DNA of 64,000 bases from assembly GCA_947038405.1 (NCBI GenBank), contig CAMQVY010000001.1, positions 62,001 to 126,000 on the forward strand. Direction: 5' to 3'. This document shows positions 1 through 64,000 of this stretch, piece by piece; position 1 is the stretch's first letter; each line of letters begins with the position of its first letter. The DNA is from an uncultured Rikenellaceae bacterium (GTDB lineage: Bacteria > Bacteroidota > Bacteroidia > Bacteroidales > Rikenellaceae). A program made the translations under genes and the position numbers. Under the pieces are notes generated by a model that was not told where the DNA came from, did no database searches, and saw only the letters and a list, made by a program, of their open reading frames with translations.

Positions 1-75
1 TAAAAAAATAACATAATATCGCCTTAAGCTACACGAAATAACATAAGACACTTAAATATAATATACGTAATAATG

Positions 76-789
76 TTAATTTTGTTTCACTTCTTTAAGG
101 ATTTCTTCAACATCCGCCATTGAATAGCAGTCCTCGACACTATTACTTCCATTTTTTGTTCTTCTCAGAGAGCTCAAGTATGCTCCGTTATTAAGTTTTT
201 CACCTAACTCCATTGCTATAGATCTTATGTAAGTTCCTTTACTACATCTGATTCTAACTCTAACACGTGGCATTTCAAACTCTTCAATCTCGATTGAATG
301 TATTGTGATCAGAGCTTGTCTCATAACAACCTCACTACCCTCTCTTGCATGTTCGTAAGCTCTTTTTCCATCAATTTTCTTAGCCGAGTAAACTGGGGGG
401 GTCTGAAGTCTCTCACCGCAAAGCTCTTTCAAAGCCTGTTCAACATCTTCACGAGTAATATGATCTATTGGAAATGTCTCACTAACGGGGTGCTCCATAT
501 CAAAACTAGGAGTCACTGCACCAAGAACTATATCTGTCACATACTCTTTCTCTTCAGCTTGTAATGACTCAACTAACTTAGTAGCCTTACCAATACACAC
601 TATCAATACACCAGTTGCTAAAGGGTCTAATGTACCAGCGTGTCCGACTTTAATTTTCTTGAAACCAAGTCTCATAATTGCAGACTTCACCTTCCTTACA
701 ACATCAGTCGATGTCCATGTATATGGTTTATCGATATAAAGGACAAAGCCTTCAGGGAAATTTAATTTATTTGATAATACTTTCTCCAC
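76..789 (-). CDS. truB: tRNA pseudouridine(55) synthase TruB
   Basis: Converts U55 of the tRNA T-loop to pseudouridine in the cytoplasm. The 237-aa protein carries the TruB catalytic block VGHAGTLDPLATG at residues 48-60, with D55 as the expected catalytic aspartate, preceded by the usual IDKPYTWTS stretch. Length fits bacterial TruB without an extended PUA tail. The reading frame opens with GTG at 787-789 and there is no in-frame ATG upstream, so GTG is the likely start. It is the last minus-strand gene before the window edge and is separated from ilvE by a repeat element at about 834-961. In many Bacteroidota truB follows uppP directly; here uppP lies about 27 kb away. Identification is firm; the exact start is less so. 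Confidence 0.95.
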   Translation of the reverse strand: MEKVLSNKLNFPEGFVLYIDKPYTWTSTDVVRKVKSAIMRLGFKKIKVGHAGTLDPLATGVLIVCIGKATKLVESLQAEEKEYVTDIVLGAVTPSFDMEHPVSETFPIDHITREDVEQALKELCGERLQTPPVYSAKKIDGKRAYEHAREGSEVVMRQALITIHSIEIEEFEMPRVRVRIRCSKGTYIRSIAMELGEKLNNGAYLSSLRRTKNGSNSVEDCYSMADVEEILKEVKQN

Positions 790-833
790 AATTAATTTTA
801 ATTTGTAATGAATACTCTAAAAACTAGATTAAT

Positions 834-961
834 AAAACAGAGTTTTGCTAAACTTTTTAAAATTCAGCGTCGCAGACAATTTTGTCAAATTATACGACAA
901 ACTGTCTGCGACGCGAAACTATATAAAGCTTCATCCACTCTTCGTGACGGAACTCTATTTT
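834..961. repeat. Dispersed palindromic repeat, family 1 copy (3' of ilvE)
   Basis: Left arm aaaacagagtt and right arm aactctatttt bracket a strong hairpin at 867-914, where GCGTCGCAGACA-type arms pair over about 19 bp. The segment ending GAAACTATATAAAGCTTCATC matches the reverse complement of the GATGAAACTTTATAAAGTTTC block of the tandem array at 61.8-62.3 kb, so this is a diverged reverse-orientation copy. The right arm runs into the last codons and stop of ilvE. The hairpin may also terminate ilvE transcription. Confidence 0.7.
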
Positions 962-1968
962 ACTATAGTTACCCAATTATGTGTATCTTCAACCTCACCG
1001 TATTGAATACCACACAATCTATTGTATAACTCTGTTGTAACTTTTCCAACGCTATCTCCAAATGAGTATGTAATATCCTCTTTCGGGTCATAAACACTTC
1101 CAATAGGAGATATAACTGCTGCTGTTCCACAAGAACCAGCCTCTTCAAATGTAGCCAACTCTGCCAAATCAACCTCACGTCTTTCAACTGTTAATCCTAA
1201 ATCTTCAGCTAATTGAGTCAAGCTGAGATTAGTTATAGATGGTAGTACAGAGTGTGATTTAGGAGTAACATATGTTCCATTCTTTATTCCAAAGAAATTA
1301 GCAGCTCCACACTCATCTATATATCGTTTCTCTTTCGCATCTAAATAGATAACACTAGAATATCCCATATCATGTCCCCAACTAGCAGAAAGTAAACTTG
1401 CAACATAATTACCACCAGTTTTAACATGACCAGTTCCAAGCGGAGCAGCCCTATCATGGTCTCTATCTACAATAACCTTCATAGGGTTAAATCCACTCTT
1501 GTAATAAGGCCCAACAGGTGTAACAAATATCACAAATAGATATTCATCAGAAGGACTAACACCCACTTGTGCACCCGTACCAATCAACAGCGGTCTAATA
1601 TAAAGAGATGCGCCCGTACCATAAGGAGGAATAAATCTCTCATTTGCTTTAACAACTTTCGTCACTGCATCTACAAACATATCTACAGATGGGGCTTGCA
1701 TCATCAAATAATCAGCAGATGATTTTAGACGCTTAGCATTTTCATCGGCTCTAAAAAGGCGAATTTCGCCATCTACACCTCTGTATGCTTTCAACCCTTC
1801 AAAAGCCTCTTGTCCATAATGAAGGCAAGTTGCAGCTATGTGCATCGGAATATGCTCATCTTGCGATAGAGTCATCTCTTCCCATTTGCCATCCCTATAA
1901 TAACATCTTAAATTGTAGTCAGCCTTCATATAACTGAACCCTAAATTACCCCAATCAATATTTTCCAT
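955..1968 (-). CDS. ilvE: Branched-chain amino acid aminotransferase
   Basis: PLP-dependent fold-type IV transaminase that catalyses the last step of valine, leucine and isoleucine synthesis and the first step of their breakdown. The 337-aa protein is of the long, eukaryote-like BCAT class. The stretch HVKTGGNY places the PLP-binding lysine at K183, and the cofactor/substrate region ECGAANFF follows near residue 240. The ATG start at 1966-1968 is the only sensible one, since the N-terminus MENIDWGNLGF is typical. Its stop codon lies inside the right arm of the repeat element behind it. metG is upstream on the same strand, separated by about 92 nt that hold a double-hairpin element. Confidence 0.95.
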   Translation of the reverse strand: MENIDWGNLGFSYMKADYNLRCYYRDGKWEEMTLSQDEHIPMHIAATCLHYGQEAFEGLKAYRGVDGEIRLFRADENAKRLKSSADYLMMQAPSVDMFVDAVTKVVKANERFIPPYGTGASLYIRPLLIGTGAQVGVSPSDEYLFVIFVTPVGPYYKSGFNPMKVIVDRDHDRAAPLGTGHVKTGGNYVASLLSASWGHDMGYSSVIYLDAKEKRYIDECGAANFFGIKNGTYVTPKSHSVLPSITNLSLTQLAEDLGLTVERREVDLAELATFEEAGSCGTAAVISPIGSVYDPKEDITYSFGDSVGKVTTELYNRLCGIQYGEVEDTHNWVTIVK

Positions 1969-2002
1969 TATAATAAATATTAAAAAACTGTTTACACTCT
2001 AT

Positions 2003-2046
2003 TAGTTCACTGCAATCACACAACGAAGCCCACTCAGGGCATCTTG
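2003..2046 (+). repeat. Short double-hairpin element, family 2 copy A
   Basis: Reads GTTCACTGCAATCAC... followed by GCCC-ACTCA-GGGC. It shares the order 'CACTGC hairpin, then GCCC/GGGC hairpin' with elements at 4116, 12014 and 49414. It lies between metG (stop) and ilvE (start), so it is 3' of metG. The first hairpin is degraded in this copy. Confidence 0.5.
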
Positions 2047-2060
2047 CGAATTACATTTAA

Positions 2061-4100
2061 CTACCCTACGATAGTTCCACTATTAACTTTATCTTGAGGA
2101 GACAACAATACTAGCTTACCACTAGCATCAGAGCCCATAAGAATCATACCACTAGACTCTATTCCTTTCAGAGTACGAGGAGCTAGATTAACCAATACTA
2201 ACACCTGTTTCCCAATAAGTTCCTCTGGTTTATAGTGCTCTGCAATACCCGACACAATATCTCTAGTATCCATACCAGTATCTACTGTAAGCTTCAACAG
2301 CTTTTTAGTTTTTGCTACTTTTTCAGCAGCAACGACAGTAGAGACACGAATATCCATCTTTCCGAAATCGTCAAAAGATACATTTTCTTTCTGTGGAGTA
2401 ATATTTTGAAGAGCTTCATTCTCTGCATTCTCAAGTTTAGAACGCTCTAATTTAGCCATTTGCTGCTCAACAACGCTATCCTCAATTTTTTCAAATAATA
2501 GTTCTGCTTTACCAATCTTATGTCCAGCACTAACTAAAGAACTAGAACCTAAAGACTCCCACTCCTGCTTCTCAACATTCAACATTTTCAATAATTTTGC
2601 TGAAGTAAATGGAAGGAACGGCTCAATTGCAATAGCAAGATTAACAGTAATTTGCAATGCAACATTAAGCGTTGTTTTAACTCTTTCAGGATCAGTTTTA
2701 ATCACCTTCCAAGGCTCCGTATCAGCAAGATACTTATTACCAAGTCTAGCGATTGCCATAGCATCTTTTAGTGCTTCACGGAATCTGTAATGTTCAACAT
2801 TATTCTCTAGTGATAGTTTGATTGCTGGCAACTCATTAAGAGTATCTTTGTCGTAGTCAGTCAACTCACCAGACTCAGGGACAACACCCTCATAATACTT
2901 ATCAGTTAACACGAGAGCTCTATTTACGAAGTTTCCTAAAATAGCTACTAACTCGTTATTATTTCGAGCTTGGAAGTCTTTCCAAGTGAAATCATTATCT
3001 TTAGTTTCGGGAGCATTTGCACATAGCACATATCTCAATACATCCTCTTTTCCAGGGAACTCATCAAGATATTCATGCAACCACACTGCCCAATTACGAG
3101 AGGTTGAAATCTTATCACCCTCAAGATTTAGGAACTCATTTGCAGGAACATTTTCAGGAAGAATATAATCTCCATGCGCCTCTAGCATAGCAGGGAATAC
3201 GATACAATGGAATACGATATTATCTTTACCGATAAAACATACTAGCTTTGTATCATCTTGTTTCCAATACTGCTCCCAATCAGGAGTAAGTTCTTTCGTA
3301 GCAGAGATGTAACCAATAGGAGCATCAAACCACACGTATAAAACTTTGCCCTCCGCACCTTCAACAGGCACAGGAATACCCCAATCAAGGTCACGACTAA
3401 CTGCTCTTGGCTGCAATCCTAAGTCTAACCAGCTTTTACACTGTCCATACACATTAGGTTTCCACTCTTTATGCTGCTCCAAAATCCACTCACGCAACAT
3501 TGGTTCGTGTTTGTCTAGAGGCAAATACCAATGCTTCGTCTCTTTCATTATAGGATCCGAACCAGTGATTGTACTCTTTGGGTTTATTAAGTCAGTAGCA
3601 TTTAGCGTTGTACCACAGTTCTCACACTGATCTCCATATGCTCTATCATTCTGACAATGAGGACACACACCTGTAATATATCTATCAGCAAGGAATGCGT
3701 TAGCCTCTGAGTCATAGTATTGCATTGTTGATTGTTCAATAAACTCACCTTGATCATAAAGCTTTTTAAAGAAATTAGAAGCTGTTTCACTATGAGTTTT
3801 TGATGATGTACGAGAGTATATATCAAACGAAATTCCGAAGCGTTGAAAAGCATCTTTAATCATTCCGTGATATTTATCGACAACATCCTGAGGAGTAATC
3901 CCCTCTTTACGTGCTTTAATAGTAATTGGCACACCGTGCTCATCAGAGCCACAAACAGATATAACATCCTCGCCTTTCAACCTCAAATATCTAGTATAGA
4001 TATCAGAAGGAATGTATACTCCAGCAAGATGGCCAATATGTACTGGTCCATTTGCATACGGAAGAGCAGATGTTACAAGGTGTCGCTTAAATTTTTTCAT
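2061..4100 (-). CDS. metG: Methionyl-tRNA synthetase
   Basis: Charges tRNA-Met in the cytoplasm. The 679-aa class I synthetase has the HIGH motif at residues 21-24 and the KMSKS-equivalent KISTS at about 330-334. A zinc knuckle uses C146, C149, C159 and C162, and a C-terminal EMAP/Trbp-type tRNA-binding domain starts near residue 575 ([12 protein letters not shown]). That four-cysteine, C-terminally extended architecture is the one usual in Bacteroidota and E. coli. The ATG start gives [19 protein letters not shown], matching the family. Flanked on both sides by family 2 double-hairpin elements. Confidence 0.97.
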
Positions 4101-4112
4101 CTATTTATATTA

Positions 4113-4154
4113 TTAGTTCACTGCACTCATGCAGTGCTGCCCATGCAGGGCAGT
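4113..4154 (+). repeat. Short double-hairpin element, family 2 copy B
   Basis: Best-formed copy. Hairpin 1 at 4119-4136 has a 7-bp stem CACTGCA/TGCAGTG with loop CTCA. Hairpin 2 at 4137-4153 has a 6-bp stem CTGCCC/GGGCAG with loop ATGCA. It lies between the YitT gene (stop at 4222) and the metG start. No T-run follows on the plus strand beyond TTTT, so intrinsic termination is possible but not obvious. Confidence 0.6.
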
Positions 4155-4221
4155 TTTATCAAACTATTGATTCTACTATAACTAATCTGTTATTTAAAAC
4201 TTTAAAAAGTCTCCAGATAAT

Positions 4222-5100
4222 CTATTTGCGGAGAGGTTCAAATCCCAATCCATATACACCCATAACACTACCAACTGTAATAAATGCGTTAGGATCATAC
4301 TCCTTGACGACTCTTAATAGTGACGGCATCTCATTTTTCCTACAAACAACCATCACAATTTTCATAGGATCTTTAGAGTACCATCCCTCACCATTAAGGA
4401 GTGTCACACCACGTCCAATCTCATCATAAACTCTTTCAGCAATAACTTTATGATTTTTAGAAACGATCAAGACCTGAGATGATTGTTTGTTACCCGCTAA
4501 GAACATATCTAGAGTGTATCCAAATACAGAAACGAGAACAAAACTATAAATAACTGTAGTAATATCATCTTTAATAAAATACGACAATCCTATTACACAA
4601 AAGTCACAATACATAATAACCTTCCCATAACTTACTGTTTTATATTTATTTATAATCATAGCAATAATGTCTGTACCACCAGTACTACCACCTTGCGAGA
4701 AACATAAACTAGTACCGAATCCAGCAATTGTGCCACCTAAGATTACAGACAAGAATTTATCATCACACAACCCTACTAAATCAACAGGGAGGACTCTTTG
4801 CATAAATCCCATCATAAATGATAGTAATGATACAGCATATATTGTTTTGGTACTAAATTTAGCCCCTATAATAAAATAGGCTACAGTAAGGAAGACTCCA
4901 TTAATTGCGAACATAGAGTATGTCAAAGGGATTTCAAAGCCGTAAAACAACAACATTGACATACCACTTACACCTCCACCAACAAGTCCAGCAGGCAGTA
5001 CAATTCCCATCCAAGCGAATGCGTACAGTGATATTCCTATAGAGATAATAATATACTCTCTTACTGTACGTAATAAATTTTGTTTTGATAATTCGATCAT
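4222..5100 (-). CDS. YitT family membrane protein (DUF161/DUF2179)
   Basis: A 292-aa integral membrane protein of unknown substrate. About five or six hydrophobic segments fill residues 15-195, with the glycine-rich family blocks GLVGGGVSGMSM near residue 38 and FSQGGSTGGTDIIA near residue 135. A soluble C-terminal DUF2179 domain (about 205-285, with RGVTLLNGEGWYS) follows. Family members are annotated as YitT/YebE-type; their transport role is not established. It lies just downstream of manA on the same strand (10-nt gap) and probably shares its transcript. The C-terminus FEPLRK contains a chance T-loop-like sequence discussed among the rejected items. Confidence 0.85.
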   Translation of the reverse strand: MIELSKQNLLRTVREYIIISIGISLYAFAWMGIVLPAGLVGGGVSGMSMLLFYGFEIPLTYSMFAINGVFLTVAYFIIGAKFSTKTIYAVSLLSFMMGFMQRVLPVDLVGLCDDKFLSVILGGTIAGFGTSLCFSQGGSTGGTDIIAMIINKYKTVSYGKVIMYCDFCVIGLSYFIKDDITTVIYSFVLVSVFGYTLDMFLAGNKQSSQVLIVSKNHKVIAERVYDEIGRGVTLLNGEGWYSKDPMKIVMVVCRKNEMPSLLRVVKEYDPNAFITVGSVMGVYGLGFEPLRK

Positions 5101-5110
5101 AATAATTTAA

Positions 5111-6079
5111 CTATTTAATATATGCTTCAAGGATCTTCGCCCTTCCAATTAATTCGACACTACTTTCTTGAGCAGGAATAAGTAAACACTCTCCTTTTTT
5201 AAGTGGAGTAATACTACCTTCAACATTAACGGTCATTTCCCCTTCAATACAGATATATATAACAAAGCTATCAAGCTCTGCATACTCTTTATACACTTCC
5301 CCATCAACACTAATCATATTAGATGTAAAGTAGTTACAATCAGCAACTTTTACGGTATCATTAACCTTAGGTTCGACCGTAATTTTATCGCTTTTTTCAC
5401 TTCCGAAATCAATTGAATCGACTGCAAATTCAGTATATAGTTGCCTTGGATACCCATCACTATCAACTCTACCCCAATCATCAATACGATATGTAATATC
5501 AGATGTCTGTTGTATTTCAGCAATCAGCAACCCTTTACCAATAGCATGAATAGTTCCAGCTGGGATAAAATAAGCCTCACCAGCTTTTGCCTCAATTTTA
5601 TTCATTAATTCAGACATTGTCCCTTTGTCGAGGCTATCCAGATATCTCTCTTTAGTTACCGCACCGTCGAATCCAACATACATAGCTCCTCCATCTTGTG
5701 CATCTAACACATAACAGAGTTCCGTTTTCCCGTATGAGTTATGTCTATCTTTTGCGATTTCATCATTAGGATGTACTTGTATCGACAGTACATCTTGAGC
5801 ATCAATCAACTTAATCAAAAGGGGGAATTCAAGACCAAACTCTGCGTAGACTTTTTCACCAACTAGCTCACCCATATACACTTCAATAAGCTCTTGGAGA
5901 TTATTCCCAGCCAACACGCCATTGGTCACAACAGATATATCGTCCTCGATACCTGAAATTTCCCAACTCTCACCAATCTTCACCCCCTCAGGAAGCTCTT
6001 TTCCGAACTTATCTTTGAGGGCTGTTCCTCCCCAAATTCGTTCTTTTAAAAGTGGTTTGAATTTCAATGGATATAACAT
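5111..6079 (-). CDS. manA: Mannose-6-phosphate isomerase, class I
   Basis: Interconverts mannose-6-phosphate and fructose-6-phosphate, feeding GDP-mannose/fucose sugars or catabolising mannose. The 322-aa cupin has the zinc ligand set Q101 and H103 (QVHPNDE), E120 (GKTELCYV) and H178 (GTIHAIG), plus the downstream arginine in ITYRIDDWGR. This short form, lacking the helical insert of the E. coli enzyme, is the Bacillus/Bacteroides type. It starts at ATG (MLYPLKFKPLLKERIWGG). It is first of a probable manA-yitT unit and divergent from the ABC exporter genes. Confidence 0.93.
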   Translation of the reverse strand: MLYPLKFKPLLKERIWGGTALKDKFGKELPEGVKIGESWEISGIEDDISVVTNGVLAGNNLQELIEVYMGELVGEKVYAEFGLEFPLLIKLIDAQDVLSIQVHPNDEIAKDRHNSYGKTELCYVLDAQDGGAMYVGFDGAVTKERYLDSLDKGTMSELMNKIEAKAGEAYFIPAGTIHAIGKGLLIAEIQQTSDITYRIDDWGRVDSDGYPRQLYTEFAVDSIDFGSEKSDKITVEPKVNDTVKVADCNYFTSNMISVDGEVYKEYAELDSFVIYICIEGEMTVNVEGSITPLKKGECLLIPAQESSVELIGRAKILEAYIK

Positions 6080-6252
6080 ATTTTTTCACATTTAACTTTA
6101 ACACTCAATAATAACCCCAAATGTAACTGTTTTTTAGTAATTTTTCATACCCTATTCAAAATTTTATTATTTATTACCTATATACACTGCAAAACTTATA
6201 AAAAATCTGAGTTTTATGGAGCAAAATTGATCTGAATTAATAATAAAATTGT

Positions 6253-6260
6253 TACTTTTG
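6253..6260 (+). promoter_or_regulatory. Bacteroidota-type -7 box for the ABC exporter operon
   Basis: TACTTTTG fits TAnnTTTG and lies 40 nt upstream of the ATP-binding gene, in the divergent gap after manA. A TTG at 6227-6229 is 23 nt away, slightly longer than the usual 19-20, so only the -7 box is called with any confidence. Confidence 0.5.
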
Positions 6261-6299
6261 AAGGATTAAATTTAAATTAGCTGCAAAACGATAAAAACA

Positions 6300-7217
6300 A
6301 TGGAGATACTTAATGTAAAAAACGTATCAAAACAGTATACAAATCACCTTGCACTTGATGATGTTTCACTAAGTGTTCCAGAGGGTTCTATTTATGGACT
6401 ACTCGGGCCGAACGGAGCAGGTAAGACAACATTAATACGCATCATCAACCACATTACAGCTCCAGACAGTGGGGAGGTATCATTTATGGGCAGACGCTTA
6501 TGTGCAGATGATGTCTACAAAATAGGCTATCTTCCAGAGGAGAGAGGGCTATATAAAAAGATGAAAGTTGGAGAGCAAGCAATATATTTTGCACGACTTA
6601 AAGGACTATCAAAAAACGATGCTATTTCACGTCTAAAGTATTGGTTTACGAAGTTTGGAATTGAAGAGTGGTGGGATAAAAAAGTTGAAGATCTAAGTAA
6701 AGGTATGGCTCAAAAAGTACAGTTTATCATAACCGTACTTCACAAACCCAAATTACTAATTTTCGATGAGCCATTCAGTGGATTTGATCCTATAAATGCA
6801 AATATGCTGAAAGAGGAGATATTAAATATGAAAAAGGAGGGTTCTACAATAATCTTCTCTACCCATAATATGTCCTCCGTAGAGGAGATTTGCGACCATA
6901 TTTCACTCATTAACAGATCAAAAAACATACTTAGCGGTGAGGTCGAAGAGATTAAACATAGATATGCAGGTAACACATATAATCTCTCTTTTGGTGGAGA
7001 TAAAGAGCAACTAAAGAGAGCTCTTATGGGCGTTGATATTGTATTTAATGAGACAAAAGATACAAATGATGCGATCATTAAGATCCCAACAGTAGATGGA
7101 GTTAGAGATATTATATCGAGAGTAAATGAATCGGTTGAAATATACTCATTCAACAAAGTTATACCTAGCATGAATGATATATTTATTAACGCCGTAGCTG
7201 GAAAACTTAACTTATAG
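6300..7217 (+). CDS. ABC-2 type exporter, ATP-binding protein (NatA-like)
   Basis: Nucleotide-binding subunit that would power the membrane partner encoded immediately downstream. In 305 aa it has Walker A GPNGAGKT (36-43), an unusual signature LSKGM (132-136, in place of LSGGQ), Walker B LLIFDEP (152-158) and the H-loop STHN. The C-terminal 80 residues form the DUF4162-like tail usual in this subgroup. The stop codon TAG at 7215-7217 abuts the ATG of the permease with no gap, which argues for translational coupling. Na+ export has been shown for Bacillus NatAB, but the substrate here is unknown. Confidence 0.9.
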   Translation: MEILNVKNVSKQYTNHLALDDVSLSVPEGSIYGLLGPNGAGKTTLIRIINHITAPDSGEVSFMGRRLCADDVYKIGYLPEERGLYKKMKVGEQAIYFARLKGLSKNDAISRLKYWFTKFGIEEWWDKKVEDLSKGMAQKVQFIITVLHKPKLLIFDEPFSGFDPINANMLKEEILNMKKEGSTIIFSTHNMSSVEEICDHISLINRSKNILSGEVEEIKHRYAGNTYNLSFGGDKEQLKRALMGVDIVFNETKDTNDAIIKIPTVDGVRDIISRVNESVEIYSFNKVIPSMNDIFINAVAGKLNL

Positions 7218-8519
7218 ATGGGAAAGATAGGAATTATTATAGCTAGAGAATTCAACACGAGGGTACGTAAAAAAAGTTTCATCATTACGACTCTCCTTAT
7301 GCCCCTACTTTTTGTGGGACTAATGGTTGCGCCTACCCTTCTTCTGAAGATGGATACAGACAACAGCCGTACGGTTTTAGTTATTGACCATAGCGATGTT
7401 ATTGGAGCGAAATTAAATAGCAACAGTAAGTTAATATTTCAACAGACAGATAAGTCTGAGGAGGATTTAAAAATACAACAACCAGGAGTATTTGGATTTA
7501 TAGTTATAGAGGAAGATGCTGTTAAAAATCCTAATAACATAAAATTACACACGTACGAGTCATCAACGCTAGATACTGAGTCAGCAATAAACAGAGAGTT
7601 GAATCGAGTTATTGAAGATGTACGTTTACTGAATAACAACATAGAGGGGCTAGATAGTATTATCACGAGCATTAAGTCAAACGCCAGAATAAACTCATTT
7701 AAAATTGAGGAAGATGGCGCTAAAAATGCCTCTTCTAGCGCACTATCCATGGGGATTGCCTATGTTTTTGGACTCTTTATCTATATGTTTACCTTTATGT
7801 ATGGCATGATGGTAATGCAAGGGGTTATTGAAGAGAAGAGTTCTAAAGTAGTTGAAGTACTTATATCATCTGTTAAGCCATTTCAACTAATGATGGGTAA
7901 AATTATTGGTATTGCAAGTGTTGCAATTACTCAATTTTTGATATGGATGGTTTTAATTGTTATCTTCAGTAACATTGCACTTCAGATGATAACTATCGAT
8001 CCCGAGACGATGCAAAACTCTATGCAAATGGGAACGTCACTACCCGCAGGAGTTGACAAAGAGGCGATGACAGCACTAACAACACTAACCGATTGGAGCT
8101 TTTTACTCTCTATTTTTGGAAGTTTCGTCATCTATTTCATTGGAGGATATCTACTGTATGCAGCTATGTTTGCCGCAGTTGGGAGTGCGGTTAATAGTGT
8201 TGAAGAGTCACAGCAACTACAACTACCTATCACAATACCACTACTATTGTCAATATTTATAATGATAAGTGTAATAAAAGAGCCCAACAGTACATTGGCT
8301 GTAATTGCGAGTATAATTCCCTTTACATCACCAGTCGTTATGATGGCTAGAATCCCATATGGAGTCCCTACATGGGAGTTGGTAACGTCTATAGTTCTTC
8401 TTTACAGCAGTTTCATCGGCATGGTATGGGTTGCCTCAAAGATATACCGCGTAGGGATATTTATGCACGGTAAACGCCCATCATTCAAAGAGTTATTTAA
8501 ATGGATAAAGTATAACTAA
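7218..8519 (+). CDS. ABC-2 type exporter, permease (NatB-like)
   Basis: Membrane partner of the preceding ATPase. In 433 aa it has one N-terminal membrane segment (about 21-40), a large extracytoplasmic domain (about 45-175) and a C-terminal cluster of five membrane segments. The family signature is VIEEKSSKVVEVLISSVKP followed by FQLMMGKIIG near residues 203-230. This topology is that of the NatB/YhgE-type ABC-2 family. galE follows after 13 nt and may be co-transcribed. Substrate unknown. Confidence 0.88.
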   Translation: MGKIGIIIAREFNTRVRKKSFIITTLLMPLLFVGLMVAPTLLLKMDTDNSRTVLVIDHSDVIGAKLNSNSKLIFQQTDKSEEDLKIQQPGVFGFIVIEEDAVKNPNNIKLHTYESSTLDTESAINRELNRVIEDVRLLNNNIEGLDSIITSIKSNARINSFKIEEDGAKNASSSALSMGIAYVFGLFIYMFTFMYGMMVMQGVIEEKSSKVVEVLISSVKPFQLMMGKIIGIASVAITQFLIWMVLIVIFSNIALQMITIDPETMQNSMQMGTSLPAGVDKEAMTALTTLTDWSFLLSIFGSFVIYFIGGYLLYAAMFAAVGSAVNSVEESQQLQLPITIPLLLSIFIMISVIKEPNSTLAVIASIIPFTSPVVMMARIPYGVPTWELVTSIVLLYSSFIGMVWVASKIYRVGIFMHGKRPSFKELFKWIKYN

Positions 8520-8532
8520 TTATAATAAGTTT

Positions 8533-9558
8533 ATGAAAAAGAAAGTATTAGTAACCGGAGGAGCTGGTTACATCGGATCACACACAACAGTAGAGTTAAT
8601 CGAAGCAGGTTATGATGTTGTAATTGTAGATAATTTATCAAATTCTGAGTTATCAGCAATTGAAGGAATCAAGAGTATTCTTGGTATAGATATACCTTTT
8701 GTTGAAGCAGATTGTTGTGACAAAGTTGCAATGACAAAGTTATTCAACGACTACAAATTTGACGCAGTAATCCACTTTGCCGCTTACAAAGCAGTTGGAG
8801 AGTCAATGAGTCTACCATTGGATTACTACCAAAACAACATCGGTTCATTAATCACACTACTTGAGGTTATGAGAGATAATAAGGTTAACAACCTTGTATT
8901 TTCGTCATCATGTACAGTTTATGGACAAGCAGACGTTCTACCAGTAACAGAGCAGACTCCACGTAAAGATGCAACATCTCCATACGGAAATACGAAGCAA
9001 ATGTGTGAAGATATTTTGAACTTTTCAACAGCAGCATATCCATCTATCCATGGTATTGCGTTGAGATACTTCAATCCAACAGGAGCACATCCAACAGCAC
9101 TTATTGGAGAGTTACCAAAAGGAGTACCGAATAATTTAGTACCATTCATCACACAAACAGCTGCTGGAGTACGTGAGCAACTAAGTGTATTTGGTAATGA
9201 CTACAACACACCTGACGGATCAAACCTTAGAGATTACATCGACGTTATTGACCTAGCTAAAGCTCACGTTATTGCGGTAACTAGATTAGTTGAAGGTAAG
9301 AGTAAATCTAACTACGAGGTATTTAACATTGGAACTGGACGTGCTGTATCTGTATTAGAGCTTGTTGAGACATTCCAAAGAGTTAATGACGTAAAGGTTA
9401 ACTACAAGATTGTTGGACGTAGAGATGGTGATATCGAGGCTGTTTGGGCTGACACTACCTATGCAAATAACGAGTTAGGCTGGAGTGCAAAGCGTACTAT
9501 TGATGAGACAATGGCTGCTGCTTGGGCATGGGAAAAAAACGTTAGAGGTATAAAATAA
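8533..9558 (+). CDS. galE: UDP-glucose 4-epimerase
   Basis: NAD-dependent SDR enzyme interconverting UDP-glucose and UDP-galactose. In 341 aa it has the Rossmann glycine motif TGGAGYIGSH (8-17), the SSSCTVYG segment near residue 124 and the catalytic Y151-xxx-K155 pair (YGNTK). The sugar-binding part contains NLRDYIDVIDLA. Length matches E. coli GalE (338 aa). It sits 13 nt behind the ABC permease and ahead of a long imperfect inverted repeat. No other Leloir genes are adjacent, so it may mainly serve surface polysaccharide synthesis. Confidence 0.95.
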   Translation: MKKKVLVTGGAGYIGSHTTVELIEAGYDVVIVDNLSNSELSAIEGIKSILGIDIPFVEADCCDKVAMTKLFNDYKFDAVIHFAAYKAVGESMSLPLDYYQNNIGSLITLLEVMRDNKVNNLVFSSSCTVYGQADVLPVTEQTPRKDATSPYGNTKQMCEDILNFSTAAYPSIHGIALRYFNPTGAHPTALIGELPKGVPNNLVPFITQTAAGVREQLSVFGNDYNTPDGSNLRDYIDVIDLAKAHVIAVTRLVEGKSKSNYEVFNIGTGRAVSVLELVETFQRVNDVKVNYKIVGRRDGDIEAVWADTTYANNELGWSAKRTIDETMAAAWAWEKNVRGIK

Positions 9559-9710
9559 GAAAAAAGTAGAGAACGGAGTTTTCAGAAAAATTTGATACAT
9601 TTTTTTGTTTTACGTCACAACAATTTATAGTATAGTTTACTTGAACTGCCTGCGACTCGAAACATTAAAAGTTTAACCAAATTTCTTTGAAAACTCCGTT
9701 TTCTTTTTTT
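9559..9710 (+). repeat. Dispersed palindromic repeat, family 1, near full-length copy (3' of galE)
   Basis: Outer inverted arms (about 9562-9590 and 9684-9710, both carrying AACGGAGTTTTC or its complement) bracket a segment that aligns along its whole length with one unit of the array at 61.76-62.28 kb. Shared blocks in order are AAATTTGAT, TATAGTTTACT, GAACTGCC, AAAAGTTTAACCAAA, CTTTGAAAACT and CGTTTTC. It is a diverged, plus-orientation single copy. The right arm ends in a T-run, so it could also terminate galE transcription. Confidence 0.7.
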
Positions 9711-9725
9711 AAAACTTGAGGAATT

Positions 9726-12008
9726 TTGAATATAAAATATGCAAATATAGTCTTACCACTTGCGCAAAATTACTTTACTTTTCAGATTGGCGAGGAGTTA
9801 AATGATCTTGTAGTGGGGGAGTGTGTGGAAGTTCCTTTGGGCAAGAGCAAGATATATATAGGTATAGTTTGGGGTATTCACGAAACGCAACCAGATTACA
9901 AGACAATAAAAAGTGTACATAAGCGTGTTGGAAACTCACCACGTCTATCTGCACTCCAGATTAAATTTTGGGAGTGGATCTCATCGTATTACATCTGTAC
10001 ATTAGGGGAGGTTATGAGAGCTGCAATACCTTCTGCACTCAAACCTGAGGGATTTTCTTCTGAAGAGTTTATGAAAGATCTCTACAAGCCACTAACTGTT
10101 ACAGAATTAAAATGGGGTGAAGCTATAAACTCTATTGATGAGTTAAACCAATCTTTAGAGGGTTTAAAAAGGGCAAAAATACAATATCGAGCAGTATTAG
10201 AACTGTGTCAAAAGGCAAATATTCAAGATGGAGACACTGCTATAGATCAAACATTCACTCTTTTACGTAACGCATTTGATTACGATTCCACCATAATTAA
10301 GGCATTAGAGAAAAAGGGTATAATAAAAAGCATAAAAGCAGAAGTAACGCAGAACAATCAAAATAGTGTACCATATAATACAAATTTACCTATACTATCT
10401 AATGCACAAGATATCGCTTTTAAGCAGATAATCGAAGGTCATAAGGAGCGCGATGTGGCTTTATTACACGGCATAACGGGTAGTGGTAAAACTGAAATAT
10501 ATATTCGTCTAATTGACAGCTATTTGCGAGAGGGTAGGGATGTATTATATCTATTACCAGAGATAGCTTTGACCTCACAACTTATCGAGAGGATGAAGCG
10601 ATATTTTGGGGATAGAGTTATTACCTATCACTCAAAACACCCTCCCAGAAAACGAGTAGAGAACTATCTGAGAGTAAATAGACACCATGGTGGAGAATTA
10701 ATAATAGGAGTCCGTTCAGCTATTTTTATGCCAATCGGCGATCTATCACTTGTGATTGTGGACGAAGAGCACGAGAGTAGTTTTAAACAAACAGACCCAG
10801 CACCTAGATATAATGCGAGAGATTGTTCAATAGTACTAGCCTCTATGTGTGGAGCAAAGGTAGTTTTGGGAAGTGCAACGCCATCTATTGAGAGTTACAC
10901 AAATGCCAAAGAGGGAAAATATACGCTTGTAAATCTATCTGAGAGATACGGAGTGGCTACCTTACCTAAGGTAATCATATCCGATAATATAAGATCTGTA
11001 AAGCGTGGAGAGCGTAAAATACATTTCAACAAAATTCTACTAGACTCAATAAATAAGAGTATTGCAGATGGTAATCAAGTTATTTTGTTTCAAAATAGGC
11101 GTGGATTCTCGCCCTATATTGAGTGTAATAGCTGCGGATGGACATCAAGATGTGAAGAGTGTAATGTCACTCTGACCCTACACAAGATGGAGGGTAAATT
11201 ACGCTGTCACTATTGTGGTTTCGCAACAACTCCACCGCAACACTGTCCATCATGCAAAGTTGGGATACCTGATGCAAAAGGGTTTGGGACAGAAAAAATC
11301 GAGGAGGAGTTACAGAAACTAATACCCTCTGCTCGAATTTCTCGTCTTGACAGAGATACCTCTCGAACAGAAAAGGGGTATAAAACAATAATTTCGGATT
11401 TTAGTCGAGGAGACTCAGACATACTAATAGGGACACAGATGCTTGCGAAAGGTTTTGATTTCTCTGGGGTGTCTCTTGTCGGGATACTTAATGCAGATAA
11501 TCTGCTGAATTACCCCGATTTTAGAGCTTCGGAGCGAGCTTTCCAGTTGATGACACAAGTTGCAGGACGTGCAGGGCGTGCCGAAAACAAAGGCACAGTT
11601 ATCATACAGACCTCACAACCTGAACACCCAACAATTAAGTATGTCGCAGATAATAACTATATGGGTATGGTACATGAGGAGTTACAAGAACGTTCTGCGT
11701 TTCTCTATCCACCATATTGTAGGGTTGTGACTCTATCCTTAAAACATAGAGACAAACAACTGTTATACGATGCAGCTACAGTGTTTGGAAATGAAGGGAG
11801 AAAAATATTTGGAAACAAACTACTAGGACCACAACCACCAAGTGTTGATAAGATTAAGAGGGAGTATATTTTGTGCTTTATGCTAAAAGTTGAACGTACA
11901 TCCTCATTTGCAAGGGCAAAAGAGATGCTTCTAAACATTGTCAAAGCTATGGGAAGTGACTCCCGATACCATAGTATAACTGCCCAATGCAACGTAGATC
12001 CTCAATAA
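9726..12008 (+). CDS. priA: Primosomal protein N' (replication restart helicase PriA)
   Basis: 3'-5' helicase that reloads the replisome at stalled forks. In 760 aa it has the N-terminal DNA-binding domain (1-110), Walker A GITGSGKT (249-256) and the DEEH box at 346-349. An insertion with eight cysteines in four CxxC pairs spans C467-C510, and helicase motifs V-VI include TQMLAKGFDF and QVAGRAGRAE. The frame is closed by TGA at 9717-9719, leaving TTG at 9726 as the only start that keeps the family N-terminus (YANIVLPLAQNYFTF). A GAGGA stretch lies just before it, unusual for this genome. Confidence 0.95.
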   Translation: MNIKYANIVLPLAQNYFTFQIGEELNDLVVGECVEVPLGKSKIYIGIVWGIHETQPDYKTIKSVHKRVGNSPRLSALQIKFWEWISSYYICTLGEVMRAAIPSALKPEGFSSEEFMKDLYKPLTVTELKWGEAINSIDELNQSLEGLKRAKIQYRAVLELCQKANIQDGDTAIDQTFTLLRNAFDYDSTIIKALEKKGIIKSIKAEVTQNNQNSVPYNTNLPILSNAQDIAFKQIIEGHKERDVALLHGITGSGKTEIYIRLIDSYLREGRDVLYLLPEIALTSQLIERMKRYFGDRVITYHSKHPPRKRVENYLRVNRHHGGELIIGVRSAIFMPIGDLSLVIVDEEHESSFKQTDPAPRYNARDCSIVLASMCGAKVVLGSATPSIESYTNAKEGKYTLVNLSERYGVATLPKVIISDNIRSVKRGERKIHFNKILLDSINKSIADGNQVILFQNRRGFSPYIECNSCGWTSRCEECNVTLTLHKMEGKLRCHYCGFATTPPQHCPSCKVGIPDAKGFGTEKIEEELQKLIPSARISRLDRDTSRTEKGYKTIISDFSRGDSDILIGTQMLAKGFDFSGVSLVGILNADNLLNYPDFRASERAFQLMTQVAGRAGRAENKGTVIIQTSQPEHPTIKYVADNNYMGMVHEELQERSAFLYPPYCRVVTLSLKHRDKQLLYDAATVFGNEGRKIFGNKLLGPQPPSVDKIKREYILCFMLKVERTSSFARAKEMLLNIVKAMGSDSRYHSITAQCNVDPQ

Positions 12009-12013
12009 GATAA

Positions 12014-12071
12014 GTTCACTGCGACCACGCAGCTCCGCCCGAGTAGGGTAGTTCGTAGACTAGTTTTCAAT
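12014..12071 (+). repeat. Short double-hairpin element, family 2 copy C
   Basis: GTTCACTGCGACCACGCAG forms a CTGC/GCAG hairpin and is followed by GCCC-GAGTA-GGGT. The tail GTAGACTAGTTTTC resembles GTAGGCTAGTTTAC in the family 1 tandem unit, hinting that the two families are related. It begins 5 nt after the priA stop codon. Confidence 0.5.
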
Positions 12072-12179
12072 ACATAATACAAATAAGGAATGGATATAGG
12101 TAGTAAAAAGCCCTCAGTCGAAAATATAAAGTCTCACCCATATAATACATTTATATCTAAATAATATCATTTTAGACCA

Positions 12180-12914
12180 ATGAACCCTCTAAAAGATATA
12201 TTCCGACTAATATTCCCCTCTCAATGTGCGATATGTCGCACACCACTAGGACATGGAATCTCAGATATATGCCTAAATTGTAGGCTAGAACTACCGCTTA
12301 CCTACTATTGGAAGAAGGTAGATAACCCAGTATCACTAAAATTTTGGGGACACATGCCTATTGAGACTGGATCAGCCTACTTCTACTACATGAATAGTGG
12401 CAGATGGAGATCAATTATCCACAATTTCAAGTATCGCAAGGGTTGGAGATATGCTCAAATGCTTGGTGAATGGTATGGTGCAGAACTTCGAGATAGCGGA
12501 AACTATGACGATATAGATGTTGTGATTCCGATTCCTCTACATCCATTAAAAAAGATTAAACGAGGATATAATCAATCTGATTGGATCGCAAAAGGAGTTG
12601 CAAAAGAGTTAGGAGTAAAGGTTGACTACCACAGTGTTAAAAGGAAAAAGAACAATATTAGTCAAACACAACTATCACACGATGATAGGTGGGAAAACGT
12701 AGATGATATATTTACTGTGAAAAATCCGAGTGCAATTGCAGGTAAACACATACTTTTAATAGATGATGTACTGACAACAGGAGCAACGATTATCTCATGT
12801 GGAGAGTCTATAAACAAGATAGTACCTGGATGTAAATTTAGTGTTGCCGTTTTAGCTCTTGCTGGTAACTCCCATGCTCTACCACCAAAATATCCAGAAA
12901 GCAAAAAAGAGTAA
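12180..12914 (+). CDS. comF: ComF family phosphoribosyltransferase-like protein
   Basis: A 244-aa cytoplasmic protein of the ComF/GntX family. A four-cysteine knuckle (C16, C19, C31, C34) is followed by a type I phosphoribosyltransferase fold ending in the PRPP loop ILLIDDVLTTGATI (191-204). ComF is needed for DNA uptake in Bacillus, where it works with the PriA-like helicase ComFA. Most Bacteroidota carry it without known competence, so a DNA-uptake role here is only inference. Adjacency to priA is suggestive. It starts at ATG 12180 and ends beside a reverse-oriented repeat copy shared with the convergent deaminase gene. Confidence 0.9.
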   Translation: MNPLKDIFRLIFPSQCAICRTPLGHGISDICLNCRLELPLTYYWKKVDNPVSLKFWGHMPIETGSAYFYYMNSGRWRSIIHNFKYRKGWRYAQMLGEWYGAELRDSGNYDDIDVVIPIPLHPLKKIKRGYNQSDWIAKGVAKELGVKVDYHSVKRKKNNISQTQLSHDDRWENVDDIFTVKNPSAIAGKHILLIDDVLTTGATIISCGESINKIVPGCKFSVAVLALAGNSHALPPKYPESKKE

Positions 12915-13034
12915 GACTAGGCTGTAAACTGCCTACGGCGTGCAACTTTATAAAGTTTCATCAAATTTTTAGTGATTGAGTTTACTAGAGAGAATCGCAA
13001 AAAACAAAGTTTTCAAGGGCAGTTAGTATAGACT
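12915..13034 (-). repeat. Dispersed palindromic repeat, family 1, reverse copy (between convergent comF and deaminase)
   Basis: The stretch from AAACTGCCTACGGCGTG through AACTTTATAAAGTTTCATC to TTTTTAGTGATT is almost the exact reverse complement of the corresponding part of the 153-bp tandem unit. Long-range arms AAACTGCC (about 12926) and GGGCAGTT (13017-13024) can pair. It starts directly after the comF stop codon and ends 3 nt before the end of the convergent gene. Confidence 0.75.
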
Positions 13035-13036
13035 AA

Positions 13037-13465
13037 TCAACACTCAATTTGATCAATTTCAATTCCAACCTTACGAAGCAAATTCAATCCATCTTCAGTT
13101 CTGTAACTCTCGCTGTACACAACACGCTTTATCCCCGACTGTATAATAAGTTTTGAACACTCAATACAAGGAGACGAGGTAACATATAGAGTTGCTCCAT
13201 TACTACTGTTTGCACTCTTTGCCACCTTTGTTATAGCGTTAGCCTCAGCATGAAGTACGTATGGTTTAGTTACACCCATATCATCTTCACATATATTTTC
13301 AAATCCTGATGGAGTTCCATTATAGCCATCAGAGATAATCATTCCATCTTTAACCAATAATGCACCGACTTGACGTCTAACACAATATGAATTTTCCGCC
13401 CACACCTTTGCCATACGAATATATCGCATATCCAATTGTCTTTGTTTCTCCTCTCGATACCCCAT
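13037..13465 (-). CDS. dCMP deaminase-like zinc deaminase (ComEB family)
   Basis: A 142-aa cytidine/deoxycytidylate deaminase fold protein. Zinc and catalytic residues are visible as H72-A-E74 and P-C100-x-x-C103 (PCIECSK). The N-terminal half has VGALLVKDGMIISDGYNGTP, typical of dCMP deaminases. The probable reaction is dCMP to dUMP, which would feed thymidylate synthase (thyA at 46.8 kb). It lies 35 nt downstream of cdaA on the same strand and is probably co-transcribed. It is convergent with comF. The family also contains ComEB of competence operons. Confidence 0.88.
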   Translation of the reverse strand: MGYREEKQRQLDMRYIRMAKVWAENSYCVRRQVGALLVKDGMIISDGYNGTPSGFENICEDDMGVTKPYVLHAEANAITKVAKSANSSNGATLYVTSSPCIECSKLIIQSGIKRVVYSESYRTEDGLNLLRKVGIEIDQIEC

Positions 13466-13500
13466 TTTATACTAATAATGATACATTTATTACAAATACT

Positions 13501-14286
13501 CTATGCTACTAATGACTCTTTATTCAAAATAAATGTCATTAAATCATCTTCTGATATATTCAAAGTAAATACACCATCTTGAAATATAGAAACATCACCA
13601 GTCTCTTCAGAGACTGTAATAATTAGTGCGTCATACTCCTCACTCAAACCCATTGCTGCTCTATGTCTCATTCCAAAATTAATAGGCACTTCAGAAGATG
13701 TTGTAGGAAGGATACATTTTGCTGCTGCAATTCGTCCACCTATAATCATAACTGCCCCATCATGCATAGGAGAGTTTTTAAAGAAGATATTTTTAAGCAA
13801 TGACGATGTAATAACGGCATCAAGTTTTACTCCATTATCTGCAATTACACCCAAGTCGCTACGTTGTTGAATTGCAAGCAATACCCCAACTTTCTTTCTC
13901 GACATGTCCATACAAGCCTTAACAATATTGTTCGCAGTCTCTTGTCTTAGTTTTTGATACTCCTGTACAGGAAATATTTTACTCCAAAAAGAGCCATGTT
14001 TCAGCCGACTACTGTTCCCTATCATCTGTAAGAAACGTCTAATCTCAGGTTGGAAAACTACAATAAGAGCAATTACACCGACTCCAATAATCTGCCCAAT
14101 AATGGCAGATAAGAACTCCATTTTTAGAGCTTTAACAACAATACCTAATATATATATAATTGATATTCCAATTAAGATACTTGATACGTGTGTTCCTTTT
14201 GTAAACTTATAGATGTAAAATAGTATTAGTGCGACACAGAGAACGTCTATAATACCTAAAATGGATATATCTTCAAAGCTAAACAT
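13501..14286 (-). CDS. cdaA: Diadenylate cyclase (c-di-AMP synthase) CdaA
   Basis: Makes cyclic di-AMP from two ATP, a second messenger tied to potassium and cell-wall homeostasis. In 261 aa there are about three N-terminal membrane segments (residues 8-80), followed by a DAC domain with the two hallmark motifs DGA (176-178, MHDGAVM) and RHR (207-209, GMRHRAAMG). This is the membrane-anchored CdaA/YbbP type. The ATG start gives MFSFEDISILGIIDVL. Upstream are a TAnnTTTG box and an unusual iterated AT-rich palindrome (14345-14390). No CdaR-like or glmM gene is adjacent, unlike in Firmicutes. Confidence 0.95.
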   Translation of the reverse strand: MFSFEDISILGIIDVLCVALILFYIYKFTKGTHVSSILIGISIIYILGIVVKALKMEFLSAIIGQIIGVGVIALIVVFQPEIRRFLQMIGNSSRLKHGSFWSKIFPVQEYQKLRQETANNIVKACMDMSRKKVGVLLAIQQRSDLGVIADNGVKLDAVITSSLLKNIFFKNSPMHDGAVMIIGGRIAAAKCILPTTSSEVPINFGMRHRAAMGLSEEYDALIITVSEETGDVSIFQDGVFTLNISEDDLMTFILNKESLVA

Positions 14287-14327
14287 TTTGAATTTTCAAT
14301 ATTTATAATGGTTATTTTTAATCAGTA

Positions 14328-14335
14328 CAAAGGTA
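14328..14335 (-). promoter_or_regulatory. Bacteroidota-type -7 box upstream of cdaA
   Basis: On the minus strand this reads TACCTTTG (TAnnTTTG), 42 nt upstream of the cdaA ATG. No clear TTG lies 19-20 nt further upstream. That stretch instead holds the first copy of an AT-rich 12-mer. Confidence 0.5.
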
Positions 14336-14344
14336 TAAAAAAAG

Positions 14345-14390
14345 TAATATAATTTAGACCCTCATTAAATTATATTAATATAATTTAATG
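14345..14390. promoter_or_regulatory. Iterated AT-rich palindrome, candidate operator upstream of cdaA
   Basis: The 12-mer TAATATAATTTA occurs at 14345-14356 and 14376-14387, and in inverse orientation at 14366-14377. The last two overlap to form a perfect 28-nt palindrome at 14363-14390. The two direct copies are 31 nt apart, close to three helical turns. It sits immediately upstream of the cdaA -7 box, where a regulator could act. A simple AT-rich cruciform is the alternative. Confidence 0.4.
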
Positions 14391-14401
14391 ATAGCATAAA
14401 A

Positions 14402-14435
14402 CTCTATACGGTCTCATTACGCTGACCGCATAGAG
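14402..14435 (-). terminator. Rho-independent terminator of the AcuI-like gene
   Basis: Read on the minus strand, arms CTCTATGCGGTC and GACCGTATAGAG (one mismatch) enclose a 10-nt loop and are followed by TTTTATG. It lies 11 nt past the stop of the reductase gene. Confidence 0.65.
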
Positions 14436-14446
14436 CTACTACTATA

Positions 14447-15436
14447 TTAGTCTATTTTAATAGTAAATCGTCCTATATGACCACTTTTACTCATCTGATT
14501 TAGTGCCTCATCAACCTGTTCAAGAGCGATCTCTTTACAAAATGCAGTAACTTTAGATGGCTCTGCAATATCTCCTAGTAGAGCCCAAACCTCTTTTCTA
14601 ATCTCCATTGGAGTATCAGCCGCATTAATACCCAATAAATTTATACCATTAAGAATAAATGGAAGAACAGTTATCGGAAGTTCCATACCTCCAACGTTTC
14701 CACACGTAGCAACAGACCCCGATTTTGACGTCTGTTTCAATAGAGATGACAGCGTCTCTCCACCTACAGTATCGAGTGCACCAGCCCATTTCGGACGAAG
14801 TAACGGTTTTTCAATTGGAGCCATAATCTCTTCTCGGCTCAAAACTCGCTTCGCACCCAAAGCCTCAAGCATTGGAATAACTTCTGATTTCCCAGTCATA
14901 GCCCACACTTCAAATCCAAGTTTAGAGAGCATTTGAACACCCCAGACACCAACTCCACCTGTCGCTCCTGAGACAACAATTGCTCCATCAGAAGGTTTTA
15001 ATCCAGATTGTAACATTTTTTTGATACCTAGAGCTGCCGTAAAACCACTTGTTCCAATCTGCATTGTCTCTTGTAGCGTAAATTTATCTATTTTGGCAAG
15101 TACCCAAGCCGCAGGTACAGATATATACTCAGCAAAACCACCATCATGGTTCATACCCAAGTCATTCCCCATAACAACTACCTCATCACCAACATTAAAC
15201 AAGTTAGTTTTATCAGAAATAACAACTCCCGATACATCAACACCAGGTGTATGCGGATAGTTACGAGTTATTCCCTTGTTTCCTCTACTCGAAAGATAAT
15301 CTTTATAATTAATACCTGAGTATGCTACTTTAATAACAACCTCATCAGAATCTAATACTGATTTATCTATATTTTTTATCGAATTAACAAACTCTCCGTT
15401 AATCTCTTCTGTTCTATATGCTCTAAATGTCCCCAT
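14447..15436 (-). CDS. MDR-family oxidoreductase, acrylyl-CoA reductase AcuI/YhdH-like
   Basis: A 329-aa zinc-free medium-chain dehydrogenase/reductase. The N-terminal GroES-like domain has YSGINYKDYLSSRGN and the PGVDVSG block. The nucleotide-binding domain has VVSGATGGVGVWGVQM near residues 152-167, an NADPH-type motif. Full-length similarity to YhdH/YhfP (AcuI) points to reduction of acrylyl-CoA or a related quinone/enoyl substrate; the actual substrate is not determined. It is a single-gene unit with its own -7 box upstream and a hairpin terminator downstream. Confidence 0.85.
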   Translation of the reverse strand: MGTFRAYRTEEINGEFVNSIKNIDKSVLDSDEVVIKVAYSGINYKDYLSSRGNKGITRNYPHTPGVDVSGVVISDKTNLFNVGDEVVVMGNDLGMNHDGGFAEYISVPAAWVLAKIDKFTLQETMQIGTSGFTAALGIKKMLQSGLKPSDGAIVVSGATGGVGVWGVQMLSKLGFEVWAMTGKSEVIPMLEALGAKRVLSREEIMAPIEKPLLRPKWAGALDTVGGETLSSLLKQTSKSGSVATCGNVGGMELPITVLPFILNGINLLGINAADTPMEIRKEVWALLGDIAEPSKVTAFCKEIALEQVDEALNQMSKSGHIGRFTIKID

Positions 15437-15459
15437 TCTAAATTTAAAATTAATTTATA

Positions 15460-15467
15460 CAAATATA
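15460..15467 (-). promoter_or_regulatory. Bacteroidota-type -7 box upstream of the AcuI-like gene
   Basis: Minus strand TATATTTG (TAnnTTTG), 23 nt upstream of the ATG. It abuts the long inverted repeat at 15467-15532. Confidence 0.45.
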
Positions 15468-15532
15468 GGTATGAAAACGAAGTTTTTAAAGAAATAGATA
15501 TTAATTTCTCCAAAAACTTCGTTTTCATACCT
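15467..15532. repeat. 29-bp inverted repeat, family 1 short form (3' of the EF-G paralogue)
   Basis: Arms at 15467-15495 and 15504-15532 pair over 29 bp with only two mismatches, around an 8-nt loop. The arms contain GAAAACGAAGTTTTT, the same GAAAACTTCGTTTTC motif that ends each tandem unit at 61.8-62.3 kb, so it looks like an internally deleted family member. It lies 3' of the EF-G paralogue and touches the promoter of the AcuI-like gene. It may act as a terminator. Confidence 0.65.
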
Positions 15533-15540
15533 TTTATTTA

Positions 15541-15565
15541 CACCCTGCAATCACGCAAGAACCTT
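15541..15565 (+). repeat. Fragment of family 2 element
   Basis: CCCTGCAATCACGCAAG matches the first hairpin of the family 2 elements (CTGC-AATCAC-GCAG). The second GCCC/GGGC hairpin is missing. It lies 12 nt past the stop codon of the EF-G paralogue. Confidence 0.35.
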
Positions 15566-15576
15566 AGAAATCTCAG

Positions 15577-17733
15577 CTACTCATCATTATCATCTTCCGA
15601 ATAGTTTTTCAACAACTTATCCTGAACATCAGACGGCACCTGTTCATACGACGAAAATGCCATTGTATATGTAGCACGTCCATTAGTTATAGAGCTAAGA
15701 GTTGTTGAATATCTATACATCTCAGCCAATGGTACTTTTGCGATTAATTTATCGAATCCATTATCAGAAGACATACCCTCAATCATTGCTCGTCTACTTT
15801 GCAGGTCGCTCATAACATCACCCATCTTATCAGAAGGCATCAACACTTCAACCTTGTATATAGGTTCCATAATTTTAGGGGCCGCATTTTTAAACGCATC
15901 TTTAAAAGCGTGCCTTGCCGCCAATCTAAACGAAATCTCATTTGAGTCAACAGCGTGCATCTTTCCATCATACACAATAACTCTAATATCACGAGCATAT
16001 GATCCAGTTAAAGGACCTTCGTTCATCTTCTCCATCACACCCTTTAATATTGCAGGTAGAAATCTTGTATCAATTGCCCCTCCAACAATCGAGCTAAAGA
16101 ACTGTAGTGTTCCACCCCAATCGAGTCGAACCTCCTCTTTACCTTTGATATTAACTTGAATATCTTTACCATTTACTTTGTATTTCGTAGGATCAGGCAT
16201 CCCCTCATAATATGGTTCAATTAGAAGGTAAACCTCACCAAATTGACCAGATCCTCCAGACTGTTTCTTATGACGATAATCTGCTGTTGCAATCTTAGTA
16301 ATAGTCTCACGATATGGTATCTTAGGAGCAAAAAACTCTACTGCGACTTTATTTACATTTTCAAGTATCCATTTTAGAATATTAAGATGGTGCTCTCCTT
16401 GCCCTTGTATGATTGTCTGCTTTAACTCGGTTGAATACTCAACAAGAATCGTTGGATCTTCATATCTAGCTTTTGTTAGAAGCTCACCCAACTTCTCATC
16501 ATCAGAGCTATTGACTGCCCTAATCGCAGTTCTATATCTAGGTTCTGGGAATATTATAGGTTCAATAGTTGTTGGTAATGATGTTGTACATAGCGTATCA
16601 TTTGTCTTAGTCGCTTTCAGCTTCACCGTACACCCAATATCACCAGCGACGATTTCGGATACCTTAATTCGATTCTTCCCTGCAACTGCAAATAGTTGAG
16701 ATAACTTCTCTTTATTCCCTGTTCTAGTATTTAATAGCTCCATCCCCTCAGTGAGTTTACCACTAATCAGACGGAAATATGTAACCTCACCAATATGAGG
16801 CTCTATTGTACTTTTAAAAACAAATAACGATGTCAATCCACTCTGATTTGGAGAGATCTCTTCACCACCTATAGTTGTGAAATTAGGTGCAGCCATCGGA
16901 CCTGGAGCTACATTAATAATAAACTCCATCAAACGTTTAGTTCCGATATCTCTCTTTGCCGAGACACAGAATATCGGAATTAAATCACGTTTAGCGAGTC
17001 CAATTTTCAATCCCGCCCTCATTTCACTCTGAGTAAGCTCTCCTTTTTCAAAATACAATGCCATCAAATCCTCATCATTCTCGGCAGCAGCTTCAACTAA
17101 TATATTGTGCAGTTCCTTTGCATATTCCATTTCAGTTTCAGGAATTGTAAACTCCTCACGTAGCCCACTATCATCTTTAAACTTATACATTTTCATCATC
17201 AGCACATCAACAAATGTATCAAATGATACACCTGGATTGACAGGATACTGCACTACAACAGTCTTAGCCTGAGATCCCGTCTGAATTGACTCTAATGTAG
17301 TCTCCCAATTTGCTTTTTCATGGTCGAGTTGATTAACCACCGCAATTATTGGTTTTTTATGTCCTCTTGCATATCGTGCTTGTATCTCCGACCCAACTTC
17401 AAAACCATTTTGGGCATTAAATACCATAACACCAATATCCGCAACTTTAAAAGCAGAGAATAGTCCGCCGCAGAAATCATCTGAACCGGGTGTATCAATT
17501 ATATTAAACTTATGGTTCATAAACTCTGTAAATAGAGTTGTAGAATATATCGAACGTTTATACATATGCTCCAATTCGGAGTTGTCTGACAATGTATTAT
17601 TACTATCGACACTTCCTCTACGAGCAATCACTCCCCCTTCAAATGCCATAGCTTCAGCAAGGGTTGTTTTTCCAGATCCAGATGCTCCAATAAGAACGAT
17701 ATTCTTAATTTCAGTTGTTTGGTAAACTTTCAT
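15577..17733 (-). CDS. EF-G paralogue (EF-G2-like translational GTPase homologue)
   Basis: A 718-aa protein with all five EF-G domains. The P-loop is GASGSGKT (16-23), the G4 box is NQLD (134-137, in place of NKMD), domain IV contains GGSGQFGEVYL and domain V contains SSDNGFDKL. The G3 region reads DTPGSDDF at 80-87 where EF-G has DTPGHVDF, so the catalytic histidine is replaced by S84. The switch I RGITI motif is also absent. Bacteroides EF-G2, a paralogue reported to support translocation without GTP hydrolysis and to matter for gut colonisation, is the closest known parallel. The last residues are acidic (EDDNDE). It is monocistronic between a 330-bp promoter gap and repeats. Confidence 0.88.
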   Translation of the reverse strand: MKVYQTTEIKNIVLIGASGSGKTTLAEAMAFEGGVIARRGSVDSNNTLSDNSELEHMYKRSIYSTTLFTEFMNHKFNIIDTPGSDDFCGGLFSAFKVADIGVMVFNAQNGFEVGSEIQARYARGHKKPIIAVVNQLDHEKANWETTLESIQTGSQAKTVVVQYPVNPGVSFDTFVDVLMMKMYKFKDDSGLREEFTIPETEMEYAKELHNILVEAAAENDEDLMALYFEKGELTQSEMRAGLKIGLAKRDLIPIFCVSAKRDIGTKRLMEFIINVAPGPMAAPNFTTIGGEEISPNQSGLTSLFVFKSTIEPHIGEVTYFRLISGKLTEGMELLNTRTGNKEKLSQLFAVAGKNRIKVSEIVAGDIGCTVKLKATKTNDTLCTTSLPTTIEPIIFPEPRYRTAIRAVNSSDDEKLGELLTKARYEDPTILVEYSTELKQTIIQGQGEHHLNILKWILENVNKVAVEFFAPKIPYRETITKIATADYRHKKQSGGSGQFGEVYLLIEPYYEGMPDPTKYKVNGKDIQVNIKGKEEVRLDWGGTLQFFSSIVGGAIDTRFLPAILKGVMEKMNEGPLTGSYARDIRVIVYDGKMHAVDSNEISFRLAARHAFKDAFKNAAPKIMEPIYKVEVLMPSDKMGDVMSDLQSRRAMIEGMSSDNGFDKLIAKVPLAEMYRYSTTLSSITNGRATYTMAFSSYEQVPSDVQDKLLKNYSEDDNDE

Positions 17734-18063
17734 AACAGATGACGTTTTAAGGTTTATTGTTTAATAAATTTAAATTGACAAAGTATTATAATTACAAACT
17801 ATTTAGATAAAGCGTTTACAATATAGGTATTTTTTTAATAAGGTACATAAATAAAGGGATATTATTTAAAATTATTATTCTATACAACATCGCAAAACTT
17901 CCAAAATTAATAGCTCTCAACTTTCAAATATCTCAGCATATCCACCGTCTACGAATTATTGGATAGATGTAAGCATATATGAGGACAACTATATCCCTAT
18001 AAAATATATATTTCTTTCTTTCGTTTACTACAATTGTAAAATAAGTTCATTAACTTTGTAACC
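17734..18063. other. Divergent intergenic region between the EF-G paralogue and the M23 peptidase
   Basis: 330 nt of AT-rich sequence. The only recognisable element is the -7 box for the M23 gene at 18051-18058. On the minus strand a near-match TACTTTG around 17778 could serve the EF-G paralogue. No repeat family member, stable hairpin or ORF was seen. Confidence 0.4.
18051..18058 (+). promoter_or_regulatory. Bacteroidota-type -7 box upstream of the M23 operon
   Basis: TAACTTTG (TAnnTTTG) lies only 5 nt before the ATG at 18064, implying a nearly leaderless transcript. The upstream TTG at 18034-18036 is 14 nt away, shorter than usual. Confidence 0.4.
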
Positions 18064-19404
18064 ATGGATAAAAGAGTAAAAATTGCAGGTATTAGTGTAC
18101 TCCTCAGCGCGATAGCTATTGCAGGAGTATTTAAAATTATAAACAACAATTCAGATGAATCAACAAATATCGTCAGTGAACAAGCTGAAAATATAGTTTT
18201 GGAGGTTGAGCAAAAACCATTATATGGCATTGCTAAAGAGAACCTTGTGATTTCAAATGACATTATAAAGAATGGAGAGGTTCTATCTGAGATACTTCTT
18301 AAATACGGCAAAGGAGCAGCAGTAGCACATCAACTTGAGCAGCAATCAAAAGCAGTATTTTCTACTCGTAATTTCAGAGCAGGAAATAAATATACTACAT
18401 TTGTAGATACGACCTCTTCGGAGAGCACTCTATCTCATCTAGTTTACCATCAAAATGTTAAAGATTACGTTGTGTACTCTTTCCACGACAATGACTCTAT
18501 AAGTATTGAGGCAGGTAGTCGTGAAGTTACAATTAAACGAGAGATGAAATCGGGAGTAATTAAGTCATCATTATGGAATGCGATGATTGAGCAGGGTATG
18601 CCAGCAGGATTAACAATGGAGCTATCTGACATATATGCTTGGTCTGTAAATTTCTTTGGCCTACAAGAGGGAGATCACTTCACTATCATATACGACAATG
18701 AATACATCGATTCAACAAGTGTAGGTACGGGCATGATATGGGGAGCAATCTTCAACCATCATGGAAAAGATTTTCATGCAATACCGTTTGAGCAGTCGGG
18801 TAAAGTATCTTATTGGGATGAGGAAGGAAATAGTCTTAGGAAAAACTTCCTTAAAGCTCCATTGAAGTTTTCACGTATCTCTTCAAAGTTTACATATTCG
18901 AGACTACACCCAATTTTAAAAATTCGCCGTGCACACACAGGTGTTGACTATGCTGCACCATATGGGACACCAGTATATGCTATTGCCGATGGTGTAATTA
19001 CATATAAATCATACACTAGAGGTGGAGGTAACACTCTAAAAATCAAACACGGAGGTAATATGAAGTCTGGATATCTTCATCTAAAAGGGTATCCTAAAGG
19101 TATCGTGAAAGGCAAACATGTCAACCAAGGAGATCTGATTGGTTATGTTGGCTCAACTGGATTATCAACAGGACCACATCTTGACTTTAGAGTTTGGAGA
19201 GGTGGAGTTCCTATTGACCCTTTAAAAGTGCCTTCAGAGCCAGCAGAACCTATTTTAGAGTCGTCTAAAGATAACTTCAACTACATTAAAGATAGAGTTT
19301 TAGGGGAGTTAACAATGGGAATCGATAGCACAATGTTCGTAACAAATATAAACGATACTGTACCAAACATCAAACTTGCATTGATAGATGAAAATAGAGA
19401 GTAA
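18064..19404 (+). CDS. M23-family metallopeptidase, periplasmic, membrane-anchored
   Basis: Likely peptidoglycan endopeptidase or regulator of one. In 446 aa it has an N-terminal membrane anchor (about 7-25, IAGISVLLSAIAIAGVF), a middle OapA/LysM-like region (about 60-240) and a LytM/M23 domain (about 285-385). Zinc and catalytic positions are H291-xxx-D295 (HTGVD), H339 (YLHL) and H372 in GPHLDF. In canonical M23 the last motif is HxH, whereas here the second histidine is D374, so zinc binding or activity could be altered. Its 3' end overlaps the next gene by 17 nt, heading a four-gene overlapping chain. Confidence 0.9.
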   Translation: MDKRVKIAGISVLLSAIAIAGVFKIINNNSDESTNIVSEQAENIVLEVEQKPLYGIAKENLVISNDIIKNGEVLSEILLKYGKGAAVAHQLEQQSKAVFSTRNFRAGNKYTTFVDTTSSESTLSHLVYHQNVKDYVVYSFHDNDSISIEAGSREVTIKREMKSGVIKSSLWNAMIEQGMPAGLTMELSDIYAWSVNFFGLQEGDHFTIIYDNEYIDSTSVGTGMIWGAIFNHHGKDFHAIPFEQSGKVSYWDEEGNSLRKNFLKAPLKFSRISSKFTYSRLHPILKIRRAHTGVDYAAPYGTPVYAIADGVITYKSYTRGGGNTLKIKHGGNMKSGYLHLKGYPKGIVKGKHVNQGDLIGYVGSTGLSTGPHLDFRVWRGGVPIDPLKVPSEPAEPILESSKDNFNYIKDRVLGELTMGIDSTMFVTNINDTVPNIKLALIDENRE

Positions 19405-19831
19405 GATAGTCTCATTTATAGGACGTCATCATGTTATGACATTGGCAAGTGTTGGAGACTCAACTCCATACTGTTCAAATATATTTTATAGTTGGATGGA
19501 TGAATCAGAGTCTTTTGTATTCGCATCATCACAAACAACTAGACATGGTAAAGATGCCCTTGCACACTGTGCAGTTGCAGGTTCGATTGTTTTAGAGAGC
19601 AAAATAATTGGCAAGCTACAAGGCTTACAACTCCAGGGAGATATGGTTTTATGTTCATCATTAGATAGTGATCTTGCTAAATCAGCAAGGAGATCATATT
19701 TGAAAAGGTTTCCATATGCCGCAGCTATGCCAGATTTAGAACTATGGATATTAAAGCCACACTTCTTAAAATATACCGATAACACATTAGGTTTTGGAAA
19801 AAAGTTGATTTGGGGTGATGAAAAATTTTAG
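19388..19831 (+). CDS. Pyridoxamine 5'-phosphate oxidase-like flavin protein (YhbP type)
   Basis: A 147-aa split-barrel protein of the PPOX-like superfamily. The N-terminal half has FIGRHHVMTLASV and YCSNIFYSWMDE, typical of the YhbP/UPF0306 group, whose members bind FMN or heme without a proven reaction. It starts at an ATG inside the M23 gene (17-nt overlap) and itself overlaps the following SDR gene, implying translational coupling. The closing GFGKKLIWGDEKF is the only other notable stretch. Function within the chain is unknown. Confidence 0.7.
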   Translation: MKIESKIVSFIGRHHVMTLASVGDSTPYCSNIFYSWMDESESFVFASSQTTRHGKDALAHCAVAGSIVLESKIIGKLQGLQLQGDMVLCSSLDSDLAKSARRSYLKRFPYAAAMPDLELWILKPHFLKYTDNTLGFGKKLIWGDEKF

Positions 19832-20861
19832 CAAAAAAATAGTAGTAACAGGAGGTAGTGGATTAGTTGGCAGCCACATAATTGGAGAGCTAATTAAGCG
19901 AGGTGCAGATAATATTGTTGTACCACTACGCAGTGAGAGTTCGCTACAAAAGATATATAAAACGCTTCGACATCTAGGGTATAGTGATCCAGAGGAGATA
20001 ATAAAAGAGAGGTGTAATATTGTTATAGTTCAACTGAATAACCCACATGAGGTGGCATCGTTAATGGATGATGTAAAGTGCGTATTCAACTGTGTTGCAA
20101 ACGTATCGCTCAATACAGGCATTGATATTATATCTTGTAATGTTGAGTTGACAACCCACATAATAAACGCTGCAATTGAGGCAAAAGTGGATCTATTCAT
20201 ACACGTAAGCTCTATTGCAACATTGAGTTCACCAAATAAACTATCTAAGTTTATTGATGAAAGCAACGTAATGACCACAGTAAAGAGATGCTCACCATAC
20301 ACTGTTAGTAAGTTTTACAGTGAGAACGTTGTTAGATATGGCTCAGAGTTTGGACTCTCGACTATCATTGTTCACCCCGCTGTAATCCTTGGCGAGGGAG
20401 ATTGGAAGGGTAGTAGTAGTGCATCTCTAATCCCACCTCTTACGAAGGGTTTAATCTTTGGAACTAACGGAGTTACAGGCTACGTTGATGTCCGAGACGT
20501 AGCGAAAGCAATGGTTGAATTAAGCGTTACACCCGAAGCTATTGGCGAGCAATTTATTTTATCAGGAGAGAATCTTAGTTTCATGGAGGTAATGACAAAA
20601 GCCTCTAAGGTAGTCAATAAAAGAGCACCATTTATTTGCATTGGGAAAATACCAATTCGTATAGCCTACTATATTAGTCGAGTGTACGGTCTAGTTAGTG
20701 GAAAGAGTCCTCGTCTTAATAAATATACTGCACGCACGTCTCTAAATAAGAACTATTACAATGGTTCTAAATTGAACCGTTTTATAGATTTCACATATAC
20801 ACCCATTGATGACACAATACATCGCACCATAAACGCCTATATAAAGAGTAAAAATGAGTAG
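19818..20861 (+). CDS. NAD(P)-dependent epimerase/dehydratase (extended SDR)
   Basis: A 347-aa extended short-chain dehydrogenase resembling dihydroflavonol-4-reductase/3-beta-HSD-type proteins. It has the nucleotide-binding TGGSGLVGSH near residue 12 and the catalytic YTVSK pair near residue 160. The C-terminal third carries positively charged segments (KIPIRIAYYISRVYG) that could associate with the membrane. The frame also opens at GTG 19815, one codon earlier, but ATG 19818 is preferred. It overlaps PPOX-like upstream by 14 nt and ispD downstream by 8 nt. Substrate unknown. Confidence 0.8.
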   Translation: MKNFSKKIVVTGGSGLVGSHIIGELIKRGADNIVVPLRSESSLQKIYKTLRHLGYSDPEEIIKERCNIVIVQLNNPHEVASLMDDVKCVFNCVANVSLNTGIDIISCNVELTTHIINAAIEAKVDLFIHVSSIATLSSPNKLSKFIDESNVMTTVKRCSPYTVSKFYSENVVRYGSEFGLSTIIVHPAVILGEGDWKGSSSASLIPPLTKGLIFGTNGVTGYVDVRDVAKAMVELSVTPEAIGEQFILSGENLSFMEVMTKASKVVNKRAPFICIGKIPIRIAYYISRVYGLVSGKSPRLNKYTARTSLNKNYYNGSKLNRFIDFTYTPIDDTIHRTINAYIKSKNE

Positions 20862-21522
20862 TTTATCAGTTATTATCGTTGCTGCAGGAGGAGGCTTACG
20901 CATGAATAGTGCAGTTCCTAAACAGTTCCTACCCATATTAGGAGTGCCTATATTGGTACGTAGCATACGCTCTATCCAGAGTATGCTCCCATTAGCAGAG
21001 ATAACAGTTGTACTATCTGCGAATGATGTTGACAGATGGAACGGAATCTCCAAAGAGTATGGTATTGAGTCTACACATAATATATGTATAGGAGGAGCCA
21101 CAAGATTTGAATCTGTAAGAAATGCCGTATCATCAGTTGGCGAATGTGACTATATTGCTGTCCATGATGGAGTTAGACCTCTTTTCTCAAAAGAGATGAT
21201 TGAGAGATCATTACAGTGTGTAAAACTAAATGGCACTGCAATCCCTGCAATTGACGTAATAGACTCATTTAGGGTAGTTAATAAGGATGGCAGCTCTCAC
21301 ATAATTGACCGTAGTACCTTGAAAGCTATTCAAACCCCACAATGGTTTGATGCAACAGTATTGAAGAGTTCTTATGAAGTTAATTACGAAGATAGCTTCA
21401 CTGATGACGCATCGGTAGTTGAGCACTCTGGGCATAAGATAACAATTTGTCAAGGGGATATAAGAAACATTAAAATCACTACTCCTATGGATATTGCTAT
21501 CGCTGAAGAGTTATTAGTTTGA
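20854..21522 (+). CDS. ispD: 2-C-methyl-D-erythritol 4-phosphate cytidylyltransferase
   Basis: Third enzyme of the MEP isoprenoid pathway, joining CTP and MEP. The 222-aa protein begins with the nucleotidyltransferase loop IIVAAGGGLRM...PKQFLPI (7-30) and has the family block AVHDGVRPL near residues 107-115. The usual DDASVVEHSGH segment lies near the C-terminus. It starts at ATG 20854 within the SDR gene. The C5 units would be condensed by the two prenyl synthases at 32.3 and 49.5 kb. It is the last gene of the overlapping chain, and a degenerate family 2 element follows. Confidence 0.94.
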   Translation: MSSLSVIIVAAGGGLRMNSAVPKQFLPILGVPILVRSIRSIQSMLPLAEITVVLSANDVDRWNGISKEYGIESTHNICIGGATRFESVRNAVSSVGECDYIAVHDGVRPLFSKEMIERSLQCVKLNGTAIPAIDVIDSFRVVNKDGSSHIIDRSTLKAIQTPQWFDATVLKSSYEVNYEDSFTDDASVVEHSGHKITICQGDIRNIKITTPMDIAIAEELLV

Positions 21523-21527
21523 TGTAA

Positions 21528-21565
21528 CAGTCCTACTAAAGCATAGCTTCGTAATTGCAGTAAAC
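21528..21565 (-). repeat. Degenerate family 2 element (3' of ispD)
   Basis: The reverse complement reads GTTTACTGCAATTACGAAG..., similar to GTTCACTGCAATCAC...GAAG in copy A, and ends with TAGTAGGACTG. Both hairpins are weak. Confidence 0.3.
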
Positions 21566-21593
21566 AAAATAATATATTAAATAGATATTATCG

Positions 21594-22106
21594 ATGAATA
21601 TAAGATTTAAATACAAGAGTGACGCACTCAGCAAGGTAATAACAACGATTATTATTATTGCTCTTATAGTTCTATTTGGCGTAATTATTCTAATTAGCTT
21701 GGGAAGTTATTTTTCTGCATGGCTTTTTGCATTTATCATATCTTTTATATTAATATACACCCTCTCAATCCCTCGCTATATTGATGTGAGTGATGATTCT
21801 GTAGATATTCACTGCCTACTAGAGCTTACATCAATAAACATTGAAGATATTACTCGAGTACGCACACTTAAAAATAGAGATATGCGAGGATGTATTCCTA
21901 TTTGGGGGAGTTTCGGTTTCTTTGGATACTATGGATACTTCCTAAATCTCAAAAATATGGAACTTATTAAGTTATATACACGCTCTTGGGGTAATTTTGT
22001 TGAGATTTTAGATTTATATGGACAAAAATATATTGTTAGTTGTGCAAATCCACAGGAGTTTGTCGACCTAGTAGTAGAGACTAAATCCGCATTTAAATCA
22101 AAATAA
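21594..22106 (+). CDS. Small membrane protein with PH-like domain
   Basis: A 170-aa protein not recognised to a named family with certainty. Residues 16-58 form two adjacent hydrophobic segments (ITTIIIIALIVLFGVII and AWLFAFIISFILIY) with a short turn. The remaining 110 residues resemble a bacterial PH-fold domain, with strands around YIDVSDDSVDIHCLLE and a glycine/aromatic stretch SFGFFGYYGYFL. In bacterial PH-domain membrane proteins the role is generally unknown. ATG start at 21594; probably an inner-membrane protein with a cytoplasmic domain. It stands between ispD and a secreted protein with no obvious operon link. Confidence 0.6.
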   Translation: MNIRFKYKSDALSKVITTIIIIALIVLFGVIILISLGSYFSAWLFAFIISFILIYTLSIPRYIDVSDDSVDIHCLLELTSINIEDITRVRTLKNRDMRGCIPIWGSFGFFGYYGYFLNLKNMELIKLYTRSWGNFVEILDLYGQKYIVSCANPQEFVDLVVETKSAFKSK

Positions 22107-22209
22107 ATTTAGAGTCCACTCAGTGAATTGTGGTTATAAAACTGAGCTTAATTATTATCGACTTAGGATTTTATCATATCCGAGACTCTTTTTTAATAAA
22201 AAATATAAG

Positions 22210-23133
22210 ATGTTCAAATACCTTATCATACTAGCATTAACAACCTATATTGCGCAAGCTCAAGCGCAGAGTGCTACGATAGGGTTCTACAACGTTGAAA
22301 ATCTATTCGATACAATCCCCTCACTAATCTACGAAGATGAATTCACCCCTAAAGGGCGCAAAGCATGGACAAGTGATCGCTATCAAAATAAGATGAATAA
22401 CATTGCCAAAGTCATAGATCAAATGTCGTGTGATGTTATAGGTCTTTGTGAGGTAGAGAATGAAGGTGTAATTAGGGATTTAGTTCAGAGGTTAAAAACT
22501 GACTATACATATATACACATCACCTCTTCCGATAGGAGAGGACTAGACCTTACACTTCTATACAAAGCAGATATATTTGTACCATCACACCAATATCTCA
22601 TCACATCGCCATACAGAGAGCCAATGGCAATTGATGGTAAGTTATTCGGAGAAGATGTGACAATAGTTATCTGCCATATGCCATCGAGATTGAATAGTAG
22701 GGTAGTGTTTGACCGCTCATTCTCTGCACTAACAAGATGGCACGACAAAGTGTATGATCCGAAGAGATCTCTAATATTGATGGGCGACTTCAATTGGAGT
22801 ACTACGGAGAAATCCATCAAGAAACTCTCTCTGAGTCGGGATGACTACTACGCAATGTTAACACAACTAGACAACCCTGTTGGACGTAAATTCCGTGATG
22901 CAGGTTCATATTTATATGATGGAATGTGGTATCTGTATGACAATATTCTGATTGACCGTCGCCTCTCTAATGGAGCAACTAGCACAGTATTACAATGCGG
23001 CATCTACCTAAAACCATTCCTACTCTTTGAATCCTACAAAGACCGACATAACATAAATAGTACATATTATAAAGGTAGACACAATGGTGGTTACAGCGAC
23101 CACTTACCAATATTTATAACCCTAAAGATATAA
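22210..23133 (+). CDS. Exported endonuclease/exonuclease/phosphatase-fold protein
   Basis: A 307-aa secreted hydrolase of the EEP (DNase I-like) superfamily. The frame is open from 22123, but the ATG at 22210 gives a clean signal peptide MFKYLIILALTTYIAQAQA followed by QSATIGFYNVENLFD, so that start is chosen. Fold residues are visible in IGFYNVENLFDT, GLCEVENEG, LILMGDFNW and SDHLPIF near the C-terminus, giving the metal- and phosphate-binding Asn, Glu, Asp and His. Whether it cleaves nucleic acid or phosphoesters in the periplasm cannot be told. Downstream is a strong bidirectional terminator shared with the convergent GH2 gene. Confidence 0.82.
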   Translation: MFKYLIILALTTYIAQAQAQSATIGFYNVENLFDTIPSLIYEDEFTPKGRKAWTSDRYQNKMNNIAKVIDQMSCDVIGLCEVENEGVIRDLVQRLKTDYTYIHITSSDRRGLDLTLLYKADIFVPSHQYLITSPYREPMAIDGKLFGEDVTIVICHMPSRLNSRVVFDRSFSALTRWHDKVYDPKRSLILMGDFNWSTTEKSIKKLSLSRDDYYAMLTQLDNPVGRKFRDAGSYLYDGMWYLYDNILIDRRLSNGATSTVLQCGIYLKPFLLFESYKDRHNINSTYYKGRHNGGYSDHLPIFITLKI

Positions 23134-23137
23134 TAAT

Positions 23138-23174
23138 AAAAGAGACTAGGTTTTATGAAAACCTAGTCTCTTTT
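23138..23174. terminator. Bidirectional hairpin terminator between convergent genes
   Basis: Perfect 17-bp stem (arms contain AGAGACTAGG and CCTAGTCTCT) with a 3-nt loop, A-run on the left and T-run on the right. It serves the EEP gene (plus) and the GH2 gene (minus). Confidence 0.85.
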
Positions 23175-23176
23175 AT

Positions 23177-25213
23177 TTATTCTAAATCAAACCCCATAGG
23201 TTTTATATTTAGAATCTCTAAATACATATCATCTTTTGCAGTAACAGCATTAGCTTCAATACGGCTAATTCCATCCTTAAATAGTATGTCATTCCACCTA
23301 AACACACCATTATCACCACTCTTCATCCCCATTGATATCCCATTTACAAATAGTTCAACCTCTCGACAATTCGAATAAATTTTAATATCCTGATTAGGGT
23401 CATTTCGTTGATTCCATCGACTTTCAGTTATATAAACAAATGGATCTTTCTTATTCCAATTCGCCTTATATAGATAGTAGGCATCTTTTTTATATCGTCT
23501 ATCAAAAGTAACCAAACCTAAGTCATTAATTCCATTAGCCTCACCCCAACTTCTTCCTGTAGCCCCATAGTCAAACATATTACCTACAAACGTACCAAAT
23601 AACATTGGATTATTCTGTGTATTTTTATAGTATGACTCATGGAAGTGTGTCTGCCAACGTTCAGGATGCCAACTAGACATATACTGAGGTCGAGAGAGTG
23701 AATCCTCTTGATGGTGTATTGACCCTCCAGCACCATAACTTATTCCTGAACGTAAGTCACTCCACTTCTCACGTAACTGGTCTAACCACACGAGAATATC
23801 ATCTGGCCATCCCTCTTTCCATCCTAAGCTATGATTCCAAACAACTACATCAGTAATAAAGTTTATCTCGCCATCTTCGCTACTCGTAGCAGCGGTATAG
23901 CGGCTTGGATCCTCCGCCTTAACAAGACTATTCAACTCCTTAATATAATTGATAGGATCATCACCTCTCAACCCTAAATCAGAAAATATTCCCCAAAATA
24001 TAATACTAGGGTGGTTGAATAATTGCTTAACAATCTCTTTTGTTTGACTTATTCCATTATTTTTAAATGACGGAGTATCTAAGAATGCCTTGTCTGTCAA
24101 GAATGCCGCCCCTACTAGAGGAAGATCACTCCAAACAATCACTCCAAAACGGTCACAAAGTTTATAAAAATCAGTATGGTGCGGGACATTAGCAACCCTT
24201 ACAGCCGTAGCACCCATCTCTCTAATAAGCATAAAATCCTCCATAACCTGATAAGTAGATAGTGCCGTACCCACCATCACTCTATCTTGATGGGCAACTA
24301 CTCCATTTAACTTATATGGAGAACCATTCAACATAAATCCTCTATTTGGATCAATAGAATAGTATCTAAATCCAGTTTTAAGTTCTATATCATCAACGAC
24401 AATATCATCTTTAAACAACTTGACATTAACACTATATAGATATGGATTAATTACTCCATTCCAAAGTATCGGATTCTGAATATTATAAGGTATCGATATA
24501 GTTTGAGATTTATTACTACCATCAATATACGCCCCATTACTCTGCACAAAAACCACGGTACTATCACTTTTAGTTATAGTCACCTCAGCAGTCACATTAC
24601 ACTCTACCTTACTATTAACCTCAATATCAACAACTCCATCTACACTATTAGTTGAGACATTATTTTGCACAATATAGACCCCATCAGTAGAGAAATCAGT
24701 CAATGAAATCACCGTTGGGTCAGTCACAATCAACTCAACATTTCGAGATATTCCTCCATACGAATTTTGATCCCCAGCCGTAGGAAGTATATCCATCTGC
24801 GGGGAGTTATTTACAATAACCCAAAATATATTAACCTCACCGTATTTCAAAAAATCGGTAATATCATATGTAAATTTTGTATATCCACCTCTATGTTCAC
24901 CAACATGCTTTCCATTGATCAGTACGTTCGTTAGAGAGTTCGCCCCATGAAGTCTAATAAATACACGTTTATCTCTCCACTCCTCAGGTACCTTAATCGA
25001 TTTAAGATAGTTTCCAATACCTCTAAAGTAATCTCTTTTCCCACTTAGCGCATCACTATTCCACATATGAGGTAAATTAACCGTCAGTGCACCATCACTA
25101 GATACTGCACTATTGGAGAAAAACTTCCACCCTCTATTAATATTATGCACCTCTCTAGCCACTAAAGAACATGTGAACATAATAAACATAAATAATAATA
25201 AACCCCTCTTCAT
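23177..25213 (-). CDS. Exported GH2-fold protein, catalytic glutamates apparently missing
   Basis: A 678-aa glycoside hydrolase family 2 relative with a signal peptide (MKRGLLLFMFIMFTCSLVA). It has the N-terminal sugar-binding jelly roll (about 30-190), the immunoglobulin-like domain (about 190-290) and a TIM barrel (about 300-600) that keeps NGVVAHQDR, NHPSIIFWG and GTFVGNMFDYGA. In active GH2 enzymes NHPSxxxW is followed by NE (acid/base). Here it is followed by S411-D412. The nucleophile motif SEYG reads S492-YG with no glutamate. This suggests loss of normal beta-glycosidase chemistry or a non-catalytic binding role. No SusCD pair is adjacent. Confidence 0.8.
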   Translation of the reverse strand: MKRGLLLFMFIMFTCSLVAREVHNINRGWKFFSNSAVSSDGALTVNLPHMWNSDALSGKRDYFRGIGNYLKSIKVPEEWRDKRVFIRLHGANSLTNVLINGKHVGEHRGGYTKFTYDITDFLKYGEVNIFWVIVNNSPQMDILPTAGDQNSYGGISRNVELIVTDPTVISLTDFSTDGVYIVQNNVSTNSVDGVVDIEVNSKVECNVTAEVTITKSDSTVVFVQSNGAYIDGSNKSQTISIPYNIQNPILWNGVINPYLYSVNVKLFKDDIVVDDIELKTGFRYYSIDPNRGFMLNGSPYKLNGVVAHQDRVMVGTALSTYQVMEDFMLIREMGATAVRVANVPHHTDFYKLCDRFGVIVWSDLPLVGAAFLTDKAFLDTPSFKNNGISQTKEIVKQLFNHPSIIFWGIFSDLGLRGDDPINYIKELNSLVKAEDPSRYTAATSSEDGEINFITDVVVWNHSLGWKEGWPDDILVWLDQLREKWSDLRSGISYGAGGSIHHQEDSLSRPQYMSSWHPERWQTHFHESYYKNTQNNPMLFGTFVGNMFDYGATGRSWGEANGINDLGLVTFDRRYKKDAYYLYKANWNKKDPFVYITESRWNQRNDPNQDIKIYSNCREVELFVNGISMGMKSGDNGVFRWNDILFKDGISRIEANAVTAKDDMYLEILNIKPMGFDLE

Positions 25214-25239
25214 ATTATCTTTTTTTACTCATTACTATA

Positions 25240-25315
25240 CGAGAAAACGAAGCTCTAAAGTAATTTAACTAAACTTTAAAAGTTTTACTAAATCTCTTTG
25301 AAAACTTCGTTTTCC
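25240..25315. repeat. Dispersed palindromic repeat, family 1 short form (3' of asnA)
   Basis: Arms CGAGAAAACGAAG and CTTCGTTTTCCG bracket AACTAAACTTTAAAAGTTTTACTAAATCTCTTTGAAAAC. This matches the AAACTTTGAAAAGTTTAACCAAACTT...GAAAACTTCG half of the tandem unit. It lies between the asnA stop and the GH2 gene start. Confidence 0.65.
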
Positions 25316-25349
25316 GATATTTATTAATTCAAGTCTTGCTAGTGTATGT

Positions 25350-26387
25350 TTACACTAATTCAATACCTGCTTCAGCACACTCAACTCTCATACTTTCTGA
25401 CCATATACTAGATTGAATCTCTCCAATATGTGCCTTTCTTAGGAACAACATACATAGTCTTGATTGCCCGATTCCACCCCCAATTGTTGTAGGTAACTCT
25501 CCGTTAAGGAGTGTTTTATGGAATAGCAGCTCCTCTTTCCACTGCTGTCCTCTCTCTTCAAGTTGAAGTTTTAAAGCATCTTTATCTACCCTAATACCCA
25601 TACTAGAGATCTCAAAAGTGCACTCTATTATAGGATTCCACAATAATATATCACCGTTAAGTCCAAAGAAACCATCTCCATTAGGCGTACTCCAATCATC
25701 ATAATCTGCCGCACGTCCATCATGGGACTCCCCATTTGACAACTTGCAACCTATTCCCATCAGGAATACTGCCTTATTCTCCTTTACAAACGCATTCTCT
25801 CTCTCTTTTGGTGTGAGAGTTGGATATTTATCTAATAATTCTTGTGCATGAATAAAACAAATATTCTCTGGAAGTTGCGGTTCAATCTCAGGAAACTCCA
25901 CATATAGTCTATTCTCTGTAACTTTTAGCGACTCATAAATACGTCTTACAGTCTGTTTCAAAAATTCGATATTACGCTGCTCTGGCTTTATTACAACCTC
26001 CCAATCCCACTGATCAACATATATAGAGTGAAGATTATCAAGCTCCTCATCTGGACGCAATGCGTTCATGTCTGTATAAATACCTCGTCCTGGCTTAACA
26101 CCCATCTCACCAAGTTTCATTCGCTTCCACTTCGCCAATGAGTGAACCACCTCAGCAGGGGCATCATCCATATCTTTAATAGGAAATGAAACTGCTCTCT
26201 CAACTCCGTTTAAATCATCATTAATACCAGTTCCCTTTAAAACTACCATTGGTGCAGTCACTCTCAGTAATGCGAGCTGTGCAGATAAGTTTATCTGAAA
26301 CATATCCTTTACCAACTTTATTGCCTTCTCTGTGTTCTCTACCGAACCCAACACATTACGATAACCTACAGGTTTAACTAATGACAT
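25350..26387 (-). CDS. asnA: Aspartate--ammonia ligase (asparagine synthetase A)
   Basis: Makes asparagine from aspartate, ammonia and ATP. The 345-aa class II aaRS-like enzyme matches AsnA in length and motifs, for example DWEVVIKPEQRN, SHDGRAADYDDW and the C-terminal GGGIGQSRLCM motif 3 region with its arginine. It lies 12 nt downstream of tyrS on the same strand and is probably co-transcribed. No asnB copy is in the window. ATG start, MSLVKPVGYRNVLG. Confidence 0.95.
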   Translation of the reverse strand: MSLVKPVGYRNVLGSVENTEKAIKLVKDMFQINLSAQLALLRVTAPMVVLKGTGINDDLNGVERAVSFPIKDMDDAPAEVVHSLAKWKRMKLGEMGVKPGRGIYTDMNALRPDEELDNLHSIYVDQWDWEVVIKPEQRNIEFLKQTVRRIYESLKVTENRLYVEFPEIEPQLPENICFIHAQELLDKYPTLTPKERENAFVKENKAVFLMGIGCKLSNGESHDGRAADYDDWSTPNGDGFFGLNGDILLWNPIIECTFEISSMGIRVDKDALKLQLEERGQQWKEELLFHKTLLNGELPTTIGGGIGQSRLCMLFLRKAHIGEIQSSIWSESMRVECAEAGIELV

Positions 26388-26399
26388 CCTCTTCTATTT

Positions 26400-27689
26400 T
26401 TATATTTTAATAATCAAATAATAGTTCTTCTTTCCTTTTTGTACCAATAGATACTTTCCAGCAATAAGATCTGCCTCTGTAACCACTCTATCAACAGATG
26501 TTACTTTCTCTTTATTAATTGAGACCCCACCACCTTGAATCAACTTACGAGTCTCTCCTTTTGATGAGAACACAGATAGTTTATCTCCGCATAAGTCAAC
26601 AAAATTAATTCCTTGCGCAAGGTCAGCAGCATCAACATTAAATTGAGGTACACCATCAAACACTTGAAGAAGAGTCTCTTCATCAAGTCTATTTAGCGCC
26701 TCCGCTGTTGCTCCTCCAAATAGGATTGCAGTAGCCTCCACAACTTTATCATACTCTTTCTCTGTATGGATCATACATGTGATCTCCTTAGCAAGAGCTT
26801 TTTGCAACACTCTCAGATGTGGTGCAGCATCGTGCTCAGCAATAAGAGTGTGAATTGTATCTTTATCTAATAACGTAAATATCTTAATGTAGCTCTTAGC
26901 ATCTTCATCACTCACGTTCAACCAAAACTGGTAGAATTTATAAGCCGAAGTGTAACGAGAGTCAAGCCAAATATTTCCACTTTCAGTCTTACCAAACTTT
27001 GTTCCATCAGCCTTCTTGATAAGAGGGCAAGTTATACCGTAAGCCTCTTTACCCAACATACGACGAATCAACTCTGTTCCAGTGATAATATTTCCCCATT
27101 GGTCAGAACCTCCAAGTTGGATTTTACAATCTAACTCTTTGTATAAGTGCACGTAATCATAACCTTGAACAAGCTGATATGTAAACTCAGTAAAACTCAT
27201 ACCATCTCCATCTCCACTGAAACGCTTCTTAACAGAGTCTTTTGCCATCATATAGTTAACAGTAATCAACTTACCGATATCACGAATAAAGTCTAAGAAT
27301 GAAAACTCCTTCATCCAATCGTAATTATTAACCAGAACAGCTCTATTTTTAGCCTCAGAATCAAAGTCAATTAACTGGGTTAACTGCTTTCTGATCGCCT
27401 CTTGATTATGTCTAAGCGTTGGCTCATCAAGCAAGTTACGCTCTTGAGATTTACCTGACGGATCACCAATCATCCCCGTTGCTCCACCAATCAATACAAC
27501 TGGACGGTGTCCACTCATTTGAAAGTGTTTCAATATCATAACCCCAACCAAGTGACCAATATGTAGTGCATCAGCCGTTGGATCAAATCCCACGTATGCT
27601 GTTGTCATCTCTTTAGCCAATTGCTCTTTTACTCCCGGTGTCAAGTCATGAACCATGCCTCTCCACTCTAACTCCTCTATAAAATTCAT
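26400..27689 (-). CDS. tyrS: Tyrosyl-tRNA synthetase
   Basis: Charges tRNA-Tyr. The 429-aa class I enzyme has the HIGH motif in [10 protein letters not shown] near residues 45-52 and a KMSKS equivalent KFGKTES near 225-231. A C-terminal S4-like RNA-binding domain (about 355-425) contains [13 protein letters not shown]. The frame is open eight codons further upstream, but the ATG at 27687-27689 gives the family N-terminus [15 protein letters not shown] and is chosen. uppP lies 81 nt upstream on the same strand. In many relatives truB follows uppP instead. Confidence 0.96.
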
Positions 27690-27770
27690 ATTTTTATTAT
27701 TTACTATTATCATACATATAAAAACTCCATCGAACGCCTATAAATATCCATTCGACAAACCACCAAGATA

Positions 27771-28553
27771 CTACAACAGATATATTGATATTGATGTTAC
27801 TCCAACAATTGCACAATATATTGCGAACCAGATTAACTTACCCTGCTTAACGATTCTAATCATAAACTTACAAGCTACTAATCCTGATATAAATGCAGCC
27901 ACAGAGCCTGCAATTAAATTTGAAACATTAACTGTACTTGTATTATCTGTACCTATTGCATCAAGGAAACTAACACCTAAAATAGGAACTAAAATCATTA
28001 AAAATGAGAACTTAGCCACTTCATCTTTATTAACCCCTAGAAGTAACCCAGTTGAGATTGTCGATCCAGATCGTGATAAACCAGGGAGAACAGCACAAGC
28101 TTGTGCAATACCTATTATAAATGCTCTTTGAGGAGTTATAGGTTTAATTCTCACTTTAGAGTAGTGTGTGAATGTAAGTAAGGATGCTGTAACCAATAAC
28201 ATCGAACCAACAAGAAGTAGGTTACTTGTAAATAGTGACTCAACCTCATCTCTAAAAAACAATCCAACGAAAGCAACCGGAATCATAGATACTATGATAT
28301 TAATTGCAAACATTGTTTCTTCATTAAATTTGAACTTAAAGACTCCTTGAAATATCTTTATGATCTCTTTCCAGAATACTACAATAGTACTCAATACCGT
28401 AGCTGCATGCACTGCAACTGTAAACTGCATATTGTTAGACTCTTCAATTCCGAAAAGATAACTTGCCAACTCCAAATGCCCGCTACTACTAACGGGTAAA
28501 AACTCTGTTAATCCTTGAATAATACCAAGGATAATTGATTCAAAAATAGTCAT
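27771..28553 (-). CDS. uppP: Undecaprenyl-diphosphatase (UppP/BacA)
   Basis: Inner-membrane enzyme that recycles undecaprenyl pyrophosphate to the monophosphate carrier used for peptidoglycan and other envelope glycans; overproduction gives bacitracin resistance in E. coli. The 260-aa polytopic protein carries both family signatures: [14 protein letters not shown] near residues 14-27 and [12 protein letters not shown] near 156-167. About seven or eight membrane segments are visible. It lies 5 nt downstream of the DUF3098 gene in the conserved Bacteroidota block ftsX-DUF3098-uppP. Confidence 0.96.
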
Positions 28554-28558
28554 ATATA

Positions 28559-28819
28559 TTATTTATTACGTTTCATAATAGCGTACACTTCAAATATAAA
28601 CCCTCCGATCACTAACAATGGAGCAAGAGTTATTCTCTGAAAATTAAACATTTCATAGTTAAATTCATTAACTGGATCTGCACTTTCTCCACCCACCATC
28701 AACACAAATCCAAGAATAATTATGGCAAAACCTATAAGCATCAATATATAGTTTTTCTTTGTTAGTGCCATTTGAGACTCTTTATCAGGAGCTTCAATCG
28801 TGTTTTTTTGATTTTTCAT
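28559..28819 (-). CDS. DUF3098 small membrane protein
   Basis: An 86-aa protein with two membrane segments ([19 protein letters not shown] and [19 protein letters not shown]) separated by a short loop containing [11 protein letters not shown]. The frame is open a further 21 codons upstream, but the ATG at 28817-28819 ([15 protein letters not shown]) avoids overlap with ftsX and matches family length. DUF3098 proteins are restricted to Bacteroidota and sit between ftsX and uppP, suggesting a role in division or cell-wall lipid cycling that has not been shown. Confidence 0.88.
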
Positions 28820-28862
28820 ATTATTTACATTATTAATTATATCTAAAATATTTCTGAATATA

Positions 28863-29741
28863 CTAATATAGGTGCATATCATTAGAGTGCATTCTAATAA
28901 ACTTGCTTACAGCAATAGTTGTAAATAGAAGCGATATAATAACCCCTAAAGCGTACATACCACCAACAATCATTGCAATGTATATATTATTAGTTAAAAA
29001 CGCAATATCAGGCAATCCTTCGTTAAGTCCAGCAATCAACCCAATAAACATCAACGTTGCAATTGTCGCAGCAACAACACCTTGTTTAACTCCACTCCAG
29101 ATAAAAGGGCGTTGAATAAACCACTTAGTCGCCCCTACAAGCTTCATTGTACTAATAATATGTCGTTTTGCAAATATACTAACTCGGATTGTATTGTTAA
29201 GAAGCACAAGAGATATTAATAACAACATCCCACCAAACATCAGAAGAACCAAATTAAATTTATTAATATTTGAAGATATTTGCTCTAGAATATTCTTTTG
29301 GTAAATCACCTCTTCAACACCATCCCACTCAACTACCAATTTTTCCATCTGCTCAACACCACTCATGTCTGAGCTCTTTGCTTGCATATTTATCTCATAT
29401 GAGTCAGGCAACGGGTTACCATCTAAAAACTCTTCAAAATTACCCCCAATATACTCTACAAACTCCTCTGCAGCCTCTTGTTTTGTGATGTATTTAACAC
29501 TCTTAACACCTTCTAATTCTAATAACTTATCACCTAATTTAATTTTATCATCCTGAGGCAATTTTTCATTTAGAATCATATGTATAACAATACTCTCTTT
29601 AATACTTTGCGTTGCGCTAAGAGCATTAAGTATTAAATAACTAACTGAACTCAACAGAAATAGTACCATAGCCACACTAATTGTCGATACGATATATGAG
29701 TTCCTAACTTTACGGCTAATATGATTTGATCTACTTCCCAT
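28863..29741 (-). CDS. ftsX: Cell division protein FtsX
   Basis: Membrane subunit of the FtsEX complex that transmits ATP-driven changes to periplasmic peptidoglycan hydrolases at the septum. The 292-aa protein has the expected layout: a short cytoplasmic N-terminus, TM1 (about 16-40), an extracellular loop domain (about 45-165, with the GVKSVKYITKQEA stretch) and three C-terminal TMs (about 170-285) with the family block AKRHIISTMKLVGAT. ftsE is not adjacent. It overlaps the start region of the upstream YfhO-like gene by 11 nt. Confidence 0.93.
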   Translation of the reverse strand: MGSRSNHISRKVRNSYIVSTISVAMVLFLLSSVSYLILNALSATQSIKESIVIHMILNEKLPQDDKIKLGDKLLELEGVKSVKYITKQEAAEEFVEYIGGNFEEFLDGNPLPDSYEINMQAKSSDMSGVEQMEKLVVEWDGVEEVIYQKNILEQISSNINKFNLVLLMFGGMLLLISLVLLNNTIRVSIFAKRHIISTMKLVGATKWFIQRPFIWSGVKQGVVAATIATLMFIGLIAGLNEGLPDIAFLTNNIYIAMIVGGMYALGVIISLLFTTIAVSKFIRMHSNDMHLY

Positions 29742-32166
29742 CTTTTAGATTTTTATTTTTTTTGAAGACTAAAAATATAGTTGCGATAATTGCGCCTATA
29801 ATTGCAATTAACGAACAAATAAGTGTTATTGCAGAGAGAAGTTTAAAGTGTGGAGCTGAGAATTTAAACTCAATTGTATGCTCCCCCTCTGGTACAACTA
29901 GACCTCTAAGAATATAATCCGTTCTAAAATAGGGAACTTCAACGCCATCCAACCATGCGCTCCAACCTTTATCATAAAACACCTCCGAGAAGACAACGAC
30001 ACCATCCTCTGTAGAGTTAGATTTATAAGTTAAGTGATTCACCCTATAATCAATCAAATCTACAGTTGCCACTGAATCGACAACTATTGATAGATCTTTC
30101 AACTGATCTTTAAAAGAGTTATCAACAATAGCTACATATCTAGCATCAACACTATTCAAAGCCTCAATCTCTTGATTTGGATTGTCAACAAATTTGATCC
30201 TATCTACAAACCAAGCAGCCCCATATGCCTGCTCATTTAGTGCGACTTCAAGTGCTTTTGTTTGTGGATTTACATCTATAATATACTTAGTATTTAGCAT
30301 ATTATATACGTTCCAATTATTTTTTGCCAAATGATAAGTAATAATATCTTGGTATCTTTGAAGTTTTGCAGCGTGATACCCCCCAACTGAACGATGGTAG
30401 TATGACGTTGTTGCATCATTAAAAGTATTAACACTATTATTAAGGACTCTATAACCAAGAGACTTATCCTTCAATATCTCAACATCTGCACTAGTAGGCT
30501 TCACCTCAATACTTTTAGGCTCAATAAATCTACTTTGCGGAAGGAATCTCAAGCCAATAGGAATCATATCAGAACAAGTCAAAGCCAACAGAGCAACGAC
30601 AACAACTCCTTTTTTGATTTTTTCCTTTACGAACAACCACAAAACAAGAGCAGTAAGTATTACGAACACTAATGATCTAAAGGCATCAGCCTTCATTATC
30701 GATGCCCTCTCACCTCTCATCGCTTCAAGAACATCATCAGGCAATTGGAACTGCGTATCATAGTTAGCTGAGAATCCAAAGAGCATCCCTCCAAATATCA
30801 ACAAAGCTAATGCAACTCCACCAACAACCATAACACTCTTTTTAAGTGCACCTATAATTTGCTCCCTAGAGTAATCTCCACTCCACACCTTCGCAACTCC
30901 CAATGCAGCAAGAAATGGCACACTCCACTGTACAATAACCAATGTCATTGATACAGTTCGGAACTTACTGTATAGAGGGAAGTAATTGAAGAACAGCTCT
31001 GTAAACCACATCATATTACGCCCCCATGCTAAAGCAATTGCTAATACAGAGACCGTAATAACCCAATATGTATATCGTCCTTTCAGTAGAAATAGGGCAA
31101 ATATTGCTAAAAATATCATTACAGCACCAATATATGTTGGACCAGAAGTCCCTGGCTGCTCACCCCAGTATGCAGGTAGCTTAGTCGCTATGTCTCTTGC
31201 ATTATATTTAGTTAGAGCCTCAGCAACCTCGCCGTCAGGGCTAAAAGACTTATCAGATGCACCACCCATAAAAGATGGAATAAATAGATTAATTGTCTCC
31301 GACTTACCATAGCTCCACATTGTGATATAGTCAAGTGATAATCCTTTTGCACTCTGAGCATCATCACTCTTTTCAGTCAATACAGAACCACCTCTCATCG
31401 TATCCTTTGCATAGTCTTGAATATACCATAAATTAGAGAGATTTGCACCAATACCTACAACTGCAGCGAAAATTAAGATTGCTGTGGTTTTAGCAAATCG
31501 AGGCATAAGTCTATTTTTATAAGCTTTTACACCCTCATTAATCCAAAATGCTACAAGAACAAATAGGAAATAGTATGTTATTTGAGAGTGATTTGCATAA
31601 ATTTCGAGTGCAGCAAATAGGGCAGTAAGTCCCGCACCAATCCACATATTTTTTCTATACGCATAGAAAACAGAACCCAGCAGCATTGGCACGTATGCAA
31701 TTGCAACAGCTTTTGTGATGTGACCCGCGCCTATAATTATAATTGAATAACTAGAAAGTCCATATGCGACGGCAAATACAGCTCCCAACCAAGGACTCAC
31801 ACCCCATAGTAAGAGCATAATCCAAAATCCGAGCATTGCCATAAATATCAAAGAAGCAGGTCTCCACGACTTCACAATATAGTTATCAATGTGATTAACC
31901 AACATAGAGTCATTTGTGAAATGTATTAGATATGAAGGCATTCCACTAAAAAGTCGACCTGCCCACTGAGGGTCCTCACCATACTCAGCTTTATGTGCTG
32001 AAATATCTTGGTGCATACCACCATACTGCACTACATCGCCCATTTGAATCACCTTATTACTAAGCTGTGGTGCAAAATATGAAAGAGAAACTACTGCAAA
32101 AAACATTACAATAGCAGCATAATTTAACGCTTTAAATAGTCTATTATTTTTTTTCATCATTTTCAT
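29731..32166 (-). CDS. YfhO-like large polytopic membrane protein
   Basis: An 811-aa protein with about 12 predicted membrane segments over residues 12-540, plus two near the C-terminus (about 780-803). A soluble domain of roughly 230 residues lies between them. The layout and the closing block YDKGWSAWLDG followed by VPEGEHTIEFKFSAP are typical of the YfhO/DUF6541-like GT-C superfamily of putative lipid-linked glycosyltransferases. In Bacillus YfhO is needed for lipoteichoic acid glycosylation; the acceptor here is unknown. It is the first gene of the minus-strand ftsX block and divergent from the prenyl synthase gene. Confidence 0.83.
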   Translation of the reverse strand: MKMMKKNNRLFKALNYAAIVMFFAVVSLSYFAPQLSNKVIQMGDVVQYGGMHQDISAHKAEYGEDPQWAGRLFSGMPSYLIHFTNDSMLVNHIDNYIVKSWRPASLIFMAMLGFWIMLLLWGVSPWLGAVFAVAYGLSSYSIIIIGAGHITKAVAIAYVPMLLGSVFYAYRKNMWIGAGLTALFAALEIYANHSQITYYFLFVLVAFWINEGVKAYKNRLMPRFAKTTAILIFAAVVGIGANLSNLWYIQDYAKDTMRGGSVLTEKSDDAQSAKGLSLDYITMWSYGKSETINLFIPSFMGGASDKSFSPDGEVAEALTKYNARDIATKLPAYWGEQPGTSGPTYIGAVMIFLAIFALFLLKGRYTYWVITVSVLAIALAWGRNMMWFTELFFNYFPLYSKFRTVSMTLVIVQWSVPFLAALGVAKVWSGDYSREQIIGALKKSVMVVGGVALALLIFGGMLFGFSANYDTQFQLPDDVLEAMRGERASIMKADAFRSLVFVILTALVLWLFVKEKIKKGVVVVALLALTCSDMIPIGLRFLPQSRFIEPKSIEVKPTSADVEILKDKSLGYRVLNNSVNTFNDATTSYYHRSVGGYHAAKLQRYQDIITYHLAKNNWNVYNMLNTKYIIDVNPQTKALEVALNEQAYGAAWFVDRIKFVDNPNQEIEALNSVDARYVAIVDNSFKDQLKDLSIVVDSVATVDLIDYRVNHLTYKSNSTEDGVVVFSEVFYDKGWSAWLDGVEVPYFRTDYILRGLVVPEGEHTIEFKFSAPHFKLLSAITLICSLIAIIGAIIATIFLVFKKNKNLKDGK

Positions 32167-32212
32167 CAGTATAAATATACATTACATCAATCTACAAAGA
32201 AACGAAAAATTG

Positions 32213-32242
32213 TTGTAATATAAGAATTTTAATATACTTTTG
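32213..32242 (+). promoter_or_regulatory. Bacteroidota promoter for the long-chain prenyl synthase gene
   Basis: TTG (32213-32215), N19, TACTTTTG (32235-32242). It ends 40 nt before the ATG. Confidence 0.7.
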
Positions 32243-32282
32243 TCTCTCATAAAGTTACATACAAGAGTGATAATTATAGTCA

Positions 32283-33275
32283 ATGACATCATTAGATAGA
32301 ATAAAAGCTCCAATCAATGAGCAAATAGCACAGTATGACCAAAGAGTTAGCTCTTGGTTGAAAAGCGACTCTGGAGCAATTACGAATATATTAAAATACA
32401 TCCACTCAGCCAGAGGAAAAGGGATTAGACCTCTATTGGTTATGCTCACTCACTCACTACATACAACACAAGAGCAGAGAGAGTTAACAAATGAGAGGTG
32501 CTTTATAGGAGCGATGCTTATCGAGATGATGCACACAGCATCACTACTCCATGACGACGTTGTAGATGAAGCATATGTAAGAAGAGGTAAGCCATCTGCA
32601 AATGCGCTATGGAGATCACACAACGCGGTTCTTGCTGGAGACTACATCCTTGCGAAGAGTTACTCTGTAGGGCTTAGAAAAGGTGAGTATGACATTGTAC
32701 AATATATTACTCAAGCGATGGAGGAGCTTTGTGATGGAGAATTTATTCAAAGTAGCCAGAGTGATAAATTAAAGATGACACGCTCAATATACTTAGATAT
32801 AATCTACAAAAAAACTGCGACATTAATCGGGACAAGTAGTGCTACTGGAGCAATTGCAGCTGGAGCAACAAAAGAGTCAATTGAGTTAATGAAGAGTTTT
32901 GGAGACAATTTGGGTATGGCATTCCAAATTAAAGATGACATATTAGATTTTGAGCCAACTAAAAAAACGGGGAAATCAACTTGTGCAGATATTAGAGAGC
33001 GAAAAATTACACTTCCACTACTCACAGTGCTAGAGGAGGCTACACCCTCGGAGTATAAAAAAATAATATCGTTACTTTCAAACATTAGAAACAAACCATC
33101 TAATGCAGACTATATTATAGATAGTGTTTTAAAGGGTGGAGGTATTGAGAAGGCTTATAACGTTATGCAACAATACATCAGCATTGCAAAGTCTCAGCTT
33201 GCACACTACGAAGATACAACAGTAAAAAGTGCATTACTAGATCTATGTGACTACATCGCTGACAGAAATAAATAA
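32283..33275 (+). CDS. Long-chain trans-polyprenyl diphosphate synthase (octaprenyl type)
   Basis: A 330-aa all-trans prenyl synthase with the first aspartate-rich motif DDVVD (in LLHDDVVDEA, about residues 97-106) and the second KDDILDF near 219-225. The fifth residue before the first motif is alanine (A-S-L-L-H-D-D). In this family a small residue there leaves the product pocket open, so a long chain is expected, most simply the menaquinone side chain. Monocistronic with a clear promoter upstream and a 35-bp perfect inverted repeat directly after the stop codon. Confidence 0.88.
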   Translation: MTSLDRIKAPINEQIAQYDQRVSSWLKSDSGAITNILKYIHSARGKGIRPLLVMLTHSLHTTQEQRELTNERCFIGAMLIEMMHTASLLHDDVVDEAYVRRGKPSANALWRSHNAVLAGDYILAKSYSVGLRKGEYDIVQYITQAMEELCDGEFIQSSQSDKLKMTRSIYLDIIYKKTATLIGTSSATGAIAAGATKESIELMKSFGDNLGMAFQIKDDILDFEPTKKTGKSTCADIRERKITLPLLTVLEEATPSEYKKIISLLSNIRNKPSNADYIIDSVLKGGGIEKAYNVMQQYISIAKSQLAHYEDTTVKSALLDLCDYIADRNK

Positions 33276-33276
33276 G

Positions 33277-33355
33277 AAAAGACGAAAAAAAGCGCAGTTT
33301 TCAAAATAAATAGTTAATCCATTTATTTTGAAAACTGCGCTTTTTTTCGTCTTTT
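33277..33355. terminator. 35-bp perfect inverted repeat, bidirectional terminator (family 1-like)
   Basis: Arms 33277-33311 and 33321-33355 are exactly complementary over 35 nt around a 9-nt loop. Inner parts carry CAGTTTTCAAAA, and outer parts have A7/T7 runs that would give U-tracts in both directions. It starts 1 nt after the prenyl synthase stop and ends 8 nt before the convergent GH84 gene. The GTTTTC core recalls the family 1 repeats. Confidence 0.8.
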
Positions 33356-33363
33356 TAATTCCT

Positions 33364-35862
33364 CTATCTAAGTATCATTTCATACACTTTTACAGGTGTA
33401 TTAGTTTGAATTCTAAAGGCTTCAATATTAGATCTTGAGCCCGAAGCTATAGTTATTCTAGTGAATGCGTTATTAACCACACCAATTTTAACCTCTTTCT
33501 TATCACCATAAATAGCATAAACATCCATTGCAACAGGAGTTTTAGAGCTAACCAAAAACATAACTGTTTTCACATCACTCTTTCCATTTGCCAAAACAGC
33601 CGAAGATTTCAAATTAAAGCTACTTTGAATATCTCCATCTAAAGCCATGAATTTATTTCCATTTTCGCCATCAAGCTGAGCTGATGTAACGTGGAACTTT
33701 CTCATGTGAAATTGCTCTTTCTTAGCACTTTTACTTACTACTCTAATGAATGATATACCCTCCTTTGGAGTATTAAATCTACAATTGTGACCACTAACCT
33801 GCATCTCAATTGGAGTCCAATTAACACCATCAACTGAGACCTCTGCTGCGAAAATATCTTGTGGCTTATCTTTATTGAAGTTAAGCTCAACAACAGCATC
33901 GTTAAGTACCATAGGTAACTTCACCCCAAAATATTGATTAGGCTCAATAGATACAGTCTCCAAAACTGGAGATATAGATAATTTAGCACCAACTTGCTGT
34001 GCTGGATTCTCTTTAATCTGCGGAGTACTAGAGATAACCATTGGTAGAGTAGCACTACTTCCAACGCTACTTCCTGTCAACGTAGCTGTAACTTTATTAA
34101 CGACTCTTTTAGTCAACGTATCAACTAGTGGCTGCATAACAAGAGAACCTGACTCAATGCCTGGTTGATATGGATTTTGGTTATTACTCTTATCAATAAC
34201 TTTTTGTTGATCTCTAATATCAAACAACTGAGACAATTTAGCCCATGTTGAAGATATTTTCATATCAGTGCAAGAAGTATATATTGAGATTGCCAACTGT
34301 CCACTCTCTCCAAGTTTTTCAAATTGATCTAACCATGGAGATATCTCATCAATAAGATTTGGATTTTCATTAATTTTACGAATAATAGCAGGAGCCTTTT
34401 CGATCTTAGCAAACTCCTCTTTTAACTCCTCAAGCGCACTCATTGAGTTTGTTTTATAGAAATCATTTACCAATCCCAACACATTGACAGACTCCTCTCG
34501 ACGATACCCATGTCCATTACGTCCTAAATCTGAGTTATGTATAGAAAATGTTTTATAAGCGTCATAACTCTTCGGCATAACATCTTTCATACCATCTAAC
34601 CACTCCTGCTCGCTATCATACTCAGAAATATTCCAAGAGTAATCTGCGATTGAATATATAGCAACTTTTGAACTCTCTGCTTTGTCCATTGGATTAGATA
34701 CAAATCCAGACATCATACCCTCTGCTTTAGTATCCAGACCATAAGATCTTCCAAGTAATAGATGGTCCCTTACGTAGTCACTAACTGGGAAGTTCCACCA
34801 AATATATGCATCACGTTTAAGTCTTTTATTTATGTAGTTCATACCTTCGACAGTAATATCCGAGATTACACTATTTCCAGTCCACATAACCTCAATAGAT
34901 GGGTACAACTTATCTCCTAGTATATCAAGGTACGATCCAGGCTTTGGATTACTCCAACCCTTATTATACTCTGTAGGACACATAATAAGAGGTTTACAAT
35001 CACTCTTTAGAGCGATAAAATTATCATGTAAATAGTTTAACAACTCCGCCTGACGAGTAGGGTCTGTACCAATTCCTGAGATATCATCAAAGAATACGGC
35101 AAATGATCTAACGCCCAACTGATACATCATTTCAAACTTCTTAACGATATTTTCACGATCTGTATCATTCCACTTTATATCTTGCCCTGGGTGTATAGCC
35201 CAAACGAAGTCGACTTGATTTTTATTAGATATTTTAACGAGTTCTGCAATCTTATCAGCCTCAGCCTTAGGATATGGTTTCCTCCAGTTAGGAAGACTAT
35301 GGAATGTATCATCTTTAGGTCCATAAATATATACATTCAATCTGTTTTCACCGAAGTAGTTAAGTAACGATATACGATCTTCGTGGCTCCAAGGCTCACC
35401 ATAAAACCCTTCAACAACCCCTCTTGACTCAACATCTGGATAGTCATTGATTTCAACATAAGGCAAAATACCATTAGCAATTAAAAGTTGCTTCAGTGTA
35501 TTTAATGCGTAAACAACTCCTGTTTGGTCATAACCAACCACAATTACTTCACTATCTACTTTTATATAATATGCACCTTTTACCTCTTTTACTTTATCAG
35601 CATAATTTTTAACAGCTCTATCATTGATAGTTCCAATACGAAGTTTAATACCTCTTTTAGCTATTTCACTACCAAGTGCCTCACAAAAAGCATCAACAAG
35701 ATTATCATCACCCTTTGGGCTAATATTTTGAATGCTTGCATGTTCAGAGTCTATTGGTGACAATAATTTAATCGATTGCGGTTTTGGATGTACTTGTAAT
35801 GTTTGAGCTGCAAGAGGCATTACAAACATTATCGAGATAACAAAGGCAAACAATGTTTTCAT
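33364..35862 (-). CDS. Exported GH84 beta-N-acetylglucosaminidase (O-GlcNAcase/hyaluronidase-like)
   Basis: An 832-aa secreted enzyme. Signal peptide MKTLFAFVISIMFVMPLAA is followed by a GH20b-like N-terminal domain (about 22-135). The GH84 TIM barrel (about 145-430) begins with RGVVEGFYGEPWS, and the catalytic aspartate pair D259-D260 lies in FAVFFDDISG. A helical linker domain (about 440-570) and a C-terminal F5/8-type carbohydrate-binding region complete it. Bacteroides thetaiotaomicron GH84 removes GlcNAc from mucin-type or host O-GlcNAc proteins by substrate assistance; the same chemistry is expected here. Both catalytic residues are intact. Gene stands alone, with no SusCD pair. Confidence 0.93.
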   Translation of the reverse strand: MKTLFAFVISIMFVMPLAAQTLQVHPKPQSIKLLSPIDSEHASIQNISPKGDDNLVDAFCEALGSEIAKRGIKLRIGTINDRAVKNYADKVKEVKGAYYIKVDSEVIVVGYDQTGVVYALNTLKQLLIANGILPYVEINDYPDVESRGVVEGFYGEPWSHEDRISLLNYFGENRLNVYIYGPKDDTFHSLPNWRKPYPKAEADKIAELVKISNKNQVDFVWAIHPGQDIKWNDTDRENIVKKFEMMYQLGVRSFAVFFDDISGIGTDPTRQAELLNYLHDNFIALKSDCKPLIMCPTEYNKGWSNPKPGSYLDILGDKLYPSIEVMWTGNSVISDITVEGMNYINKRLKRDAYIWWNFPVSDYVRDHLLLGRSYGLDTKAEGMMSGFVSNPMDKAESSKVAIYSIADYSWNISEYDSEQEWLDGMKDVMPKSYDAYKTFSIHNSDLGRNGHGYRREESVNVLGLVNDFYKTNSMSALEELKEEFAKIEKAPAIIRKINENPNLIDEISPWLDQFEKLGESGQLAISIYTSCTDMKISSTWAKLSQLFDIRDQQKVIDKSNNQNPYQPGIESGSLVMQPLVDTLTKRVVNKVTATLTGSSVGSSATLPMVISSTPQIKENPAQQVGAKLSISPVLETVSIEPNQYFGVKLPMVLNDAVVELNFNKDKPQDIFAAEVSVDGVNWTPIEMQVSGHNCRFNTPKEGISFIRVVSKSAKKEQFHMRKFHVTSAQLDGENGNKFMALDGDIQSSFNLKSSAVLANGKSDVKTVMFLVSSKTPVAMDVYAIYGDKKEVKIGVVNNAFTRITIASGSRSNIEAFRIQTNTPVKVYEMILR

Positions 35863-35960
35863 AAAATAATATTTTTATAATTAGTTAGTTAGTTTTAAAA
35901 TATGAGATTGACCCAACTACCTGTATATAATAATACATACTAGCAGTGAGCTTACCTAGC

Positions 35961-36839
35961 CTACTCTTCGTAGCCAAATCGTTTAAGTTGTCTATCGCTA
36001 TTTCTCCAATCATCATTGACTTTTACGTGCATCTGAAGAAATACTTTTTTATCTAAGAACTTCTCCATCTCCTCACGAGCCGCAGTTCCAACCTTTTTGA
36101 GCATTGCACCTTTATGACCGATAATTATCCCCTTTTGAGAGTTACGACTCACATATATAGTTGCGTGTATTTTATCTATATTTGGCTCCTCAGTATATTC
36201 GTCAATTGTGATCTCGACAGAGTATGGAATCTCTTTATCATAGTTAAGGAATATCTTCTCTCTGATAATTTCAGATGCAAAGAAACGTAGAGATTTATCA
36301 GTAAGAGTATCTTTAGAGTAGAATGCCTCTCCCTCAGGAAGTCTCTCAATTATTAGAGAGAATAAACCTTCAATATTGAACTTATTTAGAGCAGATGCAG
36401 GTACAATGGTAGCATTAGGAAGTTTCTCTTGCCACTTCTCTACCAATGCAACAAGAGCCTCTTGCTGAGTTAAGTCTATTTTATTGATTACTACAATCGT
36501 TGGAATCCCACTAAGTTTCACCTTCTCCACAAAATCGGCACTACGATCACCATGCTCCACAGTGTCTGTAACATAGAGTATAACATCTGCATCACGGATT
36601 GCTCCTTGTACAAATTTCATCATAGACTCCTGCATCTTATAGTTTGGCTTCAAGATACCTGGAGTATCAGAATAAACAATCTGATAATCCTCATCACTCA
36701 CAATACCCATAATTCTATGGCGAGTTGTTTGAGCTTTAGAAGTTATAATTGATAGTCGTTCACCGACAAGGGCATTCATTAATGTTGACTTACCAACATT
36801 TGGATTACCTATTATATTTACGAAACCTGATTTATGCAT
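35961..36839 (-). CDS. era: GTPase Era
   Basis: Ribosome-associated GTPase that matures the 3' end of 16S rRNA and the 30S subunit. The 292-aa protein has G1 GNPNVGKS (11-18), G3 DTPG, G4 NKID and a C-terminal KH domain with GHKGAMLKKVGT. ATG start gives MHKSGFVNIIG. Divergent from obgE, another ribosome-assembly GTPase, across a 360-bp gap. Confidence 0.97.
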   Translation of the reverse strand: MHKSGFVNIIGNPNVGKSTLMNALVGERLSIITSKAQTTRHRIMGIVSDEDYQIVYSDTPGILKPNYKMQESMMKFVQGAIRDADVILYVTDTVEHGDRSADFVEKVKLSGIPTIVVINKIDLTQQEALVALVEKWQEKLPNATIVPASALNKFNIEGLFSLIIERLPEGEAFYSKDTLTDKSLRFFASEIIREKIFLNYDKEIPYSVEITIDEYTEEPNIDKIHATIYVSRNSQKGIIIGHKGAMLKKVGTAAREEMEKFLDKKVFLQMHVKVNDDWRNSDRQLKRFGYEE

Positions 36840-36868
36840 TATACTTGTTATTAATTAAATAATAGCTA

Positions 36869-36876
36869 CAAATATA
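36869..36876 (-). promoter_or_regulatory. Bacteroidota-type -7 box upstream of era
   Basis: Minus strand TATATTTG, 29 nt upstream of the era ATG. No TTG is at the ideal distance. Confidence 0.4.
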
Positions 36877-37131
36877 ATATTTTTTGTTCGATAATTGACT
36901 AAGCCAAATCAAACTCACTGAATAAAACGACGTTTTCAGCCAAATTTAATTCAGAAATGCCCTAAATCCTATTTACCCTCTATGATCTATCGGCTATGGC
37001 CGCACAAATTAACTCTATCAAACCAAAACAAACTGATAGATAAAACCTCATACAAGTGTATAATTTATACCGAAAACTATATTTTCAACTATTAATATGT
37101 GCCAAAACCGCACTCTAAATTGATAGTAAAA

Positions 37132-37161
37132 TTGTAGTAGCTGAAAAAAATACTATCTTTG
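37132..37161 (+). promoter_or_regulatory. Bacteroidota promoter for obgE
   Basis: TTG (37132-37134), N19, TATCTTTG (37154-37161). It ends 38 nt before the ATG at 37200. Confidence 0.75.
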
Positions 37162-37199
37162 CCGTTATATATATACAAAAATAAAAAATACTCAAAATT

Positions 37200-38201
37200 A
37201 TGGCTTCATCAAACTTTGTTGATTATGTAAAAATCTTTTGCCGTGCAGGTAAGGGAGGTAATGGTTCATCTCACTTTCGTAGAGAGAAGTTTGAAGCTTA
37301 CGGAGGTCCTGACGGAGGTAATGGCGGACTAGGCGGAAGCATTATCCTAAGGGGAAATAGTCAATATTGGACACTGATCCACTTAAAATATAAACGACAT
37401 CTATTTGCTGAGGATGGAAAATCTGGATCTGGATCTAAAAGTTCAGGTAGAGATGGCGAGAATATCATTATCAACGTTCCTTTAGGAACGATCGCTCGTA
37501 ACATGGAGACCGATGAGTTCGCTTGTGAAATTACAGAAGAAGGGCAAGAGATCGTTCTAATTAGAGGTGGTAGAGGTGGACTAGGAAACTGGAACTTTAA
37601 AACTGCAGTGAACCAAGCTCCACGATATGCTCAACCTGGAGGTGAAGCTATTGAGGGCACATACATACTAGAACTTAAAGTTTTAGCAGATGTTGGTTTA
37701 GTGGGATTCCCTAATGCGGGAAAATCGACACTACTATCTGTTGTATCTGCTGCAACTCCTAAAATTGCAAACTATGCGTTTACGACAATAGAACCAAATC
37801 TTGGAATCGTAGAGTATCGTGACTATAAATCTTTCGTTATGGCAGACATCCCTGGTATTATTGAGGGAGCACATGAGGGAAAAGGGCTTGGAATCAGATT
37901 CCTAAGACACATTGAACGTAACTCAATCCTACTATTTATGGTACCTGCTGATACATCAGATATTACAAAGGAGTATGAGATTCTACTAAATGAATTGGAG
38001 ATGTACAATCCAGAGCTTCTGGATAAAGAGCGTCTACTTGCGATAACAAAGAGCGATATGCTAGATGAAGAGTTGACAACTGAACTTAAATCAACAATTC
38101 CAAGCGGGATTAAAAGCATCTTCATCTCTTCAGTTTCAGGATATAATATCCTACAACTTAAAGATATGCTATGGGATGCACTCCATACAGACGGAGAGTA
38201 G
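37200..38201 (+). CDS. obgE: GTPase Obg/CgtA
   Basis: Essential 50S-assembly and stress GTPase. The 333-aa protein has the glycine-rich Obg fold (1-158, with [15 protein letters not shown] and GGRGGLGN), then a G domain with GFPNAGKS (167-174 region), [16 protein letters not shown] as G3/switch II, and TKSD as G4. It ends after the G domain and lacks the variable OCT domain of some homologues. Preceded by a canonical promoter, followed by a long inverted repeat. No rpmA or rplU is adjacent. Confidence 0.96.
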
Positions 38202-38261
38202 TTCATTTAATCTAGAAACAACGAATCGGATATACAAAGATTCAATTGTAATATAAATCAC

Positions 38262-38327
38262 AAAAAAGTCACGCCGTAAGCAGTTAAGTCAAACTAGACT
38301 CACAACTACCTACGGCGTGACTTTTTT
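38262..38327. terminator. 24-bp inverted repeat between convergent genes (family 1 core)
   Basis: Arms around GTCACGCCGTAAGCAGTT and AACTACCTACGGCGTGAC pair over 24 bp with two mismatches, flanked by A6 and T7 runs. The reverse complement aligns with TCACGCCGTTGGCAGTTTG...CTAGTTT of the tandem unit, so it is both a family 1 member and a likely bidirectional terminator for obgE and the thioredoxin gene. Confidence 0.75.
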
Positions 38328-38339
38328 TATAAATTGGTT

Positions 38340-38771
38340 TTATTTCTTTAAAGCTTTTACTTTCAAAGCCTCTATTTTCGCAATAAGAGCATCTGGAGAT
38401 TGACCACCAACTAATTTACCTACTAACTCACCACTACTATTGATAAGTAGTAAAGTAGGGTAAGCTGTTACCTTATATTTCTTAGCAAGCGCAACACCCT
38501 CACCCTTCTCTGCATCAAACTTTGCATTAACAAACCCTTTATTAAAGTAGTTTCCAACCTTCTCTAGAGGAAAAACATTCTTTGCCATCTGTTTACACGG
38601 AGGACACCATGAAGCATAAATATCCATAAATACCAGCTTATCTTCAGCCTTAGCTTTCGCTAAAATTTCACTGAATTTACCTGTTTCAAATTTAATTCCT
38701 TTATTATTGTCTTGTGCCTTTCCAAAAAGGAACGCCCCTAGACAGATCATTATTAACGTGATTTTTTTCAT
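38340..38771 (-). CDS. Exported thioredoxin-family protein
   Basis: A 143-aa protein with a signal peptide (MKKITLIMICLGAFLFGKA). It has one thioredoxin domain carrying the active site WCPPC near residues 51-55 and the cis-proline loop YPTLLLI. The CPPC dipeptide and the periplasmic location suggest a disulfide reductase or isomerase helper. Layout matches DUF255/thioredoxin_7-type proteins common in Bacteroidota. rlmN lies 23 nt upstream on the same strand, so the two may be co-transcribed. Confidence 0.86.
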   Translation of the reverse strand: MKKITLIMICLGAFLFGKAQDNNKGIKFETGKFSEILAKAKAEDKLVFMDIYASWCPPCKQMAKNVFPLEKVGNYFNKGFVNAKFDAEKGEGVALAKKYKVTAYPTLLLINSSGELVGKLVGGQSPDALIAKIEALKVKALKK

Positions 38772-38794
38772 ACTATTTTTATTTTAATGTCTAT

Positions 38795-39820
38795 TTATTT
38801 AATATTCTTCTGTTCAATTGTAGACAGTAATCCACAAGCAGCTTGAATATCCTCACCCCTCGATGCTCTAATCGTTGTCATAATTCCTTTTTCAGTCAAA
38901 GCATCTCTAAACTTCTCTATTACAAAATAACTTGGGCTAAAGAACTTTGAATCTGGGATCTTATGAAACCTAATAAGATTCACTCTGCATTTAATTCCGT
39001 CTAACAGCCTACACAGCTCCTTTATATACTTAGGCGAGTCATTCATACCACTAAGCATGATATACTCGAAACTAACCCTTCTTTGGTGCGAAAAGTCGTA
39101 TTCTTTCAACAGCTCTACAACACTCTTAATTGGAAACGCTTTCTCAGCAGGCACAATTTCAGCTCTCTCTTCAGGAACTGGATTATGCAAACTCACTGCA
39201 AGATGTACTTTTGTTCTATCTAAAAACTCTCTCAGCGCAGGCATTACCCCAATCGTCGATAATGTTATTCGAGACGGACTCCAAGCAAACCCCCAATCAG
39301 CAGTCATCACCTCTAATGAGTTCAGAACCTCTTGAAGATTATCTAACGGCTCACCCATTCCCATATATACAATATTTGTAAGCCCCTCACTATCGGGAAT
39401 TGACCTCACTTGATTCAATATCTCATTAGCAGTCAAATTGTGTTGAAATCCTTGTTTTGCCGTCATGCAAAACTTACACCCCATCTTACACCCTGTCTGA
39501 GAAGAAACGCATAATGTTGCTCTATTATTGTCTGGAATATATGCAGACTCTATGAACTTATCGTTAGATGTCTCAAATAAGTACTTCTTAGTACCATCAC
39601 TAGATACACTCTCTTGCACTGGAGCATGCAATCCAACACTATATCTCTCCTCTAGCTTTTGACGATTAACCGCAGATATGTTTGTCATCTGCCCTATCTC
39701 TGTCGCCCTCTTCTTATATAACCACTCCGCGATCTGTTTTGCCGTAAATTTAGGCATATTCAATTCCTGAACAACATTTTGCAGTTGCTGAAGAGTCATT
39801 CCATATAATTTTGCTCTCAT
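38795..39820 (-). CDS. rlmN: Dual-specificity 23S rRNA A2503/tRNA A37 methyltransferase RlmN
   Basis: Radical SAM methyl synthase that methylates C2 of A2503 in 23S rRNA and A37 in some tRNAs. The 341-aa protein has the cluster motif CKMGCKFC (about residues 112-119), SAM-binding GMGEPL and the C-terminal catalytic cysteine in AACGLLS near residue 332. ATG start at 39820 (MRAKLYGMTLQQLQ) matches family N-termini. Divergent from the glycogen cluster; a -7 box lies 41 nt upstream. Confidence 0.95.
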   Translation of the reverse strand: MRAKLYGMTLQQLQNVVQELNMPKFTAKQIAEWLYKKRATEIGQMTNISAVNRQKLEERYSVGLHAPVQESVSSDGTKKYLFETSNDKFIESAYIPDNNRATLCVSSQTGCKMGCKFCMTAKQGFQHNLTANEILNQVRSIPDSEGLTNIVYMGMGEPLDNLQEVLNSLEVMTADWGFAWSPSRITLSTIGVMPALREFLDRTKVHLAVSLHNPVPEERAEIVPAEKAFPIKSVVELLKEYDFSHQRRVSFEYIMLSGMNDSPKYIKELCRLLDGIKCRVNLIRFHKIPDSKFFSPSYFVIEKFRDALTEKGIMTTIRASRGEDIQAACGLLSTIEQKNIK

Positions 39821-39861
39821 AATGATGATATTTTACACCCTAATTTTTAATCGTAATCTAA

Positions 39862-39869
39862 CAAAGATA
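39862..39869 (-). promoter_or_regulatory. Bacteroidota-type -7 box upstream of rlmN
   Basis: Minus strand TATCTTTG, 41 nt upstream of the rlmN ATG. The nearest upstream TTG is 14 nt away, so only the -7 element is supported. Confidence 0.45.
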
Positions 39870-40042
39870 CTAAAAATATTAAACAATATCCTATCAATTA
39901 CGACTATTTTATCGAAAAAAAGACGTTTTAAATCATTAATGCACCAACATGTAACAAATGCAAATAAATATCTATTTTCCATGTTTAAACTGAAAAAAAA
40001 TACATATATTGTAGTACGAAAAACCTATTAATATTAGAGTAT

Positions 40043-41971
40043 ATGTCTGGAATAATTTTTGACAAAAGTGAACTGAGTAACCTTGAATACTCTTTGAAAA
40101 GAGAGATTCTAAGTACAAATAGAGCAGGTGGATATATGAGTACTACAATTGTATGTTGTAACACTCGTAAATATCATGGCTTATTAGTAGTTCCCGCCCC
40201 TGAGTTGGATAATGAAAATAACTTTGTACTTCTAAACTCTCTTGACGAGACGATAATTCAACATGAACATTCATTTAACCTTGCGATCCATAGATTTCCA
40301 AATACATATGAACCCAAGGGCCATAAATATATTATCGACTTTAAGTATACTCCAGTCCCAACAATTACTTACCGAGTTGGCGGAGTTGTAATAAAAAAAG
40401 AGATGTTGTGGATACACTCGCGCACTCAGTTAATGATTAGATACACTCTAGTAGAGGCTCGTTCGGAGACTAAACTTGCTCTAAGACCATTTATATCTTT
40501 TAGAAACTCTCATCAGTTGAGTAAAACCAATATGATTGCAGATACACACTCGTATAGCATTGATGAAGGTGTTAAATATAGAATGTACGACAAATTCCCA
40601 TCGCTACACATACAGATGGACTCTGCACATGAGTATGTTGTTGCTCCAGACTGGCACTACAATTTTGAGTACACTGAAGAGGCGAAGCGAGGCTACCCTT
40701 GTTATGAGGATCTCCTAACTCCAGGCTACTTTGAGATGGATATAAAAAAGGGACAAAGCATTATTATTTCATGCTCAACAGAGCAGGTGAAATCAAAAAA
40801 AATAAAAGAGTTATTTGAATCCGAAATAGCAAAACGATCAAATAAAGTAGATTTAATTTCTTGCCTAAAACATGCTGCACGACAGTTTGTCGTACAACAT
40901 GGTAAAAAAACAGAACTAGTTGCAGGCTACCCTTGGTTTGGTCGTTGGGGACGAGATACATTCATTGCTCTTCCAGGAGTCACCCTAACTCAAGGTAATG
41001 TAGACCAATGCACGGCTGTTATAGATACAATGGTTAGCGAGATTCAAAGTGGGCTATTCCCAAACATGGGCAGCGCGTACAACTCCGTAGATGCGCCATT
41101 ATGGCTATTCTGGACACTTCAACAGCTTGAGGAGCACTTGGGAGCAGAAACAATATGGAAACGCTACGGGAGAGTAATGAAAGGCATCCTAGAGTCTTAT
41201 GCCGCAGGAATTGACGACGTCATCTCGGTACGTGAGAATGGGTTAGTTTGGGCATCGAGCAAAACCCACGCTATGACATGGATGGATGCTATGGTTGATG
41301 GCAAACCAGTCACAGGTAGAGAGGGATACCAAGTAGAGATCAACGCCTTATGGTATAACGCGATATGCTACTGCCTTGAGCTTGCAACCAAATTTAGAAA
41401 TAGAAAGTTCATTAAAGAGTGGGAGAGTAAGCCTGAGGTCATAAAAACAGCATTTAACAAACTATTTTGGATAGAATCTGATAGATACTTAGCGGACTAC
41501 GTTGCTGAGAAGCAAAATACAGATATACGCCCAAATCAAGTTATTGCAACCTCTTTAAAATACCGAATGGTAGATGATAGCCAAATCAACTCTATTTTAG
41601 GAGTTATTACAAAACATCTACTAACACCAAAAGGACTTAGAACACTATCTCCAGTAGACCCAAAATACAAGGGACGTTGTGAAGGAGATCAACCAACAAG
41701 AGATAGGGCTTATCACCAAGGAACAACATGGGTATGGCTACTAGAACACTATGTTGCAGCTAATTTCATATTACGTGGAGATGAGTATATAGATACAGCA
41801 ACAGAAATTTTCAGGAATTTCAATGAAGATATAAGCACATATGGAGTAGGCACAATTGCTGAAATATACGACGGAGACCCACCGTACACACCACGAGGAA
41901 CGATATCTCAAGCATGGAGCGTTGGTGCATTGTTAAGAATTATGGAGATGATTGAAAAACATACAAAATAA
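40043..41971 (+). CDS. Glycogen debranching enzyme (amylo-alpha-1,6-glucosidase family)
   Basis: A 642-aa cytoplasmic GH133-type enzyme acting on alpha-1,6 branch points of glycogen-like glucan. The N-terminal beta-sandwich (about 20-250) contains NRAGGYMSTTI and the KYHGLLV block. The (alpha/alpha)6 barrel (about 280-640) contains GYPWFGRWGRDTFIALPG and, near the end, GDQPTRDRAYHQGTTW, the catalytic-acid regions of this family. It opens a three-gene set with a GT4 glucan synthase-like enzyme (18-nt gap) and a GH57 amylase (57-nt gap). This trio recurs in Bacteroidota. Confidence 0.9.
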   Translation: MSGIIFDKSELSNLEYSLKREILSTNRAGGYMSTTIVCCNTRKYHGLLVVPAPELDNENNFVLLNSLDETIIQHEHSFNLAIHRFPNTYEPKGHKYIIDFKYTPVPTITYRVGGVVIKKEMLWIHSRTQLMIRYTLVEARSETKLALRPFISFRNSHQLSKTNMIADTHSYSIDEGVKYRMYDKFPSLHIQMDSAHEYVVAPDWHYNFEYTEEAKRGYPCYEDLLTPGYFEMDIKKGQSIIISCSTEQVKSKKIKELFESEIAKRSNKVDLISCLKHAARQFVVQHGKKTELVAGYPWFGRWGRDTFIALPGVTLTQGNVDQCTAVIDTMVSEIQSGLFPNMGSAYNSVDAPLWLFWTLQQLEEHLGAETIWKRYGRVMKGILESYAAGIDDVISVRENGLVWASSKTHAMTWMDAMVDGKPVTGREGYQVEINALWYNAICYCLELATKFRNRKFIKEWESKPEVIKTAFNKLFWIESDRYLADYVAEKQNTDIRPNQVIATSLKYRMVDDSQINSILGVITKHLLTPKGLRTLSPVDPKYKGRCEGDQPTRDRAYHQGTTWVWLLEHYVAANFILRGDEYIDTATEIFRNFNEDISTYGVGTIAEIYDGDPPYTPRGTISQAWSVGALLRIMEMIEKHTK

Positions 41972-41989
41972 AAAACTAAAAAAACTAAT

Positions 41990-43306
41990 ATGAAAGTATT
42001 AATGTTTGGGTGGGAATTCCCTCCTCATATTGCAGGGGGATTAGGAACTGCTTGCTATGGCCTAACACGTGGGCTCGCAAAGAATGATGTGGAGGTTATA
42101 TTCACAGTTCCCAAGGCATATGGAGATGAAGATCAGAGATTTACTCACATTGTCAATGCAAGTGATGTTGAGCTATCAATCTGTGGTGAGTTATCAACAT
42201 CCATTGAAGAGCGTGAGTTCTGGGACAAGATGACCTTTATCCACATCGACTCTAATATGGTTCCTTACATATCACCTGAAGAGTTTGAGGTTGAACAGAG
42301 CAAGTATAAAAGCAGAATTGAGAGCAACGAAGTCGTAGACGGAGAGGCTGATGTTTGGAAAGAACGCTACGCTTTTTCTGGCAAATACGGTGCAAACCTC
42401 ATGGAAGAAGTTGCGAGATACGCCATGATCGGGGCTCAAGTAGCTAAAGAAAATGAGGGTAAATTTGACGTTATCCATGCACATGACTGGCTTACATACT
42501 ATGCAGGAATAGCAGCAAAGAGGGTTTCAGGTAAACCATTAGTTGTACATATGCACGCTACAGAGTATGATCGTAGTGGTGAGAATGTAAACCAAGTTGT
42601 CTACGATATTGAGCGAAGTGGCATGGCAGCAGCAGATAAAGTTATTGCTGTTAGCAACTTAACACGTAAAATAGTAATAGAGAAATATAACATCGACCCA
42701 GATAAGGTTGTAACGGTACATAATGCCGTTAGATTTGCAGATGGGAACAAAGTATTTGAAGAGAGAGGAATCAGCGATAAAATTGTTACATTTTTAGGGC
42801 GTATAACGTACCAAAAAGGACCCGATTACTTTGTTGAAGCAGCAGCCAAAGTTCTTCAAAAAGTACCTAATGTACACTTTGTGATGGCTGGAAGTGGTGA
42901 CTTGTTCAATCACGTTGTTAAACGTGTTGCCAAACTAGGAATAGCAGATAGATTTCACTTTACAGGCTTTTTGAAAGGCGATGAAGTACATAGAATGTTC
43001 GATATGAGTGATGTTTATGTAATGCCATCAGTTAGTGAACCTTTCGGCATCTCGCCTCTTGAGGCAATGAAAAGTAATGTACCTGTTATTATCTCTAAAC
43101 AATCGGGTGTTGCAGAGGTGCTAGAGTATGCACTAAAAGTAGACTATTGGGATGTTGATGCTATGGCAGATGCAATATATGGTTTAATAAAATACCCTGC
43201 ACTATCTAAGATGTTTAGTGACAAAGGGTTGAAAGAGGTGACGAACCTAAAATGGGACAAGGCGGCAAAAGAGGTAAAGGATGTATATGAGAGCGTAATT
43301 AAGTAG
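41990..43306 (+). CDS. GT4/GT5-like glycosyltransferase, probable glycogen (alpha-glucan) synthase
   Basis: A 438-aa GT-B glycosyltransferase. The N-terminus WEFPPHIAGGLGTACYGL has the GGLG glucosyl-donor loop. The middle has VIHAHDWLTYYAG, and the C-terminal half has FLGRITYQKGPDYF and the donor-binding EX7E segment SEPFGISPLEAM. This type is usually annotated as glycogen synthase or alpha-maltose-1-phosphate-like synthase. Position between a debranching enzyme and a GH57 amylase supports storage glucan synthesis. The nucleotide donor cannot be read from sequence. No glgC or branching enzyme is adjacent. Confidence 0.87.
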   Translation: MKVLMFGWEFPPHIAGGLGTACYGLTRGLAKNDVEVIFTVPKAYGDEDQRFTHIVNASDVELSICGELSTSIEEREFWDKMTFIHIDSNMVPYISPEEFEVEQSKYKSRIESNEVVDGEADVWKERYAFSGKYGANLMEEVARYAMIGAQVAKENEGKFDVIHAHDWLTYYAGIAAKRVSGKPLVVHMHATEYDRSGENVNQVVYDIERSGMAAADKVIAVSNLTRKIVIEKYNIDPDKVVTVHNAVRFADGNKVFEERGISDKIVTFLGRITYQKGPDYFVEAAAKVLQKVPNVHFVMAGSGDLFNHVVKRVAKLGIADRFHFTGFLKGDEVHRMFDMSDVYVMPSVSEPFGISPLEAMKSNVPVIISKQSGVAEVLEYALKVDYWDVDAMADAIYGLIKYPALSKMFSDKGLKEVTNLKWDKAAKEVKDVYESVIK

Positions 43307-43363
43307 CCTAATAATTATCCACAATATTAATCATTATGTATTGTGAACTAAAAATATATAATC

Positions 43364-44578
43364 ATGAAAACGGTATGTTTCTATTTTCAAGTACACCAAC
43401 CATTAAGGTTAAAAAAATATAGATTTTTTAGCATCGGAAAAGATCATAACTATCTTGACGAACCACTAAACCGTTCAATAGTTAATAGCATTGCAACTCG
43501 TTGTTATCTACCTATGAACAATCTTTTTTTAGAGCTAATTAATGCACATAAAGGTGCATTAAAGATTAGTTTCTCAATTTCGGGAATCGCAATTGAGCAA
43601 TTTAAAATGTATGCACCACAAGTTTTAGATAGCTTTAAAGCGTTGGCAAAAACTGGTTGTGTAGAGTTTCTTGCAGAGACCTACTCTCACTCACTGTCAT
43701 CTCTTACAGATGCTGAGGAGTTTAGTGCAGATGTAAAACAACATTGTGACCTTATCGAAAAAGAGTTTGGTCAAAAACCAACAGCATTTAGAAACACAGA
43801 GCTAATTTACTCTGACTCTATTGGAGAGGAGATTGCAAAGATGGGCTTCAAAAGTGTTGTTGCAGAGGGGGCAAAACACATATTAGGCTGGAAAAGTCCT
43901 AACTATGTATATGCAAGTGCAAAGAGCCAAAAATTAAGACTTCTACTTAGAAACTACAAATTAAGCGATGATATTTCATTTCGCTTCTCTGATAAAAGCT
44001 GGTCTGAATGGCCATTACATGCAGATGTGTACGCCAATTGGATAACTAGCGATATAACTCCTGGAGAGGTCGTTAATCTATTTATGAATTACGAGGCATT
44101 TGGCGAGCTCAACAGCGCAGACAGTGGGATATTCGACTTTGCGAAGGCATTAATGAACACCCTAGTCGCTTGCGAAGATATTAAACTACGCACTGTTAGT
44201 GAGGCTGCGGCTGAAAATCAGCCAGTAGCAGTCCTACACTCTCCTTACACCATGTCGTGGACTGACGAAGAGAGAGATGTTACCGCATGGTTAGGAAACG
44301 AACTACAAAATGAGGCATTCTCAAAACTATACAAACTCAATAAGAGTGTAAAGTTATTGAATAATGAAGAGTTTAATCGCAAGTGGCAGTTTATGCAATC
44401 TTCAGACCATTTCTTCTATATGGCTACTAAATGGCTAGCAGATGGGAATGTACACAGCTACTTTAACCCATACGACTCAGCATACGAGGCATTTATTATA
44501 TACATGAATGTTCTAAGTGATTTTGAACTAGAGCTAAATAAAGCGATCGAAAAACTAAACATAAGTATTCAAGAATAG
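43364..44578 (+). CDS. GH57 alpha-amylase/4-alpha-glucanotransferase-like enzyme
   Basis: A 404-aa family 57 glycoside hydrolase, cytoplasmic (no signal peptide). It begins with the family HQP box (FQVHQPLRL, H11). The segment FRNTELIYSD probably carries the catalytic nucleophile glutamate, and NYEAFGE followed by the SGIFDF box resembles conserved region 4. The C-terminal helical region is present. Likely role is hydrolysis or disproportionation of internal alpha-1,4-glucan, working with the debranching enzyme and synthase upstream. A perfect 19-bp hairpin follows 21 nt after the stop. Confidence 0.88.
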   Translation: MKTVCFYFQVHQPLRLKKYRFFSIGKDHNYLDEPLNRSIVNSIATRCYLPMNNLFLELINAHKGALKISFSISGIAIEQFKMYAPQVLDSFKALAKTGCVEFLAETYSHSLSSLTDAEEFSADVKQHCDLIEKEFGQKPTAFRNTELIYSDSIGEEIAKMGFKSVVAEGAKHILGWKSPNYVYASAKSQKLRLLLRNYKLSDDISFRFSDKSWSEWPLHADVYANWITSDITPGEVVNLFMNYEAFGELNSADSGIFDFAKALMNTLVACEDIKLRTVSEAAAENQPVAVLHSPYTMSWTDEERDVTAWLGNELQNEAFSKLYKLNKSVKLLNNEEFNRKWQFMQSSDHFFYMATKWLADGNVHSYFNPYDSAYEAFIIYMNVLSDFELELNKAIEKLNISIQE

Positions 44579-44891
44579 GTTCAAATTTTTACCATACAAA
44601 CAACACAATAGGTTAAGGGATTTTACATCACCTTAACCTATTGTGTTGTAAATTATGTGTCTATTAATAAAAAAATACCATGTAGATACAAATAAATATA
44701 TTATTACGTTTCATTATATGTAAAAATGGTTGTATATTTGTTATGTATTTGACGATATAATAGTATTTTCGTTATTAATTATAACCTATTTTGATAAACA
44801 ATTATAATCTATTATCGTATTTAAAGTAATCATTTACCGAAATAAATGGAACGCAATATGATAGTAATAAAAACTCTTATGTTTGATTAGT
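44579..44891. other. Intergenic region between GH57 and the TlpA-like lipoprotein gene
   Basis: About 310 nt. It holds the 19-bp hairpin at 44600-44649, then strongly AT-rich sequence with one TAnnTTTG match (TATATTTG, 44733-44740) lacking a well-spaced TTG. No ORF, repeat copy or RNA gene was recognised. Confidence 0.4.
44600..44649. terminator. Perfect 19-bp hairpin behind the glycogen cluster
   Basis: Arms ACAACACAATAGGTTAAGG and its exact complement enclose a 12-nt loop. No T-run follows on either strand, so termination would be atypical. mRNA 3'-end protection is an alternative. Confidence 0.55.
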
Positions 44892-46040
44892 ATGAAAAAA
44901 AAATATTTATTGGTTATTTTCATTACGTGCATCTTTGCGTCGTGTAATGACTCAAAAATTGTTGTTAAAGGGAGAATTGCCTGCCATCCAAATTGCAAAA
45001 TCTATTTAGATTTAATCACCCCAAACCAACAAGAGACCCTAGACTCTACAATGCTAGACAGCAAAGGAAACTTTAAGTTTATAGTTCAGTCTATTGATGA
45101 CAATCCTAGTATATACAATCTAAGAATGCACCAAGAAGGTGAGATCATACCACTAATATTAAAAAGAGGGGATAATATCAATGTTAAGTCCATCGGAGAT
45201 ATAAGTAGAAATTATATCGTTGAAGGCTCTGAAGAGTCTCAATTAGTAAAAAACATATCTTCAACACTTTCAGATGGGGCTTTATCACTAGACTCTTTAG
45301 CGAATCTATACATAAAAAGTAGTGATACTTTAGCGAAGAATACTCTACGTAAACAATACTTGACCAAGTATCATTCGATTAAAAAAGAGCACATAAAGTT
45401 TGTTATTGCGAATGTACACTCTATTGCTGCAATATACGCTCTATATCAAAAGCTACCTAATGATGAGACTGCATTTGGAAATTCAGAGATACTATACTAC
45501 AAAATGGTCGCAGACTCAACAAAGAGCGTCTATCCAAACTCTCCGTATGTGAAATCATTAGAGAAAATTGTCTCTGATTACAACGACAACATTGCTCTAA
45601 TAAATAGCATTCAAGATGGGTTTGACAACCCACAGAACTATCCAGAGATTGAATTACCTGATATGTATGGGACTAATGTTAAATTGTCTGCGAGTGCGGG
45701 AAAAGTTATATTAGTTGATTTTTGGAGTGCATCTTCGCTTCAATCGAAACAAATAAACGTAGAACTCAAAGACCTATACAAAAAGTATTCAGAGAAAGGA
45801 TTTGAGGTATTTCAAGTCTCTGTAGACACCTCTAAACCACTATGGGTAAGCATTATTCAAGAGCAGAAGCTTCCTTGGATTACACTATGTGATTTTCAAG
45901 GTGAAGCATCGTCTCCGATAGCAGCATACAACATCAGAGAGGTGCCAAGCAACTATCTAATCGATCAAAAAGGAGATATCGTAGCTAAAAATATTTATGG
46001 AGCTGAGTTGGCAGAAAAACTAACAGAGCTCATAAAATAG
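44892..46040 (+). CDS. TlpA-like lipoprotein (DUF4369 plus thioredoxin fold) without active-site cysteines
   Basis: A 382-aa lipoprotein. ATG at 44892 gives MKKKYLLVIFITCIFASC, a lipobox with the acylated cysteine at residue 18; a TTG three codons earlier is a less likely start. Residues about 22-115 form a DUF4369 domain and about 245-380 a thioredoxin/AhpC-like domain. Where TlpA relatives have W-C-x-x-C, this protein reads W278-SAS-S282-L-Q-S285, so both cysteines are serines. The cis-proline loop (EVPSNYLI) is kept. It is therefore unlikely to be a thiol oxidoreductase and may be a binding or scaffolding protein of the periplasmic face. Confidence 0.83.
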   Translation: MKKKYLLVIFITCIFASCNDSKIVVKGRIACHPNCKIYLDLITPNQQETLDSTMLDSKGNFKFIVQSIDDNPSIYNLRMHQEGEIIPLILKRGDNINVKSIGDISRNYIVEGSEESQLVKNISSTLSDGALSLDSLANLYIKSSDTLAKNTLRKQYLTKYHSIKKEHIKFVIANVHSIAAIYALYQKLPNDETAFGNSEILYYKMVADSTKSVYPNSPYVKSLEKIVSDYNDNIALINSIQDGFDNPQNYPEIELPDMYGTNVKLSASAGKVILVDFWSASSLQSKQINVELKDLYKKYSEKGFEVFQVSVDTSKPLWVSIIQEQKLPWITLCDFQGEASSPIAAYNIREVPSNYLIDQKGDIVAKNIYGAELAEKLTELIK

Positions 46041-46096
46041 TAGTTATTTAGAACACAAGATAGCAAGTCAAATTAATTAATCTTACACATTACAGA

Positions 46097-46828
46097 ATGT
46101 ACTATTTTGCATCTGATATGCACTTTAAGTTTGGGGAGACCTCCAACAATAGAGCTACAGAACTCCAAGCCATTAAGTGGCTTAATATGGTTGCTAAAGA
46201 TGCAAAGGCGATATATCTTCTTGGGGATATATTTGATTTTTGGTTTGAATATAAGAGGGTTGTTCCCAAAGGCTTTGTTCGGATATTAGGTAAAATTGCC
46301 GAACTAACAGATAGTGGAATTGAGATACATATATTTGCTGGAAACCACGATATGTGGATGCTTGATTATTTTGAGAAAGAGTGTGGCATGATTATACATA
46401 GAGATGTGCAGATAATCACTCTACTAGGTAAAAAACTACTCCTAAGACACGGTGATGCAGTTGGGGTTAAATCATTACCATTAAAGTTAATGAACTCTTT
46501 TTTTCGTAGTAAAATTTTACATCAATGTTTCTCTTCTCTTGTTCATCCCAATCTAGCTCTTAAATTTGGGTGTTGGTGGTCTGGACATAACAGAGATTCT
46601 AAAAATATAAGTCACAAATTCAGAGGAGAGAATGAACCTCTTGTTCAATACTCAAAAAGAGTTCTTGAACAGCAAAAAATTGACTATTTTATTTTTGGTC
46701 ATATACATTGTGCAGAGGTATTACAACTAAATGAAGAGGCACAAGCCATTTTTTTAGGTGAATGGATTGAGAATCCAACATATGCCCGAATGGACAATGA
46801 CGGTATTAAACTACTTAAATTTCAATAA
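46097..46828 (+). CDS. lpxH: UDP-2,3-diacylglucosamine diphosphatase (LpxH-like)
   Basis: Hydrolyses UDP-2,3-diacylglucosamine to lipid X in lipid A synthesis at the inner membrane. The 243-aa calcineurin-like metallophosphoesterase shows the metal-ligand series: SDMHFKF (residues 5-11), [24 protein letters not shown] and a C-terminal GHIHCAE. It has aspartate-methionine-histidine in the first motif where the E. coli enzyme has DLH. Some Bacteroidota carry several homologues, so LpxH function is probable rather than proven. Its last base overlaps the thyA start. Confidence 0.87.
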
Positions 46829-47622
46829 TGAAACAATATCTAGAGCTACTCGACAGAATAAAAAAAGAGGGGGCAATTAAAGAAGATAGAACCGGAACGG
46901 GAACAAAAAGTATATTTGGAGTTCAAATGCGCTTCGATCTTAATGACGGCTTCCCTATGCTCACAACAAAAAAACTCCACTTACGCTCTATTATACATGA
47001 GCTACTGTGGTTTCTAAAAGGAGATACTAACATCAAATATCTACAAGATAATAAAGTTAGCATCTGGAATGAATGGGCTGATGAGAATGGCAATTTAGGT
47101 CATGTTTATGGCTATCAGTGGCGTAGCTGGCCAACACCAAATGGGGGGCATATAGATCAAATATCTCAAGTTATAAACTCTATAATTAAGAATCCAGACT
47201 CTCGTCGTCACATTGTTAGTGCATGGAATGTTGCAGAGATAGAGGATATGGCTCTTCCTCCTTGTCACGCACTATTTCAATTCTATGTTGCAGATGGGAA
47301 ACTATCTTGTCAGCTATATCAACGAAGTGCAGATGTATTCTTAGGCGTACCTTTCAATATTGCATCATATGCACTTCTAACAATGATGGTTGCTCAGGTA
47401 ACAAATCTTAAATTAGGAGATTTTGTTCACACACTAGGAGATGCTCACCTATATCTTAACCATATGGATCAAGTGGAGGAGCAACTATCACGTACTCCTC
47501 GCACCTTACCAACAATGAGTATTAACCCAGATATAAAATCTATATTTGATTTCACATACGAGGATTTTTGTATTAAAGACTACAATCCAGATCCAACAAT
47601 TAAAGCTCCAATAGCAATATGA
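46828..47622 (+). CDS. thyA: Thymidylate synthase
   Basis: Converts dUMP to dTMP using methylenetetrahydrofolate. The 264-aa length is identical to E. coli ThyA. The catalytic cysteine lies in [12 protein letters not shown] (about residue 146), and the folate and dUMP sites RRHIVSAWN and [18 protein letters not shown] are intact. The start overlaps the lpxH stop by one base, and the stop overlaps the folA start by four, so lpxH-thyA-folA are translationally coupled. Confidence 0.98.
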
Positions 47623-48101
47623 TATCAATAATTGTAGCAATGGCTGAAGGAAATGTAATAGGGGGAGATAACTCTCTTTTATGGCATATTTCCGAAGACC
47701 TACGTTATTTCAAGGAAGTAACAATGGGACATCCAGTGATTATGGGTCGTAAGACTTATGAATCAATAGGTAGACCTCTCCCAAAGAGAAAAAATATCAT
47801 TATTAGTAGAGATACGAGTCTCAAAATAGATGGCTGTATAGTTGTAAACTCGTTAGAGAGTGCACTAGAGTCATCTAGTGATGACGAAAATCCATTTATA
47901 ATTGGTGGTGGCGAGATATACAGATCTGCGATAAATCTAGTAGATAGGCTATATGTAACAAAAGTGATGCACACTTATGATGGAGATACTTATTTCCCTG
48001 AAATAGACTGTGTGAAATGGAGTCGTATATCGGCTGAGTTTCATGCAAAAGGAGAGAAGTTTCAGCACCCATTTATGTTTGAAATATACGAAAAAATATA
48101 G
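47619..48101 (+). CDS. folA: Dihydrofolate reductase
   Basis: Regenerates tetrahydrofolate from the dihydrofolate made by ThyA. The 160-aa protein has the N-terminal [27 protein letters not shown], with the active-site acid in HISEDLRYF, then [19 protein letters not shown] and the NADPH-binding IIGGGEIY. It overlaps thyA by 4 nt, the classic thyA-folA pair. A hairpin at 48105-48128 follows the stop codon. Confidence 0.97.
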
Positions 48102-48104
48102 ATT

Positions 48105-48128
48105 ATTCCCCTGCGATTGCAGGGGAAT
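48105..48128. terminator. Small hairpin terminator between folA and the U32 gene
   Basis: Stem ATTCCCCTGC/GCAGGGGAAT (10 bp) with loop GATT. The minus-strand core CCTGCAATCGCAGG recalls the CTGC-AATCAC-GCAG hairpin of the family 2 elements. No long T-run follows. Confidence 0.55.
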
Positions 48129-48136
48129 AGCTTATA

Positions 48137-49378
48137 CTAAGCGTCAACTATTTTATATAATTTATCTCCTCTCCTAACGGGCTCTGGAGTCAAAAGAGAA
48201 CAACATTGACCCTGAACAGCCTCAGTTGTTGGCTTCTCATCAACAAAAACACCCTCCATTGTAAACTCTACAACACCAGTTGTCTCACCAAGGATAACAA
48301 CAGAACTATCATTCTCTAATGGAGATGCTTCAATTTGAATCTCCGCAACACCAATTTTCTTAAAATAGTTAGTGACTTTACCCACATACACTTTCTTTTT
48401 TGTAGCCGAAGATCCGTATTGAGTACTTAACTCTGCGGTTGGAGATCCACAATAGTAACCTCCCCAAAAGCCACGATTAAACACCTCAGAAAGGCGTTCA
48501 GTCAATGTCTGACTAAACTCTAAGTTGTATGTACCAGACTCTATCGCAAGGAGTGCTTCATTATAGCACTCAACCACGCGCTTCACATACTCCCCAGAGC
48601 GTGCTCGCCCCTCAATCTTGAGAACTCGAACCCCTGCATCAATAAATTTATCAAGAAATTCTATGGTGCATAAATCTTTAGGTGATAATAGATATCCACC
48701 CTGTGTATGCAAAACCTCTCCAGTATCTTTATCTCTTAGCTCGTAATCTCTACGACATATCTGTCGACAAGCACCTCTATTTGCAGAGCAATTTGTCTCA
48801 TGTAGACTCAAATAGCACTTCCCTGAAACAGCCATGCACAATGCACCATGAGCAAACATCTCAATCTTTACTAGGTCACCGTTGGGACCAGTGATTTGCT
48901 CTTGAACTATTGTATTTTGTATCTTCTCAATCTGTTGGAGTGTTAGCTCTCTAGCCAAAACAACAACATCTGCATATTGAGAGTAAAATCTTAATGTTTC
49001 ACTATTAGAGACATTCAACTGTGTTGATATATGAACTTCAACCCCTTGACTACGAGCGTATAATATAGCTGCTTGGTCGGATGCAATGATTGCAGTAATC
49101 CCCTCACTCTTAGCTCTATCAATAACACTTCGCATTGTCTCAATCTCTTCATCATAGAGAACCGTATTTACAGTTAGATATGTCTTAATGCCACCATTTT
49201 TAGCAATCTCAACTATGTTAGATAGGTCCTCAAGTGTAAAGTTTGCCGATGAACGTGCCCTCATATTGAGCTTTTCAACACCAAAATAGACAGAATCAGC
49301 TCCCGCATTAATTGCTGCCATCAATGACTCATAAGAGCCTACTGGTGCCATAATCTCTATATCTTCTCTTTTTATCAT
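48137..49378 (-). CDS. U32 family protein (TrhP/RlhA-type RNA hydroxylation enzyme)
   Basis: A 413-aa 'peptidase U32' protein; family members once called collagenases are now known in E. coli to be needed for prephenate-dependent C-hydroxylation of RNA (TrhP for tRNA U34, RlhA for 23S rRNA). It has the N-terminal EIMAPVGSYESLMAAINAGADSVYFG-type barrel start. The cysteine-rich cluster region spans AHGALCMAVSGKCYLSLHETNCSANRGACRQIC. Length and end (PVRRGDKLYK) fit the TrhP/YegQ branch better than the longer RlhA. The exact RNA target is not settled. Confidence 0.82.
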   Translation of the reverse strand: MIKREDIEIMAPVGSYESLMAAINAGADSVYFGVEKLNMRARSSANFTLEDLSNIVEIAKNGGIKTYLTVNTVLYDEEIETMRSVIDRAKSEGITAIIASDQAAILYARSQGVEVHISTQLNVSNSETLRFYSQYADVVVLARELTLQQIEKIQNTIVQEQITGPNGDLVKIEMFAHGALCMAVSGKCYLSLHETNCSANRGACRQICRRDYELRDKDTGEVLHTQGGYLLSPKDLCTIEFLDKFIDAGVRVLKIEGRARSGEYVKRVVECYNEALLAIESGTYNLEFSQTLTERLSEVFNRGFWGGYYCGSPTAELSTQYGSSATKKKVYVGKVTNYFKKIGVAEIQIEASPLENDSSVVILGETTGVVEFTMEGVFVDEKPTTEAVQGQCCSLLTPEPVRRGDKLYKIVDA

Positions 49379-49413
49379 TTTTTCGTTTTTCTTCGTGTGT
49401 ATAATTTAAAACA

Positions 49414-49455
49414 AATGCCCTACTATGGCAACTCTGAGTGGTCGTGAAGAGCAAT
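49414..49455 (-). repeat. Family 2 double-hairpin element, copy E (3' of the prenyl synthase)
   Basis: The reverse complement reads CTTCACGACCACTCAGAGTTGCC-ATAGTA-GGGC. This is the same order as copies A-C: degraded CACTGC hairpin, then GCC(C)/GGGC hairpin. It ends 2 nt before the prenyl synthase stop codon. Confidence 0.45.
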
Positions 49456-49456
49456 A

Positions 49457-50431
49457 TTAATTATTTCTATCTAATAGACTATACACTAACTGTTTTAGTG
49501 GCTCTATCTTCTCTACTGAAAGATCTAGTTCTGATAGAATCTCTAATGCAACATTAAGGTGCTTCTCAATTCTCGTCTTTGCTATGTCCGCAACTTTAAG
49601 AGTATTATATATCTCTTTTACTCGTGCAATTTTAATATCTGGAGCAAGAGAATCACTATGTAATAGCGACATAAGTTCCTCTCGAACTACTGAATCAGCT
49701 TCAATAGAGGCTATAATTGACAAAAATGTCTTTTTACCCTCAAGTATATCTCCACCTATACTCTTACCTAACAACTCTCGGCTACCAAATGTATCAAGAT
49801 AGTCGTCTTGAATCTGAAATGCTAAGCCCAATTCAAGTGCATATCTATATATTATATCACCCTCTTGCACAGTTGCACCCCCTAAAACAGCACCTATTTG
49901 AGCAGATCCAGCGATCAAAACAGAAGTCTTCAACCTAATCATCTCAAGATACTCCTCAAGCGAAACAGTTTGAGTTGACTCAAAATCCATATCATATTGC
50001 TGCCCCTCACAAACCTCAATTGCCATCTTATTAAAGATCTCAAGAACTCTTGGTAAATAGAGAGTATCTACCCTGCTCAACAGTGAATAAGCGTATATAA
50101 CCATTGCATCACCCGACAATATAGAGGTGCTATTTCCCCACTTAACATGGACAGTATCTTTTCCACGTCTAATTTTAGCATTATCCATAATGTCATCATG
50201 CAGAAGTGTAAAGTTATGAAAAACCTCTACTGCCGCCGCCGCATTAAGCTCGTGTTCCATGGTCGGATTAAAGATGGATTGAGTCATGAGTAAAATCAGT
50301 GGACGCAATCTCTTACCACCACCCTCTAGCGTGTACTCAATTGGCTCATATAGCCCTCTAGGCTGTGCTGGAAATGGTAATTTTGAGATAAAATCTTCTA
50401 TTAATATGCTTAATTCTTCTCTATTTTTCAT
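49457..50431 (-). CDS. Short-chain trans-prenyl diphosphate synthase (FPP/GGPP type)
   Basis: A 324-aa prenyl synthase with first aspartate motif DDIMD (in LLHDDIMDNA) and second DDYLD (in QIQDDYLDTFG). Its GGGKRLRPLI block is near residue 35. The fifth residue before the first motif is phenylalanine (F-T-L-L-H-D-D), which in this family caps the product pocket and gives C15-C20 products. The frame is open 37 codons further upstream, but ATG at 50429-50431 (MKNREELSILIEDFI) gives normal length and leaves a -7 box 17 nt before it. The product would feed UPP and menaquinone pathways. Confidence 0.88.
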   Translation of the reverse strand: MKNREELSILIEDFISKLPFPAQPRGLYEPIEYTLEGGGKRLRPLILLMTQSIFNPTMEHELNAAAAVEVFHNFTLLHDDIMDNAKIRRGKDTVHVKWGNSTSILSGDAMVIYAYSLLSRVDTLYLPRVLEIFNKMAIEVCEGQQYDMDFESTQTVSLEEYLEMIRLKTSVLIAGSAQIGAVLGGATVQEGDIIYRYALELGLAFQIQDDYLDTFGSRELLGKSIGGDILEGKKTFLSIIASIEADSVVREELMSLLHSDSLAPDIKIARVKEIYNTLKVADIAKTRIEKHLNVALEILSELDLSVEKIEPLKQLVYSLLDRNN

Positions 50432-50448
50432 ATTGTCATACTTTTTTG

Positions 50449-50456
50449 CAAAGATA
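50449..50456 (-). promoter_or_regulatory. Bacteroidota-type -7 box upstream of the short-chain prenyl synthase
   Basis: Minus strand TATCTTTG, 17 nt before the chosen ATG. It supports that start, since the longer reading frame would begin upstream of the promoter box. Confidence 0.5.
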
Positions 50457-50569
50457 AGAGATCGTGGCGGAAATTGAGTACTGTTTCTAAATAATTTTTC
50501 TATTTTCATAAAACTACACCACAGTAATGACACAGTATACATAGTTGTTTCTTCAAACTAAAATTAAAT

Positions 50570-50600
50570 TTGTATATATATAAATAAATATGTAAATTTG
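50570..50600 (+). promoter_or_regulatory. Bacteroidota promoter for the ROK kinase-hydF operon
   Basis: TTG (50570-50572), N20, TAAATTTG (50593-50600). It ends 31 nt before the ATG at 50632. Confidence 0.75.
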
Positions 50601-50631
50601 ACACTCTTGAAACTATAAAACAAAACTTGAA

Positions 50632-51591
50632 ATGAAAAAACTAGCAATTGGTATCGATATTGGTGGCACAAACACAGTATTCGGACTAGTAGATAATGAA
50701 GGTAATATGCACGGCGAGGCATCTATTTCAACAAAAAAATATTTAGATGTAGAACAATATATTGAAGAACTTTACATAGGGATTCAATCATTAATCAAGC
50801 ACTTAGATTTTGAGTGTGAGTTAGTCGGTGTTGGTATTGGTGGACCTAATGCAAACTACTATCGTGGAACGATTGAAAATGCAGCAAACCTACAGTGGAA
50901 AGGTATTATACCTATCGTTGAAATGATGAAACGATACTTCACAAACGTACCTGTAATTGTAACAAATGATGCAAATGCAGCAGCTATCGGAGAGATGGTT
51001 TATGGAGGAGCAAAGGGTATGAAAAACTTTATCGTCGTAACATTAGGAACTGGTCTTGGAAGCGGTTTTGTCGCAAACGGAGAGTTGATATATGGTAACG
51101 ATGGTTTTGCAGGTGAACTTGGACACGTTATCGTAAACCGTACGGGTCGTGTTTGTGGTTGCGGTAGAAAAGGGTGTCTTGAGACATACGTATCTGCAAC
51201 AGGAATTAAACGTACTGTATTCAAACTTCTTGCTGACCACCTAGAAAACAGCGAATTTAGAAGTATTAGCTATAATGATTTGACGGCTGAAATGATTACT
51301 AAAGCTGCTCTAAATGGTGATCCACTAGCTATTGAAGCGTATGAATATACAGGAATGCTATTAGGTCAAGCTCTTGCTGATGCGGTAACAATCACATCTC
51401 CTGAAGCAATATTCCTTTTTGGAGGGTTAGCAAAAGCTGGAAAATACCTATTTGAACCAACAAAGAAGTATATGGAGATGCATATGCTCTCTAATTTTAG
51501 AAATCAAGTTAAACTCCTACCATCGGGTATTGATGGTAAGAATGCTGCAATACTTGGAGCGTCAGCCCTTGTGTGGCAAGAACAGGAGTAG
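50632..51591 (+). CDS. ROK-family sugar kinase (probable glucokinase)
   Basis: A 319-aa cytoplasmic kinase, most likely forming glucose-6-phosphate from glucose released by the glycan and glycogen enzymes. It has the ATP-binding DIGGTNT at residues 9-15, NDANAAAIGE with the catalytic aspartate near residue 106, GLGSGF, and GELGHVIV. The ROK zinc motif CGCGRKGCLE is near residue 180. No N-terminal helix-turn-helix, so it is an enzyme, not a NagC/XylR-type repressor. hydF starts at the base after its stop codon. Confidence 0.9.
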   Translation: MKKLAIGIDIGGTNTVFGLVDNEGNMHGEASISTKKYLDVEQYIEELYIGIQSLIKHLDFECELVGVGIGGPNANYYRGTIENAANLQWKGIIPIVEMMKRYFTNVPVIVTNDANAAAIGEMVYGGAKGMKNFIVVTLGTGLGSGFVANGELIYGNDGFAGELGHVIVNRTGRVCGCGRKGCLETYVSATGIKRTVFKLLADHLENSEFRSISYNDLTAEMITKAALNGDPLAIEAYEYTGMLLGQALADAVTITSPEAIFLFGGLAKAGKYLFEPTKKYMEMHMLSNFRNQVKLLPSGIDGKNAAILGASALVWQEQE

Positions 51592-52761
51592 ATGCAACGC
51601 ATAGACAATAACAATAAACGCATCTCACAACCAACAGGTCGTGAGATGCGTTCTCATATAGGAATATATGGCGGGTGTAATGTAGGAAAAAGTTCTCTTA
51701 TTAATCTTATTACAGGTGCAAAAACAGCTATTGTATCTCCACACAAGGGAACAACAACAGATATTGTACGGAAATCATATGAGATAATTGATTTTGCGCC
51801 CGTTGTATTTTTAGATACAGCAGGAATTGACGATGATACAGATTTAAAAGACGAAAGAATACGCATAACTATTGAGAGTCTCAGTCAAGTTGACATGGCA
51901 ATACTTCTATTCAAAGAGTGGGGCAGGGCAGAAGATGAATTAATCGTGAGATTTAAAGAACTATCCCTCCCTTATATTGTTGTTCAAAACATATGGGAAG
52001 CATCACAGATTACTATTGACTCCCACTCGATGGCAACATTAAATATAAATTGTGCTCAACCTTCAGAAGTAGATAAAATTATAGATCTAATAAAAGTAAC
52101 ACTTCCTGAGAGATCATACAAAACACCTAAAATGTTTGGAGATAGGGTGGCAATTGGGGATAAAGTAATTCTAGTTTGCCCGATTGACTCTGAAGCACCT
52201 GCTGGAAGATTGATACTTCCTCAAGTACAAGCTATTCGTGAATTATTAGATATTGGAGCTATGGCAACGGTTGTTCAATTAGAGCAACTTGAGATGGCAA
52301 TTAAAGTGACAAGCCCTAAGTTAGTTGTTGTTGATAGTCAAATTATTGCCAAAGCAAAAGCGATTGTTCCCAACACTATAACTCTCACATCGTTTAGCAT
52401 ATTACTAGCTGCCTCTAAGGGTGATATTGACTTGTATAAGAGTGGACTATCTGCTGTTGATAAGTTAAAATCAGGAGATCTCGTATTAATTGCAGAGAGT
52501 TGTACTCATCAAGTTAGCTGCGAAGATATAGGACGAGTTAAAATACCCAAATGGCTACGAAAATATACTAATGCAGATCTGAAATTTGATATTATATCGG
52601 GTAGAACACCTCTACCTAATGATATAGAAAAATATGCTCTTATAGTTCAATGCGGAGGGTGTATGGTTACACGAAGTGAACTAAATAGCAGATTGAGAAG
52701 TGCTAAAGAGCATAATGTACCTATAGTAAATTTCGGAATGCTGATTCAAAAAATAGTCTGA
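51592..52761 (+). CDS. hydF: [FeFe]-hydrogenase maturation GTPase HydF
   Basis: Scaffold on which the 2Fe subcluster of [FeFe]-hydrogenase is assembled before transfer to HydA. The 389-aa protein has an N-terminal G domain with GGCNVGKS (27-34) and DTAGIDDD, a dimerisation domain and a C-terminal cluster domain. The family motif CxH-x46-HCxxC reads C304-T-H306 ... Q353-C354-GG-C357, so spacing and cysteines are kept but the second histidine is glutamine. hydE, hydG and hydA are not in the window. Directly abuts the ROK kinase gene. Indicates a hydrogen-forming fermentative metabolism. Confidence 0.93.
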   Translation: MQRIDNNNKRISQPTGREMRSHIGIYGGCNVGKSSLINLITGAKTAIVSPHKGTTTDIVRKSYEIIDFAPVVFLDTAGIDDDTDLKDERIRITIESLSQVDMAILLFKEWGRAEDELIVRFKELSLPYIVVQNIWEASQITIDSHSMATLNINCAQPSEVDKIIDLIKVTLPERSYKTPKMFGDRVAIGDKVILVCPIDSEAPAGRLILPQVQAIRELLDIGAMATVVQLEQLEMAIKVTSPKLVVVDSQIIAKAKAIVPNTITLTSFSILLAASKGDIDLYKSGLSAVDKLKSGDLVLIAESCTHQVSCEDIGRVKIPKWLRKYTNADLKFDIISGRTPLPNDIEKYALIVQCGGCMVTRSELNSRLRSAKEHNVPIVNFGMLIQKIV

Positions 52762-52889
52762 TAATATATCTGCAAATAGTACACACGCAAACTATACATG
52801 ACCTAATCGAAAACATTACGATTATCCTCGAGAATAGAAGTTCATCAGAACTTATATATGATTATAATAATAACAAAAAATAATTTAAA

Positions 52890-55025
52890 ATGAAAAAATT
52901 AACTCTATTAATCGCAACTCTTCTACTGATCGCTCCAAGAGTGTCAGCAGACGAAGGAATGTGGCTATTACCAATGCTTGAAAAGCTAAATATCAAAGAT
53001 ATGAAGTCTAAAGGACTCAAGCTCTCAGCAAAGGATATCTACGACATCAACAATAACTCTCTAAAAGATGCTATTGTGATATTTGGTGGTGGTTGTACTG
53101 GTGAGGTTGTTTCATCTGAAGGCTTACTCCTTACGAACCATCACTGCGGATTCGGATCAATTCAGAAACTTAGTAGTGTAACTCATGACTACTTAAAAAA
53201 TGGGTTTTGGGCAATGAACAACCAAGAAGAGCTCCCAGTAGATGGTCTTTCTGTGAAATTCATTAGACATATCGAAGATGTAACAGAGACTGCTCTTTCT
53301 GGCGTACTAGACTCTGACGATGAGAAGACTAGAAATGAGAAAGCAAATAAAAACATCAAAAATATCCAAGCTGAGTATGAGAAAAACAACCAAGGTAAAA
53401 TCGTTTTTATTCGTAGTTTCTTTGGAGGGAACCAATTCTATCTATTCCTAATTGATGAGTACAAAGATATTCGTCTAGTGGGAACACCTCCATCTGCTAT
53501 TGGCAAGTTTGGTGGTGACACAGACAATTGGATGTGGCCTCGTCACACTGGAGACTTCTCTGTTTTTCGTATCTACTCAGATAAAGAGGGTCGCCCAGTT
53601 GAGTACTCAAAAGACAATGTTCCATACCAATCACCAACACATCTAAAAGTATCAACGAAAAAGATTAAAGAGGGTGATTTTTCAATGATTATGGGATTCC
53701 CTGGCTCAACAAAGAGGTATATGACATCTTATGAAATAGATAAAACTCTTACACAAGAGAATCCTATTAGAATATTTATTAGAGGAGAGCGTCAAGATAT
53801 TTTGAAGAAAGATATGGTTGCTTCAGATAGAGTTAGAATCCAATACGCATCTAAATACGCAGGATCTTCTAACTACTGGAAAAACTCTATTGGAATGAGT
53901 CGTGGTTTGAAAAAGCTTAACGTAAAAGCGAAAAAAGAGGCTATTGAAGCTAACTTTACTGAGTGGGCTGAAGCTAATGAGAGTAACGCTAAGTACAAAA
54001 CAGCACTCCCACTTATTGAAGAGTCTGTAAAAGGTAGCACAAAGAGTGATAGAGTAGCTCAATATATTAGTGAAGCTCTATTAAGAAGCGTTGAGATTAT
54101 TCAAGTTGCAGGAATTGCAAAAAACCTTGAGAAAAAAGAGGTGACACCAGAAGAGATTGAAAAGACTAAATCTGCAGTAGCTGGATTCTATAAAGATTAT
54201 AATGAGGATACAGATCGCAAGGTTGCAAAAGCGATGTTTAAGATAATCTTAGACTCTTTAAATATTGATGAACAACCATCGTTTATTCAAGAGCAAATCG
54301 CAGTAAAATTCAGCGGTAACGTAGATAAATATGTAGACTTCCTATACGACAACTCTATATTTGCTAATGAAGCCAAATTTAATGCCTTTATAGCTAAAGG
54401 AGATTTAACAACTATTACATCTGATCCTGCGGTTATCGCTCGTGAAGATACATATAAAAAACATAGACACTACTCAGATATAAGCTCTAAATATAGATCT
54501 AAATTTGCAGAGGGTCATAGACTTTTTGTTGATGGTGTTATCAAAATGGATGGTGATAGTAAAGTTCACTACCCTGATGCAAACTTCACTCTTCGCTTGA
54601 CTTACGGTAATGTACTTCCATACAACCCTGCGGATGCTGTAACATACAACTACTTCACAACACTTTCAGGTATTATTGCCAAGGAGGATAAATCTAATCC
54701 AGTAGATTTTACTGTACCTGACAAACTGAAAAAATTATACTATGCTAAAGACTTTGGAGAGTACGCTGAAAATGGAGATATTAGAGTTGGATTTATATCT
54801 AACAACGATATTACTGGAGGAAACTCAGGTAGTCCCGTTTTGAATGGTAAAGGAGAGTTAATTGGTCTTGTATTTGATGGAAACTGGGAGGCTATGAGTG
54901 GCGACATCGCTTTTGAACCTGAATTACAACGATCAATTAGTGTTGATGTTAGATATGTACTATTTATAATCGAAAAGTACGGTAATGCTAAATGGTTGAT
55001 AGACGAAATGACAATCGTTAAATAG
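52890..55025 (+). CDS. dpp7: S46 dipeptidyl-peptidase, DPP7-like
   Basis: Exported serine exopeptidase that removes dipeptides from the N-terminus of peptides in the periplasm, feeding peptide-fermenting growth. In 711 aa it has a signal peptide (MKKLTLLIATLLLIAPRVSA). The catalytic triad is H85 (TNHHCGFGS), D222 (HTGDFSVFR) and S646 (GGNSGSPV). The residue 18 after the serine is G664, matching the glycine of Porphyromonas DPP7 rather than the arginine of DPP11. A preference for hydrophobic P1 residues is therefore expected over Asp/Glu. Followed by a 22-bp terminator. Confidence 0.94.
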   Translation: MKKLTLLIATLLLIAPRVSADEGMWLLPMLEKLNIKDMKSKGLKLSAKDIYDINNNSLKDAIVIFGGGCTGEVVSSEGLLLTNHHCGFGSIQKLSSVTHDYLKNGFWAMNNQEELPVDGLSVKFIRHIEDVTETALSGVLDSDDEKTRNEKANKNIKNIQAEYEKNNQGKIVFIRSFFGGNQFYLFLIDEYKDIRLVGTPPSAIGKFGGDTDNWMWPRHTGDFSVFRIYSDKEGRPVEYSKDNVPYQSPTHLKVSTKKIKEGDFSMIMGFPGSTKRYMTSYEIDKTLTQENPIRIFIRGERQDILKKDMVASDRVRIQYASKYAGSSNYWKNSIGMSRGLKKLNVKAKKEAIEANFTEWAEANESNAKYKTALPLIEESVKGSTKSDRVAQYISEALLRSVEIIQVAGIAKNLEKKEVTPEEIEKTKSAVAGFYKDYNEDTDRKVAKAMFKIILDSLNIDEQPSFIQEQIAVKFSGNVDKYVDFLYDNSIFANEAKFNAFIAKGDLTTITSDPAVIAREDTYKKHRHYSDISSKYRSKFAEGHRLFVDGVIKMDGDSKVHYPDANFTLRLTYGNVLPYNPADAVTYNYFTTLSGIIAKEDKSNPVDFTVPDKLKKLYYAKDFGEYAENGDIRVGFISNNDITGGNSGSPVLNGKGELIGLVFDGNWEAMSGDIAFEPELQRSISVDVRYVLFIIEKYGNAKWLIDEMTIVK

Positions 55026-55044
55026 TCAACTACACAAATATACA

Positions 55045-55105
55045 TTTACAAAAAAAGATTAAAGTGTTTGCCGATATGGCTCTCACTTTAATCTTTTTTT
55101 GTAAA
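55045..55105. terminator. Bidirectional hairpin terminator behind dpp7
   Basis: 22-bp stem (arms contain AAAGATTAAAGTG and CACTTTAATCTTT) with a 17-nt loop and A7/T7 runs inside the arms. It lies between dpp7 and the convergent lipid kinase gene. Confidence 0.8.
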
Positions 55106-55122
55106 TATATCTTAATCTCCTT

Positions 55123-56010
55123 TTACGGACACAATATCTTTATCGCCCCAGCAGCACACTCAATATCAAGAGGGAAACGAGGTCCAGCTTGTCCATCCAT
55201 ATCTGTATGCTCATCGCGAACACACTCCGCATGTAGTGTTTTACATTTAAGGTGAACGACACCAGATGGGTACATCTGACGCTTAGGAAGAAGCGAAATA
55301 TAGTGAAATATAGTCTGAGCAGTCTCAAAAGAGTTATCTCCTTTGAAAATAAGTACATCTAGCATTCCATCATTAATCTCAGCTCCTTTAGCAATCCTAA
55401 ACTTACCAGCCGTTTTTCCATTAAAAACAAAAAAGATTAAACTCGTACCCTCATAATTTCCACCATCAGATGTAATCTTAATATTCATTCTCCTAAAGTT
55501 TGGAATCTCCCCTATACCACCAACATAATAGGCTAATTTACCAAATGTATTCTTCAAAATTGTAGGAGTCTTTTGCGATACATCCGTAAACAGACCACAA
55601 CTGAAAACATTTACAAAATACTTATTATTTACAACTCCAAGATCAATATCCTTAAATGTACCAGTTAGTATCTTATGACACGCCTTTTCAATGTCAGAAG
55701 GGATTCTAAGCATCGATGAGAAATCATTTGCAGTTCCTGTTGGAAGAACAGATATAGGTGTATCAATACCGTTAGACATCAATATATTGACAATGTAGTT
55801 TACTGTACCATCTCCTCCTGCAATAAGTATATGATGATACTTAAACTCTTGAAGCTCTGCGATAATATCGCTCTCATCCCCCTTAAAATCTAACCTTCTA
55901 ATAGTTAGCGTATAACCATAACTCTGATATATTGAAATAATTTTATCTAAATAGGCAGCAACAGCAGTCTCTCCAGAGGAGGGATTGTATATAAATTTTA
56001 CTTTTTTCAT
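55123..56010 (-). CDS. YegS/DgkB-type lipid kinase
   Basis: A 295-aa soluble diacylglycerol/sphingosine-kinase-fold protein. The N-terminal catalytic domain has IYNPSSGE and the glycine loop AGGDGTVNYIVNIL near residues 80-93. PTGTANDFSS is the second nucleotide-site motif, and the C-terminal beta-sandwich has INDGMLDVLIF. Substrate could be diacylglycerol, phosphatidylglycerol or a sphingoid lipid; the last matters because Bacteroidales make sphingolipids, but sequence cannot decide. apbE lies 25 nt upstream on the same strand. Confidence 0.85.
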   Translation of the reverse strand: MKKVKFIYNPSSGETAVAAYLDKIISIYQSYGYTLTIRRLDFKGDESDIIAELQEFKYHHILIAGGDGTVNYIVNILMSNGIDTPISVLPTGTANDFSSMLRIPSDIEKACHKILTGTFKDIDLGVVNNKYFVNVFSCGLFTDVSQKTPTILKNTFGKLAYYVGGIGEIPNFRRMNIKITSDGGNYEGTSLIFFVFNGKTAGKFRIAKGAEINDGMLDVLIFKGDNSFETAQTIFHYISLLPKRQMYPSGVVHLKCKTLHAECVRDEHTDMDGQAGPRFPLDIECAAGAIKILCP

Positions 56011-56035
56011 ATTTTATTGAAAACTCTTAAAGAGT

Positions 56036-57037
56036 CTATTTGCTCTCGTTAATCTTAAGTGATGGGGAATGGTATGTTCTTAATGTATCGGTATGGTCAC
56101 TATATACAAAGAAAGCCTCTATATCTGAACGATTCTGGAGAAAAGCCTTAGACTCCTCGACACCCAATATCATCATCATTGTACTATATCCATCTGCAAG
56201 TAGCGCACTTTTAGCAATTACAGTGACTGATAGAAGATTACTTATTTTGCTGTATCCAGTCTTTGCATCTATTGTATGTACTATCTTTTGTCCACTCTCA
56301 TCAATATGAAACTTACGATAGTTCCCCGACGTTGCCAAGGCTCTACCAGACAACTCAATTGTTGATTGGAGTGTTTGTCCCGGAATAAAATTACCTTCAA
56401 TCGGCTTATCGATACCAATCACCCAAGCCTTACCCTTTGAATTTACCCCTTTACATATAATTTCTCCTCCAATCTCAACAAGATAATTCTCAATTCCTAG
56501 ATCCGATAACATCTCACCCATCACATCTACGGTATAACCTTGAGCTGTTGCATTTAAGTCAATTTGAATATTCGGATCTCTCTTTATTAACCTTCCACCC
56601 TCAATTCTAACTCCTCTATAGTCAACATATTGCATTAGAGAGTCAATATTTGGAGTCTCAACTCCTCTCTCTCCAGTAAATCCCCAAGCAGTAGTGATAG
56701 GTTTAATAGTTATATCATACGCTCCGTCACTCTCACGACTAATTGTCTCTGAAACCTCTATACAACGCTCAATATGTAGATCAATTGAGTCTGTGTCACC
56801 ACTGTTTACTCTACATAAACGAGAGGTTTTACGATACAATGATAACGAATTATCAATCTCTTCAAATATAGAGTCTATATTGTTTTGCAATCTCTGCACA
56901 TCCTCATACTCAACGACAATATGATATGTTGACCCTTGTGCAAATCCATCAATAACACTATATTGCACCTCTTCCTCCCCACACGAACCAAGCAGTAATA
57001 AAGTAAGTGAGATTGTTGTAAAAATATTTAATTTCAT
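56036..57037 (-). CDS. apbE: FAD:protein FMN transferase (ApbE), lipoprotein
   Basis: Attaches FMN covalently to threonine of flavoproteins such as RnfG/NqrC subunits, on the periplasmic side. The 333-aa protein has a lipoprotein signal MKLNIFTTISLTLLLLGSC. The frame opens nine codons earlier at TTG, but the ATG at 57035-57037 gives this signal. Family blocks present are YDITIKPITTAWGF, the flavin-binding VEIGGEI and HTIDAKTGYS, and DGYSTMMM for Mg2+ binding near the end. Rnf/Nqr genes are not in the window. Confidence 0.93.
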   Translation of the reverse strand: MKLNIFTTISLTLLLLGSCGEEEVQYSVIDGFAQGSTYHIVVEYEDVQRLQNNIDSIFEEIDNSLSLYRKTSRLCRVNSGDTDSIDLHIERCIEVSETISRESDGAYDITIKPITTAWGFTGERGVETPNIDSLMQYVDYRGVRIEGGRLIKRDPNIQIDLNATAQGYTVDVMGEMLSDLGIENYLVEIGGEIICKGVNSKGKAWVIGIDKPIEGNFIPGQTLQSTIELSGRALATSGNYRKFHIDESGQKIVHTIDAKTGYSKISNLLSVTVIAKSALLADGYSTMMMILGVEESKAFLQNRSDIEAFFVYSDHTDTLRTYHSPSLKINESK

Positions 57038-57210
57038 CCGTTTAAATTCAGTTATTTCACGCAAAGTTAAATAAATAAATTATCGTTTCATAACAAGTAA
57101 TGTCGAATTAAGACTCTATTAATATTTAGTTTTTGACATTATAATGAAAGCATCACCCATAAATGGGTTATATATCTGATACTATATAAGTTAAAAAAGA
57201 TATTAATTAG

Positions 57211-57241
57211 TTGGTTGGTAAATAAAAATAATATAACTTTG
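57211..57241 (+). promoter_or_regulatory. Bacteroidota promoter for rpsO
   Basis: TTG (57211-57213), N20, TAACTTTG (57234-57241). A leader of about 60 nt follows before the rpsO ATG. Confidence 0.75.
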
Positions 57242-57307
57242 CGGCACGCTTTGGTAATATTCGGTAAGGCGAATTTATCGTAAAGTGGAATAATTAAAAT
57301 CATTACA
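57242..57307 (+). promoter_or_regulatory. Structured leader of rpsO, candidate S15 autoregulatory site
   Basis: Inner stem ATTCG/CGAAT (57259-57263 with 57270-57274, loop GTAAGG) is nested in an outer pairing of CAC-(GC)-TTT (57245-57252) with AAAGTG (57282-57287). Ribosomal protein S15 represses its own mRNA in several phyla through unrelated leader structures. Whether this one binds S15 is inference. Confidence 0.35.
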
Positions 57308-57580
57308 ATGAGCTATTTATCAGCAGAAAAAAAACAAGAACTTTTCGGCACGTACGGAACATCTAACACAGACACAGGATCAGCAGAGAGCCAAGTTGCG
57401 CTTTTTACTTACCGTATTAGCCACCTTACAGGACATCTAAAGTCTAACAAACATGACTTTGGAACACAACGTTCTCTACTAAGATTAGTAGGTAAGCGTC
57501 GTCGTCTATTGGAATATCTTAAGAAAGTAGATATTGAGCGTTACAGAGCGATCATCAAGGCTCTTAACTTGAGAAAATAG
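57308..57580 (+). CDS. rpsO: 30S ribosomal protein S15
   Basis: Primary 16S rRNA-binding protein of the 30S platform. The 90-aa protein has the family segments TGSAESQVALFTYRI, HLKSNKHDFGTQRSL and LVGKRRRLLEYLKK in full. It is one residue longer than E. coli S15, within normal range. The canonical rpsO-pnp order is kept, with a 14-bp hairpin between the two genes. Confidence 0.98.
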   Translation: MSYLSAEKKQELFGTYGTSNTDTGSAESQVALFTYRISHLTGHLKSNKHDFGTQRSLLRLVGKRRRLLEYLKKVDIERYRAIIKALNLRK

Positions 57581-57613
57581 TAAATTACTTCTTATTTTTT
57601 AAGGAGTGAAAAC

Positions 57614-57646
57614 AAATAAAGGCAATTTAGACAATTGCCTTTATTT
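57614..57646 (+). terminator. Hairpin between rpsO and pnp
   Basis: 14-bp stem AAATAAAGGCAATT/AATTGCCTTTATTT with a 5-nt loop. It could terminate rpsO transcription or act as a processing site in an rpsO-pnp transcript, as RNase III sites do in E. coli. Confidence 0.65.
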
Positions 57647-57675
57647 GATTAATAATCTGACATTTATAAATATCT

Positions 57676-59802
57676 ATGATGTATAACGCTACTCAAAAAT
57701 TCATAACTCTTAGCGATGGTCGCGAGATTATGATTGAAACAGGAAAACTAGCAAAGCAAGCTGATGGTGCAGTTGTTGTAAAACAAGGTGACACAATGTT
57801 ATTAGCAACTGTTGTTGCAGCAACAACAGCTAAAGCGGATGTAGATTTCATGCCTCTTCAAGTTGAATACAAAGAGAAATACGCTTCTTGTGGACGTTTC
57901 CCTGGTGGATTCCTAAAGAGAGAAGCTCGTCCAAATGATAGTGAAATTCTTGTTTCACGTCTTATCGACAGAGCATTAAGACCTCTTTTCCCTGCTGACT
58001 ATCACGCAGACGTATTTGTAACTGTACAACTTATATCTGCAGATAAAGATATTCAAGCTGATGCACTTGCAGGTCTTGCAGCATCTGCTGCACTTGCAGT
58101 ATCTGACATACCTTTTAACGGACCAATCTCTGAAGTTAGAGTTGCTCGTGTTAATGGTGAGTTAGTAATCAACCCTACATTCTCTCAAATGGCTGATGCC
58201 GATCTTGATATTATGGTTGGTGCTACAATGGAGAACATCTTAATGGTTGAAGGCGAAATGCTTGAAGTTAGCGAAGCAGAAATGCTTGAGGCTATCAAGT
58301 TCGCTCACGATGAGATCAAGAAACATTGTGCTGTACAAATTGAATTGAGCAAAGAGCTTGGTAAAGATGTTAAAAGAACATATTGTCACGAGGTTAATGA
58401 CGAAGAACTTCGTCAATTAGTTATCGCTGAGACATATGACAAAGCATACGAAATTGCTAGAGCAGGTTCATCTAAACATGAGCGTACTGACAAATTCCAC
58501 GAACTAGAGACTGAATTTGCTTCTCGTTACTCTGCTGAAGAGTTATCTGCAAAAGGATCTCTAATTCAGAAGTATTTCCATGATAACGTTCTTAAGATGG
58601 CTATGCGTAACATGATCCTTAATGATGGTGTTCGTCTTGACGGAAGAAAAACAACTGAAATCAGACCTATCTGGAGTGAAATCAACTACCTTCCTGCTGC
58701 ACACGGTTCTGCAATCTTTACACGTGGTGAGACTCAGTCTTTAACAACTGTAACGTTAGGTACTAAACTTGATGAGAAGCAAAAAGATGAGGTTCTTGTT
58801 AAAGGAACAGAGCAATTTGTTCTTCACTACAACTTCCCTCCATTCTCAACAGGAGATGCAAGAGCAGCAAGAGGTCTTTCTCGTAGAGAGATTGGTCATG
58901 GTAACTTGGCTTGGAGAGCATTGAAACCAATGGTTCCAGTTGGATCAGAGAATCCATACGCAATACGTGTAGTTTCAGATATCTTAGAGTCTAATGGTTC
59001 ATCTTCAATGGCTACTGTTTGCGCAGGAACACTTGCTCTTCTTGACTCTGGTATTAAATTGAAAAAACCAGTATCTGGTATCGCAATGGGACTTATCTCT
59101 GATACAGAGGCAGGAAAATTTGCAGTATTGTCAGATATCTTAGGAGACGAAGACCACTTAGGTGATATGGACTTTAAAGTAACAGGTACTAGAGATGGTA
59201 TTACTGCTGCTCAAATGGACATTAAAGTTGATGGTTTATCATATGAAGTTCTTTCAAGTGCTTTAGAGCAAGCGAAACAAGGTCGTCTACACATCTTAGA
59301 TAAGATTTGTGAGACAATCAGTGAGCCAAGAGTTGAGATGAAATCATTCGTTCCTCGTATCGTTCAAATAGTTATACCAGTTGAGTTTATTGGTGCAGTT
59401 ATCGGACCTGGTGGAAAAGTAATTCAAGAGATTCAAAAAACTACTGGCGCAACAATCACTATCAGTGAGGTTGACAATAAAGGAGTTGTTGATATCTTCT
59501 GTCAGGATAAAGATGCTTTAGAGGCTGCTCAAATGAGAATCAGAGGTATCGTTACTGTTCCTGAAGTTGGAGAAATCTACAAAGGAAAGATTAAATCAGT
59601 AGTAGCATTTGGTGCTTTCATTGAGATTCTTCCTGGAAAAGATGCTTTATTACACATCTCTGAAGTTGACCACCAACGTTTTGAGACTATGGAGCAAACT
59701 GGATTGAAAGAGGGTGACGAAATCGAAGTTAAGTTAATCGGAGTCGATCCTAAAACAAACAAATTAAAACTTTCAAGAAAAGTTCTAATTGAAAAAAAAT
59801 AA
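57676..59802 (+). CDS. pnp: Polyribonucleotide nucleotidyltransferase (PNPase)
   Basis: Phosphorolytic 3'-5' exoribonuclease of mRNA decay. The 708-aa protein has two RNase PH domains (about 8-230 and 310-545; [14 protein letters not shown] and [13 protein letters not shown]), the alpha-helical linker, a KH domain with [11 protein letters not shown] (about 575-585) and a C-terminal S1 domain ([14 protein letters not shown], about 632-700). Length and order match the bacterial family. The sequence uses GCT/GTT-type codons heavily, consistent with good expression. It follows rpsO with its hairpin. Confidence 0.97.
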
Positions 59803-59887
59803 TGGCATAAATATTGATAATAGTATATTATTGAAGAGTTTTTGATATTTCCTAAATAAAAAAACGCATAAAATAAAATATTATAAT

Positions 59888-59895
59888 TAAATTTG
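59888..59895 (+). promoter_or_regulatory. Bacteroidota-type -7 box for the OmpA/TPR lipoprotein gene
   Basis: TAAATTTG, 79 nt upstream of the ATG at 59975. No well-spaced TTG is present. Confidence 0.4.
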
Positions 59896-59974
59896 CCTTA
59901 ATATGTTTGTTATTTTGAAATAAATCAAAAATAATCAAAACACTAAATAATAATTAAACCTTAATTTGCGCATT

Positions 59975-61651
59975 ATGAAAAGATTCACAAGTATTGCAAT
60001 GATGCTTACAGCAATGGTAGTTATACTTTCAGGCTGTAACTGTTACAAAAAAATGCTAAAAAACATTGATGAAGTGAAAATTAGCTGTACACCAGAAGTT
60101 CTAACTCTTAAAGGAGCTAATGTAACTGCTGATATTACAGTTGAATTCCCTGCGAAGTATTTTGACAAAAAAGCTGTTATTAAAGTTGTCCCTGTTTTAG
60201 TTTTCGAGGGTGGCGAAATTGCTGGTACTCCTAAATTCCTTCAAGGTGAGAAAGTAAAAGATAACTATACTGTTATTGCTTACAAAAAGGGTGGTTCTTA
60301 CACTCAAACTGTTACTTTCCCTTATGATTCAAGAGCAGATCTTTCTACTTTAGAGCTACGTATTGAGTCTAAGTGTTCTAAAGGTAAAAGAGACGAGTTC
60401 GCTCCTGTAGCTGCTATTCCTGTTGCTTCAGGTATTAGTGCTGTTCAAAACCTTGTAAACTACACTGACGGTCTTGTTCTTATGGCTGATAACTTCAAAA
60501 GAGTTACAACTATCTCTAAAGAGGCTGACATCATGTATTTGATTAACAGTTCTAGAGTTAGATCAGCTCAACTTACTTCTGAGCAAGTTAAGATGTTTGA
60601 AGACTTTGTTGCTGAGAACTCTGATAAAGATAGAGTTGCTTTAGGTGGTGTATATTCTAAAGGATATGCTTCTCCTGATGGACCTGTTAAGTTCAACGAC
60701 AAACTTGCTAAGCAACGTAGTGCTGCTGGTGAGAAAGCTGTTCGTAAACAACTTAAAAGCGTTGAAGATGTGAAATATGACATGGCTTCTTACGGTGAAG
60801 ACTGGGAAGGTTTCAAGAAACTTGTTGCTGCTTCTGACATTGAAGACAAAGATGTAATTCTTCAAGTTCTTGCAATGTACAGCTCTCCTGCTGAAAGAGA
60901 TCAACAAATTCAAAATATGGCTCAAGTTTTTGACGTATTGAAGAAAGAGATCCTTCCACAACTTCGTAGAACACAATTAGTTGCTTCTGCTGACGTTACT
61001 GGATACACTGACCAAGAGCTTAAAGATGCTATTGTTAGCAATCTTGATTGTCTTAAATTAGAGGAGCTATTATTTGCTGCTACTTTAGTTAATGACAACT
61101 CTGTTAAAGCTAAGGCTTACCAAACTGCTGCTACTAAATTCAACGACAATCGTGCTTACAACAACTTAGGTGTTGTTTTAGCTAAACAAGATAAAGTTGC
61201 TGACGCTAAGAAAGCATTTGAAAAAGCTGCTTCTATTCAATCATCTGTTGAAATCACAAACAACCTTGGTGTTGTTGCTTTAATGCAAGGTGATGTTGTA
61301 GCTGCTAAGGGATACCTTGCTTCTGCTAAAACTCCAGGTGTAGCTCTTCTTGCTATCAAAGAGGGTAACTACACTCAAGCGGTTAAAGGTCCTATTTCTA
61401 ACTACAACCTTGCTGTTGCTAACGTTTGTAATGGTAATCTTTCTGCTGCTAAATCTGCTCTTGTTGGAGCTGGACAGTGTCCTTGCGTTGATTATCTTAA
61501 AGCTGTAATCTGCATGAAAGAGGGTAACTCTAAGAATGCTGTTGCTAACCTTAAAGTTGCTATTGCTAAAGATAACAAGTACAAAGCTATGGCTAAGAAC
61601 AATGTTGATTTCGCAAAATTATTCGGTACTGAAGAGTTTCTTGCTCTGTAA
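59975..61651 (+). CDS. Envelope lipoprotein with OmpA-like and TPR regions
   Basis: A 558-aa protein of unknown exact role. ATG at 59975 gives MKRFTSIAMMLTAMVVILSGC with a lipobox (ILSGC); a TTG three codons earlier is less likely. Residues about 30-135 look like a beta-sandwich, about 180-270 contain an OmpA-family-like segment (GYASPDGPVKFNDKLAKQR) and about 370-545 hold TPR-like helix pairs (NNLGVVLAKQDKVADAKKAFEKA, AVANLKVAIAKD). It is probably anchored in the outer membrane facing the periplasm, with possible peptidoglycan contact. Codon use is strikingly biased to GCT, GTT and CTT, more than most neighbours, suggesting high expression. Related proteins are common in Bacteroidota. Confidence 0.75.
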   Translation: MKRFTSIAMMLTAMVVILSGCNCYKKMLKNIDEVKISCTPEVLTLKGANVTADITVEFPAKYFDKKAVIKVVPVLVFEGGEIAGTPKFLQGEKVKDNYTVIAYKKGGSYTQTVTFPYDSRADLSTLELRIESKCSKGKRDEFAPVAAIPVASGISAVQNLVNYTDGLVLMADNFKRVTTISKEADIMYLINSSRVRSAQLTSEQVKMFEDFVAENSDKDRVALGGVYSKGYASPDGPVKFNDKLAKQRSAAGEKAVRKQLKSVEDVKYDMASYGEDWEGFKKLVAASDIEDKDVILQVLAMYSSPAERDQQIQNMAQVFDVLKKEILPQLRRTQLVASADVTGYTDQELKDAIVSNLDCLKLEELLFAATLVNDNSVKAKAYQTAATKFNDNRAYNNLGVVLAKQDKVADAKKAFEKAASIQSSVEITNNLGVVALMQGDVVAAKGYLASAKTPGVALLAIKEGNYTQAVKGPISNYNLAVANVCNGNLSAAKSALVGAGQCPCVDYLKAVICMKEGNSKNAVANLKVAIAKDNKYKAMAKNNVDFAKLFGTEEFLAL

Positions 61652-61677
61652 TCTCCGATATAATATATATTTATAAG

Positions 61678-61712
61678 AATAAGCCGTCTTGCATTGAGCA
61701 AGACGGCTTATT
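61678..61712. terminator. Terminator of the OmpA/TPR lipoprotein gene
   Basis: 15-bp perfect stem AATAAGCCGTCTTGC/GCAAGACGGCTTATT with loop ATTGA, followed by TATTTTAT. Confidence 0.85.
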
Positions 61713-61760
61713 TATTTTATAGCATTTAATGTAGTTGGTTATTCTGTCAAATTTGACTAC

Positions 61761-62283
61761 GAACTACCGTTGGTAATAAACTGTAAAAAGTTTAACCAAA
61801 CTTCTCTGAAAACTTCGTCTTCTTGATATACTTTAGAACAATCTAAATCAATAAAAATTTGATGAAACTTTATAAAGTTTCACGCCGTTGGCAGTTTGTA
61901 GGCTAGTTTACTGAAACTGCCGTTGGCAATAAACTTTGAAAAGTTTAACCAAACTTCTCTGAAAACTTCGTTTTCTTGATATACTTTAGAACAATCTAAA
62001 TCAATAAAAATTTGATGAAACTTTATAAAGTTTCACGCCGTTGGCAGTTTGTAGGCTAGTTTACTGGAACTGCCGTTGGCAATAAACTTTTGAAAAGTTT
62101 AATCAAACTTCTTTGAAAACTTCGTCTTCTTGATATACTTTAAAACAATCTAAATCACTAAAAATTTGATGAAACTTTATACAGTTTCACGCCGTTGGCA
62201 GTTTGTAGGCTAGTTTACTGGAACTGCCGTTGGCAATAAACTTTGAAAAGTTTAATCAAACTTCTTTGAAAACTTCATTTTCT
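61761..62283 (+). repeat. 153-bp tandem repeat array (family 1), about 3.4 copies
   Basis: Equivalent positions GAACTRCCGTTGG recur at 61761, 61914, 62067 and 62221, giving periods of 153, 153 and 154 bp (one inserted T). Each unit has, in order: GAACTGCCGTTGGC, AAACTTTGAAAAGTTTAA, CTTTGAAAACTTCGTCTTC, TTGATATACTTT, AACAATCTAAATCA, TTTGATGAAACTTTATAAAG, TTTCACGCCGTTGGCAG and TTTGTAGGCTAGTTTACTG. The 18-mer GAAACTTTATAAAGTTTC is a perfect palindrome. The inner GGCAGTT/AACTGCC arms allow a hairpin. Copies differ by a few point changes. Diverged single copies occur elsewhere in the window. Confidence 0.9.
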
Positions 62284-62345
62284 ATGACTACTTTAGTGCC
62301 GTAGATAGCTTAACATAATGAAACGACATAACACTACCACAACAA

Positions 62346-62387
62346 ATAAAACGAGCCCTCTAGCTATCGCTAAAGGGCTCGTTTTAT
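62346..62387. terminator. Terminator of the decarboxylase operon
   Basis: Arms ATAAAACGAGCCC and GGGCTCGTTTTAT (13 bp) around a 16-nt loop. A/T-runs at both ends make it usable on either strand. It lies 27 nt past the stop of the beta-subunit gene on the minus strand. Confidence 0.75.
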
Positions 62388-62414
62388 ATATAATATGTAA
62401 TTACTTATAGAAGA

Positions 62415-63587
62415 CTAAGCAAGGAATCCTAAAAGAATACCCGCAGCAACCGCACTACCAATTACACCCGCAACATTTGGTCCCATCGCGTGCATAAGAA
62501 GATAATTTGATTTATCATACTTAAGACCCATGTCATGTGAAACCCTAGCCGCAGCAGGAACTGCTGACACTCCAGCATTTCCGATAAGAGGATTAATCTT
62601 ATTCTCTTCAGATAAGAATAGGTTCATAAACTTAACGAATAGTACTCCACCCATTGTAGCAACAAAGAATGAACAAGCACCTAGTACAAATATACCTACC
62701 GATTTTGGAGTTAAGAATGTTGTAGCTTGAGTTGACGCACCAACAGTGATACCAATAAGTATAGTAACGATGTCAATAAGTGGACCACCAGCCGTAATTG
62801 CCAGACGCTTAGTAACACCACACTCTTTCAATAAGTTTCCAAGGAACAACATACCTAACAATGGAATTGCCGAAGGAACAATGAATGTTGTTAACAACAC
62901 ACCCACAATCGGGAATAACATCTTTTCAGTCTGAGAAACAGGACGAGCAGGTTTCATTTTGATCAATCTCTCTTTCTTCGTTGTGAACAACTTCATCACG
63001 ATTGGTTGAATGATTGGAACCATCGCCATGTATGAGTAAGCCGATACCGCAACTGCACCCAAGAAATCAGGGGCAAGCTTAGAAGTAATGAAGATAGCCG
63101 TAGGGCCATCAGCTCCACCAATAATACCAATTGCACCCGCCTCTGCACCAGTATAACCAAATGCAAGAGCAGCTGAGTAAGCTATAAATATACCAATTTG
63201 TGCCGCAGCACCAACAAGCATTAACTTCGGATTAGATATAAGAGCTGAGAAGTCTGTCAGTGCACCAATTCCCAAGAAAATAAGTGGGGGGTACAACCCT
63301 TTAACAACTCCGAAATAGAGTAAGTTTAATACAGAACCCTCTTCATATATACCAACATCCATACCTGGATAAAATGGTATATTTCCTAAAATTATACCAA
63401 ATCCAATAGGCACAAGGAGCATAGGTTCAAACTTATACTTGATTGCCAAGAATAAAAACCCTAGTCCAACGCAGATCATAATAACATGACCCCATGTTAT
63501 ATTTGCGAAACCTGTGAATTGATAAAATTGTTGCAAATTTTCACCAAGGAATGATAAAAAAGCGCTATTTGCTACCATTTCTAACAT
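62415..63587 (-). CDS. Na+-translocating decarboxylase beta subunit (methylmalonyl-CoA/oxaloacetate type)
   Basis: Integral membrane subunit that decarboxylates carboxybiotin and couples it to Na+ export. The 390-aa protein has about ten hydrophobic segments. The family block IIGGADGPTAIF contains D160, equivalent to the Na+/carboxylation-site aspartate of Klebsiella OadB, and a second conserved region GNAGVSAVPAAARVSHD lies near residue 340. In Bacteroidales this subunit usually belongs to methylmalonyl-CoA decarboxylase of the succinate-propionate pathway. The 2-nt spacing from the biotin carrier gene supports one operon, but oxaloacetate decarboxylase cannot be excluded without the alpha subunit. 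Confidence 0.93.
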   Translation of the reverse strand: MLEMVANSAFLSFLGENLQQFYQFTGFANITWGHVIMICVGLGFLFLAIKYKFEPMLLVPIGFGIILGNIPFYPGMDVGIYEEGSVLNLLYFGVVKGLYPPLIFLGIGALTDFSALISNPKLMLVGAAAQIGIFIAYSAALAFGYTGAEAGAIGIIGGADGPTAIFITSKLAPDFLGAVAVSAYSYMAMVPIIQPIVMKLFTTKKERLIKMKPARPVSQTEKMLFPIVGVLLTTFIVPSAIPLLGMLFLGNLLKECGVTKRLAITAGGPLIDIVTILIGITVGASTQATTFLTPKSVGIFVLGACSFFVATMGGVLFVKFMNLFLSEENKINPLIGNAGVSAVPAAARVSHDMGLKYDKSNYLLMHAMGPNVAGVIGSAVAAGILLGFLA

Positions 63588-63589
63588 AA

Positions 63590-64000
63590 CTATTCAATTG
63601 TTAGTAATAAATCACCCTCAAGCACTAGATCGCCTTTATCGATGTTTATAGATTTAACAATACCCTCTCTATCAGAGTCAATATTGTTCTCCATCTTCAT
63701 TGCTTCAAGAACAATAAGTCTTTGTCCAACTTTAACGCTATCTCCAACAGATACACTTATAGAAAGGATTGCTCCTGGAAGTGGACTTTTAACCGCACTC
63801 GCAGCATTAGCCCCAGCATTACTAGGTCTTGACACTTGAGGTTTTGGAGCAGTTGCAGCCGCCGCTACTATTTGAGGATCTGGTGTGATATGTGCTACTG
63901 GAGCCAATTTTGGTGTTATGTTGTCGTTCTCAAGTTCAACATTATATAAAGCACCATTAACTGTAACTTCGGCATTAGACTCTTCAACTTTAGTTATAGA
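63590..64000 (-). CDS. Biotin carboxyl carrier protein of the decarboxylase (partial)
   Basis: The minus-strand reading frame stays open to the window edge, so the start is outside; an internal TTG at 63905-63907 is not the real start because coding sequence with family character (VEESNAEVTVNGALYNVELE) continues upstream of it. Visible parts are an N-terminal segment, an Ala/Pro-rich linker (PVAHITPDPQIVAAAATAPKPQ) and a biotinyl domain with EAMKMEN; the biotinylated lysine codon is 63695-63697. It swings CO2 between the carboxyltransferase (outside) and the membrane beta subunit downstream. Confidence 0.93.
   Translation of the reverse strand, partial: SITKVEESNAEVTVNGALYNVELENDNITPKLAPVAHITPDPQIVAAAATAPKPQVSRPSNAGANAASAVKSPLPGAILSISVSVGDSVKVGQRLIVLEAMKMENNIDSDREGIVKSINIDKGDLVLEGDLLLTIE

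Follow-up and report, generated by a model that had tools for sequence, protein, structure and literature searches.

The analyses presented here establish, for the gene at positions 23177–25213 of the window (the whole stretch of DNA analysed, 64,000 nt), loss of the catalytic residues with an intact predicted fold, and for its lineage of GH2 proteins the residue loss, purifying selection, wide retention and a genomic slot shared by most of the main clade. We consider it probable that the gene encodes a retained, non-catalytic exported pseudoglycosidase, and from sequence comparisons we infer that it has no activity and works through binding. The original prediction of a GH2-fold pseudoenzyme had concerned this single gene; it has held, and it now describes a whole lineage.

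Results

The gene and its catalytic sites

The features referred to below are as follows.

23177–25213, minus strand: ORF of 678 aa for the putative GH2-fold exported pseudoenzyme (open frame, ATG start; domain and fold searches)
25157–25213, minus strand: putative N-terminal export signal, residues 1–19, cleavage probably between A19 and R20 (by eye)
24722–25027, minus strand: GH2 N-terminal jelly-roll domain (Glyco_hydro_2_N), residues 63–164 (Pfam)
24365–24667, minus strand: GH2 immunoglobulin-like domain (Glyco_hydro_2), residues 183–283 (Pfam)
23462–24340, minus strand: GH2 TIM barrel (Glyco_hydro_2_C), residues 292–584 (Pfam; fold intact in the model)
23243–23389, minus strand: DUF4982 domain, residues 609–657 (Pfam)
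23978–23983, minus strand: S411-D412 at the Asn-Glu acid/base site (alignments with structures and orthologues)
23735–23740, minus strand: S492-Y493, one-residue deletion removing the nucleophile Glu (SEYGAG to S-YGAG; alignments)
23519–23521, minus strand: L565, where intact relatives have the Lys of N-x-K (NDK; alignments)

By sequence and by fold the protein is a member of GH2: its N-terminal, immunoglobulin-like and TIM-barrel domains score 81.2, 59.3 and 42.7 bits with Pfam, against cut-offs of 21, 28 and 23, and its model superposes on the GH2 fold. A hydrophobic N-terminal stretch, judged by eye, ends in LVA/REV, and the A/REV junction recurs in relatives; the protein is probably exported and periplasmic. 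The nearest NCBIfam model, beta-glucuronidase LacZ4 (NF050095), gives 782.8 bits, which is below its curated cut-off of 950 and places the protein outside that family, and the intact relatives L160, L182 and L041 reach 1195.2, 1215.3 and 1167.6 bits with the same model. Also absent is N-x-K, which we take to be the carboxylate-recognition motif of beta-glucuronidases: the window protein reads N563-D-L565.

Residue alignment sets NHPSIIFWG-IF-S411-D412 of the window protein against NHPSICFWG-LF-N-E of Bacteroides fragilis BfGUS (5z1a, 3cmg), and GIS492-Y493-GAG against GISEYGAG, with the flanks of the deletion intact. Ser-Asp at the Asn-Glu site, a clean one-residue loss before YGAG and a normal spacing between the two sites had all been predicted, and all were borne out, the first at codons 23978–23983, the second at the very codons originally named (23735–23740), and the third with 80 residues from 412 to 492. 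Since the acid/base site is S411-D412 and the nucleophile is deleted, both catalytic glutamates are absent, i.e. the protein has neither the acid/base Glu that a retaining GH2 enzyme carries after strand beta4 nor the nucleophile Glu at the end of beta7. The comparison with GH2 structures and an AlphaFold model, which the original prediction had proposed as a check, likewise returned an intact GH2 fold with both glutamates missing.

Fold and sugar pocket

The AlphaFold2 model (from 64 sequences, those of the window and the loci) has a mean pLDDT of 92.7 and a pTM of 0.92. It superposes on BfGUS (5z1a) with Z 53.0 and an rmsd of 1.2 Å over 648 residues (TM 0.94/0.97), and the two proteins share the four-domain architecture and the fold at 43% identity, whereas the window protein lacks the two catalytic Glu along with the Asn of Asn-Glu, the Lys of N-x-K and most pocket residues. 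Tannerella forsythia beta-glucuronidase mL1 (8dhe) has the same fold (42% identity, Z 48.9) and, unlike the window protein, retains N-E and SEYGAG in the alignment.

In 38 intact rows, 99 columns reach 95% conservation or more; their median retention is 0.94 in the 121 rows that carry the nucleophile deletion (the deletion clade), and 11 of the 99 fall below 0.10. The worst-kept columns, mostly pocket residues, are F149, H342, N411, Y462, E556, A443, Y466, E492, E363, Y343 and N460, with retention of 0.00 for F149, H342, N411 and Y462, 0.02 for Y466, 0.04 for E492, 0.06 for E363, 0.09 for Y343 and 0.10 for N460 (E412, 0.16). The sugar-holding residues of intact relatives are F149, H342, Y343, N460, Y462, Y466, W544 and K565; W544 is kept in 0 of the 121 deletion rows and K565, the Lys of N-x-K, in six. 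The listed residues are presumed to line the sugar pocket, partly by reference to E. coli GUS and LacZ. As judged from the alignments, the sugar pocket around both glutamates is dissolved and the scaffold is still conserved.

The original prediction had offered glycan binding or a different mechanism as what such a protein might do, and neither gained support. A lectin-like protein that, in the manner of chitinase-like proteins, still holds a glycan at or close to the old cleft, and so delivers or senses a glycan of the envelope or of the host, would accord with the retained GH2 N-terminal domains, with the persistence of D148, H308 and R554 in 53, 54 and 51 of the 121 deletion rows (about two fifths), and with the glycan-binding pseudoglycosidases described in part of PMC7828330. 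However, in the deletion clade the sugar-holding residues are missing or vary, which makes inherited lectin use of the pocket less likely than use of another surface, and the replacements (of F149, H342, Y462, W544 and K565, among others) vary among relatives, unlike a selected or a new shared ligand site. Moreover, we noticed no genes of the SusC/SusD type directly beside this one, and the inactive Segatella copri GH26B has itself only been speculated to bind, in the portion of PMC12704710 that concerns it. We therefore regard the lectin-like role as unlikely, though deserving of some weight.

That the protein is an enzyme with a different mechanism, using other acids or, in sister lineages, one Glu, we consider improbable. 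Glu before YG is kept or regained in 22 of 144 orthologues and Glu412 occurs without it in 19 of 144; furthermore, E363 has become Asp in 111 of the 121 deletion rows (92%), this being the sole pocket-adjacent conserved acid that differs from the enzymes. Against this, position 412 in the deletion clade is L, D, E, Q or others and position 492 is S, A, C, T or others, a variety which indicates that neither site is constrained, and across the 121 deletion rows no second acidic pair is conserved on the strands of the barrel. Acids that were gained, E160, D472 and E526, map to a jelly-roll strand and outer helices in the secondary structure of the model. The 17 sister rows that keep the nucleophile may have residual chemistry.

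Near-invariant positions have also been gained in the deletion clade, as counted in a first set of 81 deletion rows: C353 (100%) and W484 (99%), and further P242, Q608, Y528, E526, H345, D472 and E160. The secondary structure of the model assigns C353, D472, E526 and Y528 to the outer helices numbered 2, 6 and 7 (helices counted by hand), with W484 next to them and H345 immediately ahead of helix 2.

Orthologues within and outside the family

The Asn-Glu motif is gone from 141 of 144 full-length orthologues (144 genomes, 22 genera of the family of the source bacterium), and the one-residue nucleophile deletion is common to 121 of them; three (L036, L043 and L143) are intact. These counts come from the search for orthologues sharing the S-D/S-YG pattern that the original prediction had suggested, with alignment rows defined as a single open frame of more than 450 query residues and more than 250 bits, and identical sequences entered once. 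The 141 degenerate orthologues divide into 100 without either Glu, 22 with Glu before YG and 19 with Glu412 but no nucleophile. Within the deletion clade 19 of 121 rows keep Glu at 412 (without the Asn), and 17 non-deletion rows retain the nucleophile Glu. Five deletion-clade rows (L130, L139, L228, L234 and L236) have a Glu again before YG (I-EYGG) and no acid/base; this Glu is a substitution in the shortened loop. Outside the family, 40 of 40 homologues (from genomes of the order and named genomes) are intact, as are eight more rows of the family that represent other GH2 branches.

The source genome is a draft of 86 contigs, and a sequencing error at 23735–23740 had been named at the outset as a possible source of the pattern. 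Sequencing or assembly error at both sites is ruled out to the point of negligible probability, given that 121 of the 144 orthologues, each from its own genome, carry the same deletion, the 83%-identical congener L015 among them.

A homologue at E ≤ 1e-100 is present in 243 of 250 family genomes, and in each of the 110 with completeness of 90% or more and contamination of 5% or less, in counts made irrespective of catalytic state. Five of the 250 (G066, G074, G134, G207 and G242), all incomplete (59–83%), have no clear orthologue; G098, likewise examined, is among the seven non-matching genomes. Sequences were examined from about 147 of the 243 matching genomes (the 144 plus G026, G062 and G184). 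Four copies beyond the 144, namely L053, L146 and L245 (broken or partial) and L250 (a second G184 copy), were judged by motif and by eye; all have degenerate motifs and two are broken. L031 and L032, with one stop each, were counted in the 144 through their longest open stretch.

Stops interrupt L031 (G007), L032 (G006) and L053 (G062), and L146 (G026) is split in two frames. The four internal stops, in three loci, are all TAG and face W520, Q183, Q183 and W484 of the window protein; another GH2 of G026 likewise holds one TAG. From their sequences, the stops and the split are probably decay, and with broken copies in at least four relatives, some species can evidently lose the gene.

Intact LacZ4-type copies (L041, L084, L087 and L092, in G031, G063, G216 and G184) stand beside a degenerate one and branch with Odoribacter/Bacteroides sequences, so placed that a later gain of the enzyme seems likely. 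A role as regulatory partner of a close active paralogue was considered and rejected as not general, an intact LacZ4 and a degenerate copy occurring together in four genomes. The source genome itself has 14 GH2-like matches at E ≤ 0.001, including 23177–25213, on contigs C4, C7, C15, C16, C17, C29, C30, C33, C37 and C48 and in the window; the next best is 31–32% identical.

Repeated loss of the catalytic residues

With the catalytic columns excluded, FastTree placed 104 family sequences in one clade (support 99), within which an 81-row deletion clade is nested (support 100). In an IQ-TREE analysis of 45 rows, genus g8, in which Asn-Glu has become Asp-Gln and the nucleophile is mostly retained, falls together with the intact g14 sequences and is separated from every Ser-X sequence. 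An AU test against the joint grouping of the 31 degenerate rows (versus 14 intact) rejected it (p 0.0114), and with it a single origin of all degenerate copies; the tree tested omitted L143, whose position is unsure, and the g8 group was already visible in a preceding tree when the test was made. The rejection and the grouping of g8 with g14 together indicate two or more losses of the acid/base. As for the nucleophile, the main clade lost it through the deletion, g10 (L034, L035) through a change of Glu to Ala, and L131 through one of Glu to Gly. All these losses, of nucleophile and of acid/base, fall in one orthologous gene.

Selection and genomic place

Degenerate pairs have dN/dS values of 0.035–0.20 (Nei–Gojobori; 15 of 17 close pairs computable, two saturated) and intact pairs 0.03–0.12 (five of six computable, one saturated), with several dS values above 1 and hence rough. 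Purifying selection on the degenerate copies is clear, if perhaps a little relaxed compared with that on the enzymes. The protein bears two marks of a pseudoenzyme: it is homologous to an enzyme family whose fold it keeps and whose catalytic residues it has lost, and it has been retained under purifying selection after that loss. A decaying relic heading for loss could explain the stops or splits in some species and the five incomplete genomes without a clear orthologue, but it is disfavoured by these dN/dS values, by the homologue in every one of the 110 good genomes, and by a deletion that is shared, with the frame intact, by genera at about 40–58% identity; we consider it very improbable.

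CvpA, RsgA, WbqC or IspG (named by Pfam) occurs in the fetched flank of 116 of 121 deletion-clade rows and of 0 of 23 other clade rows, flank lengths being unequal from locus to locus. The usual arrangement is CinA-TrmH-RsgA-CvpA, GH2, WbqC-IspG-RecG, in which the GH2 gene is divergent from CvpA and convergent with WbqC; given these opposite directions, the GH2 gene stands alone, without an operon partner. The recurring neighbours are housekeeping rather than polysaccharide-utilisation genes. The window and its congener are two of the five exceptions to this slot, the gene lying there beside asnA and tyrS; in the source genome RsgA and WbqC are on other contigs than the GH2 gene. With these contigs and the housekeeping neighbours, a candidate operon partner was rejected.

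The group with Ser-Asn and GEYGAG (g5, g6, g7 and g20: L029, L030, L031, L032 and L037) has another shared neighbour, which by eye reads like an Era-type GTPase and places this group in a different stable location. Elsewhere in the window, a 158-aa ORF at 27655–28131 (plus strand) is antisense to an undecaprenyl-diphosphatase-like gene at 27771–28553 (minus strand) and is probably spurious.

Discussion

Pseudoglycosidases are a known kind of protein, and in the literature searched no comparable GH2 pseudoenzyme came up; a word search of the main text of a 2025 study of GH2 subfamilies likewise found no mention of inactivity or of missing catalytic glutamates (PMC12243196). Chitinase-like proteins (GH18), Klotho and CyRPA (in part of PMC7828330) and GH28 pseudoenzymes of beetles (in part of PMC6549527) are cases in which, as those portions describe them, a glycosidase fold outlived its catalytic activity and was put to a binding or supporting use; they belong to other GH families and to eukaryotes, and their likeness to the window protein is one of description. 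The closest bacterial precedent we found is Segatella copri GH26B, a conserved glycoside hydrolase without both catalytic Glu that was tested, found inactive and speculated to be a binding protein (PMC12704710, in the relevant portion). Both are Bacteroidales glycosidase-like proteins with a conserved loss of both catalytic residues, but GH26B belongs to GH26, is predicted to sit at the external side of the outer membrane, was studied together with a polysaccharide utilisation locus and concerns one species, whereas the window protein belongs to GH2, is family-wide and occupies a housekeeping slot.

Considering a non-catalytic pseudoglycosidase as the probable nature of the protein, the unconserved cleft favours a scaffold or receptor working through other surfaces, with a glycan-binding cleft second; within the pseudoenzyme reading we judge the chances of such a scaffold or receptor to be about evenly balanced. 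In this proposal, the ancestor would have been a LacZ4-type GH2 beta-glucuronidase of the family of the source bacterium. The acid/base Asn-Glu may have been lost first and the nucleophile then, by one-residue deletion in the main lineage; with catalysis gone, the pocket could drift, purifying selection still acting on the four-domain scaffold. The gene would have settled between cvpA/rsgA and wbqC/ispG and mostly been inherited there, the source genus having it elsewhere. As scaffold or receptor, its binding partner may be an envelope protein or polymer, and candidate surface residues are C353, W484, Y528, E526, D472 and H345, on or beside barrel helices 2, 6 and 7.

More tentatively, and at somewhat less than even likelihood, we suggest that throughout this family of Bacteroidales a GH2 beta-glucuronidase has become a housekeeping protein, near-universal and passed on vertically, that is exported and serves as scaffold or receptor, with repeated loss of catalysis and a function on the outside of the barrel. 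The GH2 protein would then be a bacterial counterpart of the Klotho type of reuse.

Annotation pipelines would name these genes beta-glucuronidase or beta-galactosidase, wrongly for nearly every copy examined in the family, and such calls would inflate glucuronidase counts in gut metagenomes. Finally, the family provides an uncommon natural series (intact, acid/base lost, both lost), with repeated loss in one orthologous bacterial gene, that is useful for asking why a glycosidase fold persists once the cutting of sugars has ended.
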